Origin: a virus
Virus record (IMG/VR): IMGVR_UViG_3300031274_000004
Span: 1-48,561 of that record
Reading direction: 5' to 3' (one strand)
DNA length: 48,561 nt
Shown here: positions 1 through 48,561 of the stretch, in pieces
How positions within the stretch are numbered: the stretch's first letter is position 1
Layout: every line of letters begins with the position of its first letter
The notes under the pieces: model-generated
The model's input: only the letters and a program-made list of their open reading frames with translations
Database searches by the model: none
Told to the model about the DNA's origin: nothing
Position numbers and translations under genes: made by a program

Positions 1-516
1 CCCCCCTCCCCTGTGGTACACCCTAAAAAGACTCATAGTGAACAAGACACATCTGAAGATTCTTCTTTGCCAGAAGCGGCAAAGAGCGGAGAGAAGAAAA
101 CAAACCGCAAGCGCAATTTGCTTTATGAGATGGTTTGTAAAGAGGTATTTAATTTTGAGTATAAGCCAGGCAAGACTGACTCTATACCGAAATCACTTCG
201 GGGCTGGATCAATGGTGTAACCGCTGACCTCAAAGCTATTGACTGCACACCGCAGGAATTAAAAGCTTGTATGGAAGCATGGGATCAGTCTCATGCCAAT
301 GATCCGAACTTTTCCAGACCACAAGCACGAGAGAAAGTTGTTAAGGAAGTTTTAGCTTATCGGTCTGGGAAGCGCCCACAAAATGCCCCACCAGGCACCA
401 TTGCGAAGAGGACAAACAAGGACATTATCGAGGCTACTCCCGAACAGATCGCAGGAGTGGGTAAGGTGATGACACCAGAAAGGATGAAGGAAATCAGTGA
501 GCAGTTCAAACGGTAA
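1..516 (+). CDS. Replication initiator protein, C-terminal part (continues from 48224-48561)
   Basis: Open from base 1 without a convincing start of its own; the first possible GTG is at 13 and has no ribosome-binding site. The opening residues are proline-rich (PPSPVVHPKKT), then come a charged linker and a helical C-terminal domain. The gene at the right edge of the window ends in a proline-rich stretch (TPPPCTAVPPP) after a winged-helix domain, so the two are read as halves of one protein of about 285 residues split by the break in a circular genome. As written, the 11-C junction puts them out of frame by one base. Two-part architecture (HTH, Pro linker, helical C-domain) is usual for phage initiators, and the next gene is the helicase loader. 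Confidence 0.75.
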   Translation, partial: PPSPVVHPKKTHSEQDTSEDSSLPEAAKSGEKKTNRKRNLLYEMVCKEVFNFEYKPGKTDSIPKSLRGWINGVTADLKAIDCTPQELKACMEAWDQSHANDPNFSRPQAREKVVKEVLAYRSGKRPQNAPPGTIAKRTNKDIIEATPEQIAGVGKVMTPERMKEISEQFKR

Positions 517-1411
517 ACTTCAACTTCCTGAGTCGTTGATTAACGATTATCGCACCGTGATTGCAGCCGATGGCGGCGATCCGCATGATGTGGTGATCAT
601 CTTTGACGACTACGCGGGCAGCATTTTGGACCGGGATACTTGCCCGAACTGTCTGGGCATCAAAGGACAGGGCAAGTTTAAAGCCCCCACCGGCGATCCG
701 ATACCACGCGGGCGGCGCGTTAGCGGCTCAATACTCTACCGGGAATTGGTCGAGTATCCCTGCCCTGTCTGCTCAGAAGCATACTATCAACAGCAGCGCC
801 GTGCAAAATGTGGGGTGCCGTCCTTTATTATGTCAGACGATCCGCTCTGGGATGTGAAAGGGCGGGAAACGATGGTCAGCGTTATCCAGCAAGCGACCAT
901 CCAATGGATAGAGAGCCACCCGCCCGCCGGTTGGTTGATGGTCCTGGGTGGGTATGGGTCGGGGAAAACCTTCCTGATGCAGCGGGCGGTTGTTGAGATG
1001 ATCGAGTCTGGCATTGATGCCAAGTACGTTTTGGCCGGTGATATCCGCGATGATCTCATCGAGGCGATCCGGTTGCAAAATGAGCCGGGCATTACCCACC
1101 GTTCGCCGGATCAGGTGGTCGAGCACTATAAACGCCTATCGGTGTTGGTAATCGATCAACTCGACTGGCTGCGCCAGCGCACCAGCGGCGGCAATGAAAC
1201 CTTTGCAATGGAGCATATCCGAGACCTGCTTGACCACCGCTACCAGAACAACAAAGCGACCGCGATTATATTAAATCGCGAGTGGCATGACGCGGGCGGC
1301 GGTGACCTGGCTCCGATTTTGTCGCGGGCCAGGATGGGGTTAGTCGCTGAGACGACCGTAGGCGACTTGCGCCCGAAAGCAGGCGATTTGATGCGACAGG
1401 TTGAGCGGTAG
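497..1411 (+). CDS. DnaC/IstB-like AAA+ helicase loader
   Basis: 304 aa from a GTG start that overlaps the previous gene by 20 nt, with AAGGAA just upstream. The N-terminal third has two CxxC pairs (CPNC 49-52, CPVC 89-92), a probable zinc-binding module. A AAA+ ATPase core follows: Walker A GGYGSGKT (151-158) and Walker B LSVLVIDQLD (214-223). Proteins of this build load the host replicative helicase at the phage origin. Its position directly after the replication initiator supports that role. No helicase or polymerase gene was recognised in the window, so the partner is probably the host DnaB. The exact loader subfamily is inference. Confidence 0.85.
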   Translation: MSSSNGKLQLPESLINDYRTVIAADGGDPHDVVIIFDDYAGSILDRDTCPNCLGIKGQGKFKAPTGDPIPRGRRVSGSILYRELVEYPCPVCSEAYYQQQRRAKCGVPSFIMSDDPLWDVKGRETMVSVIQQATIQWIESHPPAGWLMVLGGYGSGKTFLMQRAVVEMIESGIDAKYVLAGDIRDDLIEAIRLQNEPGITHRSPDQVVEHYKRLSVLVIDQLDWLRQRTSGGNETFAMEHIRDLLDHRYQNNKATAIILNREWHDAGGGDLAPILSRARMGLVAETTVGDLRPKAGDLMRQVER

Positions 1412-1430
1412 CGACCGCATAGGAGCGTGA

Positions 1431-1844
1431 ATGATGCGAAAAGTACACATCTACACAGACGGCTCGTGCGATGTCCACAGCGAGGACAAGCCGGGCGGGT
1501 GGGCGGTGATCCTGGTGGACATTGCGACCGCCCACACCAAGCAACTATCAGGCAGCAAATTACACACCACTATCGGAGAGATGGAAATCCTTGCAGCCGT
1601 CGAGGGTTTAGCAGCTCTTCGTGGTGGGCCTCATGATGTGACCGTGTTCACCGATAGCCAATATCTGGTCGGTGCCATGACTGGAAACAAGCGCAAGAAG
1701 AACCGGCGGCTATTGGCTGAGTTGGATGAACTGGTAGATGAGCACGATGTTACCTTCAAGTGGGTCAGGGGGCACGAGGACACCACGCATAATCTGTTAG
1801 TTGACAAGCTGGCAGTAGCAGCACGGAGGGGGGGGCGTGAATGA
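1431..1844 (+). CDS. rnhA: Ribonuclease HI
   Basis: 137 aa, the usual length for a bare RNase HI domain. The catalytic carboxylates are in place: D10 in YTDGSC, E52 in the GEMEILAAVEGL helix, D75 in FTDSQY and D125 in the last helix, with the conserved His at 115 (VRGHED). It cleaves RNA in RNA-DNA hybrids, which fits primer removal during phage replication. The start is ATG 1431 after AGGAGCGTGA, a leader also found before the next two genes; ATG 1434 is equally possible. It overlaps the following methyltransferase by ATGA. Confidence 0.93.
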   Translation: MMRKVHIYTDGSCDVHSEDKPGGWAVILVDIATAHTKQLSGSKLHTTIGEMEILAAVEGLAALRGGPHDVTVFTDSQYLVGAMTGNKRKKNRRLLAELDELVDEHDVTFKWVRGHEDTTHNLLVDKLAVAARRGGRE

Positions 1845-2425
1845 TGGCTAACATGTACCAACTAATAGCCGCCGATCCGCCCTGGCCTTTCCGCAACTGG
1901 GGAGCCGATAAAGTCGGCATAACCCACGAGCGCAGCCGGGGGGCAAACAAACACTACCCCACTATGACTATTGAGGACATTTGCGCCCTGCCGGTCGAGT
2001 CGATTGCCGAGCCAGATAGCGTGCTGCTGCTGTGGATGGTCTGGACTCATCTACCTGAAGCGCTCAAAGTAATTGATGCCTGGGGATTTGAGTACAAGAC
2101 CTGTGCATATACCTGGATAAAGTCTAATCCTGGCGGCATGGGATTTTTTACCGGGATGGGATACTACACGCGGGCAAATTCCGAGGCGTGTTTATTGGCG
2201 ACACGCGGCAAGGGACTAGAGCGACAAGCCGCTGACGTGGGGCAGCTCATCTATTCCCCGGTCAAAAAACATTCTCAGAAACCTATCGAGTTTTTTGGAA
2301 AAACCGAGCGGCTATTTGGCGACGTCTCGCGGGTGGAACTGTTCGCCCGTCGAACTCGCCCCGGTTGGGATGCCTGGGGGAATGAAGTTGAATGTACTGC
2401 ACAATTAGCAATGGCAGGAGCGTGA
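1841..2425 (+). CDS. MT-A70 family DNA adenine N6-methyltransferase
   Basis: 194 aa. The catalytic DPPW motif is at residues 12-15, followed by the family pattern of HYPTM, LLLWMVWTHLPEA and a SAM-binding region near the C-terminus (RVELFARRTRPGWDAWGNE). Enzymes of this family transfer methyl groups from SAM to the N6 of adenine; in phages they are usually orphan DNA methyltransferases that protect against host restriction. No restriction endonuclease is adjacent, in keeping with an orphan, anti-restriction or regulatory role (inference). Translation is coupled to rnhA through an ATGA overlap, and the GGAGG...GCGTGAATGATG leader matches its neighbours. Confidence 0.9.
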   Translation: MMANMYQLIAADPPWPFRNWGADKVGITHERSRGANKHYPTMTIEDICALPVESIAEPDSVLLLWMVWTHLPEALKVIDAWGFEYKTCAYTWIKSNPGGMGFFTGMGYYTRANSEACLLATRGKGLERQAADVGQLIYSPVKKHSQKPIEFFGKTERLFGDVSRVELFARRTRPGWDAWGNEVECTAQLAMAGA

Positions 2426-3154
2426 ATGATGGCAGAGAACACCGGTATAGAATGGACTGATGCGACCTGGAATCCGCACATAGGTTGTTATCCGGTTTCC
2501 ACCGGTTGCGACAACTGCTATATGTACCGGGAGATGGTGAGATACGGCAAGGACCCGCGCAATGTAGAGCGCACCACGTCGGTGTTTGATCTTCCCCTGC
2601 GCTTGAAGAAGCCCTCGAAAATCTTTGTGTGCAGTTGGTCAGACTTTTTCATCAAACAGGCGGACGCCTGGCGTAATGAATGCTGGGATATTATCCGCCG
2701 CTGCCCACAGCATACCTTCCAACTGCTGACCAAACGACCGGAGCGGATCGCGGATCACCTTCCCGCCGACTGGGGGAAGGGTTACGCTAACGTCTGGTTA
2801 GGGGTATCGACTGAAAACCAGGAGATGGCTGATAAAAGAATCCCGCTGCTGCTGGATATCCCGGCGCGGGTGCACTTCCTGAGTGTTGAGCCGATGTTGG
2901 GGCCGGTTGATTTAATGCCCTGGTATGAGTCCATTCCGTTTGATTGGATCATTGTCGGTGGAGAGAGTGGACCTAATGCCAGGGGGATGCATGAGAGATG
3001 GGTATATGACATTGCTCAATTTTGTGTAGATACAGATACCCCCTTCTTCTTCAAGCAATGGGGCGGAAAGTCCCGGATTGATGGGCACTGGGGTGGAAAC
3101 CAGCTTGACGGCAAGACTTATCGACGATTTCCAAGTGTGCCGGTCTACCGTTAG
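2426..3154 (+). CDS. Phage Gp37/Gp68-like protein (DUF5131 family)
   Basis: 242 aa with the family's N-terminal signature IEWTDATWNPHIGC followed by a Cys triad, C21, C28 and C31 (Cx6CxxC), and downstream blocks LLTKRPER, VWLGVSTEN, HFLSVEPMLG and WIIVGGESGP. The spacing of the cysteines and the barrel-like motifs recall radical-SAM proteins, but the family's reaction is not established. Such genes are common in phages and prophages and are sometimes next to a 'three-Cys-motif partner' gene; none is seen here. The same GGAGCGTGAATGATG leader precedes it as precedes rnhA, and ATG 2426 or 2429 may be used. Confidence 0.85.
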   Translation: MMAENTGIEWTDATWNPHIGCYPVSTGCDNCYMYREMVRYGKDPRNVERTTSVFDLPLRLKKPSKIFVCSWSDFFIKQADAWRNECWDIIRRCPQHTFQLLTKRPERIADHLPADWGKGYANVWLGVSTENQEMADKRIPLLLDIPARVHFLSVEPMLGPVDLMPWYESIPFDWIIVGGESGPNARGMHERWVYDIAQFCVDTDTPFFFKQWGGKSRIDGHWGGNQLDGKTYRRFPSVPVYR

Positions 3155-3177
3155 CCTGAGCAGTTGGAGATGTTTTA

Positions 3178-3666
3178 ATGTACGCACTCGGCATCGATCC
3201 CAACACCAAAGAGACAGGGTGGTGCCTGCTAAAAAACGACACCTATACCAGCGGTGTAATCGTTCCATCGAATAAGGACTTACACCCCTGGGAGGCAATG
3301 GCAATCGCTGTTATGTGGTTCATCTACGACACCCCTCAGCTTGAACAGGGTCATAGTCTAGCACTTGATTTCATCGCGATTGAGGGTGTTTATCATGACA
3401 AAAATGTACAGACCACTATCAAACTGTCCAAACTGGTCGGCGCTATTAGTGCCTATGGGTTGTTTGAGGGTATACCCAGTTATCAGCTGCCCACCGCCAC
3501 CATTGACCGGTCCCTGGGTATCATGGGAGATCGCAAGCGGGGCAACAAGAACCTGGGGCAGATGATTATCGGGAAGGGAAAAACCGAGCACGAGTACGAC
3601 GCGTGGGCCGTTCTGCACGTCGGCATGGGGGTGCATAAAGAGAACGGGTGGAAGGAAGCGGGCTAA
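3178..3666 (+). CDS. RuvC-like Holliday junction resolvase
   Basis: 162 aa with an RNase H-fold nuclease pattern: N-terminal GIDPNTKETGW (D7 catalytic), AIEG (E69) and C-terminal HEYDAWAVLH (E139/D141). This matches RuvC-type resolvases, which cut four-way junctions; in phages they process recombination or replication intermediates before packaging. Length agrees with the family. The GGAGATGTTTTA leader before ATG 3178 supplies the ribosome site, and it ends one base before the metallophosphoesterase gene. Phage homologues are often divergent, so resolvase activity rather than general junction nuclease is inference. Confidence 0.85.
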   Translation: MYALGIDPNTKETGWCLLKNDTYTSGVIVPSNKDLHPWEAMAIAVMWFIYDTPQLEQGHSLALDFIAIEGVYHDKNVQTTIKLSKLVGAISAYGLFEGIPSYQLPTATIDRSLGIMGDRKRGNKNLGQMIIGKGKTEHEYDAWAVLHVGMGVHKENGWKEAG

Positions 3667-3667
3667 C

Positions 3668-4588
3668 ATGGAACACCTCACCGGGGAATACCTTTACCAC
3701 ATCAAACAGGAATTCGGGTTATCCCGTTCGGAGCTGGCTGCTAAGTATGGCTTAACCATTGGACAGGTCGGCGGGCGGGTGCAGCGCTACAAAAAAACAC
3801 TGGAAGGAACCATGCCGCCCGAAGATGAGACTAAACTCAACCTGTTTGACGTGGTGATGTCTGGCCAACCGCTGCGACTGTCTGGCGATTGGACTATCGT
3901 TAGTGATGTTCACGCGCCGACCACCGACCTGGATTTAGCCCGGCTGGTGATCCCCTCCTCACAACGGTTTGGAGTCCGGCAACTGCTCCTGTTGGGTGAT
4001 CTTATCAATGTGGACTGGGCCAGTAAATACCCGGTGTTGGTTCCTCACCCCGACGGCACAGGTGAAACCGAGGCAGCTAAGTACCTATTAGAGGAGTGGC
4101 TGCATTACTTCGACCAGATCTACTGGTTGCCGGGCAATCACGAGGATCGGTTCCTGAAACTCAACACTGGTAATCTCAGCATGAATCATCTGGTCAGGAC
4201 GGTATCAGCCCAGGGGAGAGGCAAGCTGGAAGCGTCCGAATTCGATCACTGTTGGATTGATACGCCTAACGGCCCCTGGTTCTGCTGTCATGGTAAAAAC
4301 TACAGCGTGAATCAGTTGGTGGTGGCTGACCAGTTGGCGCAAAAGTACCAGGCCAACATTATTTGCGGCCACCAGCACCATTTCGCGATGGGGATGGATC
4401 GTTATAAGAATTTTATCGTGGTCGATAACGGCGGATTATTCGACCCGTCCAAGATGGCCTACGTCACCATGCGGGCCAGTAAAATGCCTCGAATGCAGCG
4501 TGGGTTTAGCGTGTTAGTCGATGGTTACCCGATGTTGTTCGGGGAACCGTTCACCAACTGGAATGTGATATTGGAGGATGCAGCGTGA
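3668..4588 (+). CDS. HTH-metallophosphoesterase fusion
   Basis: 306 aa. Residues about 5-42 form a helix-turn-helix (LSRSELAAKYGLTIGQVGGR), and the rest is a calcineurin-like phosphoesterase with all metal-ligand motifs: SDVH (79-82), GDLIN (110-114), GNHEDR (156-161), CHGK (207-210) and GHQHH (234-238). It should hydrolyse phosphodiesters or phosphomonoesters using two metal ions; the substrate cannot be told. Phage homologues with an N-terminal HTH occur in replication-recombination modules, and the position next to the RuvC-like gene suggests a DNA-processing role. Confidence 0.88.
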   Translation: MEHLTGEYLYHIKQEFGLSRSELAAKYGLTIGQVGGRVQRYKKTLEGTMPPEDETKLNLFDVVMSGQPLRLSGDWTIVSDVHAPTTDLDLARLVIPSSQRFGVRQLLLLGDLINVDWASKYPVLVPHPDGTGETEAAKYLLEEWLHYFDQIYWLPGNHEDRFLKLNTGNLSMNHLVRTVSAQGRGKLEASEFDHCWIDTPNGPWFCCHGKNYSVNQLVVADQLAQKYQANIICGHQHHFAMGMDRYKNFIVVDNGGLFDPSKMAYVTMRASKMPRMQRGFSVLVDGYPMLFGEPFTNWNVILEDAA

Positions 4589-4785
4589 GCGACTACACCT
4601 ATTTGGGCGACCGTCTGACTCGTCCCGATTTACGCGGGGGACAGTGTAACGCGGTGCGCCGTTCTGATGGCAAGTGCATCCGCTCCCCGATGGGTAGTAT
4701 GCTTGTTGAATTCGAGAATGGGGAGCGTCACGTAGTGATCGGGCGGTTACTCAGAAGGAATGACAAATTGAGAGGGAAATCATGA
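4585..4785 (+). CDS. Small hypothetical protein
   Basis: 66 aa from a GTG start that overlaps the stop of the phosphoesterase gene, with GGAGG nine bases upstream. The protein is basic and may form a small beta barrel (MLVEFENGERHVVIGRLLRR). Not recognised. It opens the run of small genes that fills 4.6-9.9 kb. Confidence 0.6.
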   Translation: MSDYTYLGDRLTRPDLRGGQCNAVRRSDGKCIRSPMGSMLVEFENGERHVVIGRLLRRNDKLRGKS

Positions 4786-4916
4786 AACTCTTCAACTATT
4801 CTCGTGCTACCTTGTTTGTCCTGGCGGCGGCGTTGTTCGGTCTCGTGCGCCAGGTATGGCGCTTCGGCTGGTGGTGCGTGGGTAAGGCCATCAGGCCGGG
4901 TTTGACGTGGAGGTAG
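4782..4916 (+). CDS. Small membrane protein, 44 aa
   Basis: ATG 4782 overlaps the previous stop (ATGA) and has an AGAGGG ribosome site. It encodes 44 residues with one hydrophobic segment, LFVLAAALFGLV, flanked by arginines and followed by a Trp-rich stretch (WRFGWWC). Probably a single-pass inner-membrane peptide; no function is assigned. Confidence 0.5.
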   Translation: MKLFNYSRATLFVLAAALFGLVRQVWRFGWWCVGKAIRPGLTWR

Positions 4917-4924
4917 GGCGGACG

Positions 4925-5173
4925 ATGAGCGATAGCCCGATGTTACACCAGGAGAAGGACGACTCCCCGATGTTGGGGGGCGAGAAGTGGCAGGGTGATG
5001 TATGTCCATATTGCAATAAACGCGTACTAATGGATGGGGTTGTATATTTTCATTTTAGTGACCTGCCCGTTATTTGTCATGAGGACTGTATGCCGCCATT
5101 GGAAACTGACGCGCCCAGCCGTTGGTATGGCGCAAAGCGAGGAAGACGAAAGACCAGATGGTTACACGCCTAA
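4925..5173 (+). CDS. Small Cys-rich protein (zinc-ribbon-like)
   Basis: 82 aa from ATG 4925, which follows a GGCGGACG leader resembling that of three genes downstream; an upstream in-frame start at 4907 lacks a ribosome site. DSPML appears twice near the N-terminus. Residues CPYC and CHEDC could bind one zinc ion. The tail is very basic (RGRRKTRW), compatible with nucleic-acid binding. Not recognised as a named family. Confidence 0.6.
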   Translation: MSDSPMLHQEKDDSPMLGGEKWQGDVCPYCNKRVLMDGVVYFHFSDLPVICHEDCMPPLETDAPSRWYGAKRGRRKTRWLHA

Positions 5174-5202
5174 CGGCGAAAGGAGCGCGGACGGATGAGC
5201 GA
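5167..5202 (+). repeat. 36-bp gene-start repeat, copy 1
   Basis: Thirty-six bases ending in GGATGAGCGA are identical to 5785-5820. The repeat includes the ribosome site (AAAGGAGC) and the first three codons of the gene it precedes. A shorter related copy lies at 5481-5502 and a weaker one at 4914-4933. Confidence 0.9.
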
Positions 5203-5482
5203 GATTGAATTTATAACGATAGGCGATGATGAGCAGTTGATGTGCAAGGGACATATTGCTCCCGACGTGGTGATCCCGGCAGCTATCGACTATCTCCGGC
5301 ACGAGGGCAATGACTATGAGGACACCATCGAGGTGCTGGCCCCTAAAAAGGTTCATCACACGACAGTCCGATGTGTTCCTGTGTCGCCTCACGATGACAA
5401 CTATGGTTGCTTTAACTGGTATCTATATACTAACCAGCAACCGGGGCGCGGCGCTTTCAAAGCGACCATTATTGATTTATAG
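5195..5482 (+). CDS. Hypothetical protein
   Basis: 95 aa from ATG 5195, whose ribosome site is supplied by the 36-bp repeated leader. It is acidic, with no clear motif, signal or membrane segment; the N-terminal half looks like a short beta-alpha fold (IEFITIGDDEQL, VVIPAAIDYLRHEGND). Not recognised. Confidence 0.6.
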   Translation: MSEIEFITIGDDEQLMCKGHIAPDVVIPAAIDYLRHEGNDYEDTIEVLAPKKVHHTTVRCVPVSPHDDNYGCFNWYLYTNQQPGRGAFKATIIDL

Positions 5483-5493
5483 GAGCGCGACGG

Positions 5494-5772
5494 ATGAGCG
5501 ATAGCCCTAAATTCAAGATAGCAAAAACCTGCGAAAATTGTATTTATGCGGAACCAATTCTACACGCAGAAAAAAATTGGTTCAGAGATATAACCGATCC
5601 ACAATATTGGTGCACGCTACACAATATAAATTTCAAACAGCGCCAGTTATTACCGGGGTGGATGTATTGTGACGATCACGAGGCCATTGAACAATATCAC
5701 TTTTGGGGAACCATGACAGATGAAACACTTACCGACTGGATACTCAAGGCCCCAAAAAGTAAGGATAACTAG
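5494..5772 (+). CDS. Cys-cluster protein of a phage-internal family (CxxC...CDxxE)
   Basis: 92 aa. The pattern CENC...YWC...YCDDHE matches two further genes in the window (7421-7621 and 9293-9502), which share a Cys pair, an aromatic-Cys pair in mid-protein and a closing CDY/CDD-x-E. This indicates a small metal-binding domain copied within the genome. The ribosome site comes from a shorter copy of the leader GGAGCGCGACGGATGAGCGA. Role unknown. Confidence 0.65.
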   Translation: MSDSPKFKIAKTCENCIYAEPILHAEKNWFRDITDPQYWCTLHNINFKQRQLLPGWMYCDDHEAIEQYHFWGTMTDETLTDWILKAPKSKDN

Positions 5773-5784
5773 CGCTAGGTCACC

Positions 5785-5820
5785 CGCCTAACGGCGAAAG
5801 GAGCGCGGACGGATGAGCGA
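5785..5820 (+). repeat. 36-bp gene-start repeat, copy 2
   Basis: Exact copy of 5167-5202. The two copies bracket the genes at 5195-5482 and 5494-5772, so the pair looks like the product of a segmental duplication or a cassette insertion. Confidence 0.9.
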
Positions 5821-6091
5821 TGAGTATGCAAAAATTACACATATCAGTTTCACAGATGATCGAGACGTATTTAATCACGGGCATTCAGAAATTACCATCA
5901 CCATTGAATTCTCCGCTCGAATTATGCCCGTCATGTACGATCTGGCAATTATGAAGCGGGTTGCTTATGAAGTACTCGGCCATGCGTTAGTCAGTGAGAA
6001 TGTTCCAATTTACAAGAATCGCAGCAACCTCAAATGGGAAATGTCATCAATAGAAAAAATGAATCGCAAGTTCCCGTCAAAAGACGAATAA
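5813..6091 (+). CDS. Hypothetical protein
   Basis: 92 aa starting MSDEY from the second 36-bp leader copy. Predicted alternating strands and helix (ITHISFTDD, EITITIEFSARI, MKRVAYEVLGHALV). It shares only its first residues with its neighbours, which come from the copied leader. Not recognised. Confidence 0.6.
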   Translation: MSDEYAKITHISFTDDRDVFNHGHSEITITIEFSARIMPVMYDLAIMKRVAYEVLGHALVSENVPIYKNRSNLKWEMSSIEKMNRKFPSKDE

Positions 6092-6142
6092 GGTTACACA
6101 ACTAACCCAGAATTGTGACCATAATAAATAGGAGATGTAAGA

Positions 6143-6535
6143 ATGGAAAATTTATCACTAAGAGATCAAGAAAGAAGTTATTGTGTTTATTTCAATGGTC
6201 GGTTATCCCATGACAGTTGTGACGCTGGGATCAAATATAACGATGTTATGATTGATCTACCGGAGGGCGGGCAAGATATGCCATGCATGAGAGAGCCGAG
6301 AAGGAAAAGCGATAAACCGTTACCGCACTGCGCCAAGCGACGTTGGCCTACCCAGGAAGAACTTGATGCTAGGGAAGTGGAAATAAATCAATGGATTGCC
6401 CAAATGATTGAACGGCAGAATAACGATCAATGCATTCACTGCGGCGCTAAAATTGAGCGCAAAGAACAGATCGGACGATGTATTTATGCTTTTCCCTGCG
6501 GATGCCGTCAAGGGCAAGGGGAATTACAAGAATAA
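6143..6535 (+). CDS. Cys-rich hypothetical phage protein
   Basis: 130 aa. The N-terminus (YCVYFNG...DSCDAGI...PCMRE) has the layout of a common phage hypothetical family that begins with a 'C-x-F/Y-N-G' block and three spaced cysteines. The C-terminus adds a CIHCGAK...CGC zinc-ribbon-like motif. Between them is a charged helix (residues about 70-95). GGAGATGTAAGA precedes the ATG. Function unknown; a metal-binding or nucleic-acid-binding role is inference. Confidence 0.7.
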   Translation: MENLSLRDQERSYCVYFNGRLSHDSCDAGIKYNDVMIDLPEGGQDMPCMREPRRKSDKPLPHCAKRRWPTQEELDAREVEINQWIAQMIERQNNDQCIHCGAKIERKEQIGRCIYAFPCGCRQGQGELQE

Positions 6536-6550
6536 GTCACGCGAGGCAGA

Positions 6551-6573
6551 CCGCCCGCCCGGTGACGGCGGGG
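6551..6573 (+). repeat. GC-rich hairpin repeat, copy 1
   Basis: CCCGCC (6554-6559) pairs with GGCGGG (6567-6572) around loop CGGTGAC. The same element recurs at 6984-7000, 7586-7602 and 8223-8241, each time shortly before a ribosome site. This copy is non-coding. Confidence 0.8.
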
Positions 6574-6589
6574 AATAGAGGGAAGCAAG

Positions 6590-6994
6590 ATGAAATTTGG
6601 AAAGCTAAAGTTTAGAATCCGATCAAAGTGGTGGAGTACATTCTATCGAGTCAAGACGTTTATCAGGAATTCATCGGTGTACCTGTCGCGGCTGGCTCAT
6701 GGAATACAGTGTGAACATGAAGGGTGCAAGGAACGTGTGCACTTGCTCCAATGTCATGTTAACCCATTCGATTTAGATGAGGACAAGAATATCGACTGGC
6801 TCTGCTATGAGCACGCCAGCGATCATGGTTTTTGTTCAAGTTGCGGAATATTTTGCGCCGGTATCGAAAGTTTTGATTTCGGGCGGTATGCTGGCTACTG
6901 CGATAACTGTGCATCATATTTTCAGTCGGTCGATGATGAGATGTGGACAATGGCTGAAGATGATTATGATGATGAGTGGGCAACCGCCCAGTGA
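6590..6994 (+). CDS. Cys-rich hypothetical protein
   Basis: 134 aa. A basic N-terminal helix (about 1-40, rich in Arg and Lys) is followed by CEHEGCKERVHLLQCH, then LCYEH, FCSSCGIFC and YCDNC, enough Cys/His for two zinc sites, and a highly acidic tail (EDDYDDEW). It looks like a small treble-clef or zinc-ribbon protein. The stop codon lies inside the second copy of the GC hairpin repeat. Not recognised. Confidence 0.65.
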   Translation: MKFGKLKFRIRSKWWSTFYRVKTFIRNSSVYLSRLAHGIQCEHEGCKERVHLLQCHVNPFDLDEDKNIDWLCYEHASDHGFCSSCGIFCAGIESFDFGRYAGYCDNCASYFQSVDDEMWTMAEDDYDDEWATAQ

Positions 6995-7000
6995 CGGCGG
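6984..7000 (+). repeat. GC-rich hairpin repeat, copy 2
   Basis: CCGCC (6984-6988) pairs with GGCGG (6996-7000) around CAGTGAC. It contains the TGA stop of the gene at 6590-6994, so here the element is read in a different frame from copies 3 and 4. Confidence 0.75.
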
Positions 7001-7013
7001 GGAGGAGTGAAGG

Positions 7014-7145
7014 ATGGATAATATTGAGATTTTAACTATGGCGCTTTTGACAGTTTGCTGCACAGTGGAAGCGCTGTACATCAAGGTACTGTGGAATCGC
7101 GTCGAGGCTTTGTTGATGGTGGGAAGGATGAACGATGAACAGTGA
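7014..7145 (+). CDS. Small membrane protein, 43 aa
   Basis: ATG 7014 follows GGAGGAGTGAAGG. The 43-residue product has one hydrophobic segment (ILTMALLTVCCTVEALYIKVLW). It overlaps the next gene by 11 nt, suggesting coupled translation. Function unknown. Confidence 0.55.
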   Translation: MDNIEILTMALLTVCCTVEALYIKVLWNRVEALLMVGRMNDEQ

Positions 7146-7371
7146 TGATACCAGACGTTTAGCAACCTATGTGGCTCTGGCCCTTGATCGTCGTGATGAA
7201 GGGATCACTATTGGGTATTGCCCAAAGTGTGATGGCTATCTCGAACTCTGGGGCGGCTACACTCACGACAATAGAGTGGGTATTTATATCAGATGCGAAC
7301 ATGGCGATTGCGACTTCATGGATATCGAATTGTGCGATTGCGAAATACTGCGGTTTGGTTGGGACAAGTAA
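7135..7371 (+). CDS. Zinc-ribbon-like small protein
   Basis: 78 aa with an N-terminal helix (TRRLATYVALALDRRDEG) and then CPKC...RCEHGDC, a four-Cys ribbon, closing with ELCDCEIL. GGGAAGG precedes ATG 7135. Not assigned to a family; many genes of this region have the same general build. Confidence 0.65.
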   Translation: MNSDDTRRLATYVALALDRRDEGITIGYCPKCDGYLELWGGYTHDNRVGIYIRCEHGDCDFMDIELCDCEILRFGWDK

Positions 7372-7420
7372 CTCCCTATATTTGATAATATCATTACCTA
7401 CTGATTGAAAGGATAAGAAA

Positions 7421-7621
7421 ATGAAAGCGAATTTTCGTAAGTTACCACAACCTAAAAAGGCTTGCAGGACGTGCCGATACTTCTCTGTTATGGGTGCGCA
7501 TTGGAGGTGCAGACGACTGGGTACTCTTCATGCTTGGGAGGTTAGCCAACCAACACAGTTTATATGTGATTATTTCGAGTCCAAGCCGCCCGGTGACGGC
7601 GGCGGCGGAGGCGAGGAGTGA
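7421..7621 (+). CDS. Cys-cluster protein of the CxxC...CDYxE family
   Basis: 66 aa. KACRTCRYF...HWRC...FICDYFE places it with 5494-5772 and 9293-9502. Its last residues, PPGDGGGGGEE, are encoded by the third GC hairpin repeat, meaning the repeat has been read into the protein's end. ATG 7421 follows GAAAGGATAAGAAA. Confidence 0.7.
   Translation: MKANFRKLPQPKKACRTCRYFSVMGAHWRCRRLGTLHAWEVSQPTQFICDYFESKPPGDGGGGGEE
7586..7602 (+). repeat. GC-rich hairpin repeat, copy 3
   Basis: CCGCC (7586-7590), loop CGGTGAC, GGCGG (7598-7602). It codes for PPGDGG at the end of the gene at 7421-7621 and lies just before the GGAGG that serves the next gene. Confidence 0.8.
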
Positions 7622-7944
7622 TGAGCACTGTTAGAGACTTTCACAATCCGGCGATGGATCTTGCGCTACGTTCCTTAATTGCGCACTATCAGGGGAATCT
7701 AGTAGAAGCTGAGAACCTCGCACGAGAAGCTTACGAACTCGAAAGTAAAGCCGCTGCCCTGGTGCCATGCAGCCCCGAATCGGAACCAACCCGGTCTATT
7801 CTTTACCGGAGCGCGGCCACACTTGCCCACCAATGTCATGAATACGATGATGCGCAGAGACTTGTTGCTGAAGGGCTGGCTGGTTCTCCTCCCCCTCAGA
7901 TAAAACGCGAGCTTCAAGAACTAATGGAAAGGATAAGAGAATGA
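7621..7944 (+). CDS. TPR-like helical protein
   Basis: 107 aa. Two helix pairs: ALRSLIAHYQGNLVEAENLA and then SILYRSAATLAHQCHEYDDA / RLVAEGL, with the block EPTRSILYRSAATLA that marks a widespread family of small TPR-like proteins in cyanobacteria, Chloroflexota and their phages. Such proteins act as protein-protein adaptors; the partner is unknown. ATG 7621 is preferred to GTG 7618 because GGAGG (7607-7611) is better spaced for it. Confidence 0.75.
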   Translation: MSTVRDFHNPAMDLALRSLIAHYQGNLVEAENLAREAYELESKAAALVPCSPESEPTRSILYRSAATLAHQCHEYDDAQRLVAEGLAGSPPPQIKRELQELMERIRE

Positions 7945-8249
7945 TGACCGATGTACCACAACCAAAGCGTGGATTTAAAATCAAGATGTTCGGAACTGTT
8001 CAGCCCGAACATGAGCCAATCTGGTTTGAGTGTAACGTGCCAGACATTATTGCAGATATTCAAACAGCTTGCGAGTCTGGAATGGGTACGCTTCACCTTC
8101 CAACTACTAGCAAATTCTATATTTTATCGCCATCAATCCTGTATGATTACAATGAGATTCTTGAGTATCTCCGCAGCTTTGAGGAAGACCTATCAGGCAG
8201 GGAGCCGGGACTCGGTGGACGCCCGCCCGGTGACGGCGGGGAAGGATAA
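7941..8249 (+). CDS. Hypothetical protein
   Basis: 102 aa, ATGA-coupled to the previous gene. No recognisable domain; the middle has a helix (PDIIADIQTACESG) and short strands. The C-terminus, GRPPGDGGEG, comes from the fourth GC hairpin repeat in the same frame as copy 3. ATG 7944 is an equally good start. Confidence 0.6.
   Translation: MMTDVPQPKRGFKIKMFGTVQPEHEPIWFECNVPDIIADIQTACESGMGTLHLPTTSKFYILSPSILYDYNEILEYLRSFEEDLSGREPGLGGRPPGDGGEG
8223..8241 (+). repeat. GC-rich hairpin repeat, copy 4
   Basis: CCCGCC, loop CGGTGAC, GGCGGG, immediately followed by GGAAGGATAAG, the ribosome site of the gene at 8254. Sequence is nearly identical to copy 1. Confidence 0.8.
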
Positions 8250-8253
8250 GAAC

Positions 8254-8598
8254 ATGACTGAACTACAAGCCGACCGCGACTCTGACCGCCGGATTGCCGA
8301 GCGGTTGGGGCTATCAGTAAAATATCGTGGTACGATGCAGCACCCTATTCCATTTATCGATGAGGGCAATGCGTTTGGGCCGGAGCTGCCGAGGTATACG
8401 ACCGACCTCAACGCGGCGGTGGTGCTCTATGATCCCAGATTGGGCATGAGCATTATGATATCTCACGTTAGATTTCCTACTCTTGAGTGGACGTGTATCA
8501 TCGGCTTTGAGGGGAAGGATTTTTACGGTACAGGCACATCTCCCGCCCTGGCCGTCTGCCGGGCGTGGTGGGCCTGGATGGACGGGAGAGAGGAGTAA
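8254..8598 (+). CDS. Phage ABA-sandwich-like protein
   Basis: 114 aa from ATG 8254, directly after hairpin copy 4; the reading frame is open further upstream but that part is a shadow of the preceding gene. The order of motifs, PRYTTDLNAA, then a strand, then GTGTSPALAVCRAWWAW, resembles the small phage 'ABA sandwich' family, in which 'Y-T/S-x-D-x-A/N-A' is followed by a 'S/T-P-A-L-A-I/V-C-R-A' helix. Function of the family is unknown. Confidence 0.7.
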   Translation: MTELQADRDSDRRIAERLGLSVKYRGTMQHPIPFIDEGNAFGPELPRYTTDLNAAVVLYDPRLGMSIMISHVRFPTLEWTCIIGFEGKDFYGTGTSPALAVCRAWWAWMDGREE

Positions 8599-8601
8599 CC
8601 G

Positions 8602-8805
8602 ATGCCTGATACTTACATCACTGGGCATGACGGTGCAACGCTATCTGGAGAACTGGTTAACTTTCAGTTTTACACCCTCCACCGTCTGATGGGAGCAAGG
8701 CTCGAAGAACTTGAGCGGATGCATATCGAACTGAAAGCCGCTTATGATTATTTGGAACAGCGCCACCGCGAATTGCAGCGGATTATTGATGAGATGGAGG
8801 AGTAA
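8602..8805 (+). CDS. Small coiled-coil protein
   Basis: 67 aa. The C-terminal half (residues about 28-66) is an uninterrupted charged helix with heptad-like leucines (LEELERMHIELKAAYDYLEQ). The GAGGAGTAACCGATG leader is shared with the next gene. No function assigned. Confidence 0.6.
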   Translation: MPDTYITGHDGATLSGELVNFQFYTLHRLMGARLEELERMHIELKAAYDYLEQRHRELQRIIDEMEE

Positions 8806-8808
8806 CCG

Positions 8809-9009
8809 ATGGTAATCCAGGAAGCTATTGAGTTCGTGAAAGCGGTGGGGAAGTCGGATCACGGCGTGGATCTTACTGATGGGGAAGCGCTAGAGGCCAT
8901 GCGACATATAAAGCACCTTGTTCAGACCGGAGCGCCGGAAACACGGAAAACCATTTCACTAGGGGTGAAGAAATATATCTTTGCCCAGATAATAAAGGGG
9001 AAGCTATGA
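8809..9009 (+). CDS. Small hypothetical helical protein
   Basis: 66 aa, mainly helical and mildly basic (IEFVKAVGKSD, ALEAMRHIKHLV, KYIFAQIIKGKL). It uses the same GGAGGAGTAACCGATG leader as the preceding gene, and its stop overlaps the next start. Confidence 0.55.
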   Translation: MVIQEAIEFVKAVGKSDHGVDLTDGEALEAMRHIKHLVQTGAPETRKTISLGVKKYIFAQIIKGKL

Positions 9010-9296
9010 CCCACTGCCCATACTGCGGTGATACCTATATCTGCCAGGGGTGTGGCCGGTCCCTGCTTACTAAGCCTGAAGAAATCCTCGATATCCTGCG
9101 TACTGCCATCGGGCCACTGTATGGCACCACGATAGCCGAGCGAGCCTACATCAGCAAATCGCGGGCCTATGAGATTCTCGCTGCCTATGTCGAGGCGGGA
9201 ATTGTTACCAAGGTGGGGGGCGAGGGGAGACGGCAGGGGTACAAGATTGTGAGACGGTCAGCGGTGATGCTGCCGGAAAGGGAGTTGGTGGCGTGA
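9006..9296 (+). CDS. Zinc-ribbon plus winged-helix protein
   Basis: 96 aa. CPYCGDTYICQGCG at the N-terminus is a four-Cys ribbon, and residues about 25-85 form a winged-helix (TIAERAYISKSRAYEILAAY, then VTKVGGEGRRQGYKIV as the wing). Likely a small DNA-binding regulator. It is coupled by ATGA to both neighbours. Confidence 0.65.
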   Translation: MTHCPYCGDTYICQGCGRSLLTKPEEILDILRTAIGPLYGTTIAERAYISKSRAYEILAAYVEAGIVTKVGGEGRRQGYKIVRRSAVMLPERELVA

Positions 9297-9502
9297 TGTG
9301 GTTACGTGACGAAAAGTATAACTTTCGGGAGTTGCCACTCCCTGATAAGTGCTGTCAGAATTGCGATCACTGCTTTCGTGATGCTTATGGGTGGTGGTGG
9401 TGCGACGAGACAGGGGTAGAGGAGCGTGTCAAGGTTACTAACCCAGAGCGCTTTGTGTGCGACTACTGGAAGGAATTTACCTCCAGAGAGGGAGAGGAGT
9501 AG
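9293..9502 (+). CDS. Cys-cluster protein of the CxxC...CDYxE family
   Basis: 69 aa. DKCCQNCDHC...WWWCDE...FVCDYWKE aligns with 5494-5772 and 7421-7621 along its whole length. Third member of the family inside 4 kb. Start ATG 9296 or GTG 9293. Confidence 0.7.
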   Translation: MMWLRDEKYNFRELPLPDKCCQNCDHCFRDAYGWWWCDETGVEERVKVTNPERFVCDYWKEFTSREGEE

Positions 9503-9550
9503 GTAGCGTGAATGATTTAGTTGGATATAAGGACAGTTAAAAGGAGTTAA

Positions 9551-9889
9551 ATGGTGGAAAGTGAAACTAATAGCGATCCTATGAATCCTACAAATTTTAT
9601 AGGGTGCCTGTTTATGACCTTTATTCTTGTGTGCAGTATTTTAATAGTTTGCGAGGGTTTAACCTGGCATCATTATGAACGTAGTCAAGCTGTTGTTGTT
9701 GACAAATCATTTACTAGGCTTGTGTTTATTGTTGCTGTCGAAATCGATGGCGAAGTATATAAAGTAGACACGATAGAAGATTGGGATACCTATCTCACCA
9801 TTACTCCAGGTGATAAAGTGATTGTCGACTCAAAAATAGGTGACTTCACTGGTCTAACAATACGATATATAAGGTATGAACCTGAATAA
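9551..9889 (+). CDS. Single-pass membrane protein
   Basis: 112 aa. A hydrophobic span (about 15-35, FIGCLFMTFILVCSILIV) is followed by a small beta-rich domain (AVVVDKSF, FIVAVEIDGEVYKVD, ITPGDKVIVDSKIGD) that could form an OB- or SH3-like barrel. AAGGAGTTAA precedes ATG 9551. It is the last gene before the terminator-like hairpin and closes the early/small-gene block. Confidence 0.65.
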   Translation: MVESETNSDPMNPTNFIGCLFMTFILVCSILIVCEGLTWHHYERSQAVVVDKSFTRLVFIVAVEIDGEVYKVDTIEDWDTYLTITPGDKVIVDSKIGDFTGLTIRYIRYEPE

Positions 9890-9915
9890 ACCGGACTTAC
9901 CCCGGACTTATTGAC

Positions 9916-9947
9916 AAAAGCTCTGCTACACTATAGACAGAGCTTTT
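9916..9947 (+). terminator. Terminator-like hairpin
   Basis: AAAAGCTCTG (9916-9925) pairs perfectly with CAGAGCTTTT (9938-9947), followed by ATATT. This A-rich/T-rich stem is compatible with termination in both directions. TTGACA at 9911-9916 with TATAGA at 9932-9937 (15-nt spacer) could also be a weak promoter, but the hairpin is the stronger signal. Confidence 0.6.
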
Positions 9948-10032
9948 ATATTGCCCGGTTGACGGCGGGATGGCAGCGATTGCAAGTATGACCGTGTACG
10001 CGCCGGGATAGAGAGGCTTTTATGGCATATGA

Positions 10033-10088
10033 CTGCCTTGTCTAGGGTAGCTCCCGAAAAGCGGTCACCCTAACCGCCGACAAGGCAG
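10033..10088 (+). ncRNA. Nested hairpin element before the terminase genes
   Basis: CTGCCTTGTC (10033-10042) pairs with GACAAGGCAG (10079-10088), a perfect 10-bp stem. Inside it TAGGGT (10043-10048) pairs with ACCCTA (10067-10072), and CCG (10054-10056) with CGG (10062-10064) around AAAAG. It lies in a 230-base gene-free stretch with no open frame of note. It could be a structured leader RNA or the packaging recognition (pac/cos) region beside terminase; the sequence alone does not decide. Confidence 0.55.
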
Positions 10089-10119
10089 CGGCAAGATAGG
10101 GGCATCTAAGGGAGATGCA

Positions 10120-10617
10120 ATGTCTGTTATTTACGGCCTTCGGGCAAAAGATAGTGATCAGTACTTTTACATAGGTAGCACCAGGCATACGGCAAATCGG
10201 CGACTGTCGGGGCACTTATCTGCCATCCGGCATGGCACGAAGAGAAATCGCCATTTTGTCAACAAGGCTAATAAAGTAGGGCTTGACAACATTGTAGTGG
10301 ATGTGCTTGAAGAAACCACCAGAGAGCAGCAGTTTGAGCGGGAAAAGTGGTGGATACAAGATATGTTGGCACAAGGTGTCAATCTGGTCAACCGAGTTTA
10401 TGTTGACATTCACCCACCGCACAAAGAAGAACAGCCGCCGCTCACTGAGGAGAAATGGCTACAAGCGCTACAGTTCTATGTAGATTACAAGCAAGGGCGG
10501 AAAGGGCACGCCAAGAATCCCGAAGATGAGGGAATCTATCAGGCTCTATCGAGTGCATTGTTTCTGATTATCGACCAAAAGATAGGGCTTAATGACAATA
10601 GTGTCCCCTTCGACTAA
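10120..10617 (+). CDS. GIY-YIG endonuclease
   Basis: 165 aa. N-terminal GIY-YIG domain: VIYGL (3-7) and FYIGST (16-21), conserved Arg 27, His 32 and a Glu in QQFEREKWWI (71-80). Domains like this make single- or double-strand cuts and are typical of homing endonucleases; this one is free-standing, since no intron core was seen around it. The C-terminal part is charged and of unknown role. A GTGTCCC/GGGACAC hairpin (10601-10626) overlaps its stop. Position beside the terminase genes is a frequent site for homing genes. Confidence 0.85.
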   Translation: MSVIYGLRAKDSDQYFYIGSTRHTANRRLSGHLSAIRHGTKRNRHFVNKANKVGLDNIVVDVLEETTREQQFEREKWWIQDMLAQGVNLVNRVYVDIHPPHKEEQPPLTEEKWLQALQFYVDYKQGRKGHAKNPEDEGIYQALSSALFLIIDQKIGLNDNSVPFD

Positions 10618-10647
10618 ATGGGACACACCGGAACACTATAAAAAAGA

Positions 10648-11133
10648 ATGAAAGCATCAGTATGGAGACCGATATTTTTAGAGCAATTGAGACTTACTGG
10701 CAACGTAAGCGAGGCAGCCTCAATTGCTAATGTCGGGCGTACTACTGTTTATAGGCATAGAGACCGATCTAAGCGGTTTGCTCAACAATGGGATGAAGCT
10801 TTAGAGGAAGCTTGCGATCTTATGGAGCGGGAAGCGTTCCGCCGTGCCGTTGAAGGTGTTGACAAGCCTATCTACTATCAGGGAAAGCGCATTGATCTTA
10901 TCAAGGAATATAGCGATACACTCTTGATATTCATGCTCAAAGCACATAGACCCGGGAAGTACAAAGAACAACGTCAATCGGTTAATTTTGATATCGACTA
11001 CTCGAAGTTGACCGATCAGCAACTAGAACGAATAGCTAGAGGAGAAGACCCACTTGCTGTCATTAGGCAGGGCGACACCGAAACAACAAGCGCGGGCAGT
11101 GAAAGAACTGAGACGCCGCCAGCAAACTTATGA
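10648..11133 (+). CDS. terS: Terminase small subunit
   Basis: 161 aa. N-terminal helix-turn-helix (GNVSEAASIANVGRTTVYRH, about 19-38), then a helical part with the family block IKEYSDTLLIFMLKAHRPGKY. It should recognise phage DNA for packaging and regulate the large subunit. The ribosome site is poor (AAAAAAGA). The gene overlaps terL by 80 nt, the overlap coding the Ser/Thr-rich tail of this protein. Confidence 0.85.
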   Translation: MKASVWRPIFLEQLRLTGNVSEAASIANVGRTTVYRHRDRSKRFAQQWDEALEEACDLMEREAFRRAVEGVDKPIYYQGKRIDLIKEYSDTLLIFMLKAHRPGKYKEQRQSVNFDIDYSKLTDQQLERIARGEDPLAVIRQGDTETTSAGSERTETPPANL

Positions 11134-12373
11134 TTATGGAGTGGGCATTGCACGTTTACAACCGCATACCGCACAAAAGCAAGTGCTCAGGGAAGCGGCC
11201 CGGTTCAACATTGTGGACTGTGGCCGACGCTGGGGCAAAACCATGCTGGGGCAAGATTTAGACCTCGGTCTGGCACTCAAGGGCTACCCGGTTGGGTGGT
11301 TCAGCCCCACCTACGGCATGATGACCGATGTCTGGCGCGAATTTGAGCAGACGTTATACCCGATTATCACCGGCAAAAACAAGACTGAGCGTTACATGGC
11401 CATTGAGGGCGGCGGCAAGATCGACTTCTGGAGCCTGGATAATCCCGATATGGCACGCGGTCGAAAATACAAGCGCGTGGTGATTGATGAGGCGGCAATG
11501 GCTCCCCTGCTTGAATATGCCTGGCGCAATGTGATCCGCCCCACGCTAACAGATTTTCGAGGCGATGCGTGGTTTTTGTCCACCCCCAAGGGGCGCAACT
11601 TCTTCTGGAAGTTGTTCATTCTGGGGATGGATGAAACCGAGCCGGAATACAAAGCCTGGCAGATGCCGACCGGCACCAACAAATACATTGACAAAGAAGA
11701 AATCGAGGCGGCCCGGTTGGAGCTGCCCCAGGAAGTATTCAGGCAGGAGTACCTGGCCGAATTCCTGGAAAATGAAGGCTCAGTATTCAGAAACATTCAC
11801 AACTGCATCAGGCTTGTGCCGGAATACCCCCAACCAGGGGGGCGCTATGTGATGGGCGTTGACTGGGCCATGTCGAAGGACTGGACGGTGTTAATCGTGA
11901 TGGACGCTGACACCAAACAGGTGGTAGACATTGACCGGTTTAACCAGATTAGCTGGGGAGTGCAGCGTGGGCGGCTCCATGCGATGGCGGACAAGTGGGA
12001 GGTTGGCGCTATCCTGGCAGAAGCGAACGCGATGGGCGATCCGAACGTTGAACAACTCAACAGCGAGGGGTTAAACGTGATCGGGTTTACGACCACCAAC
12101 CAGAGCAAGGCAGAGATTATCCAGGCGCTGGCGCTGGCTTTTGAGCGGGTAGAAATCGGGGTTACCAATGATAGGCAGCTCCTCATGGAATTAGAAGCCT
12201 TTGAGGTAACCCGCCTACCGTCGGGAAGTTTTCGATATAGTGCCCCGGCGGGCATACATGATGATATGGTGATGGCCCTGGCATTAGCCTATTGGCAATC
12301 ACATAATGTTTACGAGGATGCAGGTGTCATCAACTACCAACAACCCTATAGATTCTCTGATTCGCCGTATTAG
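11054..12373 (+). CDS. terL: Terminase large subunit
   Basis: 439 aa from TTG 11054, chosen because AGAGGAGAAG lies just upstream and the conserved region needs a start before residue 30. ATPase: Walker A CGRRWGKT (56-63), Walker B RVVIDEAA (141-148), coupling motif STPKG (176-180). Nuclease (RNase H fold): GVDWAMSKDWTVL (D270), ILAEAN (E323) and IHDDMVMALALAY (D403/D404). It drives DNA into the prohead and cuts the concatemer. Complete and apparently intact. Confidence 0.95.
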   Translation: MLSLGRATPKQQARAVKELRRRQQTYDYGVGIARLQPHTAQKQVLREAARFNIVDCGRRWGKTMLGQDLDLGLALKGYPVGWFSPTYGMMTDVWREFEQTLYPIITGKNKTERYMAIEGGGKIDFWSLDNPDMARGRKYKRVVIDEAAMAPLLEYAWRNVIRPTLTDFRGDAWFLSTPKGRNFFWKLFILGMDETEPEYKAWQMPTGTNKYIDKEEIEAARLELPQEVFRQEYLAEFLENEGSVFRNIHNCIRLVPEYPQPGGRYVMGVDWAMSKDWTVLIVMDADTKQVVDIDRFNQISWGVQRGRLHAMADKWEVGAILAEANAMGDPNVEQLNSEGLNVIGFTTTNQSKAEIIQALALAFERVEIGVTNDRQLLMELEAFEVTRLPSGSFRYSAPAGIHDDMVMALALAYWQSHNVYEDAGVINYQQPYRFSDSPY

Positions 12374-12518
12374 CGCCAGGTTAGGAATGCCGGAGCGGGA
12401 AGTCAAGGCGGCGCTGGACAAGTTCCCCGGCCAGATTGTGACCAGTGAACCAGAGCAGACGTATAAGGAACGGGTATTTAATGAATTTGAATCACAGGGC
12501 TGGCGACGTGCTGAATAA
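12324..12518 (+). CDS. Small protein between terminase and portal
   Basis: 64 aa from GTG 12324, which sits six bases after GAGG (12314-12317); ATG 12318 and 12306 are in frame but worse placed. Charged and helical (IRRISARLGMPEREVKAALD). It overlaps terL at its start and the portal gene at its end, so it is part of the packaging operon, but no function is recognised. Confidence 0.55.
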   Translation: MSSTTNNPIDSLIRRISARLGMPEREVKAALDKFPGQIVTSEPEQTYKERVFNEFESQGWRRAE

Positions 12519-14169
12519 GATTAAATCCTGGCTGGTGTCAGCTTTTGCCACTCCCCAGGAGAATATTATCACGCCACCCCCTACCCCGGAACCCTCTACT
12601 AATGAGCCGTCCGGGGCAACGGTCAACTTCCCCCAGGGGCCATGGTCGATCTATGATGGGGTGAACTATAACCCGCCCCTGACCATTCCCTCCCATCTGG
12701 CGAATAACAAAGCAGCCGTTGCCCAACTGACCGAATCATATGAGCGTTATCACTCCCAGTTTAGTGATCCCTACCTGACCGGCGCTCCGGTTCAGATGCT
12801 CCCGATCAGTAACCCGCTCAAGGAATGGGACTTCCAACAGCGTAAAATCATCTTAGAGCAGTGCCATCTGGCATGGGAGCGTAACCCGCTGGTCAATGCG
12901 GGTGTGACCTATAACCGCCTGTTTGCGGTTCAGAACGGAGCGCGGATCACCTATCGCAACGAGAAAGTCAAGGAAGCAATCGAAGCGTTTATCAACAACG
13001 ATGAAAACGACTTTCGCAACATGGAGAAGGCGCTGTGTGATACCTTCCAGTTGGAGGGCGAGATCTTCATTCGTTATCACCAGGGGACCGGCGGCGAGGT
13101 GGTGTGGACGTGTATACCGGCCTGGGCGATTGAGGGGATTGAACACAAGCCCGGCTTTATCCGCCGCGTGGAAAATTACCACGTCAACTACACCGAAGAC
13201 AACGGGATCGGCACGGTGAGTAATCACGTAAGAGAACCCATCCCGGCCCGTGAGATACACCACGCCACGATTAACCGTAAGGCATACGAGCAGCGGGGGC
13301 GGCCCGAAGTCTTTAAGATCCTGCCCTATGCCAAAGCTTATAAACAGTGGTTAGAACAGCGGGCACGGCAGAACCATTTTAAGGGATCATTTGTGCTGGA
13401 TGTGAAGCTGATCAATGCCACCGCCGCCGAAGTATCCGCCAAACGTATGCAGTACCAACAACCGCCCTATGGGGCCACGGTGGCGGTACACAACGACAAG
13501 GAAGAACACACCATCCTTGACCCGCGTATCGGTGCCCAGGACGCCGCCGAAGATGGACGACAAATCCGACTGATGGCAGCGGCGGGAATGCGATTACCCG
13601 AATTTATGCTGGCCGATGGCAGTAACGCCAACCTCGCCAGCGCTACCGCGCAGTCTTTGCCCGCGCTCCGGTCGTTTGGTGAGTGGCAGGATATTATGCG
13701 GGATCAGGTACTCAAACCGACATTTGAGCGGGTGCTAGAGGCAGCGGGGTTCGACCTGGATGAAGAGATCGACGAGCAAGTCCCCGGCGACTGGGAAGCT
13801 ACCGGCGATAAGGTCAAGATACGCGAAGCATTTGAAGTCAAGTACCCCGACCTGGAAAGCGACGATCCCAAGAACCTGGCAGACGCGCTGGCGATTGCGA
13901 CCTCCAATGAGTGGATGTCAGACGAAACCGCTACCAGCCTGCTCCCGTTTGACCTCAACCCGCAGGACGAACGGCGCAAGATCGAAGCCGAGATGGAGCG
14001 GGAACAGGATTATGTGACTCAGGGCTTGAAGCCTGATCTAATGTCGATGATGGGGCCGAGTGCCCAGAATGGAGAGAATAAAAAGAATGGCAACAGCAAC
14101 CAAGAGCAAGACGAGCCAGGAGCCGGAGACAGCAGCGACCGAAAAGAGCAGCCCGCCCCAGTCGCATAA
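12481..14169 (+). CDS. Portal protein
   Basis: 562 aa from ATG 12481 (AAGGAA ten bases upstream); an in-frame ATG at 12445 lies deep in the previous gene. The order after terL, the length and blocks such as WERNPLVNAGVTYNRLF, ALCDTFQLEGEIFIRYH and LPEFMLADGSNANLASATAQ fit the portal fold, which forms the dodecameric DNA gate of the prohead. An N-terminal Pro/Thr linker (PPPTPEPSTN) and a long Asn/Glu-rich tail are probably disordered. The tail overlaps the next gene by 83 nt. Confidence 0.85.
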   Translation: MNLNHRAGDVLNKIKSWLVSAFATPQENIITPPPTPEPSTNEPSGATVNFPQGPWSIYDGVNYNPPLTIPSHLANNKAAVAQLTESYERYHSQFSDPYLTGAPVQMLPISNPLKEWDFQQRKIILEQCHLAWERNPLVNAGVTYNRLFAVQNGARITYRNEKVKEAIEAFINNDENDFRNMEKALCDTFQLEGEIFIRYHQGTGGEVVWTCIPAWAIEGIEHKPGFIRRVENYHVNYTEDNGIGTVSNHVREPIPAREIHHATINRKAYEQRGRPEVFKILPYAKAYKQWLEQRARQNHFKGSFVLDVKLINATAAEVSAKRMQYQQPPYGATVAVHNDKEEHTILDPRIGAQDAAEDGRQIRLMAAAGMRLPEFMLADGSNANLASATAQSLPALRSFGEWQDIMRDQVLKPTFERVLEAAGFDLDEEIDEQVPGDWEATGDKVKIREAFEVKYPDLESDDPKNLADALAIATSNEWMSDETATSLLPFDLNPQDERRKIEAEMEREQDYVTQGLKPDLMSMMGPSAQNGENKKNGNSNQEQDEPGAGDSSDRKEQPAPVA

Positions 14170-14302
14170 ATGCCCCATGTGTGGGGCGACGAAGTTTAAG
14201 AAGCGAGAGATTGTGCAAGTCGTGGGCGGCAAGGTCAAGATCGACCATGTAGCGCTGCATTGCGTGGTGTGTACCTGGACGGGCACACCGGATGAACTTT
14301 AA
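14087..14302 (+). CDS. Zinc-ribbon protein (cargo gene)
   Basis: 71 aa from ATG 14087 with GGAGAG upstream. A Ser/Thr/Glu-rich N-terminus is followed by a clean four-Cys ribbon, CPMCGA...CVVC, at residues about 30-65. It lies wholly in the packaging operon, overlapping the portal tail, and is not a known structural protein. Role unknown. Confidence 0.65.
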   Translation: MATATKSKTSQEPETAATEKSSPPQSHKCPMCGATKFKKREIVQVVGGKVKIDHVALHCVVCTWTGTPDEL

Positions 14303-14310
14303 CAACTAAA

Positions 14311-14335
14311 TAGGAGGCGTATGAGCCATGAGTAA
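14311..14335 (+). promoter_or_regulatory. Repeated GGAGGCGTATGAGCCATG leader with 4-codon uORF
   Basis: TAGGAGGCGTATGAGCCATG carries two ATGs. The first (14321) reads MSHE then stop; the second (14328) opens the real gene. Near-identical leaders occur at 15672, 24837 and 27101, each with a mini-ORF beginning MSH, and at 24149 without one. Confidence 0.7.
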
Positions 14336-14693
14336 AGAAGAGAAGAAAGAATGGGAAGCGTTTGACGAGGAAGAGCGCAAGCAAGCCATCAAAGATTGGC
14401 AACAATGGCAGAAGAATCAACAGGGCAGAGTTAGCGCTTTAAATCCTCCTGTTCCGCCAATACCAGATGTAGGCGTGTACCCACGTGGCCCATTTGAGGG
14501 GAGTTTAGACGCTAACCGGCAGTGGTGGTGGATGCTACATATAAACGATCTTTCTACAGGGCGCTATCCTCTCCAATCTGTTTATACAACTCACGAGTCG
14601 GAATGGCGACGATGCAAAAAGTGTGGCCGAGTTCAGCATCTAAAGCAGCACGGGCGGGAGTGCAACCGCTGTGGCGAGATATTAGAGGACTAA
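14328..14693 (+). CDS. Zinc-ribbon protein (cargo gene)
   Basis: 121 aa. Highly charged N-terminal helix (about 1-33), a Pro-rich stretch (NPPVPPIPDVGVYPRGP), and a C-terminal ribbon CKKCGRVQH...CNRCGE. It sits between portal and minor head protein but shows no structural-protein feature. Its start is set by the repeated leader described at 14311. Confidence 0.65.
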   Translation: MSKEEKKEWEAFDEEERKQAIKDWQQWQKNQQGRVSALNPPVPPIPDVGVYPRGPFEGSLDANRQWWWMLHINDLSTGRYPLQSVYTTHESEWRRCKKCGRVQHLKQHGRECNRCGEILED

Positions 14694-15674
14694 ATGCCAA
14701 CCATAGCCGAACAGATCGAAGCGGGTAACGAGTACGTGATGGGGCACGTCTATGCCCTGGAAGATCGCATAGTGCGGGAACTCTTCCAGGCATACGAACA
14801 AGCCTATCGCGATATTCGTGAAGACCTGAATAAGGTCTGGCAGCAGGTTGGTACCGAGAATTGGAACCCGGAGAATGTCGCCGCCCGCGAGGTGTTACTC
14901 GCCCAGGTGGTCAGTCGTATGCGGGCACTTGACCCAGTAGCCGCTAATATCATCCTATCCGGGATGATCGACGGTTATCAGGGCGCGATGGTGGGCCAAG
15001 CCTGGAACCTGGATACCAGCGTCTATGAAGCAATGGCGGACAAGGCGCTGGTCATGCCGGTGCTTCCCGTTGAGGCAATCCGGGCGCAACTGTTAGCGCC
15101 CTACCTGGGTAAAACGTTTGTTGAGCGGTTTGAGGACAAGCGGGCAGAATTTGAACTCCGTATTAAGAATGCGCTGATACAGTCGCAAATTCAGGGCGAC
15201 GGTATTTACGGGGTACAGAAGCGGATCGCAGGTGAGCTGGGGATCGACATCAGCCGCCGCACCAAAGCGGATCGCATGGCGAATAAGCGGGCATTTTACC
15301 GTACCGCCATGATTGCCCGGACCGAAATACTCAGGGCGTCGAATCTGGGGGCGCTGGCGGTTTATCAGGAGAATGATGACGTATTGCAAGGGTGGGAGTT
15401 TATCGCCACCAAAGACGAGCGAACGTGCCCGATTTGTGCCCCACTGGACGGGGAGCGGTTCGCATTTGATAGCACACAGCAGAAGCCGCCGCTGCATCCA
15501 CAATGCCGTTGCAGCGTGCTACCCTGGTTGATTGATCAGGATGTCATGGACGAAAAGCTAGGCACACGCCCGGTGTTTAAGACGTGGGCGGCTGAGAACG
15601 GGATTACCCGGAACGATTACGGGCAAATGTATGATTTCCGTGCCAAGCCGGTCAAAATGGCGCGGGCAAGTTAG
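14694..15674 (+). CDS. Minor head protein (Mu gpF / SPP1 gp7 type)
   Basis: 326 aa. The C-terminal domain carries the family signature: TEILRASNLGAL, WEFIATKDERTCPICAPLDG and PPLHPQCRCSVLPWL, including the two Cys pairs. Proteins of this family sit at the portal vertex and may accompany DNA ejection. The N-terminal two thirds are helical. Start ATG directly after the TAA of the previous gene. Confidence 0.88.
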   Translation: MPTIAEQIEAGNEYVMGHVYALEDRIVRELFQAYEQAYRDIREDLNKVWQQVGTENWNPENVAAREVLLAQVVSRMRALDPVAANIILSGMIDGYQGAMVGQAWNLDTSVYEAMADKALVMPVLPVEAIRAQLLAPYLGKTFVERFEDKRAEFELRIKNALIQSQIQGDGIYGVQKRIAGELGIDISRRTKADRMANKRAFYRTAMIARTEILRASNLGALAVYQENDDVLQGWEFIATKDERTCPICAPLDGERFAFDSTQQKPPLHPQCRCSVLPWLIDQDVMDEKLGTRPVFKTWAAENGITRNDYGQMYDFRAKPVKMARAS

Positions 15675-15702
15675 GAGGCGTATGAGCCATGATCATCCAT
15701 GA
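15672..15702 (+). promoter_or_regulatory. Repeated leader with 6-codon uORF
   Basis: TAGGAGGCGTATGAGCCATGA is identical to the 14311 copy. The first ATG (15682) reads MSHDHP then stop; the second (15689) starts the next gene. Confidence 0.7.
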
Positions 15703-15895
15703 GACGCGGTGGAAGTGCGATTATTGCGGCGCGGTCAGCCCGGTTACAGAGGAAGAATATATAGCGCCGCCAGGCTGGTTGATACATCATTATTCGTTTT
15801 ATACGAAGCATCACTTTTGTTGTCAGTCGCATTTAGATAAGTGGCTTAAAAGTGGTGTGAAGACTGATGACATTGTGCGGAGCGAAGACGCATGA
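15689..15895 (+). CDS. Cys-rich cargo protein, MII...CDxCG family
   Basis: 68 aa. MIIHETRWKCDYCG, a PPGW block and HFCCQSHLDKW match the gene at 24854-25150, which has the same order (MIIKQLKCDQCG, PAGW, HFCCEECK). The two are paralogues and both use the GGAGGC-ATGAGCC leader. Likely one zinc site; function unknown. Confidence 0.7.
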   Translation: MIIHETRWKCDYCGAVSPVTEEEYIAPPGWLIHHYSFYTKHHFCCQSHLDKWLKSGVKTDDIVRSEDA

Positions 15896-16200
15896 CCTGG
15901 ATAACAGCATTAACCGCCCTGATCGGCCTCTCCCTTGCCGTGCGCATGTGGCAGCGGGGATATCTCAAGGGCGCTGAGTGGCTTACCCGCATCATTATCA
16001 ACGGAGAAGACGCTGAGAGCCTGATTGCCCAGTATACGCTAGAGAATATCCCGCCCGATGTCAGGCAGCGGTTAGTCGAACTCAGGACCAGGAACAGCGG
16101 GCATAAATCCGTCAAAGAAGAAACGATGGAAGAAATTCAGAAAGCACAGGCGGCCAAAAATGGCAGTGAACAAAAAGAACGGGCACTGGACGAATCATAG
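15892..16200 (+). CDS. Membrane-anchored small protein
   Basis: 102 aa starting with a hydrophobic segment (MTWITALTALIGLSLAVRMW) that could be an anchor or uncleaved signal. The rest is charged and helical with no motif. It overlaps the previous stop (ATGA) and the next gene by 41 nt. Confidence 0.55.
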   Translation: MTWITALTALIGLSLAVRMWQRGYLKGAEWLTRIIINGEDAESLIAQYTLENIPPDVRQRLVELRTRNSGHKSVKEETMEEIQKAQAAKNGSEQKERALDES

Positions 16201-16390
16201 CTATGCCCCGCCCGGTATGGGGACAGCCTGGACGGTTACCAAAGCGGTGACCGGGTACCACCTGCGAACCATCCCGGAGGAAAATATTTTATGCCGGGTG
16301 GCTGATGGCAACGTGTACTTCTGGGATCGCCGCAACGGTAAAGAATTGTGTATTTCGCTTGACCATTTAAACCGGTTAGCGATGGAATAA
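16160..16390 (+). CDS. Hypothetical protein
   Basis: 76 aa beginning inside the previous gene. Probably a small beta fold (AWTVTKAVTGYHLRTI, ILCRVADGNVYFWDRR). The overlap and weak ribosome site make the exact start uncertain. Not recognised; last gene before the terminator at 16425. Confidence 0.5.
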   Translation: MAVNKKNGHWTNHSYAPPGMGTAWTVTKAVTGYHLRTIPEENILCRVADGNVYFWDRRNGKELCISLDHLNRLAME

Positions 16391-16424
16391 AGCCTACATA
16401 GGCTTAATTGAATATCTGAGGCAG

Positions 16425-16470
16425 ATGAGCCAGTTACACCCCCTACGGGGTTAGTTGGCTCATTTTGTTT
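16425..16470 (+). terminator. Strong intrinsic terminator before the capsid genes
   Basis: ATGAGCCA (16425-16432) pairs with TGGCTCAT (16456-16463), with an inner ACCCC/GGGGT stem, followed by TTTTGTTT. A short hairpin AGCCT/AGGCT (16391-16404) precedes it. The left arm contains GAGGCAGATGAGCCAG, a form of the repeated gene-start leader. It could lower or separate transcription of the capsid block. Confidence 0.8.
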
Positions 16471-16481
16471 AGGAGGAGCCT

Positions 16482-17561
16482 ATGGAAACACAAGTTAAAT
16501 CGTTAGTAGACCTGACCGAGGCTACGCTTGACAGTGACGAGTTTACCGTCAAGGGGGCGCGGATCATCAAATCGGGGTTGTCGCTGAATAAGAACTACTA
16601 CAGCGAAGCCGTGATTCAAGCGGCTACCCCATTGTTTGAGCAGGTCAAGGCATACGCCGATCACCCCAGTAAATCGGAGCGCAAGGATCGCCCGGAGCGG
16701 TCGGTCCGTGATGTGGTGGGCTACTATCAGAATGCCCGCTATCAAGAAGGCGCGGCTTATGGGGATTTCCGGGTGGTGGGCGAAGCACAAGAGTGGCTGT
16801 GGCCGCTGATCCAGGAAACCGTCAAAACCGGGGTACCGTTGGTGGGCTTATCCATCAATGCCCTGGGTACTGGCAGTAAGGGCAAGGTTGAAGGGCAGAA
16901 CGCCACAGTGGTGGAAGCTATCACCCACGCCAACAGCGTGGACGTGGTAACGGATGCTTCAGCCGGTGGTGGGTTTACCCATCTCTTGCAATCCGATGAC
17001 GGGTGGCTCCGTGCCACATTAGACCATTTATCAATGGAAGAGTTAACCGAGGCCCGCCCTGATCTGGTCGAGGACTTCAAACGGCAGTGGAAAACTGTAC
17101 GCGATAGCCAGGCCATCCAGGAGGCTAAGGATAAAGCCGCCGAATTAGCGGCAGAGGTAGCACGTCTGACCGAGGAAAAACAGGCCATACAAGCCCAGTT
17201 GGATGAAGCGCAAAAGGTAAAGGGTGCGCTTCAAAAGGCAGCGCTGGTCGATAGTCTCCTGGAGGGCAAAACCAAGCTACCGTCAAAGTGGAAACAAGTG
17301 ATCAGAACCGAACTGCTAGAAGCGGAGCCGGATAACTGGCAAGCTATCATGGATCGGGAGGTGAAGAAATTCCAGGCGGTCAAGCCACCGGTGGCGGTGA
17401 CCGGTGCGGGAAGGATAACACCAGCAGGAAACCCGGCCCCAGTAGTTAAACCAGTCCCGGTTCACGAGGCGCTGTTGGGGGTTACGCTGCCCGATGGGGT
17501 AGACCCTGAAGCGCCGAGCGAGGTTTTGATCGACTATTACAAAAGGAAAGGTAATAAATAA
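16482..17561 (+). CDS. Prohead protease-scaffold fusion
   Basis: 359 aa. Residues 1-130 look like a capsid maturation protease: YYSEAVIQAATPLF, AYADHPSKSE with candidate catalytic His 61, and LVGLSINALGT with candidate Ser 124. A coiled coil rich in Ala, Glu and Lys (about 200-260) and a Pro/Val linker follow, typical of an attached scaffold that is cut away after head assembly. AGGAGGAGCCT precedes the ATG, among the best ribosome sites in the window. Confidence 0.8.
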   Translation: METQVKSLVDLTEATLDSDEFTVKGARIIKSGLSLNKNYYSEAVIQAATPLFEQVKAYADHPSKSERKDRPERSVRDVVGYYQNARYQEGAAYGDFRVVGEAQEWLWPLIQETVKTGVPLVGLSINALGTGSKGKVEGQNATVVEAITHANSVDVVTDASAGGGFTHLLQSDDGWLRATLDHLSMEELTEARPDLVEDFKRQWKTVRDSQAIQEAKDKAAELAAEVARLTEEKQAIQAQLDEAQKVKGALQKAALVDSLLEGKTKLPSKWKQVIRTELLEAEPDNWQAIMDREVKKFQAVKPPVAVTGAGRITPAGNPAPVVKPVPVHEALLGVTLPDGVDPEAPSEVLIDYYKRKGNK

Positions 17562-18088
17562 TGACTAGCGCAGAAGTAGCGCCCTATCTGTATGCAGATT
17601 TTGTCAAATACTATTCTGCATCCGGTCTTATTACCCCCGGCGATTTCTTGATTGCCAGCGGTAGCGTCGTGATTAACGAGCTAGAGAGTGCGCAATATCG
17701 CTACAGCGGTGTTGGTGTGGCCCTGGCCCGTAATCCTCGCTATGACAACATGGGGGTGGCCCATCAGAACCCCCGGCTGCCGGTGGGTGATAATATCGTG
17801 TTTCGCGTCAGCGCCGGGGACTCCGGCACGGCTGGCGATATCCCGGTCGGTTCGTTTGCAACGATGACTACCACCGGTTCTGGCATCGTGGGTCAGACCG
17901 GCGCAACGGGAGTCGGCGCGATCTGGACGACCGCCGCACCCGCCGTAATCAGCACCGCCGCCGGAGCAACCGGCAAGTTTGCCGCCGTGCCATTCGGTGT
18001 GGCGCAGGTTGTATCACACGTTAAGGGCGGTGATGCCACCGCCGGGCAGGTTGATCTGCGGATTAACCTTGCTACGAATATCGCATAG
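17561..18088 (+). CDS. Putative head decoration/stabilisation protein
   Basis: 175 aa, rich in Gly, Ala, Thr and Val, with no membrane segment. The GDNIVFRVSAGDSGTAGD and GATGKFAAVPFGVAQ blocks suggest a beta-rich fold. A gene between scaffold and capsid protein most often encodes a decoration protein; that call rests mainly on position. It overlaps the previous stop. Confidence 0.6.
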   Translation: MTSAEVAPYLYADFVKYYSASGLITPGDFLIASGSVVINELESAQYRYSGVGVALARNPRYDNMGVAHQNPRLPVGDNIVFRVSAGDSGTAGDIPVGSFATMTTTGSGIVGQTGATGVGAIWTTAAPAVISTAAGATGKFAAVPFGVAQVVSHVKGGDATAGQVDLRINLATNIA

Positions 18089-18097
18089 GGGGAGATC

Positions 18098-19156
18098 ATG
18101 ACTAAACAAAATACAGTTGTAATTGATGTGGTCGATCCCGTTGCCGGTGACCTGCGGGAAACCGTCCTGACACAGCAGCCCAACGAAGTGCCGTTCCCGA
18201 TCTTCGAGGTCAACAATGGCAGGCAGCAAAAGAAGATGCGACTGGAAGAGGCCGCATCATTGCCCAACTTCCCAAACGTACTGCGCACCGGTTTGCGCCC
18301 GATCCTGCTGTCTGAATATGCTGGTTATCCGTCAACGTATCGCCTCTGGATGGACTCAGAACCGTCCGATAGCGAGTACGAGTACGGGTTGGAATTCCGG
18401 CAGTTTGGTGAGCTGCCCTACGTCGAAGAGGACGAGCCGTTCCCGGAACTGAAAGCAAAGGAAGATCGCAGCGTCTACATCCAGAACCGTAAGCGCGGCG
18501 CTCGATTTAATGTGACCTGGGAAATGCTCAAGTTTGAGAAAACCGGGCATATCCGGGAGCAGACCCAGTTCTTGGGGCGGGCAATGGCGCAGACGGTTGA
18601 GAAGCAGGCATATGACCTGATCACTGACACTTCCAACTATACCCGCACCACGTCGGACAATGCGGTGGGCAACAACTATGGCACGGTGACCTTCTCGGCC
18701 ACCGGCCTGTTGACCGGGTATGATACGCTCCGCACCATGTTTGACCGGGGTTCAGGGATGCCGTTGAATGTAATGCCGAATACCCTGATCTGTGGTATCG
18801 GGTTGGATCTGGCTGCCCGCCAGTTGCTCACCTCCGCCAATGTCGGCGGCATGGGTGACACGGACGCGGTGCTGACCTATGGTACCGGCACCAGCAACCC
18901 CTTCCGGGGCTGGATCAATCAAATCATCGTGACCCCCTTCCTAGGCCGTTACGAGTGGGTACTGATGGAAGCGGGACGCGCCGCTAAGGAATTCGTGACC
19001 TTTGAAACCGAACTGCTCACGCAGGGTGCTGAAGGTTACGATTACTTCCAGAAGATGACCTTTGGTTATCGTGTGGCTCGTGGGTTCGGTATGGGTATGT
19101 GGAACGATAGGTTCGCCTATTTTTCCAACAGCACCACCGCCCCGACCGTCACCTAA
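18098..19156 (+). CDS. Major capsid protein (HK97 fold inferred)
   Basis: 352 aa. Length, position after scaffold and internal features (long E-loop-like acidic region, then a P-domain with TGLLTGYDTLRTMF, ICGIGLDLAARQLL and VTPFLGRYEWVLM) fit Mu-gpT-like HK97 capsid proteins. GGGGGAGATC precedes ATG 18098. It is followed by an 11-bp perfect hairpin, which may protect the mRNA. Confidence 0.85.
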   Translation: MTKQNTVVIDVVDPVAGDLRETVLTQQPNEVPFPIFEVNNGRQQKKMRLEEAASLPNFPNVLRTGLRPILLSEYAGYPSTYRLWMDSEPSDSEYEYGLEFRQFGELPYVEEDEPFPELKAKEDRSVYIQNRKRGARFNVTWEMLKFEKTGHIREQTQFLGRAMAQTVEKQAYDLITDTSNYTRTTSDNAVGNNYGTVTFSATGLLTGYDTLRTMFDRGSGMPLNVMPNTLICGIGLDLAARQLLTSANVGGMGDTDAVLTYGTGTSNPFRGWINQIIVTPFLGRYEWVLMEAGRAAKEFVTFETELLTQGAEGYDYFQKMTFGYRVARGFGMGMWNDRFAYFSNSTTAPTVT

Positions 19157-19168
19157 TATTTATCGCAT

Positions 19169-19193
19169 GGGTAGGGGGATACTCCCCCTACCC
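19169..19193 (+). terminator. 11-bp perfect hairpin after the capsid gene
   Basis: GGGTAGGGGGA (19169-19179) pairs with TCCCCCTACCC (19183-19193) around a 3-base loop. There is no T run after it, so transcript stabilisation or partial termination is more likely than full termination. Confidence 0.65.
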
Positions 19194-19214
19194 CCTGAGA
19201 TGTGAGGGAATAAC

Positions 19215-19667
19215 ATGCAGATCGATGTCAAGAAGTTAGACGAGTTTATGGAAACGGTTAATGCCGGGTTGAAGGGCAACGACGAGGAGATCGTCCAGTT
19301 AGCAGAAGCCCGCAAACAGGCTATTACCCAGTACAACGTTGAAGTCAATATGGGAATGCCCCAGCCCATGACGCCGGAGCAGTGGGTCAGCGATCCCTAT
19401 CGCCAACAGCAGCAGTGGCCCCAGCAGCTCTGGCAGATGTACGAAGCCTATGAAAAGCAGCAGGCGGAGAAAGACGAGCGCGAGGACAAAGACGGCGAAT
19501 TGGCCGAAGCCCTGAAAGAACTCAAGGAACTCAAAGCGCAAATGGCTCAACTCCTGGAATCCCAGAAACCCGCCCCGGCAGAAGAAAAGCCTGTTGAGGA
19601 AGCGGAGAAGCCAGAGGCAGCCGCCGAAGAGGATCAGGACGAGGAAGAAACCGAAGAGGAGGCATAA
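19215..19667 (+). CDS. Acidic coiled-coil protein after capsid
   Basis: 150 aa. An N-terminal helix, a Gln/Trp/Pro-rich stretch (YRQQQQWPQQLWQMYEAYEK), a coiled coil (LKELKELKAQMAQLLESQ) and a very acidic tail (EEDQDEEETEEEA). Unknown; it could be an assembly factor. TGTGAGGGAATAAC precedes the ATG. Confidence 0.6.
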   Translation: MQIDVKKLDEFMETVNAGLKGNDEEIVQLAEARKQAITQYNVEVNMGMPQPMTPEQWVSDPYRQQQQWPQQLWQMYEAYEKQQAEKDEREDKDGELAEALKELKELKAQMAQLLESQKPAPAEEKPVEEAEKPEAAAEEDQDEEETEEEA

Positions 19668-19997
19668 ATGCCTGTTCATACCGTAATCAATGGCCTGATG
19701 CTGGACAGCGCCACCGCTAAGGGCACCGCCAGCGCGATCAAAGCGCGGGGGTGTGACGGTAACTGGTATGTCCAGGCTGTCAACGGCGGCGGGGAGTCGG
19801 CGCTGTGGAAGTTGGAAGCATCATTTAATAATAGCGACTGGGTAACCCTGGAAACCTATACTGCCCTGAGTGCGGCAACGGTAGCCATACAGACTGGGTT
19901 GAATGCTCCATTTATCCGGGCCAAGTTCGCCACCGCCTGGAGTGGTTCCAATGTGACGGGGATTATCTCAGTGTATGGCGAGGCAGGGATTGTCTAA
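19668..19997 (+). CDS. Beta-rich virion protein (decoration/neck?)
   Basis: 109 aa, predicted all-beta (GNWYVQAVNGGGESALWKL, SFNNSDWVTLETYTAL, FIRAKFATAWSGSNV). The layout resembles small Ig-like or jelly-roll virion proteins, but no family is certain. TAA-ATG junction with the preceding gene. Confidence 0.55.
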   Translation: MPVHTVINGLMLDSATAKGTASAIKARGCDGNWYVQAVNGGGESALWKLEASFNNSDWVTLETYTALSAATVAIQTGLNAPFIRAKFATAWSGSNVTGIISVYGEAGIV

Positions 19998-20524
19998 TGG
20001 CATTGACCACCGCCCAACAGGTACGATTCCGCATTCAAGCGCCCTGGCAGCGCGGGGAGGAAATCCGGTATGGTGACGGGATTGTGTCCGGCTTCCAGCT
20101 GGCGCAAGGTGCCCCGCATAGCACGCTGATCAGCGCCACCGCCAGTATCGATAATACCGGGTGGAGTGCGACCGGCTGCACGATAGACACCACGCTGGGG
20201 TATGTGACCTTTTCCGGGATCATCTCGGCTAATACCGCCGTGCGGTTTGATTACCAGTGGTCGGTATTCAGCGAGGATGAGATCGGGTACTTCACGGCAG
20301 TGGGTGGCAATGTGCCCGGCGCGGCGCTGGAAGCGGTGCGGGTACTGTTGTTTGATGCGGCAAAACGTGCCAAGTGGGAAGCGCCTGACGGTACCCAGTA
20401 CGATGATACCAAAGCTATCGATCTCCTGCTAGAGATGGAGAAGCGATTGGTAGCAGAGGTGGAGCGTGAAACCGGGCCACAGGGTGGCTGGGAATCATTC
20501 TCCATCGGTCAGGGGTTATGGTAA
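19997..20524 (+). CDS. Putative head-tail connector
   Basis: 175 aa. A beta-rich N-terminal part (GDGIVSGFQLAQGAPHSTLI) is fused to a helical C-terminus (ALEAVRVLLFDAAKRAKWEA, LLEMEKRLVAEVERE). The helical half and its place after the capsid fit an adaptor protein; the fused beta domain is unusual. Coupled by ATG overlap to both neighbours. Confidence 0.55.
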   Translation: MALTTAQQVRFRIQAPWQRGEEIRYGDGIVSGFQLAQGAPHSTLISATASIDNTGWSATGCTIDTTLGYVTFSGIISANTAVRFDYQWSVFSEDEIGYFTAVGGNVPGAALEAVRVLLFDAAKRAKWEAPDGTQYDDTKAIDLLLEMEKRLVAEVERETGPQGGWESFSIGQGLW

Positions 20525-20919
20525 TGAGACGCCCGGATTACAGCCGGATGTCCCGGCAAATGCGGGACATGGCCCAGTTTATCGGGGAAACCGCCACCTG
20601 GCGCAAGTACGTGTCAGCGGGCGGTGGCAATGATGCCTACGGGGTGGCTGCTACGAACTACTACACCGAGCGGGTGATCAGCGGGTTGTTTGCCCCGGTC
20701 GAGACTAATATCATCCACTTTATGGAAATGATGGGCATGGGTGGAACGTACATGCAGGGGGATATGGAGGCCACGCTGATTGACTGCCAGCCAGGAAGTC
20801 AGGATCAGATTATCTGGAACGGCGTGAGTTATGAAGCCGTCAGCGACCCGATCCCTATGAAAATAGTCAACCGGAACGGTTACCGCCTGATCCTACGGCG
20901 CGGCGATGCGACCGGGTAG
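20518..20919 (+). CDS. Putative head-closure/head-tail joining protein
   Basis: 133 aa. Beta-rich with ETATWRKYVS, ISGLFAPVETN and IIWNGVSYEAVSDPIP, the order seen in SPP1 gp16-like head-completion proteins. Start ATG 20518 or 20524. It is the last head gene before the glycosyltransferase island; the tail-completion genes resume at 26.1 kb. Confidence 0.6.
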   Translation: MVMRRPDYSRMSRQMRDMAQFIGETATWRKYVSAGGGNDAYGVAATNYYTERVISGLFAPVETNIIHFMEMMGMGGTYMQGDMEATLIDCQPGSQDQIIWNGVSYEAVSDPIPMKIVNRNGYRLILRRGDATG

Positions 20920-20932
20920 AAAGTGAGGCAGA

Positions 20933-21274
20933 ATGAGCCAGCAAGGATTAGCTTGGAGTTTTCAGTACATTGATGATGGCGAGGAAAGCGAAATACTCGG
21001 CGTTATGCCAATTCATGTCGAAGATGGCAAACGTTTAGTAGCGTGCGTGATTTGTGGAAAAAAGCATCGCATAGAGCAGGCATGGGATACCCAAGCCTTT
21101 AATGATGATGAAAAAAGCGTCATCATCTTCTACCCATTTTGTTCTAAAGTTTGCATGGACAAGTTCACCGCAGCATCGCATGACACTGCCTGGATGTATA
21201 GAAATTTATTTCAGGCAGCGGCGCAAGCCTTGCGATCACTCTATGACCTGCGGAAAGTGGAGGAGGCCAAGTGA
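20933..21274 (+). CDS. Cys-rich cargo protein, MSQ family
   Basis: 113 aa. CVICGKKH and FCSKVCMDKF form a probable zinc ribbon; the C-terminal helix is long. Architecture matches the gene at 24159-24485 (FCAHCGKE, FCSNDCRADF), and both begin MSQ after a GAGGC-ATGAGCCAG leader, so they are likely paralogues at the two sides of the glycosyltransferase genes. Confidence 0.65.
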   Translation: MSQQGLAWSFQYIDDGEESEILGVMPIHVEDGKRLVACVICGKKHRIEQAWDTQAFNDDEKSVIIFYPFCSKVCMDKFTAASHDTAWMYRNLFQAAAQALRSLYDLRKVEEAK

Positions 21275-22707
21275 GCCAGCAGCATCTTAGTAATGGTAAA
21301 CCAATCAAGATCCTGTGGTTTGGCGATCTGGTCAACCCGTCCGGGTTTGGGCGGATTGGCAACGAAATCACCAAACGGATGCACTTTAACAATTGGCAGG
21401 TTATCGGGGCGTCGATCCCCTGGGCCGGGTATCCCTGGAATTCGCTCCCCTTCCCGGTATGGGGGATGGGTGGTCAGGATATCTGGAACCGGGTAACCGG
21501 GTTAGCACGGACCGAACAGCCAGATATTATTGTCTGCTGCCAGGATTTCCCTTATGCGCATACCCTGTTTCATGGTTGTAAGATCGATTGGTCGGTTACC
21601 AAGCTGATTATCGTTACCCCGATTGATGGGGTTCCCGTTGAGCCGTCCTGGGCTGAGATGGTCGGGTTAGCTGATGCAACCATGATTATCTCACGGTTTG
21701 GGGTGGAGGCGATGCGGTTGGCCGGACATCCAACCGAACTGTTACACCCTGGGGTAGACACCAAAGAATTTTACCCGGCAGAAAGTCAGGATGAGGTGAA
21801 AGCATACCGGGAAAAGCTGGGAATCCCGGCGGACGCTTTTGTCATCGGCAGTTTTATGATGAATCAAGGGCGCAAGATGGTGTCAAAGACAATCGAGGTG
21901 TTTAAGGAATTCGCCCTGGACAAACCAGACGCTTACCTGTTCCTGGATATGGAAAAAGCCAGCGGCGGCGGCTGGGATACCGTCAAGGTCTGCCAGCAGG
22001 TCGGGCTAGGGCTTGATAAAGTGCGCTGGCGCGAGGACGCCCTGAAAGCGGGCATGATGGGACTGCGGGAGCGCTACCTGTTGTGTGATATGACATCACA
22101 GATGGCCCACCGTGAGGGGTTTGGACTGCCCAACCTGGAAAGCATGGCGCACAAGATCCCCCCAACGGTGCTCGACTGGTGCTCCGGTTCGGAGCTGGCC
22201 GGACAGGGGCGGGGTATCCTGGTCAGGCGAATCGATTACATGGAACAGGGCACCTGGGGCGGTGCAAAAGACGCCTTTCCCGATGTAAAAAACTGGATCA
22301 GTCAATGGTGCCGGTTATATCGCAACCGGGAAGAACTGAAAGCGATTGGCGCGAAAGGTTACGAATGGGCGATCCAGCAAACCTGGGATCGAGCCTACGG
22401 CCAATTTGAAGCGGTGTTAAACCGGGTGGTCGCCACCCACCGAAAGGATATGAGCGAGTATGACGCTAGCAAACAATTTGAACCCAAGCCCGGAATCACT
22501 CTCAGTGACCAGGCCGGACCAGCACACGATAACCGTAGTGATACCAGTCTACAACTACCCGGTGGACAAACTCCTCCAGATGGTGGTGGAGTTAAGGCAG
22601 ACAATGGACGCCCGGCACCAAATCCTGGTGATGGACGACCACAGCCCGAACTACAACCTGATGGAAATTCCGCTGCCCAGCAATCTGTTGAAGGGGCGAA
22701 CGGATAA
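21271..22707 (+). CDS. Glycosyltransferase, GT-B fold (family 4-like)
   Basis: 478 aa. N-terminal domain with WFGDLVNPSGFGRI (16-29), linker HPGVDTKEFYP (159-169), and nucleotide-sugar-binding REGFGLPNLE (281-290; E282/E290 EX7E). It should transfer a sugar from an activated donor; acceptor unknown. The normal domain ends near residue 395. Residues 397-478 are a Pro/Gly/Asp-rich tail encoded over the start of the next glycosyltransferase. GGAGGAGGCCAA precedes GTG 21271. Confidence 0.88.
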   Translation: MSQQHLSNGKPIKILWFGDLVNPSGFGRIGNEITKRMHFNNWQVIGASIPWAGYPWNSLPFPVWGMGGQDIWNRVTGLARTEQPDIIVCCQDFPYAHTLFHGCKIDWSVTKLIIVTPIDGVPVEPSWAEMVGLADATMIISRFGVEAMRLAGHPTELLHPGVDTKEFYPAESQDEVKAYREKLGIPADAFVIGSFMMNQGRKMVSKTIEVFKEFALDKPDAYLFLDMEKASGGGWDTVKVCQQVGLGLDKVRWREDALKAGMMGLRERYLLCDMTSQMAHREGFGLPNLESMAHKIPPTVLDWCSGSELAGQGRGILVRRIDYMEQGTWGGAKDAFPDVKNWISQWCRLYRNREELKAIGAKGYEWAIQQTWDRAYGQFEAVLNRVVATHRKDMSEYDASKQFEPKPGITLSDQAGPAHDNRSDTSLQLPGGQTPPDGGGVKADNGRPAPNPGDGRPQPELQPDGNSAAQQSVEGANG

Positions 22708-23287
22708 GAACTATGGGTTTGCCGGAAATTGTAACCTGGGCGCGATGCACGCCCCCGGCGACGTTTTATTGTTTTTAAATCAGGACTGCCGGATCTGGAA
22801 ACCGGGCAACGAAAACTGGGCAGAAAAGATGCTGGAGGTATTGGAGCGTGAAAAGGTTGGGATTGTTGGCCCTCGGTTGGTGTTTGGGAATGGCACTGTA
22901 CAGAGTGTTGGTGGTTTATTTGACGGCGCGAAAGGCCCACACCATCGAGATCTGGGGTGGGCAAATCCCTTTGACCGGCGGCTTTCCCTACCGGAGCGTG
23001 TATCATGGACGACCGGCGCGGCATTGATGATCCGCCGGGCGGACTTTTTAAAAGTGGGCGGTTTTGATATGGGGTATCCAGGCGGGTACTTTGAAGATGT
23101 TGATTTGTGCCTGAAGATACAGACTCAACTCGACAAAGAGGTCTGGTACTGCCCCAGCGCGACGTTTATACATGATGTAGGCAGCACCGGAGGTAATCCG
23201 AACTTTATGGCAAATTCCTACCGGTTCCACGCGTTGTGGGATCAGTATATCGAGCCTGACACCAGTTTTGTGATGGTGGGTTACTGA
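22460..23287 (+). CDS. Glycosyltransferase family 2
   Basis: 275 aa with GT-A motifs: TVVIPVYNY (25-33), LVMDDHSPN (57-65), NYGFAGNCNLG (84-94), LLFLNQDC (103-110), then WTTGAALMIRR, GGYFEDVDLCLKI. These support a rhamnosyl- or related transferase of family 2. The first 82 residues, including the nucleotide-binding strand, lie over the 3' end of the preceding gene in another frame, a 248-nt overlap. AAAGGA is 11 bases upstream of ATG 22460. Confidence 0.88.
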   Translation: MTLANNLNPSPESLSVTRPDQHTITVVIPVYNYPVDKLLQMVVELRQTMDARHQILVMDDHSPNYNLMEIPLPSNLLKGRTDKNYGFAGNCNLGAMHAPGDVLLFLNQDCRIWKPGNENWAEKMLEVLEREKVGIVGPRLVFGNGTVQSVGGLFDGAKGPHHRDLGWANPFDRRLSLPERVSWTTGAALMIRRADFLKVGGFDMGYPGGYFEDVDLCLKIQTQLDKEVWYCPSATFIHDVGSTGGNPNFMANSYRFHALWDQYIEPDTSFVMVGY

Positions 23288-24162
23288 TGAAAGTTTTAAT
23301 AGCAGCTATCCATTATCCTATCGCCAGCGGGCGGTATATTGCCCGTGCCTTGCGCCGATTGGGGCATGAGGTGCGAACGACCGGCCCCTGCACTGGTGAT
23401 GAAATCTGGGGCGGGACGGTTATGGAAAGATACATCTGGCAGCCACGCCTACCGGAAAAGGACTGGAAACCCGATCTGGTTATCACGGCTGACAGCGCCT
23501 ATACGATAGAGACTGATTACAAATGCCCGCATGTAGTGTACGGCGTTGATAACCACGTTCGCGATTACGATCTGGGGCGTAAGTTTGACCACCTGTTCTT
23601 GGCGCATCGAACCGGCCCAACACTGCCCACCGTCAACAAGGCGGGGAAACCCAAGCGCGGGATTACATGGTTACCTTGTGGGTACGATCCTGAATGGCAC
23701 ATTAACACCGTGCCCTGGGATAACCGACCGGTGCATGTGGCAATGGTCGGTGTACGCTATTCCAAGCGGCATGAATATTTACTGGCGTTGGCAGATGCTC
23801 GGTTTTCCGTCAATGCGGGATTGGGCGCACTAATGGAAGACTATGCACGGGTTTACAATTATGCCAGAGTCAGTTTGTGCCTATCATTCAATGGCGACGT
23901 GGCACAGCGGATATTTGAAACCGCCGCGATGGGTTGCGTGATTTTATCGGATCGCTGTACCGACTTTCCGCTGTTAGGGTTCCGACCGGGGGTACATTAC
24001 CTGCCAGTCGAAAGCCCAGAACATGCGGTAGAGCAGATGACGCGGGTGATCAACTATCCGCAAGACGGGCGGCGGATTGCCCAGCAAGCACAAGCGTGGG
24101 TACGTGAGCACACCTGGGATAACCGGGTGCAAGTTATTTTAGATTGGTTAGGAGGCGTATGA
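23287..24162 (+). CDS. Glycosyltransferase, GT-B fold (Glyco_trans_1_2-like)
   Basis: 291 aa. A spore-coat CgeB-like architecture: N-terminal HYPIASGRYIARALRRLGHE, middle VYGVDNHVRDYD, and C-terminal YNYARVSLCLSFNGDVAQRI followed by ETAAMGCVILSD. This points to a sugar transferase acting with its two upstream neighbours. Overlaps the previous stop by one base. Confidence 0.85.
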   Translation: MKVLIAAIHYPIASGRYIARALRRLGHEVRTTGPCTGDEIWGGTVMERYIWQPRLPEKDWKPDLVITADSAYTIETDYKCPHVVYGVDNHVRDYDLGRKFDHLFLAHRTGPTLPTVNKAGKPKRGITWLPCGYDPEWHINTVPWDNRPVHVAMVGVRYSKRHEYLLALADARFSVNAGLGALMEDYARVYNYARVSLCLSFNGDVAQRIFETAAMGCVILSDRCTDFPLLGFRPGVHYLPVESPEHAVEQMTRVINYPQDGRRIAQQAQAWVREHTWDNRVQVILDWLGGV

Positions 24163-24485
24163 GCCAGGATAAACGGAGACTATGGCATATTGCATATATG
24201 ACTATCAGCGAATCAAAGGGAAAAGGGGTTTTTATCTTCCCATCAATTGAGCGCGACTATACATTTTGTGCCCATTGCGGTAAAGAAATTCCCATCATGC
24301 AAGCTGTGGGAATGTCATTAACTGTTGATAGCGAATGCTGGCTAGCCGCCTCATTCTGCTCGAATGATTGCCGCGCCGACTTCGAGAATGAGGTGTACGA
24401 AAACGAAGAGAAATATTACAAATTCATAGCCGAATCATTCTCTAACGCTATGCAGTTTTTTTACAAGCCGGAAGATAAGTCATGA
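24159..24485 (+). CDS. Cys-rich cargo protein, MSQ family
   Basis: 108 aa from ATG 24159, placed by the GGAGGCGTATGAGCC leader; a frame-open start at 24144 lies inside the previous gene. FCAHCGKEIP and FCSNDCRADF make a zinc ribbon, and the C-terminus is a charged helix. Probable paralogue of 20933-21274. Confidence 0.65.
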   Translation: MSQDKRRLWHIAYMTISESKGKGVFIFPSIERDYTFCAHCGKEIPIMQAVGMSLTVDSECWLAASFCSNDCRADFENEVYENEEKYYKFIAESFSNAMQFFYKPEDKS

Positions 24486-24850
24486 AATTCTACACTGTCG
24501 TACCCAGTGCCATGATGAGCGGCGAGTCTGCCCCAGAATGGCCGTTTGCTGGGGCAGAAATCCAGGCAGGGCAATTTGTTACCCTCGCCTATCCATCCGG
24601 CGGATTAAGCGTATTCATTCCCGCCGACCAGGGAGACACGGCGTATTTAGTGTTGAATCATGCTAAATCAGGCGAATCGGTAGCGGTTGCCTGTGAGTAT
24701 CAAGGGACATTCCCGGATGTAACGGTTAGCTCATATATTGCGGCTGTAGGCGAGGAAGTCTACAAAAGTGCAATAAATGCTACTTATCCGGGTAGAGTGA
24801 TCGATCTTGGTGAGTTTTTGGTACACATTTATGAGACAGGAGGCAGATGA
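24482..24850 (+). CDS. Hypothetical beta-rich protein
   Basis: 122 aa, mostly short strands (QFVTLAYPSGGLSVFIP, TAYLVLNHAKSG, ESVAVACEYQG), no cysteine cluster. Possibly a virion or decoration protein; not recognised. Coupled by ATGA to the gene before. Confidence 0.55.
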   Translation: MKFYTVVPSAMMSGESAPEWPFAGAEIQAGQFVTLAYPSGGLSVFIPADQGDTAYLVLNHAKSGESVAVACEYQGTFPDVTVSSYIAAVGEEVYKSAINATYPGRVIDLGEFLVHIYETGGR

Positions 24851-24864
24851 GCCATGATTATTAA
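24839..24864 (+). promoter_or_regulatory. Repeated leader with 5-codon uORF
   Basis: GGAGGCAGATGAGCCATGA overlaps the stop of the preceding gene. The first ATG (24847) reads MSHDY then stop; the second (24854) opens the next gene. Confidence 0.7.
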
Positions 24865-25150
24865 ACAATTGAAGTGTGATCAGTGTGGGAAAATCGAGGA
24901 ATATCAGATTGTACCTAATTACGGTGCATCATTGACTGATGAGAGCCTGGAAAAGCCTGCGGGATGGATAACAACAGGGGAGATTCCGACGCCTAGTAAG
25001 TGTGCATGCTGTGGGCAACAGCAAGTATGGTATGCCACAAGTATGGATGACCCTGTGGTTAAGGAGAACAAGTATAAAAAACATTTTTGCTGCGAAGAAT
25101 GCAAAATTGAACATCAAAACAATTTGCCCGTAGCGCTGGGGGATATGTAA
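24854..25150 (+). CDS. Cys-rich cargo protein, MII...CDxCG family
   Basis: 98 aa. MIIKQLKCDQCG, PAGW, CACCGQQ and HFCCEEC give up to two zinc sites. Paralogue of 15689-15895 with an extra CACC insertion in the middle. Confidence 0.7.
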   Translation: MIIKQLKCDQCGKIEEYQIVPNYGASLTDESLEKPAGWITTGEIPTPSKCACCGQQQVWYATSMDDPVVKENKYKKHFCCEECKIEHQNNLPVALGDM

Positions 25151-25815
25151 TGAGACTTAATTTGGGTTGCGGTAATATTCATTTTCCGACTGCACGGGAC
25201 AGCGGCGAATCTCGCCCCTATTCCTACGCAATGCCGGAGAGCTGCTATGATGCGGACGACTGGGTAAACGTGGACATGATGCCGGGCAAGGCGGTCGATC
25301 AGGTCGTGGACTTGTTCGATCTGCCCTGGCCCTGGGAAGATAACAGCGTTGATGAGATCTGGGCCTCTCACCTGTGTGAGCACATCCCGCACGATTTACC
25401 CGTCAATGGCGTGGTGAGTGACAATCTCAAGAAATGTCTCAAAATCGACGGCTGGTATGCGTTCTTTTATGAAGTGTGGCGGGTACTGAAGCCGGATGCA
25501 TCAATCTGGGTAATGGTGCCCTATGCTTTCAGCCGGGGCGCGATGGCAGAACCGACTCACCGCCGCTACCTGGTGCCGGAATCGTTCACCTATTTTGAGT
25601 TTAACGTCAACGGCGACGGCACTTATGACGGGTACGATCTGCCCTACATCATGCGCCTCGATGGGCAGGTGCTCTGGGGAATTCGCAACCACCGGACTAT
25701 CGACCTGACCAACGCCATTGGCGATTGGCTGGACGTGAAAGAGTGGGAGCGCGAGGTACTGGGGCACGTTAACACGGTTGATGAGTTCTGCGTACAGATC
25801 AGGGCGGTGAAGTGA
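25150..25815 (+). CDS. SAM-dependent methyltransferase (class I)
   Basis: 221 aa. LNLGCGN (3-9) is motif I, VNVDMMP is motif II, and DLPWPWEDNSVDEIWASHLC with VWRVLKPDASIWVMVPY are the later Rossmann motifs. Substrate is unknown; its place beside three glycosyltransferases suggests sugar or small-molecule O-methylation, but this is inference. GGGGGATATGTA precedes the start. Confidence 0.85.
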   Translation: MRLNLGCGNIHFPTARDSGESRPYSYAMPESCYDADDWVNVDMMPGKAVDQVVDLFDLPWPWEDNSVDEIWASHLCEHIPHDLPVNGVVSDNLKKCLKIDGWYAFFYEVWRVLKPDASIWVMVPYAFSRGAMAEPTHRRYLVPESFTYFEFNVNGDGTYDGYDLPYIMRLDGQVLWGIRNHRTIDLTNAIGDWLDVKEWEREVLGHVNTVDEFCVQIRAVK

Positions 25816-26129
25816 TGGGATACTCTGAAGACGAAAGGTCAGTCAGTCCACCAATTGAGCTACAAACTGGTGTTAGGTTGGTACAAGCCAAATCAGGCAA
25901 ATGGAAATGCGGGGATCACGAGCATGATATAGTCACCGTTGTATTCGAGCTGGATTTTTTAGGAAAACGAGAAACATTGCCATTACTAACATTAGCCTCA
26001 AGATTAAGCGCAATTGCGGAGTTTATATACCGCTTGGCTAAATACAACCCTAATATATCCGGCAATGAGCCAGCGCTCCGAGATCGGGAACCTGCCGAGA
26101 ATGGGCACCGGTGTGAGGCGGTGAAGTGA
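25815..26129 (+). CDS. Hypothetical protein
   Basis: 104 aa from ATG 25815 (GTG 25812 is alternative). Strand-helix arrangement (VTVVFELDFLGKRETLPLLT, SRLSAIAEFIYRLAKY). The GGCGGTGAAGTGATGG junction at its start recurs at its end. Not recognised. Confidence 0.55.
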   Translation: MGYSEDERSVSPPIELQTGVRLVQAKSGKWKCGDHEHDIVTVVFELDFLGKRETLPLLTLASRLSAIAEFIYRLAKYNPNISGNEPALRDREPAENGHRCEAVK

Positions 26130-26566
26130 TGGAATTAGGAGTGAGAATTGAAGGGGCGGACGAATTACTGCTCGGTATCCTGTCCGCTACCGCCGGGCAG
26201 CGGCTCAGAAAACGCCTATGGCAAAGAGTCCGGTCATGGTCGTTTGCCCTGGAGCGCCTGATTAAAGAGGCCATGCCGGTAGATACCGGGCGGGCGCGGG
26301 CAAGCTGGGGACACTGGACAAAGGGCGATCTTGAAAAGCCCAAAAAGGCGTTAAGCACCGGAGCCAGTCAGGAAGATGCCGTGTGGGAGATGGACGAGCC
26401 AAACCTGACCGTCACGCAGGGATCTAATGTCGGCTATATTGCCCGGCTGAATGAAGGACACAGCGCCCAGGCTCCCGCCGGGTTTATTGACAAGGCTTTT
26501 GAAAAGGTCAAATCAGCATTCTTGGACGATGTAGCCCGCGAAATCGACCAGTGGGCAAGGCGGTAA
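26129..26566 (+). CDS. HK97 gp10-like tail-completion protein
   Basis: 145 aa. KEAMPVDTGRARASWG and VGYIARLNEGHSAQAPAGFI, ending FLDDVAREIDQW, form the usual gp10 pattern of a head-tail joining protein. It restores the morphogenetic order broken by the 5-kb island upstream. ATG 26129 (GTG 26126 is possible). Confidence 0.85.
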   Translation: MELGVRIEGADELLLGILSATAGQRLRKRLWQRVRSWSFALERLIKEAMPVDTGRARASWGHWTKGDLEKPKKALSTGASQEDAVWEMDEPNLTVTQGSNVGYIARLNEGHSAQAPAGFIDKAFEKVKSAFLDDVAREIDQWARR

Positions 26567-26567
26567 G

Positions 26568-27101
26568 ATGGCATTTTCACACCCATATGGTAAAGCCAAC
26601 GTACAGGCCAGCGTTAATGATTGGTTCCGCACCAACCTGACCGGTGCGGGGCTGCCTGCCTGGATGGGATCGGCGCGGGTAGCATTTAACTGGCCGGACG
26701 CTGATCTCATCTCTGGCGCGGGGCATGTTTTCAGCGTGACTCACCTGGGAGCAGATGTCGCCCAGACTTACCAGGGGCGGACGGTGGCGGACGGGCAAAA
26801 CGGGCAAACCATGCGGGGACTGTTAGAGGTGGACTGCTGGCTATCGGAGCGTAAAGCCAGCGCCAGCGCCCACCTGATGCTGGGACAAATGGGCGATATG
26901 GTCACCTATCTGTTTACCAGTGGGCGGCAGGTACCCATCAAAAACCTGTATGCAAGCATCGCTTCTCCCCCTGCCCTGAGCGCTACCGTGCGGGTAGGAC
27001 AGGCAGAAGAACAATCAGTTCAGCCCGATCCGAACCCAGATATCATGCGGAAACGATATCTGGTGGGGTATCAGTGGGTTGAAAGAGTGACCGGAACATA
27101 G
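26568..27101 (+). CDS. Tail terminator protein
   Basis: 177 aa between the gp10-like and tube genes. DCWLSERKASASAHLMLGQMG and ASPPALSATVRVG followed by the C-terminal YLVGYQWVERV fit the alpha/beta tail-terminator fold, which caps the tail tube. The call rests on order and length as much as on sequence. Confidence 0.65.
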   Translation: MAFSHPYGKANVQASVNDWFRTNLTGAGLPAWMGSARVAFNWPDADLISGAGHVFSVTHLGADVAQTYQGRTVADGQNGQTMRGLLEVDCWLSERKASASAHLMLGQMGDMVTYLFTSGRQVPIKNLYASIASPPALSATVRVGQAEEQSVQPDPNPDIMRKRYLVGYQWVERVTGT

Positions 27102-27123
27102 GAGGCAGATGAGCCATGAGTAA
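27101..27123 (+). promoter_or_regulatory. Repeated leader with 4-codon uORF
   Basis: GGAGGCAGATGAGCCATGAG; first ATG (27109) reads MSHE then stop, second (27116) starts the gene. A decayed copy with ACG for the first ATG lies at 27376-27393. Confidence 0.7.
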
Positions 27124-27394
27124 ACCACGATATAGATTAGATGCAGTAGACGAAAGCGAGATCGAAAAGTATGAGCTGCCCATTGCAGGCGAGTTTATTA
27201 TGTCCGCTATGCAGGTTGGCATTGCCGAAGATGGGAGGGCTTATTATTGGCACAACATCAAAAACAAGCGCGAATCGGTACATGGGATATCGGAGCACGC
27301 CGCTATCAAGGGGCAGCCGGTAAAAATATCATTCGGGAAACCGCCCTATAAGTATCTCGTGCTTATCGATGAAGGTGAGGCAGACGAGCCATGA
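27116..27394 (+). CDS. Hypothetical cargo protein
   Basis: 92 aa. Charged, mixed strand-helix (RAYYWHNIKNKRESVHG, QPVKISFGKPPYKYLVLIDE), no cysteine cluster. Carried on the repeated leader and placed between tail genes, so probably an accessory insertion. Its C-terminal residues (GEADEP) are encoded by the decayed next leader. Confidence 0.55.
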   Translation: MSKPRYRLDAVDESEIEKYELPIAGEFIMSAMQVGIAEDGRAYYWHNIKNKRESVHGISEHAAIKGQPVKISFGKPPYKYLVLIDEGEADEP

Positions 27395-28050
27395 AGAACG
27401 AAAGGATTTTCTATATTGTCGGCGGGGTGATTATTCTAATATTGTTAGGGATTTTTACGGAGTTGCTGTTTCAGATTTTAGAGCCAGCGACAATGATAGA
27501 ACCTACCCCGACACTTTACGAATTCCCGACAGCGGTGGCAAGTGCGACCATCGAACCCAGCCCGACCAACACGGCAGAACCGACCGCTACGAACACGGTG
27601 CAGCCCACCAGAACGCCGGTGCCAACCGCAACGGTTGACGTGGAAGCAACAGCACAGGCGGAGCAAGTAGCCGTTTATCTCGCCTTATTTGACGACCTGG
27701 ATCAGACCGCCCGCACGACCAAAGCACGGTTTGAAAATACGTTCGGGCAGTTGATAGAGGGCAAGGTCAATGAGCATGATGATACCTGGCGCGGGGAAGT
27801 GACCGCGCTGCTAGCAGTGTTTAACGGACATTTAGCCCAGATGCGGGGAATAACCCCAGCGCCGGGCTACGAAATCGCCCATGATACCGTGATCTATGGT
27901 ATGGAGCGGTGTTCAATCGGGTGGCAGAAAATGTATGATGCAACTCAGGTCGGCGATCATGCGGCCTATGACAGGGCGATCCCCTATGTTCATGAGTGCA
28001 GTGAGAGCTGGGCTGAGGGCGAGGATCTAATCGCTAATTTAAGGAGATAA
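27391..28050 (+). CDS. Membrane-anchored protein with Thr/Pro-rich linker
   Basis: 219 aa. An N-terminal membrane segment (about 7-30, YIVGGVIILILLGIFTELLF) is followed by a long Pro/Thr/Ala-rich linker (36-85) and a helical domain (86-219) with EVTALLAVFNGHLAQ and YVHECSESWAEGED. This anchor-linker-domain layout is typical of Chloroflexota surface proteins. It may remain in the host envelope. ATGA overlap with the preceding gene. Confidence 0.65.
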   Translation: MKNERIFYIVGGVIILILLGIFTELLFQILEPATMIEPTPTLYEFPTAVASATIEPSPTNTAEPTATNTVQPTRTPVPTATVDVEATAQAEQVAVYLALFDDLDQTARTTKARFENTFGQLIEGKVNEHDDTWRGEVTALLAVFNGHLAQMRGITPAPGYEIAHDTVIYGMERCSIGWQKMYDATQVGDHAAYDRAIPYVHECSESWAEGEDLIANLRR

Positions 28051-28054
28051 GAAT

Positions 28055-28528
28055 ATGTCAGAAGTTCGTGTATTTGCAGAAGGGGCACTTCGGTGGGCGG
28101 TTGCCAGTGGAAGCGGTCAGGCATGGCAAACAGCATCAGGTGGCGCGACTGGGTTATTGTCCTATGTTGAGGCAGGCATGACCAATGCCAGCGCCCGCAA
28201 GGTAACAACCATCATGGAGCGTGGTTACCCCAGCCACCACAAGATCGTTGGGGCGGATGCTCCGACGATCCAGTTTAGCTACAAAGAATCTAATATTGCA
28301 CAGGCTCCGGTCTATACCGCCACAGCAGATGGGGCATCGATCCCGCTGCTCAATTTTGAACTCAAATCAGATGCCGACGAGGGAGACGCTACCGCCGTCT
28401 GGCGGCAGTTTATCCGGGGTACCCGTGTGAGCCAACAGTTCACCGAGGGCGAAGAGGGCAATATGGTACAGGAAACCTGGAACTTTATCGCCATGAGCGG
28501 CCCGACCGGATCGGGGTATATCGCCTAA
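28055..28528 (+). CDS. Putative major tail (tube) protein
   Basis: 157 aa, beta-rich with a helix (DATAVWRQFIRGTRVSQQF) and C-terminal MVQETWNFIAMSG. Size and position before the tape measure fit a tube subunit. AAGGAGATAAGAAT precedes the ATG, a strong ribosome site suited to an abundant protein. Confidence 0.65.
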   Translation: MSEVRVFAEGALRWAVASGSGQAWQTASGGATGLLSYVEAGMTNASARKVTTIMERGYPSHHKIVGADAPTIQFSYKESNIAQAPVYTATADGASIPLLNFELKSDADEGDATAVWRQFIRGTRVSQQFTEGEEGNMVQETWNFIAMSGPTGSGYIA

Positions 28529-28935
28529 TGGCTCGTGAGGTTTTCACCTTCCCAGAGGGTACCCTCTGGTTATCGACGGCGGCGGGCGCGTCAGCCCTGA
28601 TGGAATTCGTCCGGGATGTCCAGGTAGATCTGCAAATAGGGATCTACAAATACCGCCCGCCGATGGCGTCTAACTACGTACACCAGGAAACCGGGCGGGT
28701 GGCGACTCTGTCATTCACCCAGGCGCATAGCCAGAAATCGGCGCTGTTAATGTTCGCCTCTGCTACCACCACCGTCAACGCGACAGTGGGCGGCTATATC
28801 AGTGGGCACAATTACTCCTACACGATTAACCTGTGGACGGGGGTGCTCAATAATGGCAGCATCGCGGACAGTGAAGGGCAGGACGAAACCCGCGCCAGCA
28901 TCCGGGGAACGTTTGAAAATTTCGGGGTTGGGTAA
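28528..28935 (+). CDS. Tail protein
   Basis: 135 aa, beta-rich (FTFPEGTLWLSTAAG, TLSFTQAHSQKSALLMFASA, SYTINLWTGVLNNGS, SIRGTFENFGVG). The closing 'RGTFENFGV' resembles the end of tube-like proteins, so this may be a second tube-type or tube-initiator subunit. Stop-start overlap with the previous gene. Confidence 0.6.
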   Translation: MAREVFTFPEGTLWLSTAAGASALMEFVRDVQVDLQIGIYKYRPPMASNYVHQETGRVATLSFTQAHSQKSALLMFASATTTVNATVGGYISGHNYSYTINLWTGVLNNGSIADSEGQDETRASIRGTFENFGVG

Positions 28936-29171
28936 TGAAAACAATGAGATTTACCACAATTAACCGGCCCATTAAAGTACGCGGTTTGAACATGCAGCAG
29001 GTATCACTGGTCAATGGATATGCGGGCGGCGATAAGATGAAAACCGTCATCGGTTTAATTGCTCAAGGGGCGGCGATGTCTTTTCGGGCTGCCAATCAGT
29101 TTTGCGTTGACCATCCCACCGAAGCGGCCCAAGTCGCGGCAGAAGTGGCCCGGATCACGGTGAGGAAATAA
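28935..29171 (+). CDS. Small tail-assembly protein
   Basis: 78 aa between tube and tape measure, the usual place of tail-assembly chaperones. Helical C-terminus (SFRAANQFCVDHPTEAAQVA). No overlapping frameshift product was identified. Function inferred from position only. Confidence 0.5.
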   Translation: MKTMRFTTINRPIKVRGLNMQQVSLVNGYAGGDKMKTVIGLIAQGAAMSFRAANQFCVDHPTEAAQVAAEVARITVRK

Positions 29172-30613
29172 TGTTTAAAGCGGTTCGAGTTATCCTATCA
29201 CTCATCCCGGATGGGTTTTTATCCGGCCTATCCAGAGCGCGGGGCGGGTTTAGCGGCTTCATGGGATTCTTAAAAAATGGGATCTCGACCGGGCAAATGT
29301 TATTTACCGGGCTAAATCAGGCGGTTGAGCTAGTCGGTCGAGCTATTCGCGGCATCAGCGTGGCAATCAAAAACTTAACTGATGAGTTTTTGGGTGGCGC
29401 TATCGCTCAAGAGAAATTTGAAGTAACGCTTACCTCTATGATAGGAGATAGCGAAAAGGCAGAACAAATACTAGATAGTTTAAGGGAGAGAATTCTTGGA
29501 TATGGCTTAGAGGCTGATTCAGCCAACGCTGCTACAATTCAATTCGCAATGGGTTTGAAAGGAATGACCGGCGATGTAGACCCAGACCAATTGTCAACTT
29601 TATTGGATTATATGCAGCGTATCACGACCGTCCGTGATGACATCGTAGGAGGGGAGCAAGCTGTCGCACGCGGAATAATAACAGCTCTATCTGGAGACTT
29701 TTCCACCTTAACCAGATTGCTTGATATCCCGCTGGATAAGTTGCAAGGGTTATCAGCAGAGGCTCAGGCGTTTATAACAGGAACACAAGATGCTACCTCA
29801 AAACAACTAGGAAAAGTAACGGAGCTGGCCGGGCAATCAGAAGCTCAGGCTGGAGACGCCATAGCTGTGCTTGATGAATTGCTCAATGCGGCGGGAATTA
29901 CCCAGGGGGTTGTTGAGGACGTATCAAAAACGACAGGGAAAGAGATTGATGTTATTGAGGCAAATTGGGAGGACTTTAAACGCACCGTCGGGGAAGAGGT
30001 TCTCCCAGTAGTTACAGAGGAACTGGGGAAATTTATTGATTTTATTGATGAGCACCGAGAGGATATTGATAAATTTGCGGAGTCGCTTGGTAAATTAGCT
30101 GCGGGTGGACTTGAAGAGTTGGCGCAAAAATTAGCTGATACGGATTGGCAGCAAGTCGGGCAAGACGCCCGCGATTTTGGCGAGGATGTCCGGTATATTG
30201 TTGAACAAATCGTCATTCTGCTCGAAAAGCTCGAAAAATTAGGGCAATGGTATCAAAGTGCTGGCGGACTGATGGATACCAGTGAGGGAGGGAATATTTG
30301 GTGGGGTGTCGGCGATGCAGGCGGGGCAGGTGGAGCGGCTGGTATCGGGCAGCAATCTGCGGAGCAGGTGCGGGGAGGCATTTTTTCCTGGCTAAATGAG
30401 ATGGGGCCAAAGGTGTTCCCTGGGGCGGACCAAAATCAAGAAGCCAGCCAGCAAACCCCCAGCCAGGGACCGCAGGAGGTTACGGTCCGGGTCGTAGTAG
30501 ACGGGGAGCAGAATATTCGGGCGGCGGTAGATAATGCTGCCCGTGCTGCGGCGAGTGAAGAGATCGGCGCATTTACGGACGAAGTAGTACGAAGTACAGG
30601 AGCGGGGCATTAA
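29171..30613 (+). CDS. Tape measure protein
   Basis: 480 aa. Hydrophobic and Gly-rich near the N-terminus (GFMGFLKNGISTGQMLFTGL), then long helices (FEVTLTSMIGDSEKAEQILD, VLPVVTEELGKFIDFIDEHR) and a Gly/Ala region, ending in a charged C-terminus. Tape-measure length sets tail length; at about 0.15 nm per residue this predicts a tail near 70 nm (established rule, applied by inference). No lytic domain was seen. Confidence 0.82.
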   Translation: MFKAVRVILSLIPDGFLSGLSRARGGFSGFMGFLKNGISTGQMLFTGLNQAVELVGRAIRGISVAIKNLTDEFLGGAIAQEKFEVTLTSMIGDSEKAEQILDSLRERILGYGLEADSANAATIQFAMGLKGMTGDVDPDQLSTLLDYMQRITTVRDDIVGGEQAVARGIITALSGDFSTLTRLLDIPLDKLQGLSAEAQAFITGTQDATSKQLGKVTELAGQSEAQAGDAIAVLDELLNAAGITQGVVEDVSKTTGKEIDVIEANWEDFKRTVGEEVLPVVTEELGKFIDFIDEHREDIDKFAESLGKLAAGGLEELAQKLADTDWQQVGQDARDFGEDVRYIVEQIVILLEKLEKLGQWYQSAGGLMDTSEGGNIWWGVGDAGGAGGAAGIGQQSAEQVRGGIFSWLNEMGPKVFPGADQNQEASQQTPSQGPQEVTVRVVVDGEQNIRAAVDNAARAAASEEIGAFTDEVVRSTGAGH

Positions 30614-30960
30614 TGGGAAGTTTTCAGTTTTCCGGCACATTTTCGGTACTGCCTGATCCGATGGACTATCAACCATTTCCCACTCCGGTGGATGGTTATT
30701 TCCTAAATGGTAAACCCGTCCGGCCCGGTTGGGAATCGGGGATCGCGAAATGGCCCGAACTCACGCCCGCCCAATTTTTGGAATTGAATTCGCGCTGGGT
30801 TGGGGCGGCGGCGGCGCTCCAGGGCGGCAAGGTTCCTTACCTGGGTAATTCGGGTTGGCAGTCGATTACTGCCTGGTTCCACCAACCGATTAATACCGGA
30901 TTTGATGGGACCTATCACCTGGGCACTACGATGCTGATTACACACATTACGAGGTATTAA
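30613..30960 (+). CDS. Small tail protein
   Basis: 115 aa. SFQFSGTFSVLPDPMDYQPF and TPAQFLELNSRWVGAAAALQ. Located between tape measure and hub; could be a distal tail or tube-associated protein. Not recognised. Confidence 0.6.
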   Translation: MGSFQFSGTFSVLPDPMDYQPFPTPVDGYFLNGKPVRPGWESGIAKWPELTPAQFLELNSRWVGAAAALQGGKVPYLGNSGWQSITAWFHQPINTGFDGTYHLGTTMLITHITRY

Positions 30961-33041
30961 TGGCACTCACGGCACAACAGATGGATTACTTGCGCACTGC
31001 CGATCAGCGCTTCCGGGCAAAGGTAGCGGTATTTGATGCATTCACTTTGACCGCTACCAACCCGGAAGTAGACGACGCGGGCGAACAGCTTGCCCCGCTC
31101 CCGCTGCCCCGGATGAGCAGCCGGTACTCGGTGGTGGCAAATAGTGGAGAAATCACCCTGGACGCCACCGAATCCCGCAACCGGGATGGCTCCTATGTGG
31201 GTGATGGTAATGTTTCCTGGGCGCTGACCGGGGATGGTTCCCTGAATGACAACAGCAACGGCACCGCCACCTATACCGCGCCCGCCTCCGGGATAGGGAC
31301 AGCGACCATCACCCTGACAGTGGCCAATGGCAACGGAAGCAAAGACAGCTATGGGTTTGTCCAATATCCCGACACAGCCTTTGATGATGAGGTGGCCGAA
31401 ATTGCCACGATCAGCGGGGGACTAGAGCAGCACGGCTGGAAAATGACCATGCGGGTATTAGGATCGGCGGCGGCCTTTACCTTAGGCAAGGGGATATTGC
31501 TGCACGTTGAGGACACCTGGGGACCGACCACCTCAACGTTTGGCGGTCACCGTTATGCCGAAGGGGTATTTTTTGGCTACATTGCCGATGTTAAAGGGTT
31601 TGAGGATGGTGCGGGCGATTATTGGACGGGGATCGAACTGCGCTCGCCCTGGTGGTTATTGGAGCGCGTGCGGGTAGGTGAGACATGGTGGTCACTAGAA
31701 GCGCAGTCTGGGGCGTACTATCTGTCTGACTTTGCCCCGGCTGATGCGGTCTGGCACTTTTTAAATGATATCACGGACTGGTCAGCCTATCACGATACTA
31801 CCATCTGGACGGACGGGAACGTGGTCGATGACTTCATTATTCACGCCTCCGACCTGGCGACTATCGTTCTAGACGTGCTGGGGCGCTCCCTGGGGAAAGC
31901 GTTTTGCGACCGCTACGGTAATTTATTCTGCATCCCCGATCCCGATGTCCGCGCCGATGAGTACTGGGGTACTCCTGCCCCTGTGTTTAGCAGTGAGGAT
32001 AGCGGCGGCGGGCCATTGAGTGAGACATTAGTTACCAACCGGACGATCCATTATCTACCCTATCAGGTCAGGCGGCTGACGCTGGAAGCCTACGACCAAT
32101 CAAGGATGGGTATTTTTGCCATCAGCGAAAACGCCACCGCACCGGGCACAGACGCCAGCGAAGCGGGGTTGTTATGTGATGATGCATCGCGCCTGGCATC
32201 GTGGGCGGTACAAAAACGTGCCCAGATGAACCGGGAATGGAAAGTTGACGTATCGCTTCCCCTGAATCATACCGTTGATATCTGCTCATTCGTGGATGTC
32301 TGTTTTACGGCTGGACGGCAGGTTAACCCGCTCACCGCGTCCGGGCGAACCTGGGTTTCTCAAATCACCTACCGCCCGGATATTTCGCGGGGGAGTTGGG
32401 TTGGAACCTGGCAGCTTTTGAAACAGACCGAAGGGCAGGGTGAAGCCGAAACCGGGGCCGCGTCCGGGTGGGGCGGTTCTGGAAACTACGTAGGCAACGC
32501 CTATTACAGCGGTGACAATGGCCTAGGAGATGGTTGGGAATCTCCAGCGGGCGGCGATGAAAGCTGGTGTGTCTTGTTTGATTTTGCCTCTTCCGATTGC
32601 GGTTTTGTATCAACCGAAGTTCCGACAGCCTTCACCGGTATTTATCAGCTCGGCGCTCAGGCAACCTATGTAGCGGGTACCGGCTGGGCTGGGGTTTCAC
32701 AGGGTATCGCCCCGGCAACCGATAGACACTGTGGTTGTTATCGCAACTTCGGCCAAACAATCTCGATCTCACGGTTCAAAGTCTCGATCAATGCCGGGGG
32801 GGGAGACTGGGACGGTTACGCAATGGCGATGCGAACCGGTCGGTTATTCGAGGGGTTTGATTTCCAGTGGTCTGACTCGCTGGTGTCAGGTATCACGGCC
32901 TACGAAGTCGAGACGGCACTATCATTTAGCCTGATCGATTTTGACTTCGGGAGCCAGGCGGATGACCCGCTGTGGATCTACTCAATTGAATTAGAAGGGA
33001 CGGCAGGAGTCAAGCCGTCTTATGGGTACGAATGCACATGA
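30960..33041 (+). CDS. Tail hub / tail-associated protein with Ig-like insert
   Basis: 693 aa. The N-terminal region starts like a tail hub. An inserted Ig-like (bacterial Big) domain covers about residues 45-130 (ITLDATESRNRDGSYVGDGN, TATYTAPASG, ATITLTVANGNGS). Hub-like beta regions follow (about 140-510), then a Gly/Trp-rich C-terminal domain. It probably forms the tail tip and contacts the cell. Overlaps the fibre gene by 10 nt. Confidence 0.72.
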   Translation: MALTAQQMDYLRTADQRFRAKVAVFDAFTLTATNPEVDDAGEQLAPLPLPRMSSRYSVVANSGEITLDATESRNRDGSYVGDGNVSWALTGDGSLNDNSNGTATYTAPASGIGTATITLTVANGNGSKDSYGFVQYPDTAFDDEVAEIATISGGLEQHGWKMTMRVLGSAAAFTLGKGILLHVEDTWGPTTSTFGGHRYAEGVFFGYIADVKGFEDGAGDYWTGIELRSPWWLLERVRVGETWWSLEAQSGAYYLSDFAPADAVWHFLNDITDWSAYHDTTIWTDGNVVDDFIIHASDLATIVLDVLGRSLGKAFCDRYGNLFCIPDPDVRADEYWGTPAPVFSSEDSGGGPLSETLVTNRTIHYLPYQVRRLTLEAYDQSRMGIFAISENATAPGTDASEAGLLCDDASRLASWAVQKRAQMNREWKVDVSLPLNHTVDICSFVDVCFTAGRQVNPLTASGRTWVSQITYRPDISRGSWVGTWQLLKQTEGQGEAETGAASGWGGSGNYVGNAYYSGDNGLGDGWESPAGGDESWCVLFDFASSDCGFVSTEVPTAFTGIYQLGAQATYVAGTGWAGVSQGIAPATDRHCGCYRNFGQTISISRFKVSINAGGGDWDGYAMAMRTGRLFEGFDFQWSDSLVSGITAYEVETALSFSLIDFDFGSQADDPLWIYSIELEGTAGVKPSYGYECT

Positions 33042-34648
33042 AAGATAGAGACGACCACGCCGCACGAATGCGACAGCATATCATTGCTGAGGCGGGTAAA
33101 CACCAACCGGGGTTGGTATCGGTCCAGGTGTCCGGTAACGCAGAAGCTGCCGAGCTGGGTTGGGTATGGGGCACTCATGCTGGGGCCAACGTCCGGGTGA
33201 TTGTTGGAAATGGACTCGATGTTTCCAACGGTCAACATGTTTTACGTTGTATCCCGCCGGACGACAATCATCCCAGTGATGAGTATTATGCCATCGGGGT
33301 AGACTGGAATGGAGTAGACGACAGCCGAGTCCCCCGGATGACGTACATGGGCAGCGATGGCAACCAATACAGCGGGGCACACACTCACAGCGAATACGCC
33401 GCCGCCAGCCATACCCACACCGCCGGATCGATCACCGATTTATTCGCCACGATTAGCGGATATATCCAGCCGGGGACAGGCATGGTGTTTTCGTATGCCG
33501 GGACGGTGATCACCATCCATAACACTGCTACCGGCGCGGGCGGTACGGGTGGCGCGGGGGGATCAGCCACCGACGAATCGGTAACAACCGGAACGGCTGG
33601 GGTTGCCCTGGCGCACGGCGAGCGTGTTTTTGTGGATGGGGCGGGGCTGTGGCAAAAGTTCGATTGCAGCGCTACCAGTTCCCTGGGGGCGTATCGCGGA
33701 CTGGTGCGCGGGTCGATTGCATCAGGCGCAACCGGGCTGATCCAGATTTTAGGCGTTGCAACCGGGTTAACCGGGCTGTCTATTGGATCGGCAGTCTGGG
33801 CAACTGGGGCGGGTGGTTACACCCAGACCAAACCCAGCCCGGTTGAGGACCAGGGACAACTGGCTATCGACCGGATCGGATTTGCTGTTGATACCACAAA
33901 AGTCATGATGCAGCCGGAGTTAGTAGTTATGATGTGTGAGGTTCTGGCCGATGACGAAGAAATGACTCTAGTCCATCCTGTTGACGACTATGCCCCAACC
34001 CGAAATGTAGGGGCATTGTCAAAAACGATCAGTTACGGAAGCGATCTGATTGACACTGGCAGCTCGGTAATATCGAGCGCGGCCTGGGCCGGTTACCCAG
34101 ATGACAACGTTGCAGATGGAGACAATGATACTGTCTGGTGGGAATATTACAATACAGGCGCAGGTGCGAATGGCGTCAATTACATTGGGTACGATTTCGG
34201 GGCGTCGAATGACAAGGATATACGGCGGGTTATCTATCGAAACCCGCCCGCCGCCGGTTGGTCAGAGTTTTATGCCCCTACATCAGTCAAAATCCAGTAC
34301 TCAGACAATGGATCAGACTGGTCTGATGTCAGGACATACAGCGGATTAGATACCGCCGTTTCTGCCACTAACACATTAAACGTTTATGCCAGCGCCGGTT
34401 CACATCGTTATTGGAGGCTGCTTGCCAACAGTGATATTTACTATGGCTGGGCCGCTGCTGAATTGCAGATGTTTGAACTGGATACCGAAGTTTATGAGAC
34501 TATGATGACGTGCAGTTATACGTCAGAGGGTGGGGATGTCGCGGTACGTTTTGACGATGGCTCGTATGGCAGTCTGGCGACTCAAACGACTATGAAAAAC
34601 GTAACCGGATCAACAAAAGTGGTTGTAGGAACGGTGAGGATAGACTAA
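33032..34648 (+). CDS. Tail fibre / receptor-binding protein with discoidin-like domain
   Basis: 538 aa. HTHSEYAAASHTHTAG (about 116-131) is a typical fibre motif that binds metal ions. A Gly/Ala/Thr-rich shaft follows. Residues about 330-490 resemble an F5/8 type C (discoidin) sugar-binding domain: AWAGYPDDNVADGDNDTVWW, VKIQYSDNGSDWSDV, YWRLLANSDIYYGWAAAELQ. Likely the adhesin that recognises a host surface glycan. ATG 33032 or 33038. Confidence 0.8.
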   Translation: MHMKDRDDHAARMRQHIIAEAGKHQPGLVSVQVSGNAEAAELGWVWGTHAGANVRVIVGNGLDVSNGQHVLRCIPPDDNHPSDEYYAIGVDWNGVDDSRVPRMTYMGSDGNQYSGAHTHSEYAAASHTHTAGSITDLFATISGYIQPGTGMVFSYAGTVITIHNTATGAGGTGGAGGSATDESVTTGTAGVALAHGERVFVDGAGLWQKFDCSATSSLGAYRGLVRGSIASGATGLIQILGVATGLTGLSIGSAVWATGAGGYTQTKPSPVEDQGQLAIDRIGFAVDTTKVMMQPELVVMMCEVLADDEEMTLVHPVDDYAPTRNVGALSKTISYGSDLIDTGSSVISSAAWAGYPDDNVADGDNDTVWWEYYNTGAGANGVNYIGYDFGASNDKDIRRVIYRNPPAAGWSEFYAPTSVKIQYSDNGSDWSDVRTYSGLDTAVSATNTLNVYASAGSHRYWRLLANSDIYYGWAAAELQMFELDTEVYETMMTCSYTSEGGDVAVRFDDGSYGSLATQTTMKNVTGSTKVVVGTVRID

Positions 34649-35046
34649 TGGCAGTAGACTATTTTGGTTGCTACTTTGTGGGGAGTAGTTTAACAACAAA
34701 CAACGTAATGGCGATCACCCATGACCCGACTATACCTGAGCGTCGGCGTTACGAAATACCGTTTATGAGCAAAAGTTACACGGAAACCGACCTGCTAAAC
34801 GATTACACCACACAACAGATGTGGGATGCCGGGACAGAAATAACAGACGACTACCTATGGGCAATGATACAGGTGATCGTCCGGGGCGTGGATATCATTG
34901 CTGCATCTGAGGCACAGTATGATAGCTGGGACACCGACACAACGGCAGTGCGGATGGAAACGGTACATGATTTACATGATGATTTCATCAAGGTACTGAA
35001 TCTAATATATAGGATAGCGAGGGCGACCTTAAAAGTCGTTGACTGA
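34648..35046 (+). CDS. Hypothetical tail-module protein
   Basis: 132 aa, starting right at the fibre stop (overlap by one base). Acidic; C-terminal helix (HDLHDDFIKVLNLIYRIARA). Possibly a fibre accessory or chaperone. Not recognised. Confidence 0.55.
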   Translation: MAVDYFGCYFVGSSLTTNNVMAITHDPTIPERRRYEIPFMSKSYTETDLLNDYTTQQMWDAGTEITDDYLWAMIQVIVRGVDIIAASEAQYDSWDTDTTAVRMETVHDLHDDFIKVLNLIYRIARATLKVVD

Positions 35047-35066
35047 TGATGGCAAGGAAGTAACAA

Positions 35067-35504
35067 ATGGAAGGATTGGATATCGAGACTATAACGAATA
35101 TTGCCACGCTTATGATGTCGGTAATTATCGCCGCGATCTTGGTGTTACCCAAGCTGCACAGAGAGCAGGCAGCGGCGGCGGCGAACAATGTTGCTGCTGC
35201 CCAAGGCACGGTGATGGCGATGGAGTTGGTGATCGCCGAGTTGCGAAAAGAGATCGCCAAACAGGTGATTGAGTTATTAGAGACGAGGCGATCCGTAGCA
35301 GAACTTAATCTAAAAATCGTACAACAGGAAACCGCGCACATTGCGGAAATCAATTTGCTTGGCAAGCAGATCAAGCAGTTGGAAGATGTCAACGCCGATT
35401 TGCGCAAACAATTTGCGACAGCGGACAGTAAATTAAAAAAACTGATGGGGGAAAAGAAAGATGAGCAGGATAAATCGACTATAAAAGAAACTAATAAGGA
35501 TTAG
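35067..35504 (+). CDS. Membrane-anchored coiled-coil protein (spanin-like?)
   Basis: 145 aa. One N-terminal membrane segment (about 10-28, TNIATLMMSVIIAAILVL) and a continuous coiled coil (29-120). This resembles inner-membrane spanins or lysis accessory proteins by layout only. AAGGAAGTAAC precedes the ATG. Together with the next three genes it forms the probable lysis module. Confidence 0.6.
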   Translation: MEGLDIETITNIATLMMSVIIAAILVLPKLHREQAAAAANNVAAAQGTVMAMELVIAELRKEIAKQVIELLETRRSVAELNLKIVQQETAHIAEINLLGKQIKQLEDVNADLRKQFATADSKLKKLMGEKKDEQDKSTIKETNKD

Positions 35505-35516
35505 AGTGAGTGAGCT

Positions 35517-35996
35517 ATGGCAGCCGATCAACCAGCAGTAGCAGTAAAAGGGACCGATAACCTAGACGTTTTTAACGCCGTCAACGCGCTCCAAACTGTT
35601 ATCGTGGATCGTGTCCATGAATTAGAAGTCAGTATGCTCGAGCGAATGGTGAGGATTGAAACCGGACTCGATGGTTTTTCGCGCCGCCAGGAAGGGATCG
35701 AGAACAAAATCGACCGCATACAGGAAGACCAGACACGGCATACAGCAGAGGTAAGTGCGGCAAAAGAGAGGATGGCTAAATTGAGCGAGCGAAATGATAT
35801 CCAGGATGAACAATTGCGAGGATTGCGGGACGAAATAAAAGCAATCAAAGACAGCAATGAAAAAATGCGTGAGTCCTACGATAAGCAACTTCAAGAAATA
35901 CGCAAACAAGTCTTTTATCTGGTAGGCGGGGCAACCGTGATCGGGACGGTGCTAGGTCAGCTCATCCCGCTAATTTTGGGAGCACTGATACAATGA
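35517..35996 (+). CDS. XhlA-like coiled-coil protein with C-terminal membrane anchor
   Basis: 159 aa. Coiled coil (about 40-130) ending in one hydrophobic segment (VFYLVGGATVIGTVLGQLIP). This is the topology of haemolysin XhlA-type lysis proteins, which assist the holin. Not a certain family match because the coil is longer than usual. Confidence 0.65.
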   Translation: MAADQPAVAVKGTDNLDVFNAVNALQTVIVDRVHELEVSMLERMVRIETGLDGFSRRQEGIENKIDRIQEDQTRHTAEVSAAKERMAKLSERNDIQDEQLRGLRDEIKAIKDSNEKMRESYDKQLQEIRKQVFYLVGGATVIGTVLGQLIPLILGALIQ

Positions 35997-37204
35997 AACG
36001 ATTTTTACTCATTGCATTTATTGCATTTACGCTGGTTGCCTGTGACCTACCCGCCCCAACCGCTACCCCCACGCCAACCGAGGCAGGCGCAACGGATACG
36101 CCGACGGTCACGAGCAGCCCGTCGCCCAGCCCGACCGCAACAGCAACGGCAACGGCCACACCAACCGCTACCGGCCCGCCGCATGAGCCGGTGCTGGGGC
36201 CAAACCTGCTTGACAATCCGAGCTTTGAGGGGGCATACCGCCCGGTGGTCTATGGTGAGGTGAATGTCGCGCCGGGATGGTATCCGTTTTACTGCGATGG
36301 TTGCCCACCACTCAAACCGGATCAGTCGGTAATGGGCAGGCCCGAATACAAACCGGAGGACGTCTACAACTATCCCGACCGGGTACACGGCGGGGAGCTG
36401 GCACAGGTCTGGTTTAGTTTCTTCCGCCCTGCCCAGGCTGGTGTGTATCAGGTGGTCGAGATCCTGCCAGGGTTCACCTACCGGTTTAGTATCTGGGTAC
36501 AAAGCTGGTCTAGTTTCGATGATGATCCAGAGAGCGAACTGGACACCGAAGACCAGCGCAACGCCAGCCAGTGGGCCATCCGCATTGACCCGTTAGGCGG
36601 CACTGATCCCCATGCAGCGGCGATGTTTGTTTGTGAGTTGGACGGGATCGAACACTATGATAACTGGGTAGAGTTTGCCTGTGAGTTTGAATCGCAGTCG
36701 AGCCGGGTTACAGTGTTCGTAGAGAACACCCGCCCCTGGGGGCTGAGGAATCAGAATTCCTACGTAGATGACGCCTATCTGGGTTGTTATGATTGCCCGG
36801 ATACGCCATTCTACACCCCCACCCCGATAGTACCACAGACACCCGGCCCCAGCCCGACACCGACCAACACGCCCACGCCATCCCCCACGCCGGAGCGGGT
36901 ACTGGACGAGCATATTCTGATGTTTGGCCCGGACGCGGTGTACTGGTCGGAAGACTATCCGATGACGATCCGGTCAACCTATAGCGTCAACGCTTCGGTG
37001 ATGGATGGCCTAGCCGTTGGGGAAGCGATCCCGGCGGTGGGGCGCTGGATAGGCGATAACGGGGACCGGTGGGCCTGTGTAGACGACGCGGCGCAAATCG
37101 TGCCCAACCCCGATTATGATTGGTTGCTGGTACTGGATTGCCACAGATGGGTTGCCATGAGTATCGGTAACACGATCTATGGTGACGTTCACGATATTGA
37201 ATAA
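35993..37204 (+). CDS. Chloroflexota-type lipoprotein
   Basis: 403 aa. Signal peptide II with lipobox LVAC (14-17; lipid-bearing C17), Pro/Thr/Ser linker (19-62), a beta domain that opens with NPSFEGAYRPV (a carbohydrate-binding-module-like start, about 70-260), a second PTPT linker (about 268-302), and a C-terminal SH3-like segment (about 320-403). It has no lytic catalytic motif. It may block superinfection, coat the infected cell or aid lysis; none can be proved. Sits in the lysis module. Confidence 0.72.
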   Translation: MKRFLLIAFIAFTLVACDLPAPTATPTPTEAGATDTPTVTSSPSPSPTATATATATPTATGPPHEPVLGPNLLDNPSFEGAYRPVVYGEVNVAPGWYPFYCDGCPPLKPDQSVMGRPEYKPEDVYNYPDRVHGGELAQVWFSFFRPAQAGVYQVVEILPGFTYRFSIWVQSWSSFDDDPESELDTEDQRNASQWAIRIDPLGGTDPHAAAMFVCELDGIEHYDNWVEFACEFESQSSRVTVFVENTRPWGLRNQNSYVDDAYLGCYDCPDTPFYTPTPIVPQTPGPSPTPTNTPTPSPTPERVLDEHILMFGPDAVYWSEDYPMTIRSTYSVNASVMDGLAVGEAIPAVGRWIGDNGDRWACVDDAAQIVPNPDYDWLLVLDCHRWVAMSIGNTIYGDVHDIE

Positions 37205-37225
37205 TGAGTTCTAGGAGAACGAACG

Positions 37226-37558
37226 ATGGAATTAACAGATGTAGCTATTGCCGGATTGGTAGCAGCTTTTCTAAGCCTGGTGCTTGAAGTGGTGCCGGGT
37301 GTGGCTGACCTGTGGGAAAAGGTGGACAAAAAATACAAATCATTGGTGGTGCTGGTCGTGAGCCTGTTGGTGCCGCCCGCGATTGTTGGCCTGTCCTGCC
37401 TGGGTGTTGACGTGGGCTTCGGATCAGTTTGCCCCGATCCGGCCAACCCTCAGTTATGGGTTGACGCGGTTCTGTTGGGGTTAGCTGCATTCTTTGCCTC
37501 ACAGGTGACATTTGAGTATGCCAGCGCTTCACTGGGTGCACGGGTAAAAAAAGCATAG
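37226..37558 (+). CDS. Holin
   Basis: 110 aa with three hydrophobic segments: about 7-27 (AIAGLVAAFLSLVLEVVPGV), 40-58 (SLVVLVVSLLVPPAIVGL) and 81-96 (VDAVLLGLAAFFASQV), and a short basic tail (RVKKA). Size, topology and place at the end of the late genes fit a holin that forms lesions in the membrane. No endolysin gene is adjacent. GGAGAACGAACG precedes the ATG. Confidence 0.75.
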   Translation: MELTDVAIAGLVAAFLSLVLEVVPGVADLWEKVDKKYKSLVVLVVSLLVPPAIVGLSCLGVDVGFGSVCPDPANPQLWVDAVLLGLAAFFASQVTFEYASASLGARVKKA

Positions 37559-37575
37559 AGCCTGACCCGCCGCCA

Positions 37576-37677
37576 ATGAAGGGCCGCACATTTGAGACTG
37601 TAGCATGTATTGAACCTGCAACAATCAAAGGTGTAAATGTGTTAGAGGTGCGGGAAACGACGGGGAAGGCCGCATGA
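37576..37677 (+). CDS. Possible 33-aa peptide
   Basis: A short open frame after the holin (MKGRTFETVACIEPATIK...). No good ribosome site; listed because it fills the gap before the terminator. May be non-coding. Confidence 0.3.
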   Translation: MKGRTFETVACIEPATIKGVNVLEVRETTGKAA

Positions 37678-37681
37678 AAAT

Positions 37682-37703
37682 CGGGCGGTGAAATATCCGC
37701 CCG
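37682..37703 (+). terminator. Hairpin between convergent gene blocks
   Basis: CGGGCGG (37682-37688) pairs with CCGCCCG (37697-37703) around TGAAATAT. It separates the rightward late genes from the leftward block and could stop transcripts from either side, although no T run is present. Confidence 0.55.
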
Positions 37704-37711
37704 GCGGAATC
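37692..37711. repeat. 20-bp direct repeat, copy 1
   Basis: Twenty bases (AATATCCGCCCGGCGGAATC) repeated exactly at 37953-37972. The two copies flank the small minus-strand gene 37710-37943. The core CCGCCCGGCGG is palindromic. Confidence 0.85.
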
Positions 37712-37943
37712 ATACAATGGCGGCTATAATTGTTGTCCCACACTGAAGACATATATATCCTATCGTCTCATTATCGCGGTAGATTTCCTTGAGTCTACCT
37801 GAGCGATTAAATCGATTGCAAAGTGCGCATTTCCCCTTCAGCGCTGCCTGATTAAATTCTTCCTGGGAGGGGGGTGTCTCAGTCGGCTGCATGAGTATTT
37901 CTTTCGCCCTTTTCAGGCAATCTTTGTTAAGTGTTTTTTTCAT
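37710..37943 (-). CDS. Small zinc-ribbon protein (flanked by direct repeats)
   Basis: 77 aa from the ATG at 37943, with GGAGAAACG upstream; an open extension to 37979 lacks a ribosome site. Charged helix, then CALCNRFNRSG and GYICLQCGTT, a four-Cys ribbon. It lies between 20-bp direct repeats, as if inserted as a unit. Role unknown. Confidence 0.65.
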   Translation of the reverse strand: MKKTLNKDCLKRAKEILMQPTETPPSQEEFNQAALKGKCALCNRFNRSGRLKEIYRDNETIGYICLQCGTTIIAAIV

Positions 37944-37952
37944 CGTTTCTCC

Positions 37953-37972
37953 AATATCCGCCCGGCGGAATC
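37953..37972. repeat. 20-bp direct repeat, copy 2
   Basis: Exact copy of 37692-37711, located just upstream (in minus-strand direction) of the ribosome site of the small gene. Confidence 0.85.
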
Positions 37973-37988
37973 TTCGCACGGGCGAGGA

Positions 37989-38486
37989 TTATTTGACCTT
38001 GCCGGTCAGGTATTTGATGGCGCGGGCTTTCTGTCTTGTTGCGACGCTTTCATAAAATGTATCATCCCAAAATTGCCCCGCCGCGACTAACTCGTGGAAA
38101 GCTGACGAATATGGGTAGATTTCCCTGCGCATTGCGCATAGGATAGAGTGCCCCACGCAGTAAGGTATTCCATGATAACCATCTTGAAGTTCCCGCTTTA
38201 CGCCTTCCCAGGACGCTTTTAATTCACTAAAGTTTATTTCTTGATTGGCATAGCGCCGCGTGATCTTTATAGCATCTCGATATATTGGTGGTATATTTTG
38301 CATCAATTGCATAGCTGACTCAGCACAGGCACACATAAACAATCTGCCTTGTTGCTCATTCATGAGTATGCATAATTCTTGCATACCCATCTCCTCATAC
38401 CGCTGTTGATGCAATCGTGGTAACCCCGGCTCTCTACCGGTCGGCCCCGGCTGCCCGCCGAGCTGCGGCTCACGTCCGGTGGTCAT
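37989..38486 (-). CDS. Hypothetical helical protein
   Basis: 165 aa, ATGA-coupled to the gene upstream at 38483. A Gly/Pro/Arg-rich N-terminus with GREPQLGGQPGPTGREPG (an approximate internal repeat), then helices (LCILMNEQQGRLFMCACAES, FSELKASWEGVKRELQ). Five cysteines are scattered without a ribbon pattern. Not recognised. Confidence 0.6.
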   Translation of the reverse strand: MTTGREPQLGGQPGPTGREPGLPRLHQQRYEEMGMQELCILMNEQQGRLFMCACAESAMQLMQNIPPIYRDAIKITRRYANQEINFSELKASWEGVKRELQDGYHGIPYCVGHSILCAMRREIYPYSSAFHELVAAGQFWDDTFYESVATRQKARAIKYLTGKVK

Positions 38487-38677
38487 GGCTGGCGCTCCTG
38501 GTCAGACTTTCCCCTAACGGTTAACCACGTAATAGTTCCATCTTCTTCAATACGCATAGCCGGGTTGCAGTCCATGCATGGTTCCTCGCCAATTTTATGG
38601 CGACCATACTGCGTATAGGCGAAACTGTCAACCCAGCCTGTGCCACCGCATCGTTTACATGTTTTCTTGTCTGCCAT
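38483..38677 (-). CDS. Small DnaJ-like zinc-finger protein
   Basis: 64 aa from ATG 38677 with GGAGGTGGAGTG upstream. CKRCGGTGWVD and CMDCNP are two halves of a DnaJ-type cysteine-rich motif. ATGA overlaps on both sides show it is translated with its neighbours. Role unknown. Confidence 0.65.
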   Translation of the reverse strand: MADKKTCKRCGGTGWVDSFAYTQYGRHKIGEEPCMDCNPAMRIEEDGTITWLTVRGKSDQERQP

Positions 38678-39450
38678 CACTCCACCTCCCGGTGTCCGTT
38701 GCCGTTCGTGGTCGGCTCCGGCATGTACTTGTACAGGGTGCTCTCGGAGACTTTTAGCATCTTTGCGATCTCTTTGTTTGGCTTATCCGGGTACTCCGCC
38801 ATCTTCTCCGCGATGCGCTCCGGCAGCGTCTCCGCATTTATCCGCGATCCTCTCCGTTTAACTGTCCGCGTAGACTTCGCGGATACTTTTCGCGGAGTCT
38901 CTTTGCGGTTATCCGCGGATGGTTTGGTGGTTAATTTGCCACGGCGTTCCGCGGTGTCTATGTCCATCTGTGCCACGGCTATTTCTTCATCCGCGGCGAT
39001 CTGTTTGATAGCAACCGTAATGTCTGATCTACGCTTGGCCCGGCGGACTTGACGGTATCTATTCGGGTTGCGCTCTTGTGACCGCCTCAGGCGGATAGTC
39101 GCTAAAATGCCGGACTCAAACACAGAGTATCCGAGTAGTACCCCCATGGTTAATCGGAACGTGATCCCCGCGGCACCTTCCCCGTGGGCAATCGCGATAA
39201 ACCATAGAGCGATGTAGGCAACCCAGGACAGGGTAGCATACAATACCCGCTGGGGCATTTCGGCTTGCCGGTCGTTGTCCAACTGCCACCAGCCCAGCAT
39301 CAACGCACCCTCGACCAGGATCAGCGCTGCACATTGTACCAGTATCCGCTGAAACGGGTTTGAATAGAGATAACCGGCTACTGCCCAGGTGGCTGGGCTG
39401 GTCAGGGCAATGGCGGCTATCTTGATAATGTTTTTGATAAACCGTTCCAT
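38677..39450 (-). CDS. Membrane-anchored helix-turn-helix protein
   Basis: 257 aa. Three or four N-terminal membrane segments in residues 1-120 (IAAIALTSPATWAVAGYLYS, ILVQCAALILVEGALMLGWW, VLYATLSWVAYIALWFIAIA, FRLTMGVLLGYSVFESGILA), a basic linker (120-215), and a C-terminal resolvase-type HTH (PNKEIAKMLKVSESTLYKYM). It would tether DNA to the membrane. The ribosome site AGGAGG lies within a 9-bp hairpin followed by TTTTTG. Seven TCCGCG-type sites fall inside its own gene. No known match for the whole protein. Confidence 0.65.
   Translation of the reverse strand: MERFIKNIIKIAAIALTSPATWAVAGYLYSNPFQRILVQCAALILVEGALMLGWWQLDNDRQAEMPQRVLYATLSWVAYIALWFIAIAHGEGAAGITFRLTMGVLLGYSVFESGILATIRLRRSQERNPNRYRQVRRAKRRSDITVAIKQIAADEEIAVAQMDIDTAERRGKLTTKPSADNRKETPRKVSAKSTRTVKRRGSRINAETLPERIAEKMAEYPDKPNKEIAKMLKVSESTLYKYMPEPTTNGNGHREVE
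38841..38995. repeat. Cluster of TCCGCG/CGCGGA hexamers
   Basis: Seven copies in 155 bases: 38841, 38865, 38878, 38891, 38912 (as the palindrome TCCGCGGA), 38948 and 38990, in both orientations and in more than one codon frame. Possibly binding sites for the HTH protein encoded here, or sites for another DNA-binding protein. Confidence 0.55.
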
Positions 39451-39459
39451 AATACAAAA

Positions 39460-39479
39460 ACCTCCTACTTGTAGGAGGT
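39460..39479 (-). promoter_or_regulatory. Ribosome-site-sequestering, terminator-like hairpin
   Basis: In minus-strand sense ACCTCCTAC-AA-GTAGGAGGT is a perfect 9-bp stem followed by TTTTTG, and the right arm includes AGGAGG, the ribosome site of the membrane-HTH gene (ATG at 39450). Folding would block translation and could end transcription. Confidence 0.7.
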
Positions 39480-39489
39480 GCGAAACCGT

Positions 39490-39560
39490 GCTATCATTGG
39501 ATAGTCACTGGAGATCGTCCCTCCGGTGATGATAGCCACCTACGGGTGGCTTTATTTATT
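39490..39560. promoter_or_regulatory. Paired structured elements with plus-strand terminator
   Basis: GCTATCAT (39490-39497) pairs with ATGATAGC (39529-39536); TCACTGGAG (39505-39513) pairs with CTCCGGTGA (39521-39529) with one G-T pair. GCCACC-TACG-GGTGGC (39535-39550) plus TTTATTTATT is a plus-strand terminator whose left arm shares two bases with the first stem. Confidence 0.6.
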
Positions 39561-39564
39561 CCGA

Positions 39565-39636
39565 TTGCGAGGACGGGAATCGAACCCGCGAATGTCGGCT
39601 CATGAAGCCGGTGAGTCACCACGTCTCTACCTCGCA
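39565..39636 (-). tRNA. tRNA with CAT anticodon (Met or Ile2)
   Basis: Minus strand, 72 nt. Acceptor TGCGAGG/CCTCGCA (7 bp), D arm GAG/CTC with GG in the loop, anticodon arm CCGGC-TTCATGA-GCCGA with one mismatch, variable CATTC, T arm GCGGG-TTCGATT-CCCGT. No encoded CCA. U1-A72 and G37 are unusual. The CAT anticodon could read AUG, or AUA if modified to lysidine. Confidence 0.85.
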
Positions 39637-39911
39637 TGGCTCCGGCTCTCCGGACTGGTCACACCACTATCGCAACGTGTCGCGGCTCGTCACTCCGAGC
39701 GGGTACACCACTTCGAGGTATCTAGAAACTCAGGTAGGTGTCACCTGATCCACTTCAAGTGGGATCATCCCTCGGCAGCTAACTACTGCCCACCTCCGAA
39801 TAATCGGATTAACTCCATTGTACACCACCTCCCCCCAAAACACAATTAGAATGCGGCTTGTATCTTGTTCCGAACATTTCATGAATTCGCCAGAATTGGT
39901 GCTATTTGCTG
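39637..39911. other. Gene-free stretch with short palindromes
   Basis: No credible gene. AGGTGTCACCT (39735-39745) and CCACTTCAAGTGG (39750-39762) are adjacent palindromes, and CTCGTCACTCCGAG is a small hairpin (39686-39699). These may be binding sites upstream of the tRNA or the control promoter. Confidence 0.4.
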
Positions 39912-39940
39912 TTGACAATTATACAATTGTATAGTATGAT
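39912..39940 (+). promoter_or_regulatory. Consensus promoter with palindromic operator
   Basis: TTGACA (39912-39917), 17-base spacer, TATGAT (39935-39940). The spacer contains the 14-bp perfect palindrome TATACAATTGTATA (39920-39933), placed to block RNA polymerase when bound. It drives the operon starting at 39978. Confidence 0.85.
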
Positions 39941-39977
39941 ATAGACAGTTAAGTAAACCAACACACAGGAGCACAAA

Positions 39978-40412
39978 ATGAACTGGCAAATGGCAGTAGC
40001 AAAAGCAACAGCAAACAAGCGGGACAGCAAGAGCAGCGAGATTGAATGGGTAGACTATATAGCATCAGCTTACTCAACCTGGAAGAAAGCAACGTTAGAC
40101 AACGGGCTTGAAATAGCGCTTATTCCAGTGCCCGGTGGACATTACAAAATCAGCACCCGCACAGGTAACCGCCCTGGCCTAGAGCCGAAAGCGAAATACG
40201 ATCTCAATACGGCCAAACTAATCGCAGGAAACTTACAAAAGCATCTTCCACTAAATGATCGCCGGACTTGGTGCGATAACAGCGCCGGGATGAGCGAGGG
40301 TTGCTTAACCGAAGAGACACACAAGCACAACGCCGAAGCTGCCGATAACCTGGTACTCAAAGACAAGACAGCATACGGCGATTACGAGCCGGGGGAGCGC
40401 CGGTTCTTCTAA
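39978..40412 (+). CDS. Hypothetical protein, first gene of the repressible operon
   Basis: 144 aa, 38 bases after the promoter, ACAGGAGCACAAA upstream. Helical and strand segments (MAVAKATANKRDSKSSEIEW, ALIPVPGGHYKISTRTGNRP). Several charged residues, no membrane segment. Not recognised; being first behind a repressed consensus promoter suggests an early or induction-related function. Confidence 0.65.
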   Translation: MNWQMAVAKATANKRDSKSSEIEWVDYIASAYSTWKKATLDNGLEIALIPVPGGHYKISTRTGNRPGLEPKAKYDLNTAKLIAGNLQKHLPLNDRRTWCDNSAGMSEGCLTEETHKHNAEAADNLVLKDKTAYGDYEPGERRFF

Positions 40413-40414
40413 TC

Positions 40415-40462
40415 AACCTAGACTCTGGGGAGAAGCCTCACTTCTCCCCAGACCTGTGGGTT
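40415..40462 (+). ncRNA. Intergenic RNA element E1
   Basis: TCTGGGGAGAAG (40424-40435) pairs with CTTCTCCCCAGA (40441-40452), closed outside by AACC/GGTT. Related to E2 and E3 by AACC-x-AGACTC and GTTAAT borders but with a different inner stem sequence. Confidence 0.65.
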
Positions 40463-40486
40463 AATTAGTCAATAGGAGTATAGCAA

Positions 40487-40867
40487 ATGTTCGTGACAAA
40501 CGAAAGGCACATCGTAGAGGGGAAGCGCATCCCCATTGATCTACTAGAAGCATTGATGGAGAACCACGCCATACGCGGCAACATGTGGATCAGCCGCGAG
40601 GATGCCCGGAAGCAGCATATTGCAATGTCTCAGGACAAAGAGCGCACTGTAATGCTGTTAGAGTTAGGTGATCTGTATTGGACGCGGGGATACCGGTTGG
40701 GATTTACCTCACCAACCGAGGCTACCCATCGCCTGCCAGACAATGCGCTAGCATGGATGGAAGTTAGCCACGATATGAACGGTATTCAAAAGTTTAAGCT
40801 AGCCTATGCCTATCACCTGCCCATGCGGGTGTCAACTCACCCGGCAGATGTAGCCCGCAATCGCTAA
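40487..40867 (+). CDS. Hypothetical protein
   Basis: 126 aa. No known motif; strands and helices alternate (VMLLELGDLYWTRGYRLGFT, LAWMEVSHDMNGIQKFKLAY). ATAGGAGTATAGCAA precedes ATG 40487. Between RNA elements E1 and E2 in the same operon. Confidence 0.65.
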   Translation: MFVTNERHIVEGKRIPIDLLEALMENHAIRGNMWISREDARKQHIAMSQDKERTVMLLELGDLYWTRGYRLGFTSPTEATHRLPDNALAWMEVSHDMNGIQKFKLAYAYHLPMRVSTHPADVARNR

Positions 40868-40871
40868 CCGC

Positions 40872-40921
40872 TTAACCCAGACTCAGCCCCTCACACGCTG
40901 GGGGGCTGGCCTCTGTGTTAA
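40872..40921 (+). ncRNA. Intergenic RNA element E2
   Basis: TTAAC/GTTAA, CAGA/TCTG and CAGCCCC/GGGGCTG stack into one interrupted stem with an 11-base loop. Begins seven bases after the stop of the previous gene. Confidence 0.7.
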
Positions 40922-40946
40922 TCAATCAATCATTACAGGAGATACC

Positions 40947-41117
40947 ATGACCACCAAGAACGAACTTCAGAACGCAGTAGCTCAAGCCAAAGCCCGGTTA
41001 GCCTGGATAGAGGCGCGAGGAATCAAGAACCAGTGGCAGCAGCAGACCTACGAAAGCGCCGTGCACGAATTAGAGAGCGCGGAGAAGCGGTTAGCGAAGG
41101 CCACCCGGAACGACTAA
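40947..41117 (+). CDS. Small helical protein, 56 aa
   Basis: ATG 40947 with ACAGGAGATACC upstream. The product is one long charged helix (LQNAVAQAKARLAWIEARG, HELESAEKRLAKATRND), probably a coiled coil. Flanked by RNA elements E2 and E3; its TAA is the first base pair of E3. Confidence 0.6.
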   Translation: MTTKNELQNAVAQAKARLAWIEARGIKNQWQQQTYESAVHELESAEKRLAKATRND

Positions 41118-41172
41118 CCCAGACTCAGCCGGGGAAGGAAAGGAAAGGTTCCCCCGCTGGTCTCTGAGTTAA
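41115..41172 (+). ncRNA. Intergenic RNA element E3
   Basis: TAAC/GTTA, CAGA/TCTG, CAGC/GCTG and GGGGAA/TTCCCC form the same interrupted stem as E2, with a different inner sequence and a purine loop (GGAAAGGAAAGG). Confidence 0.7.
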
Positions 41173-41187
41173 TCGAAAGGAGCGACT

Positions 41188-41370
41188 ATGATCGACCTAC
41201 GCGACGTGATGACCGTCCAAGAAGTAGCGGACACCTACGGGATAACCCGCGACACCGTGCACAAGGCAATCCAGGACGAACGGATACCCGCCCGACAGAG
41301 TGCCAAAACCTGGCTTCTCCGGCGGGAAGACGCTCAGGCCCGATGGGGCGAAAGGAACGAAGATGGCTAA
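41188..41370 (+). CDS. Excisionase-like MerR-type HTH protein
   Basis: 60 aa. MTVQEVADTYGITRDTVHKA then IPARQSAKTWLLRREDAQA is the compact HTH_17/excisionase fold. Such proteins bind DNA and control excision or transcription. No integrase was seen, so a regulatory function is more likely. CGAAAGGAGCGACT precedes the ATG. Confidence 0.75.
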   Translation: MIDLRDVMTVQEVADTYGITRDTVHKAIQDERIPARQSAKTWLLRREDAQARWGERNEDG

Positions 41371-41572
41371 TCATTATAGTGCTAATGACAAAGACGGGAA
41401 GCGCTGGGTAACTGATATCCCCGGAGAGCTTGAGAACCTTATCGACTCAAGATACTCAACAGAGCGCCAGGCCGCTTTAATCAATTGTGAGATTGCTTTC
41501 CAATTGAAGCGGATAGCCGATATTCTTGAGAACTTCGCGGTCAACGGTGTGCCCGTCGAGAAAGTCCCGTAG
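41363..41572 (+). CDS. Small hypothetical protein
   Basis: 69 aa from ATG 41363, overlapping the previous gene by 8 nt; AAGGAACGAAG upstream. N-terminus SANDKDGKRWVTDIPG and a helix (AALINCEIAFQLKRIADILE). Last gene of the operon, followed by the terminator form of the RNA element. Confidence 0.6.
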   Translation: MANHYSANDKDGKRWVTDIPGELENLIDSRYSTERQAALINCEIAFQLKRIADILENFAVNGVPVEKVP

Positions 41573-41592
41573 TCTCTTCTCCCCCAGACACA

Positions 41593-41613
41593 GCCCCGCT
41601 CCGGCGGGGTTTT
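41593..41613 (+). terminator. Intrinsic terminator (element E4)
   Basis: CCCCGC-TCCG-GCGGGG followed by TTTT, with CAGACACA before and TGTGTTG after, so it resembles E1-E3 but with a T run. Ends the rightward operon. Confidence 0.8.
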
Positions 41614-41653
41614 GTGTTGCAACAAAAAAGCGCGGTTGCCCGCGCCTCTGGAT

Positions 41654-41809
41654 TCAGGCTGCTGCGGCGTAAACTGTGGCGAACATTGCTTCGCACCGCC
41701 GCCGAAAATCCGGGGCGGCGATCCGTTCCTGGTCTAGCAATTCCAGGATGAATGATAGTACGTCTAGTTTCTGATGGTACGATAGCGCTGCGATGACCTC
41801 GCTTTCCAT
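41654..41809 (-). CDS. Small minus-strand protein, 51 aa
   Basis: ATG at 41809 with AGGGGGATCAT upstream. Helical throughout (EVIAALSYHQKLDVLSFILE, FRRRCEAMFATVYAAAA). It lies downstream of the repressor on the same strand. Not recognised; coding status rests on the ribosome site and open frame. Confidence 0.55.
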   Translation of the reverse strand: MESEVIAALSYHQKLDVLSFILELLDQERIAAPDFRRRCEAMFATVYAAAA

Positions 41810-41837
41810 ATGATCCCCCTAAACTATTTCGTAACCT

Positions 41838-41843
41838 ATTATA
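41838..41843 (-). promoter_or_regulatory. Possible -10 element upstream of the 51-aa gene
   Basis: TATAAT in minus orientation 29 bases before the start codon; no good -35 partner. Nearby bases share TTATAC with the operator half-site at 39919. Confidence 0.35.
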
Positions 41844-41877
41844 CTACAAAAGACGGGGCGAGTTTGTGAATTCCGGG

Positions 41878-42210
41878 TTAGGATTTCAGTGTTCGGATGT
41901 ACTGAACAACCTTGAGCTTGTTGTCTGGCGACAGCATACCCAGCCCTTCCAGGATGAGCAGGTCAATGGGATCGTAACCGTTGGCGGGTCTGGAAGTAAC
42001 CAGGCCGATTTTGGTATAGAATTCGTTAGTATCTCGCCCCAGCCCTTTTATGGCTTTCTCTAGCGTGGCAATCCTGACCGGTTGCTCATTGAGTATCTTG
42101 TTAATGCTTGACTGGGCAATCCCGGCGGCATGAGCAAAAGCTGCCTGGGTGTAGTCGTTCTCATCCTGAATAGCTTTGAAGTAGGCGGCGGTTTTTCTCA
42201 GGTCGTGCAT
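41878..42210 (-). CDS. XRE-family repressor
   Basis: 110 aa. Residues 20-45 are a HTH (TQAAFAHAAGIAQSSINKIL), the rest a short helical dimerisation domain (DLLILEGLGMLSPDNKLKVV). Divergent from the gene at 42337, so it is the CI-like arm of a switch. GGGGAGAAGAT precedes the ATG. It is the best candidate to bind the palindrome at 39920; that link is inference. Confidence 0.82.
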   Translation of the reverse strand: MHDLRKTAAYFKAIQDENDYTQAAFAHAAGIAQSSINKILNEQPVRIATLEKAIKGLGRDTNEFYTKIGLVTSRPANGYDPIDLLILEGLGMLSPDNKLKVVQYIRTLKS

Positions 42211-42263
42211 ATCTTCTCCCCATTATCGCGAATACGTTTTCAGTATTATAACCCGATTCCTAC

Positions 42264-42292
42264 TTGTGTTGCATTACAAAATAGTTTATAAT
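42264..42292 (+). promoter_or_regulatory. Promoter of the Cro-position gene
   Basis: TTGTGT (42264-42269), 17-base spacer, TATAAT (42287-42292), 45 bases before ATG 42337. A minus-strand TATAAT (42245-42250) for the repressor lies alongside, so the two start regions are close to each other. Confidence 0.6.
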
Positions 42293-42336
42293 AATTCTAT
42301 ACGCGATTGAAATCCCCATCAACCAAGGGATATTAT

Positions 42337-42561
42337 ATGTCAAAACTTGACGATCAGTTAGTAGTACGAATGAAATCAGAACAGCGCAGCGCCATCAAGG
42401 GCGCGTCTGAGTCTGGCAATATGAGCGAGGGTGCAGTAGTTCGCACTTTAATCGACATGGCAATTGAGGGTGGCTATCTTGAGCCGCCCTATATATTTTT
42501 TGCACAAATTAATCGCATGCGCGATCAGAATAACGAGCACGGCGAGGAGACTAAATCATGA
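42337..42561 (+). CDS. Ribbon-helix-helix-like regulator
   Basis: 74 aa from ATG 42337 (AAGGGATATT upstream). DQLVVRMKSEQRSAIKGASE then MSEGAVVRTLIDMAIEGG is the pattern of a strand followed by two helices, as in Arc/CopG proteins. Divergent from the XRE repressor, thus in the Cro position. DNA-binding role inferred. Confidence 0.65.
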   Translation: MSKLDDQLVVRMKSEQRSAIKGASESGNMSEGAVVRTLIDMAIEGGYLEPPYIFFAQINRMRDQNNEHGEETKS

Positions 42562-42767
42562 AAATAGAGCGGATTCAACCGTTTAGTTTTTATTCTAGTT
42601 CGCGTCAATATATGAGCCATCTCAATTGGTGGCAATTCCATATACGATTTCCCGCAGCTTTTATTCGCTACTGCAAGGTTGTCCTCCGTGATCGCCGCAA
42701 GTATGGCACATCACAGCGTCAATGGGAATCGGCACAGTTTGAGCACGGCGAGGAGAGCGACCGGTGA
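42558..42767 (+). CDS. Small hypothetical protein
   Basis: 69 aa, basic and aromatic (FSFYSSSRQYMSHLNWWQFH, FIRYCKVVLRDRRKYG). ATGA-coupled to both neighbours. Not recognised. Confidence 0.55.
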   Translation: MKIERIQPFSFYSSSRQYMSHLNWWQFHIRFPAAFIRYCKVVLRDRRKYGTSQRQWESAQFEHGEESDR

Positions 42768-42970
42768 CCACCCAACCCACCGACAACGGCTACAACGGTC
42801 ATCCGCTCAACACGACCGGGGACTATCGACTGACTCCCCAGCACATCGTTGATCTGGCGCGATACCGGGCATGTTTACGGGCATTGGTGGATTTTATCCA
42901 GGGCAAGGGTCTGGGTGCGGAAATCGAGATCGACCTGGAGTATGCAAAAGAACTACTAGCGAGGGAATAA
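42764..42970 (+). CDS. Small hypothetical protein
   Basis: 68 aa from GTG 42764. Polar N-terminus (TTQPTDNGYNGHPLNTTGDY), then helices (IVDLARYRACLRALVDFIQG, EIDLEYAKELLARE). Not recognised. Confidence 0.55.
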   Translation: MTTQPTDNGYNGHPLNTTGDYRLTPQHIVDLARYRACLRALVDFIQGKGLGAEIEIDLEYAKELLARE

Positions 42971-43069
42971 CCGGGGTGTGGCTGCCCCGTTATGGCTGGC
43001 ATTTTAACCTACCCCCTATGGCCCGAAGAGGAAGTCTACACCGGGAGCGCCGCCAGCCCGCTCCCACTA

Positions 43070-43143
43070 GCCGGTGAAGCTCAGATGGAAGTAGCAAGTG
43101 TCCTGTAAACACAAGGCTGCGGGTTCGACTCCCGCCACCGGCT
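43070..43143 (+). tRNA. tRNA-Thr (TGT)
   Basis: 74 nt. Acceptor GCCGGTG/CACCGGC, D arm GCT/AGC with GG, anticodon arm GTGT/ACAC with loop CCTGTAA, variable AGGCT, T arm GCGGG-TTCGACT-CCCGC. Position 33 is C, where nearly all tRNAs have U. No CCA. A GGGAGC/GCTCCC hairpin (43043-43065) lies just upstream. Confidence 0.85.
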
Positions 43144-43377
43144 CTACCCGCCCACCAAGCGTGGAGCGGGATCGGGTTACCGACTGGTGATCCGAAAAGG
43201 TGCCACCCGTCCGGCGGCGCGGGTTGGCAATCAAACGACAATGGACCCCAAAGCCGCCATCGGTGCCCACTGTTTGGGGCGGCGCAGTAGGGCAGAGGCA
43301 AGGAAATCTAGTATACGAATGATTTCACGGGATCGTTAGAAACAAAAACTATAGCCGCCCCATCTTTGGAGCATGAC
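43144..43377. other. Gene-free stretch with foldable sequence
   Basis: No good gene. GGATC...GATCC (43168-43192) contains an inner CGG/CCG. Further on CCCCAAA and GCCGCC can pair with TTTGGGG and GGCGGC in exclusive ways (about 43237-43281). Purpose unknown. Confidence 0.4.
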
Positions 43378-43662
43378 ATGAAAACGACATTTGTCGTTAC
43401 AGTAGACGACAGCCCCAAGTTAAATTACGGTCACCCTGATCGCCTGCTGGTGACCATCCACGAGACAACCCATTACCTGCTGGGGGATGCGGTTGGGAGG
43501 AAGATCGCAGAAGGCAGCCCGCCCGATGTCCACAGCATCGCGACTGAGGTCGGCGCATTGTTCGCCACCCGCTACCCATCCGGGGCACCCTTCCGCAACC
43601 TGACCGACCAACTTGGCAACCGCGTGCTGAGGGGCGGCATCGATAACCGGGGTTGCGCGTGA
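43378..43662 (+). CDS. Hypothetical protein
   Basis: 94 aa from ATG 43378, GGAGCATGAC upstream; a TTG start at 43366 is less likely. FVVTVDDSPKLNYGHPDRLL resembles a small beta-alpha fold. Not recognised; ATGA-coupled to the next gene. Confidence 0.55.
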   Translation: MKTTFVVTVDDSPKLNYGHPDRLLVTIHETTHYLLGDAVGRKIAEGSPPDVHSIATEVGALFATRYPSGAPFRNLTDQLGNRVLRGGIDNRGCA

Positions 43663-43880
43663 TGCCCATCTACAAAATCCTACTGAACAAGAAAAAAGCC
43701 GACCGACTGCACGCCCAACTCAAGAAGCACTATCACAGCCAGGCGGGATTGCTCAGACTGACACTCCGAGCAGCACGTGATCTCCTCTGTATTACGGAGG
43801 AATATGGCTCGGATGCCTTGCATCATCGCACAGACAGCCGCAGCGGATTTTTTAGGCGATTATTGAGTAAAGATACCTGA
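43662..43880 (+). CDS. Small basic helical protein
   Basis: 72 aa, rich in Lys, Arg and His (YKILLNKKKADRLHAQLKKH, GLLRLTLRAARDLLCITEEY). Possibly nucleic-acid binding. A CCGCG/CGCGG hairpin (43882-43897) follows its stop. Confidence 0.55.
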   Translation: MPIYKILLNKKKADRLHAQLKKHYHSQAGLLRLTLRAARDLLCITEEYGSDALHHRTDSRSGFFRRLLSKDT

Positions 43881-43943
43881 CCGCGCGAAAACGCGGCTTA
43901 GAACGAATGTACCTTAAAAGCTGAATAGAAGAGGAGGCCGGAC

Positions 43944-44147
43944 GTGTGTTACAATCAGGCCATGCGATTAGAAGACTGCATGACCACACTACAAGCTGCT
44001 GAAGCCCTGGGAGTAGGGCGCCAGCGGATTTACGATCTCATTAAGGACGGTCGGTTAGATAGCATCAAAGTTGCCAACCGAATCTACATCACCAAAGAGA
44101 GCGTAAAGAATTTTAGGCGATACCTGCCCTGGGGGAAGAAAAGATAA
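43944..44147 (+). CDS. Excisionase-like HTH protein
   Basis: 67 aa from GTG 43944, with GAGGAGGCCGGAC upstream; ATG 43962 lacks a ribosome site. TLQAAEALGVGRQRIYDLIK, then SIKVANRIYITKESVKNF, is a MerR/HTH_17 fold. Second such gene besides 41188. Confidence 0.75.
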   Translation: MCYNQAMRLEDCMTTLQAAEALGVGRQRIYDLIKDGRLDSIKVANRIYITKESVKNFRRYLPWGKKR

Positions 44148-44165
44148 CAACTTCGTTATTTCTGC

Positions 44166-44193
44166 TTGACAGTCACAACGGATATGGTATAAT
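44166..44193 (+). promoter_or_regulatory. Consensus sigma70 promoter
   Basis: TTGACA (44166-44171), 16-base spacer, TATAAT (44188-44193). A CCCCGG/CCGGGG hairpin (44222-44239) lies in the leader before the first gene. Drives the replication operon. Confidence 0.85.
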
Positions 44194-44270
44194 TGATAGT
44201 ATAGAACGGTAACAAAAAACACCCCGGTTGCCGCCGGGGAATTCACCAAGAGAGAAAGTAGGGTTCTCAA

Positions 44271-44588
44271 ATGGCTAACCACAGTATAACATTTTCCACA
44301 GACAAAAGTCAACAATCAGCTAGCCATTCCCCTGCCTTCTCCGACATTCTAGGAGACAGGCTAATGACAGACTCACCCGTATTCAAAACAAACCGCGATA
44401 TGATCGCCACCCCCCGATTGGAAGCCGCCCGTGCCAACGCACAGGAAGCTAGCACCATCGCGGCGCTGGCGGTTCACGCTGTTGGTCAGCGCGACTATGA
44501 GCTGCTAGCAATGGCCAGCAGCGCCAGCCAGCAACCAGGGCGACAGATTGATGCCCTGGACGAGCAACTGACCGGCGGTGCAGCATGA
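44271..44588 (+). CDS. Hypothetical protein, first gene of replication operon
   Basis: 105 aa. A Ser-rich N-terminus and an Ala-rich helical C-terminus (RLEAARANAQEASTIAALAV). ATG 44364 with AGGAGACAGGCTA is an alternative start and would give a 74-aa product that keeps the helix. Not recognised. Confidence 0.6.
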   Translation: MANHSITFSTDKSQQSASHSPAFSDILGDRLMTDSPVFKTNRDMIATPRLEAARANAQEASTIAALAVHAVGQRDYELLAMASSASQQPGRQIDALDEQLTGGAA

Positions 44589-44989
44589 TTAATCACGGAT
44601 GCTACAGGATCTCTATTCGCGCATTACAGCCACACGGTTATACCGTCTCGGTCTTCGACGCCATCAACCGCCCGATGGGGCAAACGGACATGCCCGAATT
44701 ATTCGAGGCCGGAGAACAGAAGGTGTTCCCGGACTACGGGTTGGCAGTGCACACGGCGAAAGAAGCCATTGACCGGGTGCAATCCGCGCCGGTCAGGAAA
44801 GCTGACCCCGTGCTGGCGAATGAAGGGCTGCGCCAGATTGTCACCGAGCAATCCAAGACCATCCTGGCCCAGCGCCAAACTATTGAGCACCTGAAGGCCA
44901 AGAATGAAGAACTGCGCGATTTTATTCAGGGCTATGGTGGAATTGTCCCCCCATCGAGTTTGTTTGAAGGCGAGGTGGATCATGACTAA
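44585..44989 (+). CDS. Hypothetical protein with coiled coil
   Basis: 134 aa. N-terminal half beta-rich (CYRISIRALQPHGYTVSVFD), C-terminal coiled coil (QSKTILAQRQTIEHLKAKNE). ATGA-coupled. Not recognised. Confidence 0.6.
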   Translation: MINHGCYRISIRALQPHGYTVSVFDAINRPMGQTDMPELFEAGEQKVFPDYGLAVHTAKEAIDRVQSAPVRKADPVLANEGLRQIVTEQSKTILAQRQTIEHLKAKNEELRDFIQGYGGIVPPSSLFEGEVDHD

Positions 44990-45335
44990 CGACGGGATCG
45001 ACCCCAACACCATTATTGACGTCCAGTCAAAGCAACTCCTCAAAGCCCGCATCAATGCAGCGGGATATCTGGAAACCCACCGCCGAGATCAGGTCAAGAT
45101 CGTTGAGTTGGGCGAGGAAATCGTCGCGCTCGAAGCGGCCCTGCATACCTACATCAATTGGGTTGATATCCTGGTAGCGGAGCGGGACGCGCGGATCGCG
45201 GAACTGGAAGCGGCGGGACAGCGATTATTGTACTCACATGAGGAATATCTCAGGGGTGATGACCGCTACCCGACAGATGTTATCAGCAGGATGTTGGCTG
45301 AATTCCATGCCGCTTTTATAGACGAGGTGAAGTGA
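44982..45335 (+). CDS. Coiled-coil hypothetical protein
   Basis: 117 aa from ATG 44982 (GAGGTGGATC upstream); the longer open frame to 44904 is a shadow of the previous gene. Mostly helix (LGEEIVALEAALHTYINWVD, RDARIAELEAAGQRLLYSHE). Not recognised. Confidence 0.6.
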   Translation: MTNDGIDPNTIIDVQSKQLLKARINAAGYLETHRRDQVKIVELGEEIVALEAALHTYINWVDILVAERDARIAELEAAGQRLLYSHEEYLRGDDRYPTDVISRMLAEFHAAFIDEVK

Positions 45336-45553
45336 TGTTTATTATTCGCCCAAAAACAATGGCAGTTGTAGCTATTCCATTCGCACATGTCGAGTCGCTG
45401 TACTGCGAACACAACAACATCATCCTTCGCACAATCAGCGGTAACGAATGGGAACTAAGCAACGCCCATGATGGCCTCTATGATGATATGGTCGAAAAGT
45501 TGGAGAAATACTGGGAGACAGCAATCGCCAGCATGAAGAGCGAGGTGAAGTGA
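45335..45553 (+). CDS. Small hypothetical protein
   Basis: 72 aa. Strands (TMAVVAIPFAHVESLYCEHN, IILRTISGNEWEL) then a helix. Uses the GAGGTGAAGTGATG junction also found at its end, at 25806 and at 26120. Not recognised. Confidence 0.55.
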   Translation: MFIIRPKTMAVVAIPFAHVESLYCEHNNIILRTISGNEWELSNAHDGLYDDMVEKLEKYWETAIASMKSEVK

Positions 45554-46479
45554 TGGCCGCCCAAGATTGGAAACTCAACGAAAGCACTAAACTTCTAGAG
45601 AAGTGCCTCACTATCGCCGGGTTCAACTGGCGGCTGACCAAGATCACCGACAAGTCCTACACCCTGGATAACTACAACGGCACGATCTTTAATGGCACGC
45701 TGGTCGCTATCGATGCAGAAATCAAGCGACTGGAAGACAAGGTTAAGCCCGACGAAAACCCGGACTACTCACACTGCCGGGGCGAGTTCCCGCGTGTGAC
45801 GATGACCCGCCGCAAGTTCACCCCAAGCCGCGATGTTCAGGCGTTCCTCGACGCTGCCGAGGCATACTTTCAGGCCGTCGCGATTGTTGGCACTGAGAAG
45901 AACAACGGCGGCGTCAATATGCTATTGGCAGAAGTCCACAAGAAGGCACATCGCTGCAAGCAAGCCGCGATGCGGTCACAACTCCCCGACCAGGAAACCC
46001 GGAAGGCAGCCAATATCAAACTGAATGAAGATGCTACCAAGCGGCTTAAGAAATTTGAGGAAACCGACCGCCAGGTGGGGCCAGATGACATCTACAGCGG
46101 TTACAACGTGATCACCGATATCCTGGACGTTCGCCGCTCACTGGTATTGAGCCATCGCGAATTTAAGGTTCGCTATCTGGGTGGAACGGAGAAGTGGATA
46201 CCGGAGTATGCCGTCAAGGGTCCACAGGACAAGATCAGCGCCGCGCTAGCTGCCCTGTCAGATACTCCCATGAAAGATGAACTCGATAAACTCCGTGAAA
46301 AGCTGGCGCAAGTTGACCCCAAAGACGTATGGAAGCTCCCATTAAACGAGCGCCGTGAATGGGTGATCATGCAGCTCAAGAAGCATTGGCTGAAAGAGCG
46401 GCTATCCCGCAATGTCATCAGCAACGATCCAACCCCACCGACCAGCCCGGCATCAAACCCGGTAGAGAGGGCAGCATGA
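45553..46479 (+). CDS. Hypothetical protein, replication operon
   Basis: 308 aa from ATG 45553 (GTG 45550 possible). Mixed N-terminal part (LEKCLTIAGFNWRLTKITD, TLDNYNGTIFNGTLVAID) and long helices with many Lys (FLDAAEAYFQAVAIVGTEKN, KLREKLAQVDPKDVWKLPLN). Pro/Thr-rich tail. No nuclease, helicase or polymerase motif recognised; the largest gene of this block and its function is unknown. Confidence 0.65.
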   Translation: MAAQDWKLNESTKLLEKCLTIAGFNWRLTKITDKSYTLDNYNGTIFNGTLVAIDAEIKRLEDKVKPDENPDYSHCRGEFPRVTMTRRKFTPSRDVQAFLDAAEAYFQAVAIVGTEKNNGGVNMLLAEVHKKAHRCKQAAMRSQLPDQETRKAANIKLNEDATKRLKKFEETDRQVGPDDIYSGYNVITDILDVRRSLVLSHREFKVRYLGGTEKWIPEYAVKGPQDKISAALAALSDTPMKDELDKLREKLAQVDPKDVWKLPLNERREWVIMQLKKHWLKERLSRNVISNDPTPPTSPASNPVERAA

Positions 46480-46619
46480 AACAAATGACGCCTGAAGAAT
46501 GGCAGGAGATTATGCGGCTGTATTGGCTGGCGAAGTGCAGCCAGAACACAGACCTGGAATTACCCATAGTCTACATTGCGCCCAAACCGGAGCGCAACGG
46601 GAACGGTAGGAAGTCCTAA
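46476..46619 (+). CDS. Small hypothetical protein, 47 aa
   Basis: ATG 46476 with AGAGAGGGCAGC upstream, ATGA-coupled to the gene before. TPEEWQEIMRLYWLAKCSQN is a short helix; the end is basic. Not recognised. Confidence 0.5.
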   Translation: MKQMTPEEWQEIMRLYWLAKCSQNTDLELPIVYIAPKPERNGNGRKS

Positions 46620-46626
46620 CCCCTTC

Positions 46627-46821
46627 CCGCCCTGGTCCTGGTGCGACAGGGCCAGCCGGGAGCGGATTAGCACGTTAACAGGGAACATGTCAAAACCTGT
46701 AATGGCTACGCTCTAGAAAGGAGTGCCTAGCGCACTAACGAACCAATTACATCGGCGGGGTGGTTTGTTTCTCGGAGGTTAACTAACAGAACAAGTGTGC
46801 CGCCCCGCCCGGTTCAGAGAG
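46627..46821 (+). promoter_or_regulatory. Structured leader before the 46833 gene
   Basis: TCCCG/CGGGA, CCTGG/CCAG and CCTG/CAGG stack near 46626-46664. A 9-codon frame with its own stop lies at 46687-46716 (MSKPVMATL). AACCA/TGGTT and GGCGGGG/CCCCGCC (about 46755-46810) could close a further domain just before the ribosome site. No gene of normal size. Confidence 0.45.
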
Positions 46822-46832
46822 AGGAATCAATT

Positions 46833-47552
46833 ATGACAGATAAGAACGAACAAACCGAAATCGTACCGGTAGAAACTACCATGAGTTTGGGCGCGTTGCG
46901 CGTTAGTGGCCCGACTGAGGTCGTTACACAAGCAACGGCAATCGCCGACGCCCTAAACCGCGTCATCAACGAGAAACAACTCTACAGCAACATCCAGGGG
47001 AAAAAATACGTCAAGGCCGAGGGCTGGGCTACGTTGGGCGCGATGCTTGGGGTTACCCCTCGCGAAGTGTCTTGTACTCGCCTGGAAGATGGTGGCTATG
47101 AGGCCATCGTTGAATTAGTCAGGGTTTCCGACCAGGCAGTTATCGGTCGAGGTTCTGCTCTATGTGGCATGGATGAGAAACGGTGGGCTAATGGGCCAGA
47201 GTATGCCCGTCGGTCAATGTCTATTACCCGCGCCACCGGCAAGGCATTCCGGTTGGCTTTCGCCTGGATTGTGACCCTGGCCGGTTATGCTGGCACTCCC
47301 GCTGAGGAAATGGATTTTGTAGAGGGCCAAGCCGAACCGATAGTTGAACACTGGATTGATCGTGACGATGTTCGAAAAGCATTTTGGCGCTATTCAAAAG
47401 ACGAACTTCGGTTGAACGAGGATCAAGTATACCTCGCGCTGGAAGTGGATAGTATCCATAAATTCGAGGGTACCATGTCGGAAGCCAAGCAACGGTTGAT
47501 TGACTATGCAGATTTTCTGAGTAATGGTACGACAGACCAGGACGCGGCTTAA
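46833..47552 (+). CDS. Conserved phage protein of recombination/replication type
   Basis: 239 aa from ATG 46833 (GAGAGAGGAATCAATT upstream). Blocks GKKYVKAEGWATLGAMLGVT, EAIVELVRVSDQAVIGRGSA, ANGPEYARRSMSITRATGKA and FRLAFAWIVTLAGYAGTPAE identify a family common in phages and archaeal elements. Members are placed near replication or single-strand annealing genes, but no activity is proven. Next to the HTH and initiator genes here. Confidence 0.7.
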   Translation: MTDKNEQTEIVPVETTMSLGALRVSGPTEVVTQATAIADALNRVINEKQLYSNIQGKKYVKAEGWATLGAMLGVTPREVSCTRLEDGGYEAIVELVRVSDQAVIGRGSALCGMDEKRWANGPEYARRSMSITRATGKAFRLAFAWIVTLAGYAGTPAEEMDFVEGQAEPIVEHWIDRDDVRKAFWRYSKDELRLNEDQVYLALEVDSIHKFEGTMSEAKQRLIDYADFLSNGTTDQDAA

Positions 47553-47622
47553 CGGTAGCGCCGACCGGGGGCGGTTGGCATCGCGAGGGTTGACCGCCCG
47601 CCGGTTGGGTAGGAGAGAGACA

Positions 47623-48120
47623 TTGAGCGCATACGACTATACCTACGATGATTTAGAAGAGATGCTCCGCACATATGCCGGGGTTGGTTCTGGGTCACAG
47701 ATTATCCAGGGTGAAATTATTTCTCTAATCAATACCAAGTACGGGCAAAAGAATATCGCCCGCGCTGCAAAAGCTGCCAACATTGCCCGCGCGACGGCCT
47801 ATGAGTACCGCCAGGTCGTGGAATTCTTTGGCACAACTGGCGATTTATCCGCGCCGCAGACAATTCAACCGGGGGACAGTATGGCGCGGCGGTTGTTCGA
47901 CCGGTTCGACTCGCTGCAATACACCCATCTGCGAACAGCGATGCAGCTAGGGGATCGATACAAGGCGCTTAAATTCATGGTAAAGGCGGCCAAGTTAGTC
48001 ATGACCCCGGAGGAATTCGGGCGGCATGTTGCTATTGAGAGGCAGAAGGCGGGGGATGTCCCCCTGCGGATCGAATTCAACGCGCGGGCCGGTTACCGTG
48101 TGATTATTGTGAAGGACTGA
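47623..48120 (+). CDS. HTH replication-associated protein
   Basis: 165 aa from TTG 47623 with AGGAGAGAGACA upstream; the open frame further upstream covers the previous gene and its spacer. Central HTH (NIARAAKAANIARATAYEYR). Helical C-terminal region (DRYKALKFMVKAAKLVMTPE). Likely DNA-binding; located just before the initiator gene. Confidence 0.65.
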   Translation: MSAYDYTYDDLEEMLRTYAGVGSGSQIIQGEIISLINTKYGQKNIARAAKAANIARATAYEYRQVVEFFGTTGDLSAPQTIQPGDSMARRLFDRFDSLQYTHLRTAMQLGDRYKALKFMVKAAKLVMTPEEFGRHVAIERQKAGDVPLRIEFNARAGYRVIIVKD

Positions 48121-48223
48121 GGGGAGAAGAAAGAGCGTCCAGCAGGCCAGCGGGGTAGCCGCCTGACAGGACACATCAGAGTAAGTATAGCGCAATCCAG
48201 ATCGGAGCGCAAAGGTTGAGAGA

Positions 48224-48561
48224 ATGAGTAATCAACAAGACAAGATAACGACAGAGTGGGGCGGGTTTTTCATCACGCCAAACGCAATTATAGACGAATA
48301 TGGTCCCAGGCTTGGGGTGTATGGGTTGGCGGTTTACATGACCCTGGCCCGGTATGCCAACCAGTACGGGGAGAGCTTCCCGGCGGTCCAGACTATCGCC
48401 AATAAAGCACAATGCAGCGAAAAGAAGGTGCGGGAAGTATTGAAGAACATGGTTGACCTGAAACTACTCAGGGTAGAGCCGCGCCACAAGGAAGATGGTG
48501 GACAAACCAGTAACCTCTATACTCTGCTTACTCCCCCCCCCTGTACTGCCGTTCCACCCCC
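48224..48561 (+). CDS. Replication initiator protein, N-terminal part (continues at 1-516)
   Basis: 112 complete codons to the window edge. A winged-helix domain of the phage initiator type: WGGFFITPNAIIDEYGPRLG, VYGLAVYMTLARYANQYGES, FPAVQTIANKAQCSEKKVRE, then VLKNMVDLKLLRVEPRHKED. It ends in the Pro-rich TPPPCTAVPPP. Upstream, GTCC...GGAC with CAGGC/GCCTG (48137-48174) is a hairpin. Interrupted only by the window edge. Confidence 0.82.
   Translation, partial: MSNQQDKITTEWGGFFITPNAIIDEYGPRLGVYGLAVYMTLARYANQYGESFPAVQTIANKAQCSEKKVREVLKNMVDLKLLRVEPRHKEDGGQTSNLYTLLTPPPCTAVPP

Follow-up and report, generated by a model that had tools for sequence, protein, structure and literature searches.

The operon and its intercistronic elements

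The window, meaning the whole stretch of DNA that was analysed, is an IMG/VR virus record of 48,561 nucleotides from an uncharacterised phage. A promoter at 39912-39940 leads into five small genes, A to E, and on to a terminator at 41592. One hairpin element lies at each of the junctions A/B, B/C and C/D, and none lies between D and E, which overlap. The features are listed below; bit scores are those of a covariance model of the element family.

39912-39940, plus strand: good sigma-70 promoter (TTGACA-17-TATGAT) with an overlapping palindrome, TATACAATTGTATA, a probable operator
39978-40412, plus strand: gene A, 144 aa, no family match
40415-40465, plus strand: element E1 (AACCTAGAC ... CTGTGGGTTAAT), between A and B; inner stem 40424-40452, 12 pairs, loop CCTCA; 67.3 bits
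40487-40867, plus strand: gene B, 126 aa, no family match
40872-40922, plus strand: element E2 (TTAACCCAGAC ... CTCTGTGTTAAT), between B and C; inner stem 40883-40909, 11 pairs, loop CACGC; 73.1 bits
40947-41117, plus strand: gene C, 56 aa, no significant family match; common to the relative (95% identity)
41115-41173, plus strand: element E3 (TAACCCAGAC ... CTCTGAGTTAAT), between C and D, starting at the stop codon of C; inner region 41125-41160; 82.3 bits
41188-41370, plus strand: gene D, 60 aa, excisionase-like helix-turn-helix protein; common to the relative (93%)
41363-41572, plus strand: gene E, 69 aa, ATG at 41363 picked by eye; no convincing family match
41592-41616, plus strand: ordinary intrinsic terminator of the operon, found by terminator scan; not a member of the hairpin family

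The assignment of gene D comes from matches to HTH_17 (E 6.4e-8) and to the excisionase family phrog_2655 (E 3.2e-8). The operator TATACAATTGTATA overlaps the promoter both in the window (39900-39945) and in the relative described below (L005 4520-4580), where a second, near-identical copy (TACAATTGTATAG) was seen just upstream of the first. Other possible operators in the window are the two arms of a 15-nt inverted repeat (93%; 41820-41834 and 42274-42288) that flanks a repressor-like gene on the minus strand (41878-42210). The only tRNA that ARAGORN reported in the window was a tRNA-Met on the minus strand (39565-39636); a tRNA-like stretch at 43070-43143 was found by Rfam (49.6 bits) and not by ARAGORN. 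Rfam also gave an int-alpA RNA (RF02996) at 10035-10101, above the gathering score at 44.3 bits, with a gene start near 10120 just downstream.

A single relative, IMGVR_UViG_3300035211_000086 (G001), was found by scanning viral contigs and bacterial genome contigs. It is mosaic with the window, with similar replication genes, a 403-aa protein (90% nucleotide identity) and the hairpin operon. The operon of the relative reads A'-R1-C-R2-F-R3-G-R4-D-H-terminator, where R1 to R4 are four copies of the element, one per non-overlapping junction. Across the two phages, one element is found at seven of seven non-overlapping junctions and nowhere else in either genome. The original prediction had put an element after each member of the transcription unit. 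This is correct wherever neighbouring genes do not overlap, in the window and in the relative alike; the overlapping genes at the end (D/E or D/H) are without one. The elements persist while the two phages differ in gene content. E2 and R1 are identical across 51 bases.

Folding gave long hairpins for all three elements of the window, and the common frame that had been read in these three spacers was confirmed. The outer stem (AACCCAGA / UCUGNGUU) is kept, and the inner stem differs in sequence with its pairing intact. The 5' arm is AACC(C/U)AGAC, with the variant AACCCAAAC in R3, and the 3' arm is NCU(C/G)UGNGUUAAU. Of the eight positions at which the outer arms oppose each other, exactly one is mismatched in each copy: position 4 in E2, E3, R1 and R4, and position 7 in E1, R2 and R3. 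A small internal loop of one base against two (one against one in R3) separates this outer stem from an inner stem of 11-12 pairs, which carries one internal mismatch in E3/R2 and in R3 and ends in a loop of 5 nt in most copies. All the elements have the same orientation; each lies at the stop codon of the upstream gene or directly behind it, just ahead of the next ribosome-binding site. Two features had gone unremarked in the original prediction: one copy is a recombinant of two others, as described below, and the 5' arm of four copies (E3, R2, R3 and R4) takes in the UAA stop codon of the gene upstream. The stop codon lies 2, 6 and 9 bases ahead of the arm in E1, E2 and R1, respectively. In the window, the distance from GUU to the start codon is 17-27 bases, with a Shine-Dalgarno sequence in between.

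Other repeats lie at gene boundaries as well. The left early operon has a second boundary family, CCGCCCRGTGACGGCGGGGA, a short GC stem-loop that precedes the starts of small genes; in the relative its stem is kept and its loop varies. Its copies are as follows.

6552-6575, window
6981-7004, window
7583-7606, window
8220-8243, window
near 5599, 6885 and 7180, relative (G001)

Two further contigs that were found via this second repeat, G002 and G003, were unrelated. In addition, two unrelated small genes have their ribosome-binding site and start codon within a 43-nt repeat (GGTYACMCGCCTAACGGCGAAAGGAGCGCGGACGGATGAGCGA; 5160-5202 and 5778-5820 in the window, 95% identical).

Pairing, covariation and chance expectation

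The frame AACC[CT]A[AG]AC...CT[CG]TGNGTTAAT occurs three times in the window and four times in the relative, and it did not occur in any of 60 random genomes with the dinucleotide make-up of the window. The inner hairpins were compared with dinucleotide shuffles, which folded as well in 0 of 5000 cases for E1 (z -5.0), 2 of 5000 for E2, 3 of 5000 for R4 and 26 of 5000 for R3. The inner hairpin of E3 is weaker and only suggestive on its own (267 of 5000). Per 20,000 random spans of the genome, the number folding as well was 4 for E1, 1 for E2, 173 for E3, 40 for R3 and 3 for R4. Folding energy gave no preference for one strand, as the antisense folds of E1, E3, R2 and R3 are equally or more stable. 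An excess of G-U pairs over A-C mismatches in the sense strand, counted by eye, was set aside as evidence since the folds themselves permit G-U.

The inner stems of the three spacers had been described as covarying. Three unaligned paralogues alone are too few to judge this, but the claim holds once the copies of the relative are added. Alignments A1 and A3 were used, and the MAFFT alignment, A2, was left out (its loop gaps were misplaced). Among the five copies that align best, the share of paired cells is 92.6%, where the cells are not independent events because the copies are related and paralogous, and double-sided changes are seen in 8 of the 19 pairs. Pairing fell to about 52% when the register was shifted by one column. 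The covariation score of these five copies was 0.521 compared to 0.202 in shuffles, and none of 500 shuffles reached 0.521. The picture holds with all seven copies, yet 27 of 500 shuffles then reach the number of pairs with any double-sided change. RNAalifold independently returned the same stem with 8 double-sided pairs. The covariation evidence is carried by about five distinct inner stems; with only two phages, the independent changes are therefore few, and the paralogous copies share ancestry.

A covariance model built without R3 recovered R3 (38.6 bits, E 4e-6). Apart from the known copies, it yielded across the two phages and the remaining contigs only weak antisense readings of these copies (19-24 bits) and matches with E around 1 or worse. 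The elements also change more slowly than the coding sequence around them: between matched copies of the two phages, they differ at 1 of 98 positions, compared to 28 of 342 in genes C and D (Fisher p 0.009). The double-sided changes, the recovery of the left-out copy and the slower change all support the earlier claim of selection for an RNA fold, and they indicate that the hairpin family is real and under selection.

The terminator at 41593-41613 had been counted as a fourth element, which we reject. It scored 0.9 bits with the family model, compared to 67-82 bits for E1-E3, and it has neither AAC nor GTTAAT. The terminator of the relative has lost the CAGAC part, whereas AAGCCCCGCTCCGGCGGGGTTTT is kept. 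The likeness to the 5' arm is within chance: allowing up to 3 mismatches, the 13-mer has 14 occurrences in the window, where 9.6 would be expected. TTTT follows directly after the stem of this terminator. The score of 0.9 bits and the absence of the frame-like part in the relative therefore place it outside the family.

No match to the hairpin elements was found among the Rfam 15 covariance models, either at the gathering score or at a lenient E-value, and neither the nucleotide sequence nor the operon proteins matched known phages. Bacterial genome contigs that were scanned with the element pattern and the conserved 403-aa protein gave none. Fifteen further viral contigs matched the element pattern, of which 13 were folded; these were without the hairpin, and the best model score was about 16 bits, with E of 1 or worse. 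A literature search on repeated intergenic phage hairpins turned up only papers on ESAS and on T7 RNase III sites. The family, known from two phages, is apparently undescribed so far.

Gene exchange and the proposed function

E3 resembles R2 from the last part of gene C onward, through the 5' arm and all of the inner stem as far as GCTGG. From CTCTG on it resembles R4, through the ribosome-binding site and into gene D, with 1 difference in 52 bases. E3 is evidently a hybrid of R2 and R4 with the crossover inside the 3' arm. In the relative, genes F and G lie between these two parent elements, so that a single exchange between elements took out or brought in two genes, and the hairpin that resulted is complete. 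The other exchanges, A/A' and E/H, took place at gene borders without an element, so the elements are not required for swapping.

Placement, fold and recombination can be read from the sequence. As to what the hairpins do, it is most likely that they process or stabilize messages, roles that the original prediction had named and that make sense. We give about an even chance to the full proposal that the three spacers are one family of intercistronic mRNA hairpins that stabilize or process messages and double as gene-swap junctions. The hairpin on the transcript would separate neighbouring messages: the upstream gene would gain an exonuclease-resistant 3' end, either directly or once RNase III or another host RNase specific for double strands has cut, and the next ribosome-binding site would be left clear. 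Each gene would therefore be expressed alike regardless of its neighbours. Since the arms are alike at every junction, they could also provide short homology for the gain or loss of genes without breaking the operon, and E3 records one event of this kind. The duplex length and mismatches fit RNase III only loosely. A related proposal gives the hairpins two jobs, with the mRNA processed or insulated gene by gene and, on DNA, the constant arms serving as exchange points from which a hairpin is rebuilt out of two halves; we consider this possible but doubtful.

Another possible explanation is that the elements are cassette boundaries at the DNA level, that is, palindromes kept for the exchange of small genes by recombination, with the RNA fold incidental. 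The exchange would proceed by annealing of short homologies or by a recombinase that acts on folded single strands, as with integron attC, and the layout of conserved ends, small internal loop and variable core is indeed like that of attC (PMC8946536). The elements that persist while gene content differs, and the clean R2/R4 hybrid with its crossover in the 3' arm, would fit as well. However, no tyrosine or serine recombinase was found in either phage record, the A/A' and E/H swaps are at borders that have no element, and the elements, all in a single orientation, always have the stop codon on one side and the ribosome-binding site on the other. Nor would homology alone account for a core whose sequence changes with its pairing intact, and we regard this explanation as unlikely. 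The hairpins could instead act in translation control, joining the stop codon with the next ribosome-binding site or binding a phage or host protein, so that neighbouring genes are coupled or co-regulated. The stop codon inside the border of the 5' arm in four copies and the Shine-Dalgarno sequence directly 3' of the 3' arm are consistent with this, and the fixed geometry and constant outer stem would suit a binding protein. But in E1, E2 and R1 the stop codon precedes the arm, so the link is a loose one. Within the window, anything from 17 to 27 bases separates the arm from the start, and no candidate RNA-binding gene was recognised in the operon. Translation control seems quite improbable.

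The original prediction had also raised stepwise attenuation, in which the hairpins are partial transcription terminators, some polymerase falls off at each of them and expression drops along the operon. The stems are GC-rich, like that of the real terminator of the operon, and a terminator scan at lax settings accepts E2, R1 and R4, whose tails are C-rich (CCTCTGTGTT, ACTCTGTGTT), which gives the idea weak support. E1, E3, R2 and R3 fail the same scan. The tails begin with C and contain G (CCTCTGTGTT, CCTGTGGGTT), and the bases that would have to serve as the U-tract are taken up by pairing in the outer stem. The true terminator nearby has its TTTT right after the stem and stands outside the hairpin family. 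We consider partial termination very unlikely.

Phage operons of tiny genes turn over fast, and the question is how newcomers get joined and expressed without breaking the unit. A junction RNA that survives gene exchange, with one recombinant visible, would be a concrete and testable answer.

Comparison with known systems

Integron attC sites likewise occur one per small gene and have conserved ends, a small internal loop, a variable terminal structure and changing gene content beside them (PMC8946536, PMC2727003). No PF00589 match, as for an integron integrase, was found in G000 or G001, records that may be incomplete, while 14 of 14 control genomes matched. The end boxes of attC have the consensus RYYYAAC / GTTRRRY. 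The 3' end of the hairpins is GTTAATC or GTTAATT in all copies, with T at the third R, and the 5' box fits only E2, R1 and R3. The attC exchange point is G/TT, and the switch in E3 lies upstream of GTT, between GCTGG and CTCTG. With no integrase and with misfits in both end boxes and crossover position, membership in attC was rejected.

RNase III cuts the polycistronic early mRNA of T7 at five sites into mono- and dicistronic messages (PMC4858673). Such sites, R1.1 among them, lie between the genes on the phage mRNA and are irregular hairpins, about 50-60 nt long (PMC4858673, PMC8708148); the window hairpins have this layout and would work in a similar way. The T7 sites are cleaved; the window hairpins may be, and they have about 19 pairs, interrupted by mismatches. 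The outer-arm sequence of the window hairpins is strictly kept, which is not known to be a requirement of RNase III.

The extended start-associated sequences (ESAS) of cluster K mycobacteriophages are 17-bp imperfect inverted repeats with a subcluster-specific consensus and a spacer of 4-13 bp (PMC3203893). They are usually followed by the 13-bp SAS, GGGATAGGAGCCC, near the start codon, and their function is unproven (PMC3203893, PMC12699233). Both ESAS and the window hairpins are imperfect inverted repeats with a variable middle that lie just upstream of a subset of non-structural phage gene starts, in wide intergenic gaps and in one orientation, with the left arm better kept than the right. 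In contrast to ESAS, the conserved arms of the window hairpins are 8-9 bases rather than 17 bp, the inner stem changes in sequence, the rest of the stem has no shared sequence, and the hairpins occur in one operon only, where each non-overlapping junction has one. SAS was absent between the 3' arms and the starts, as read by eye. ESAS are the nearest described repeats by layout, and the window hairpins fail the ESAS sequence definition; they would offer a parallel in another phage group to these unexplained mycobacteriophage repeats.

Short boundary sequences have also been proposed for phage mosaicism, on the basis of sequence homology only (discussed in PMC3029335). The window hairpins share with these the idea of short common sequences at gene borders that enable modular exchange, and E3 shows such an exchange directly. 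They differ in that the boundary also keeps a fold while its sequence changes.
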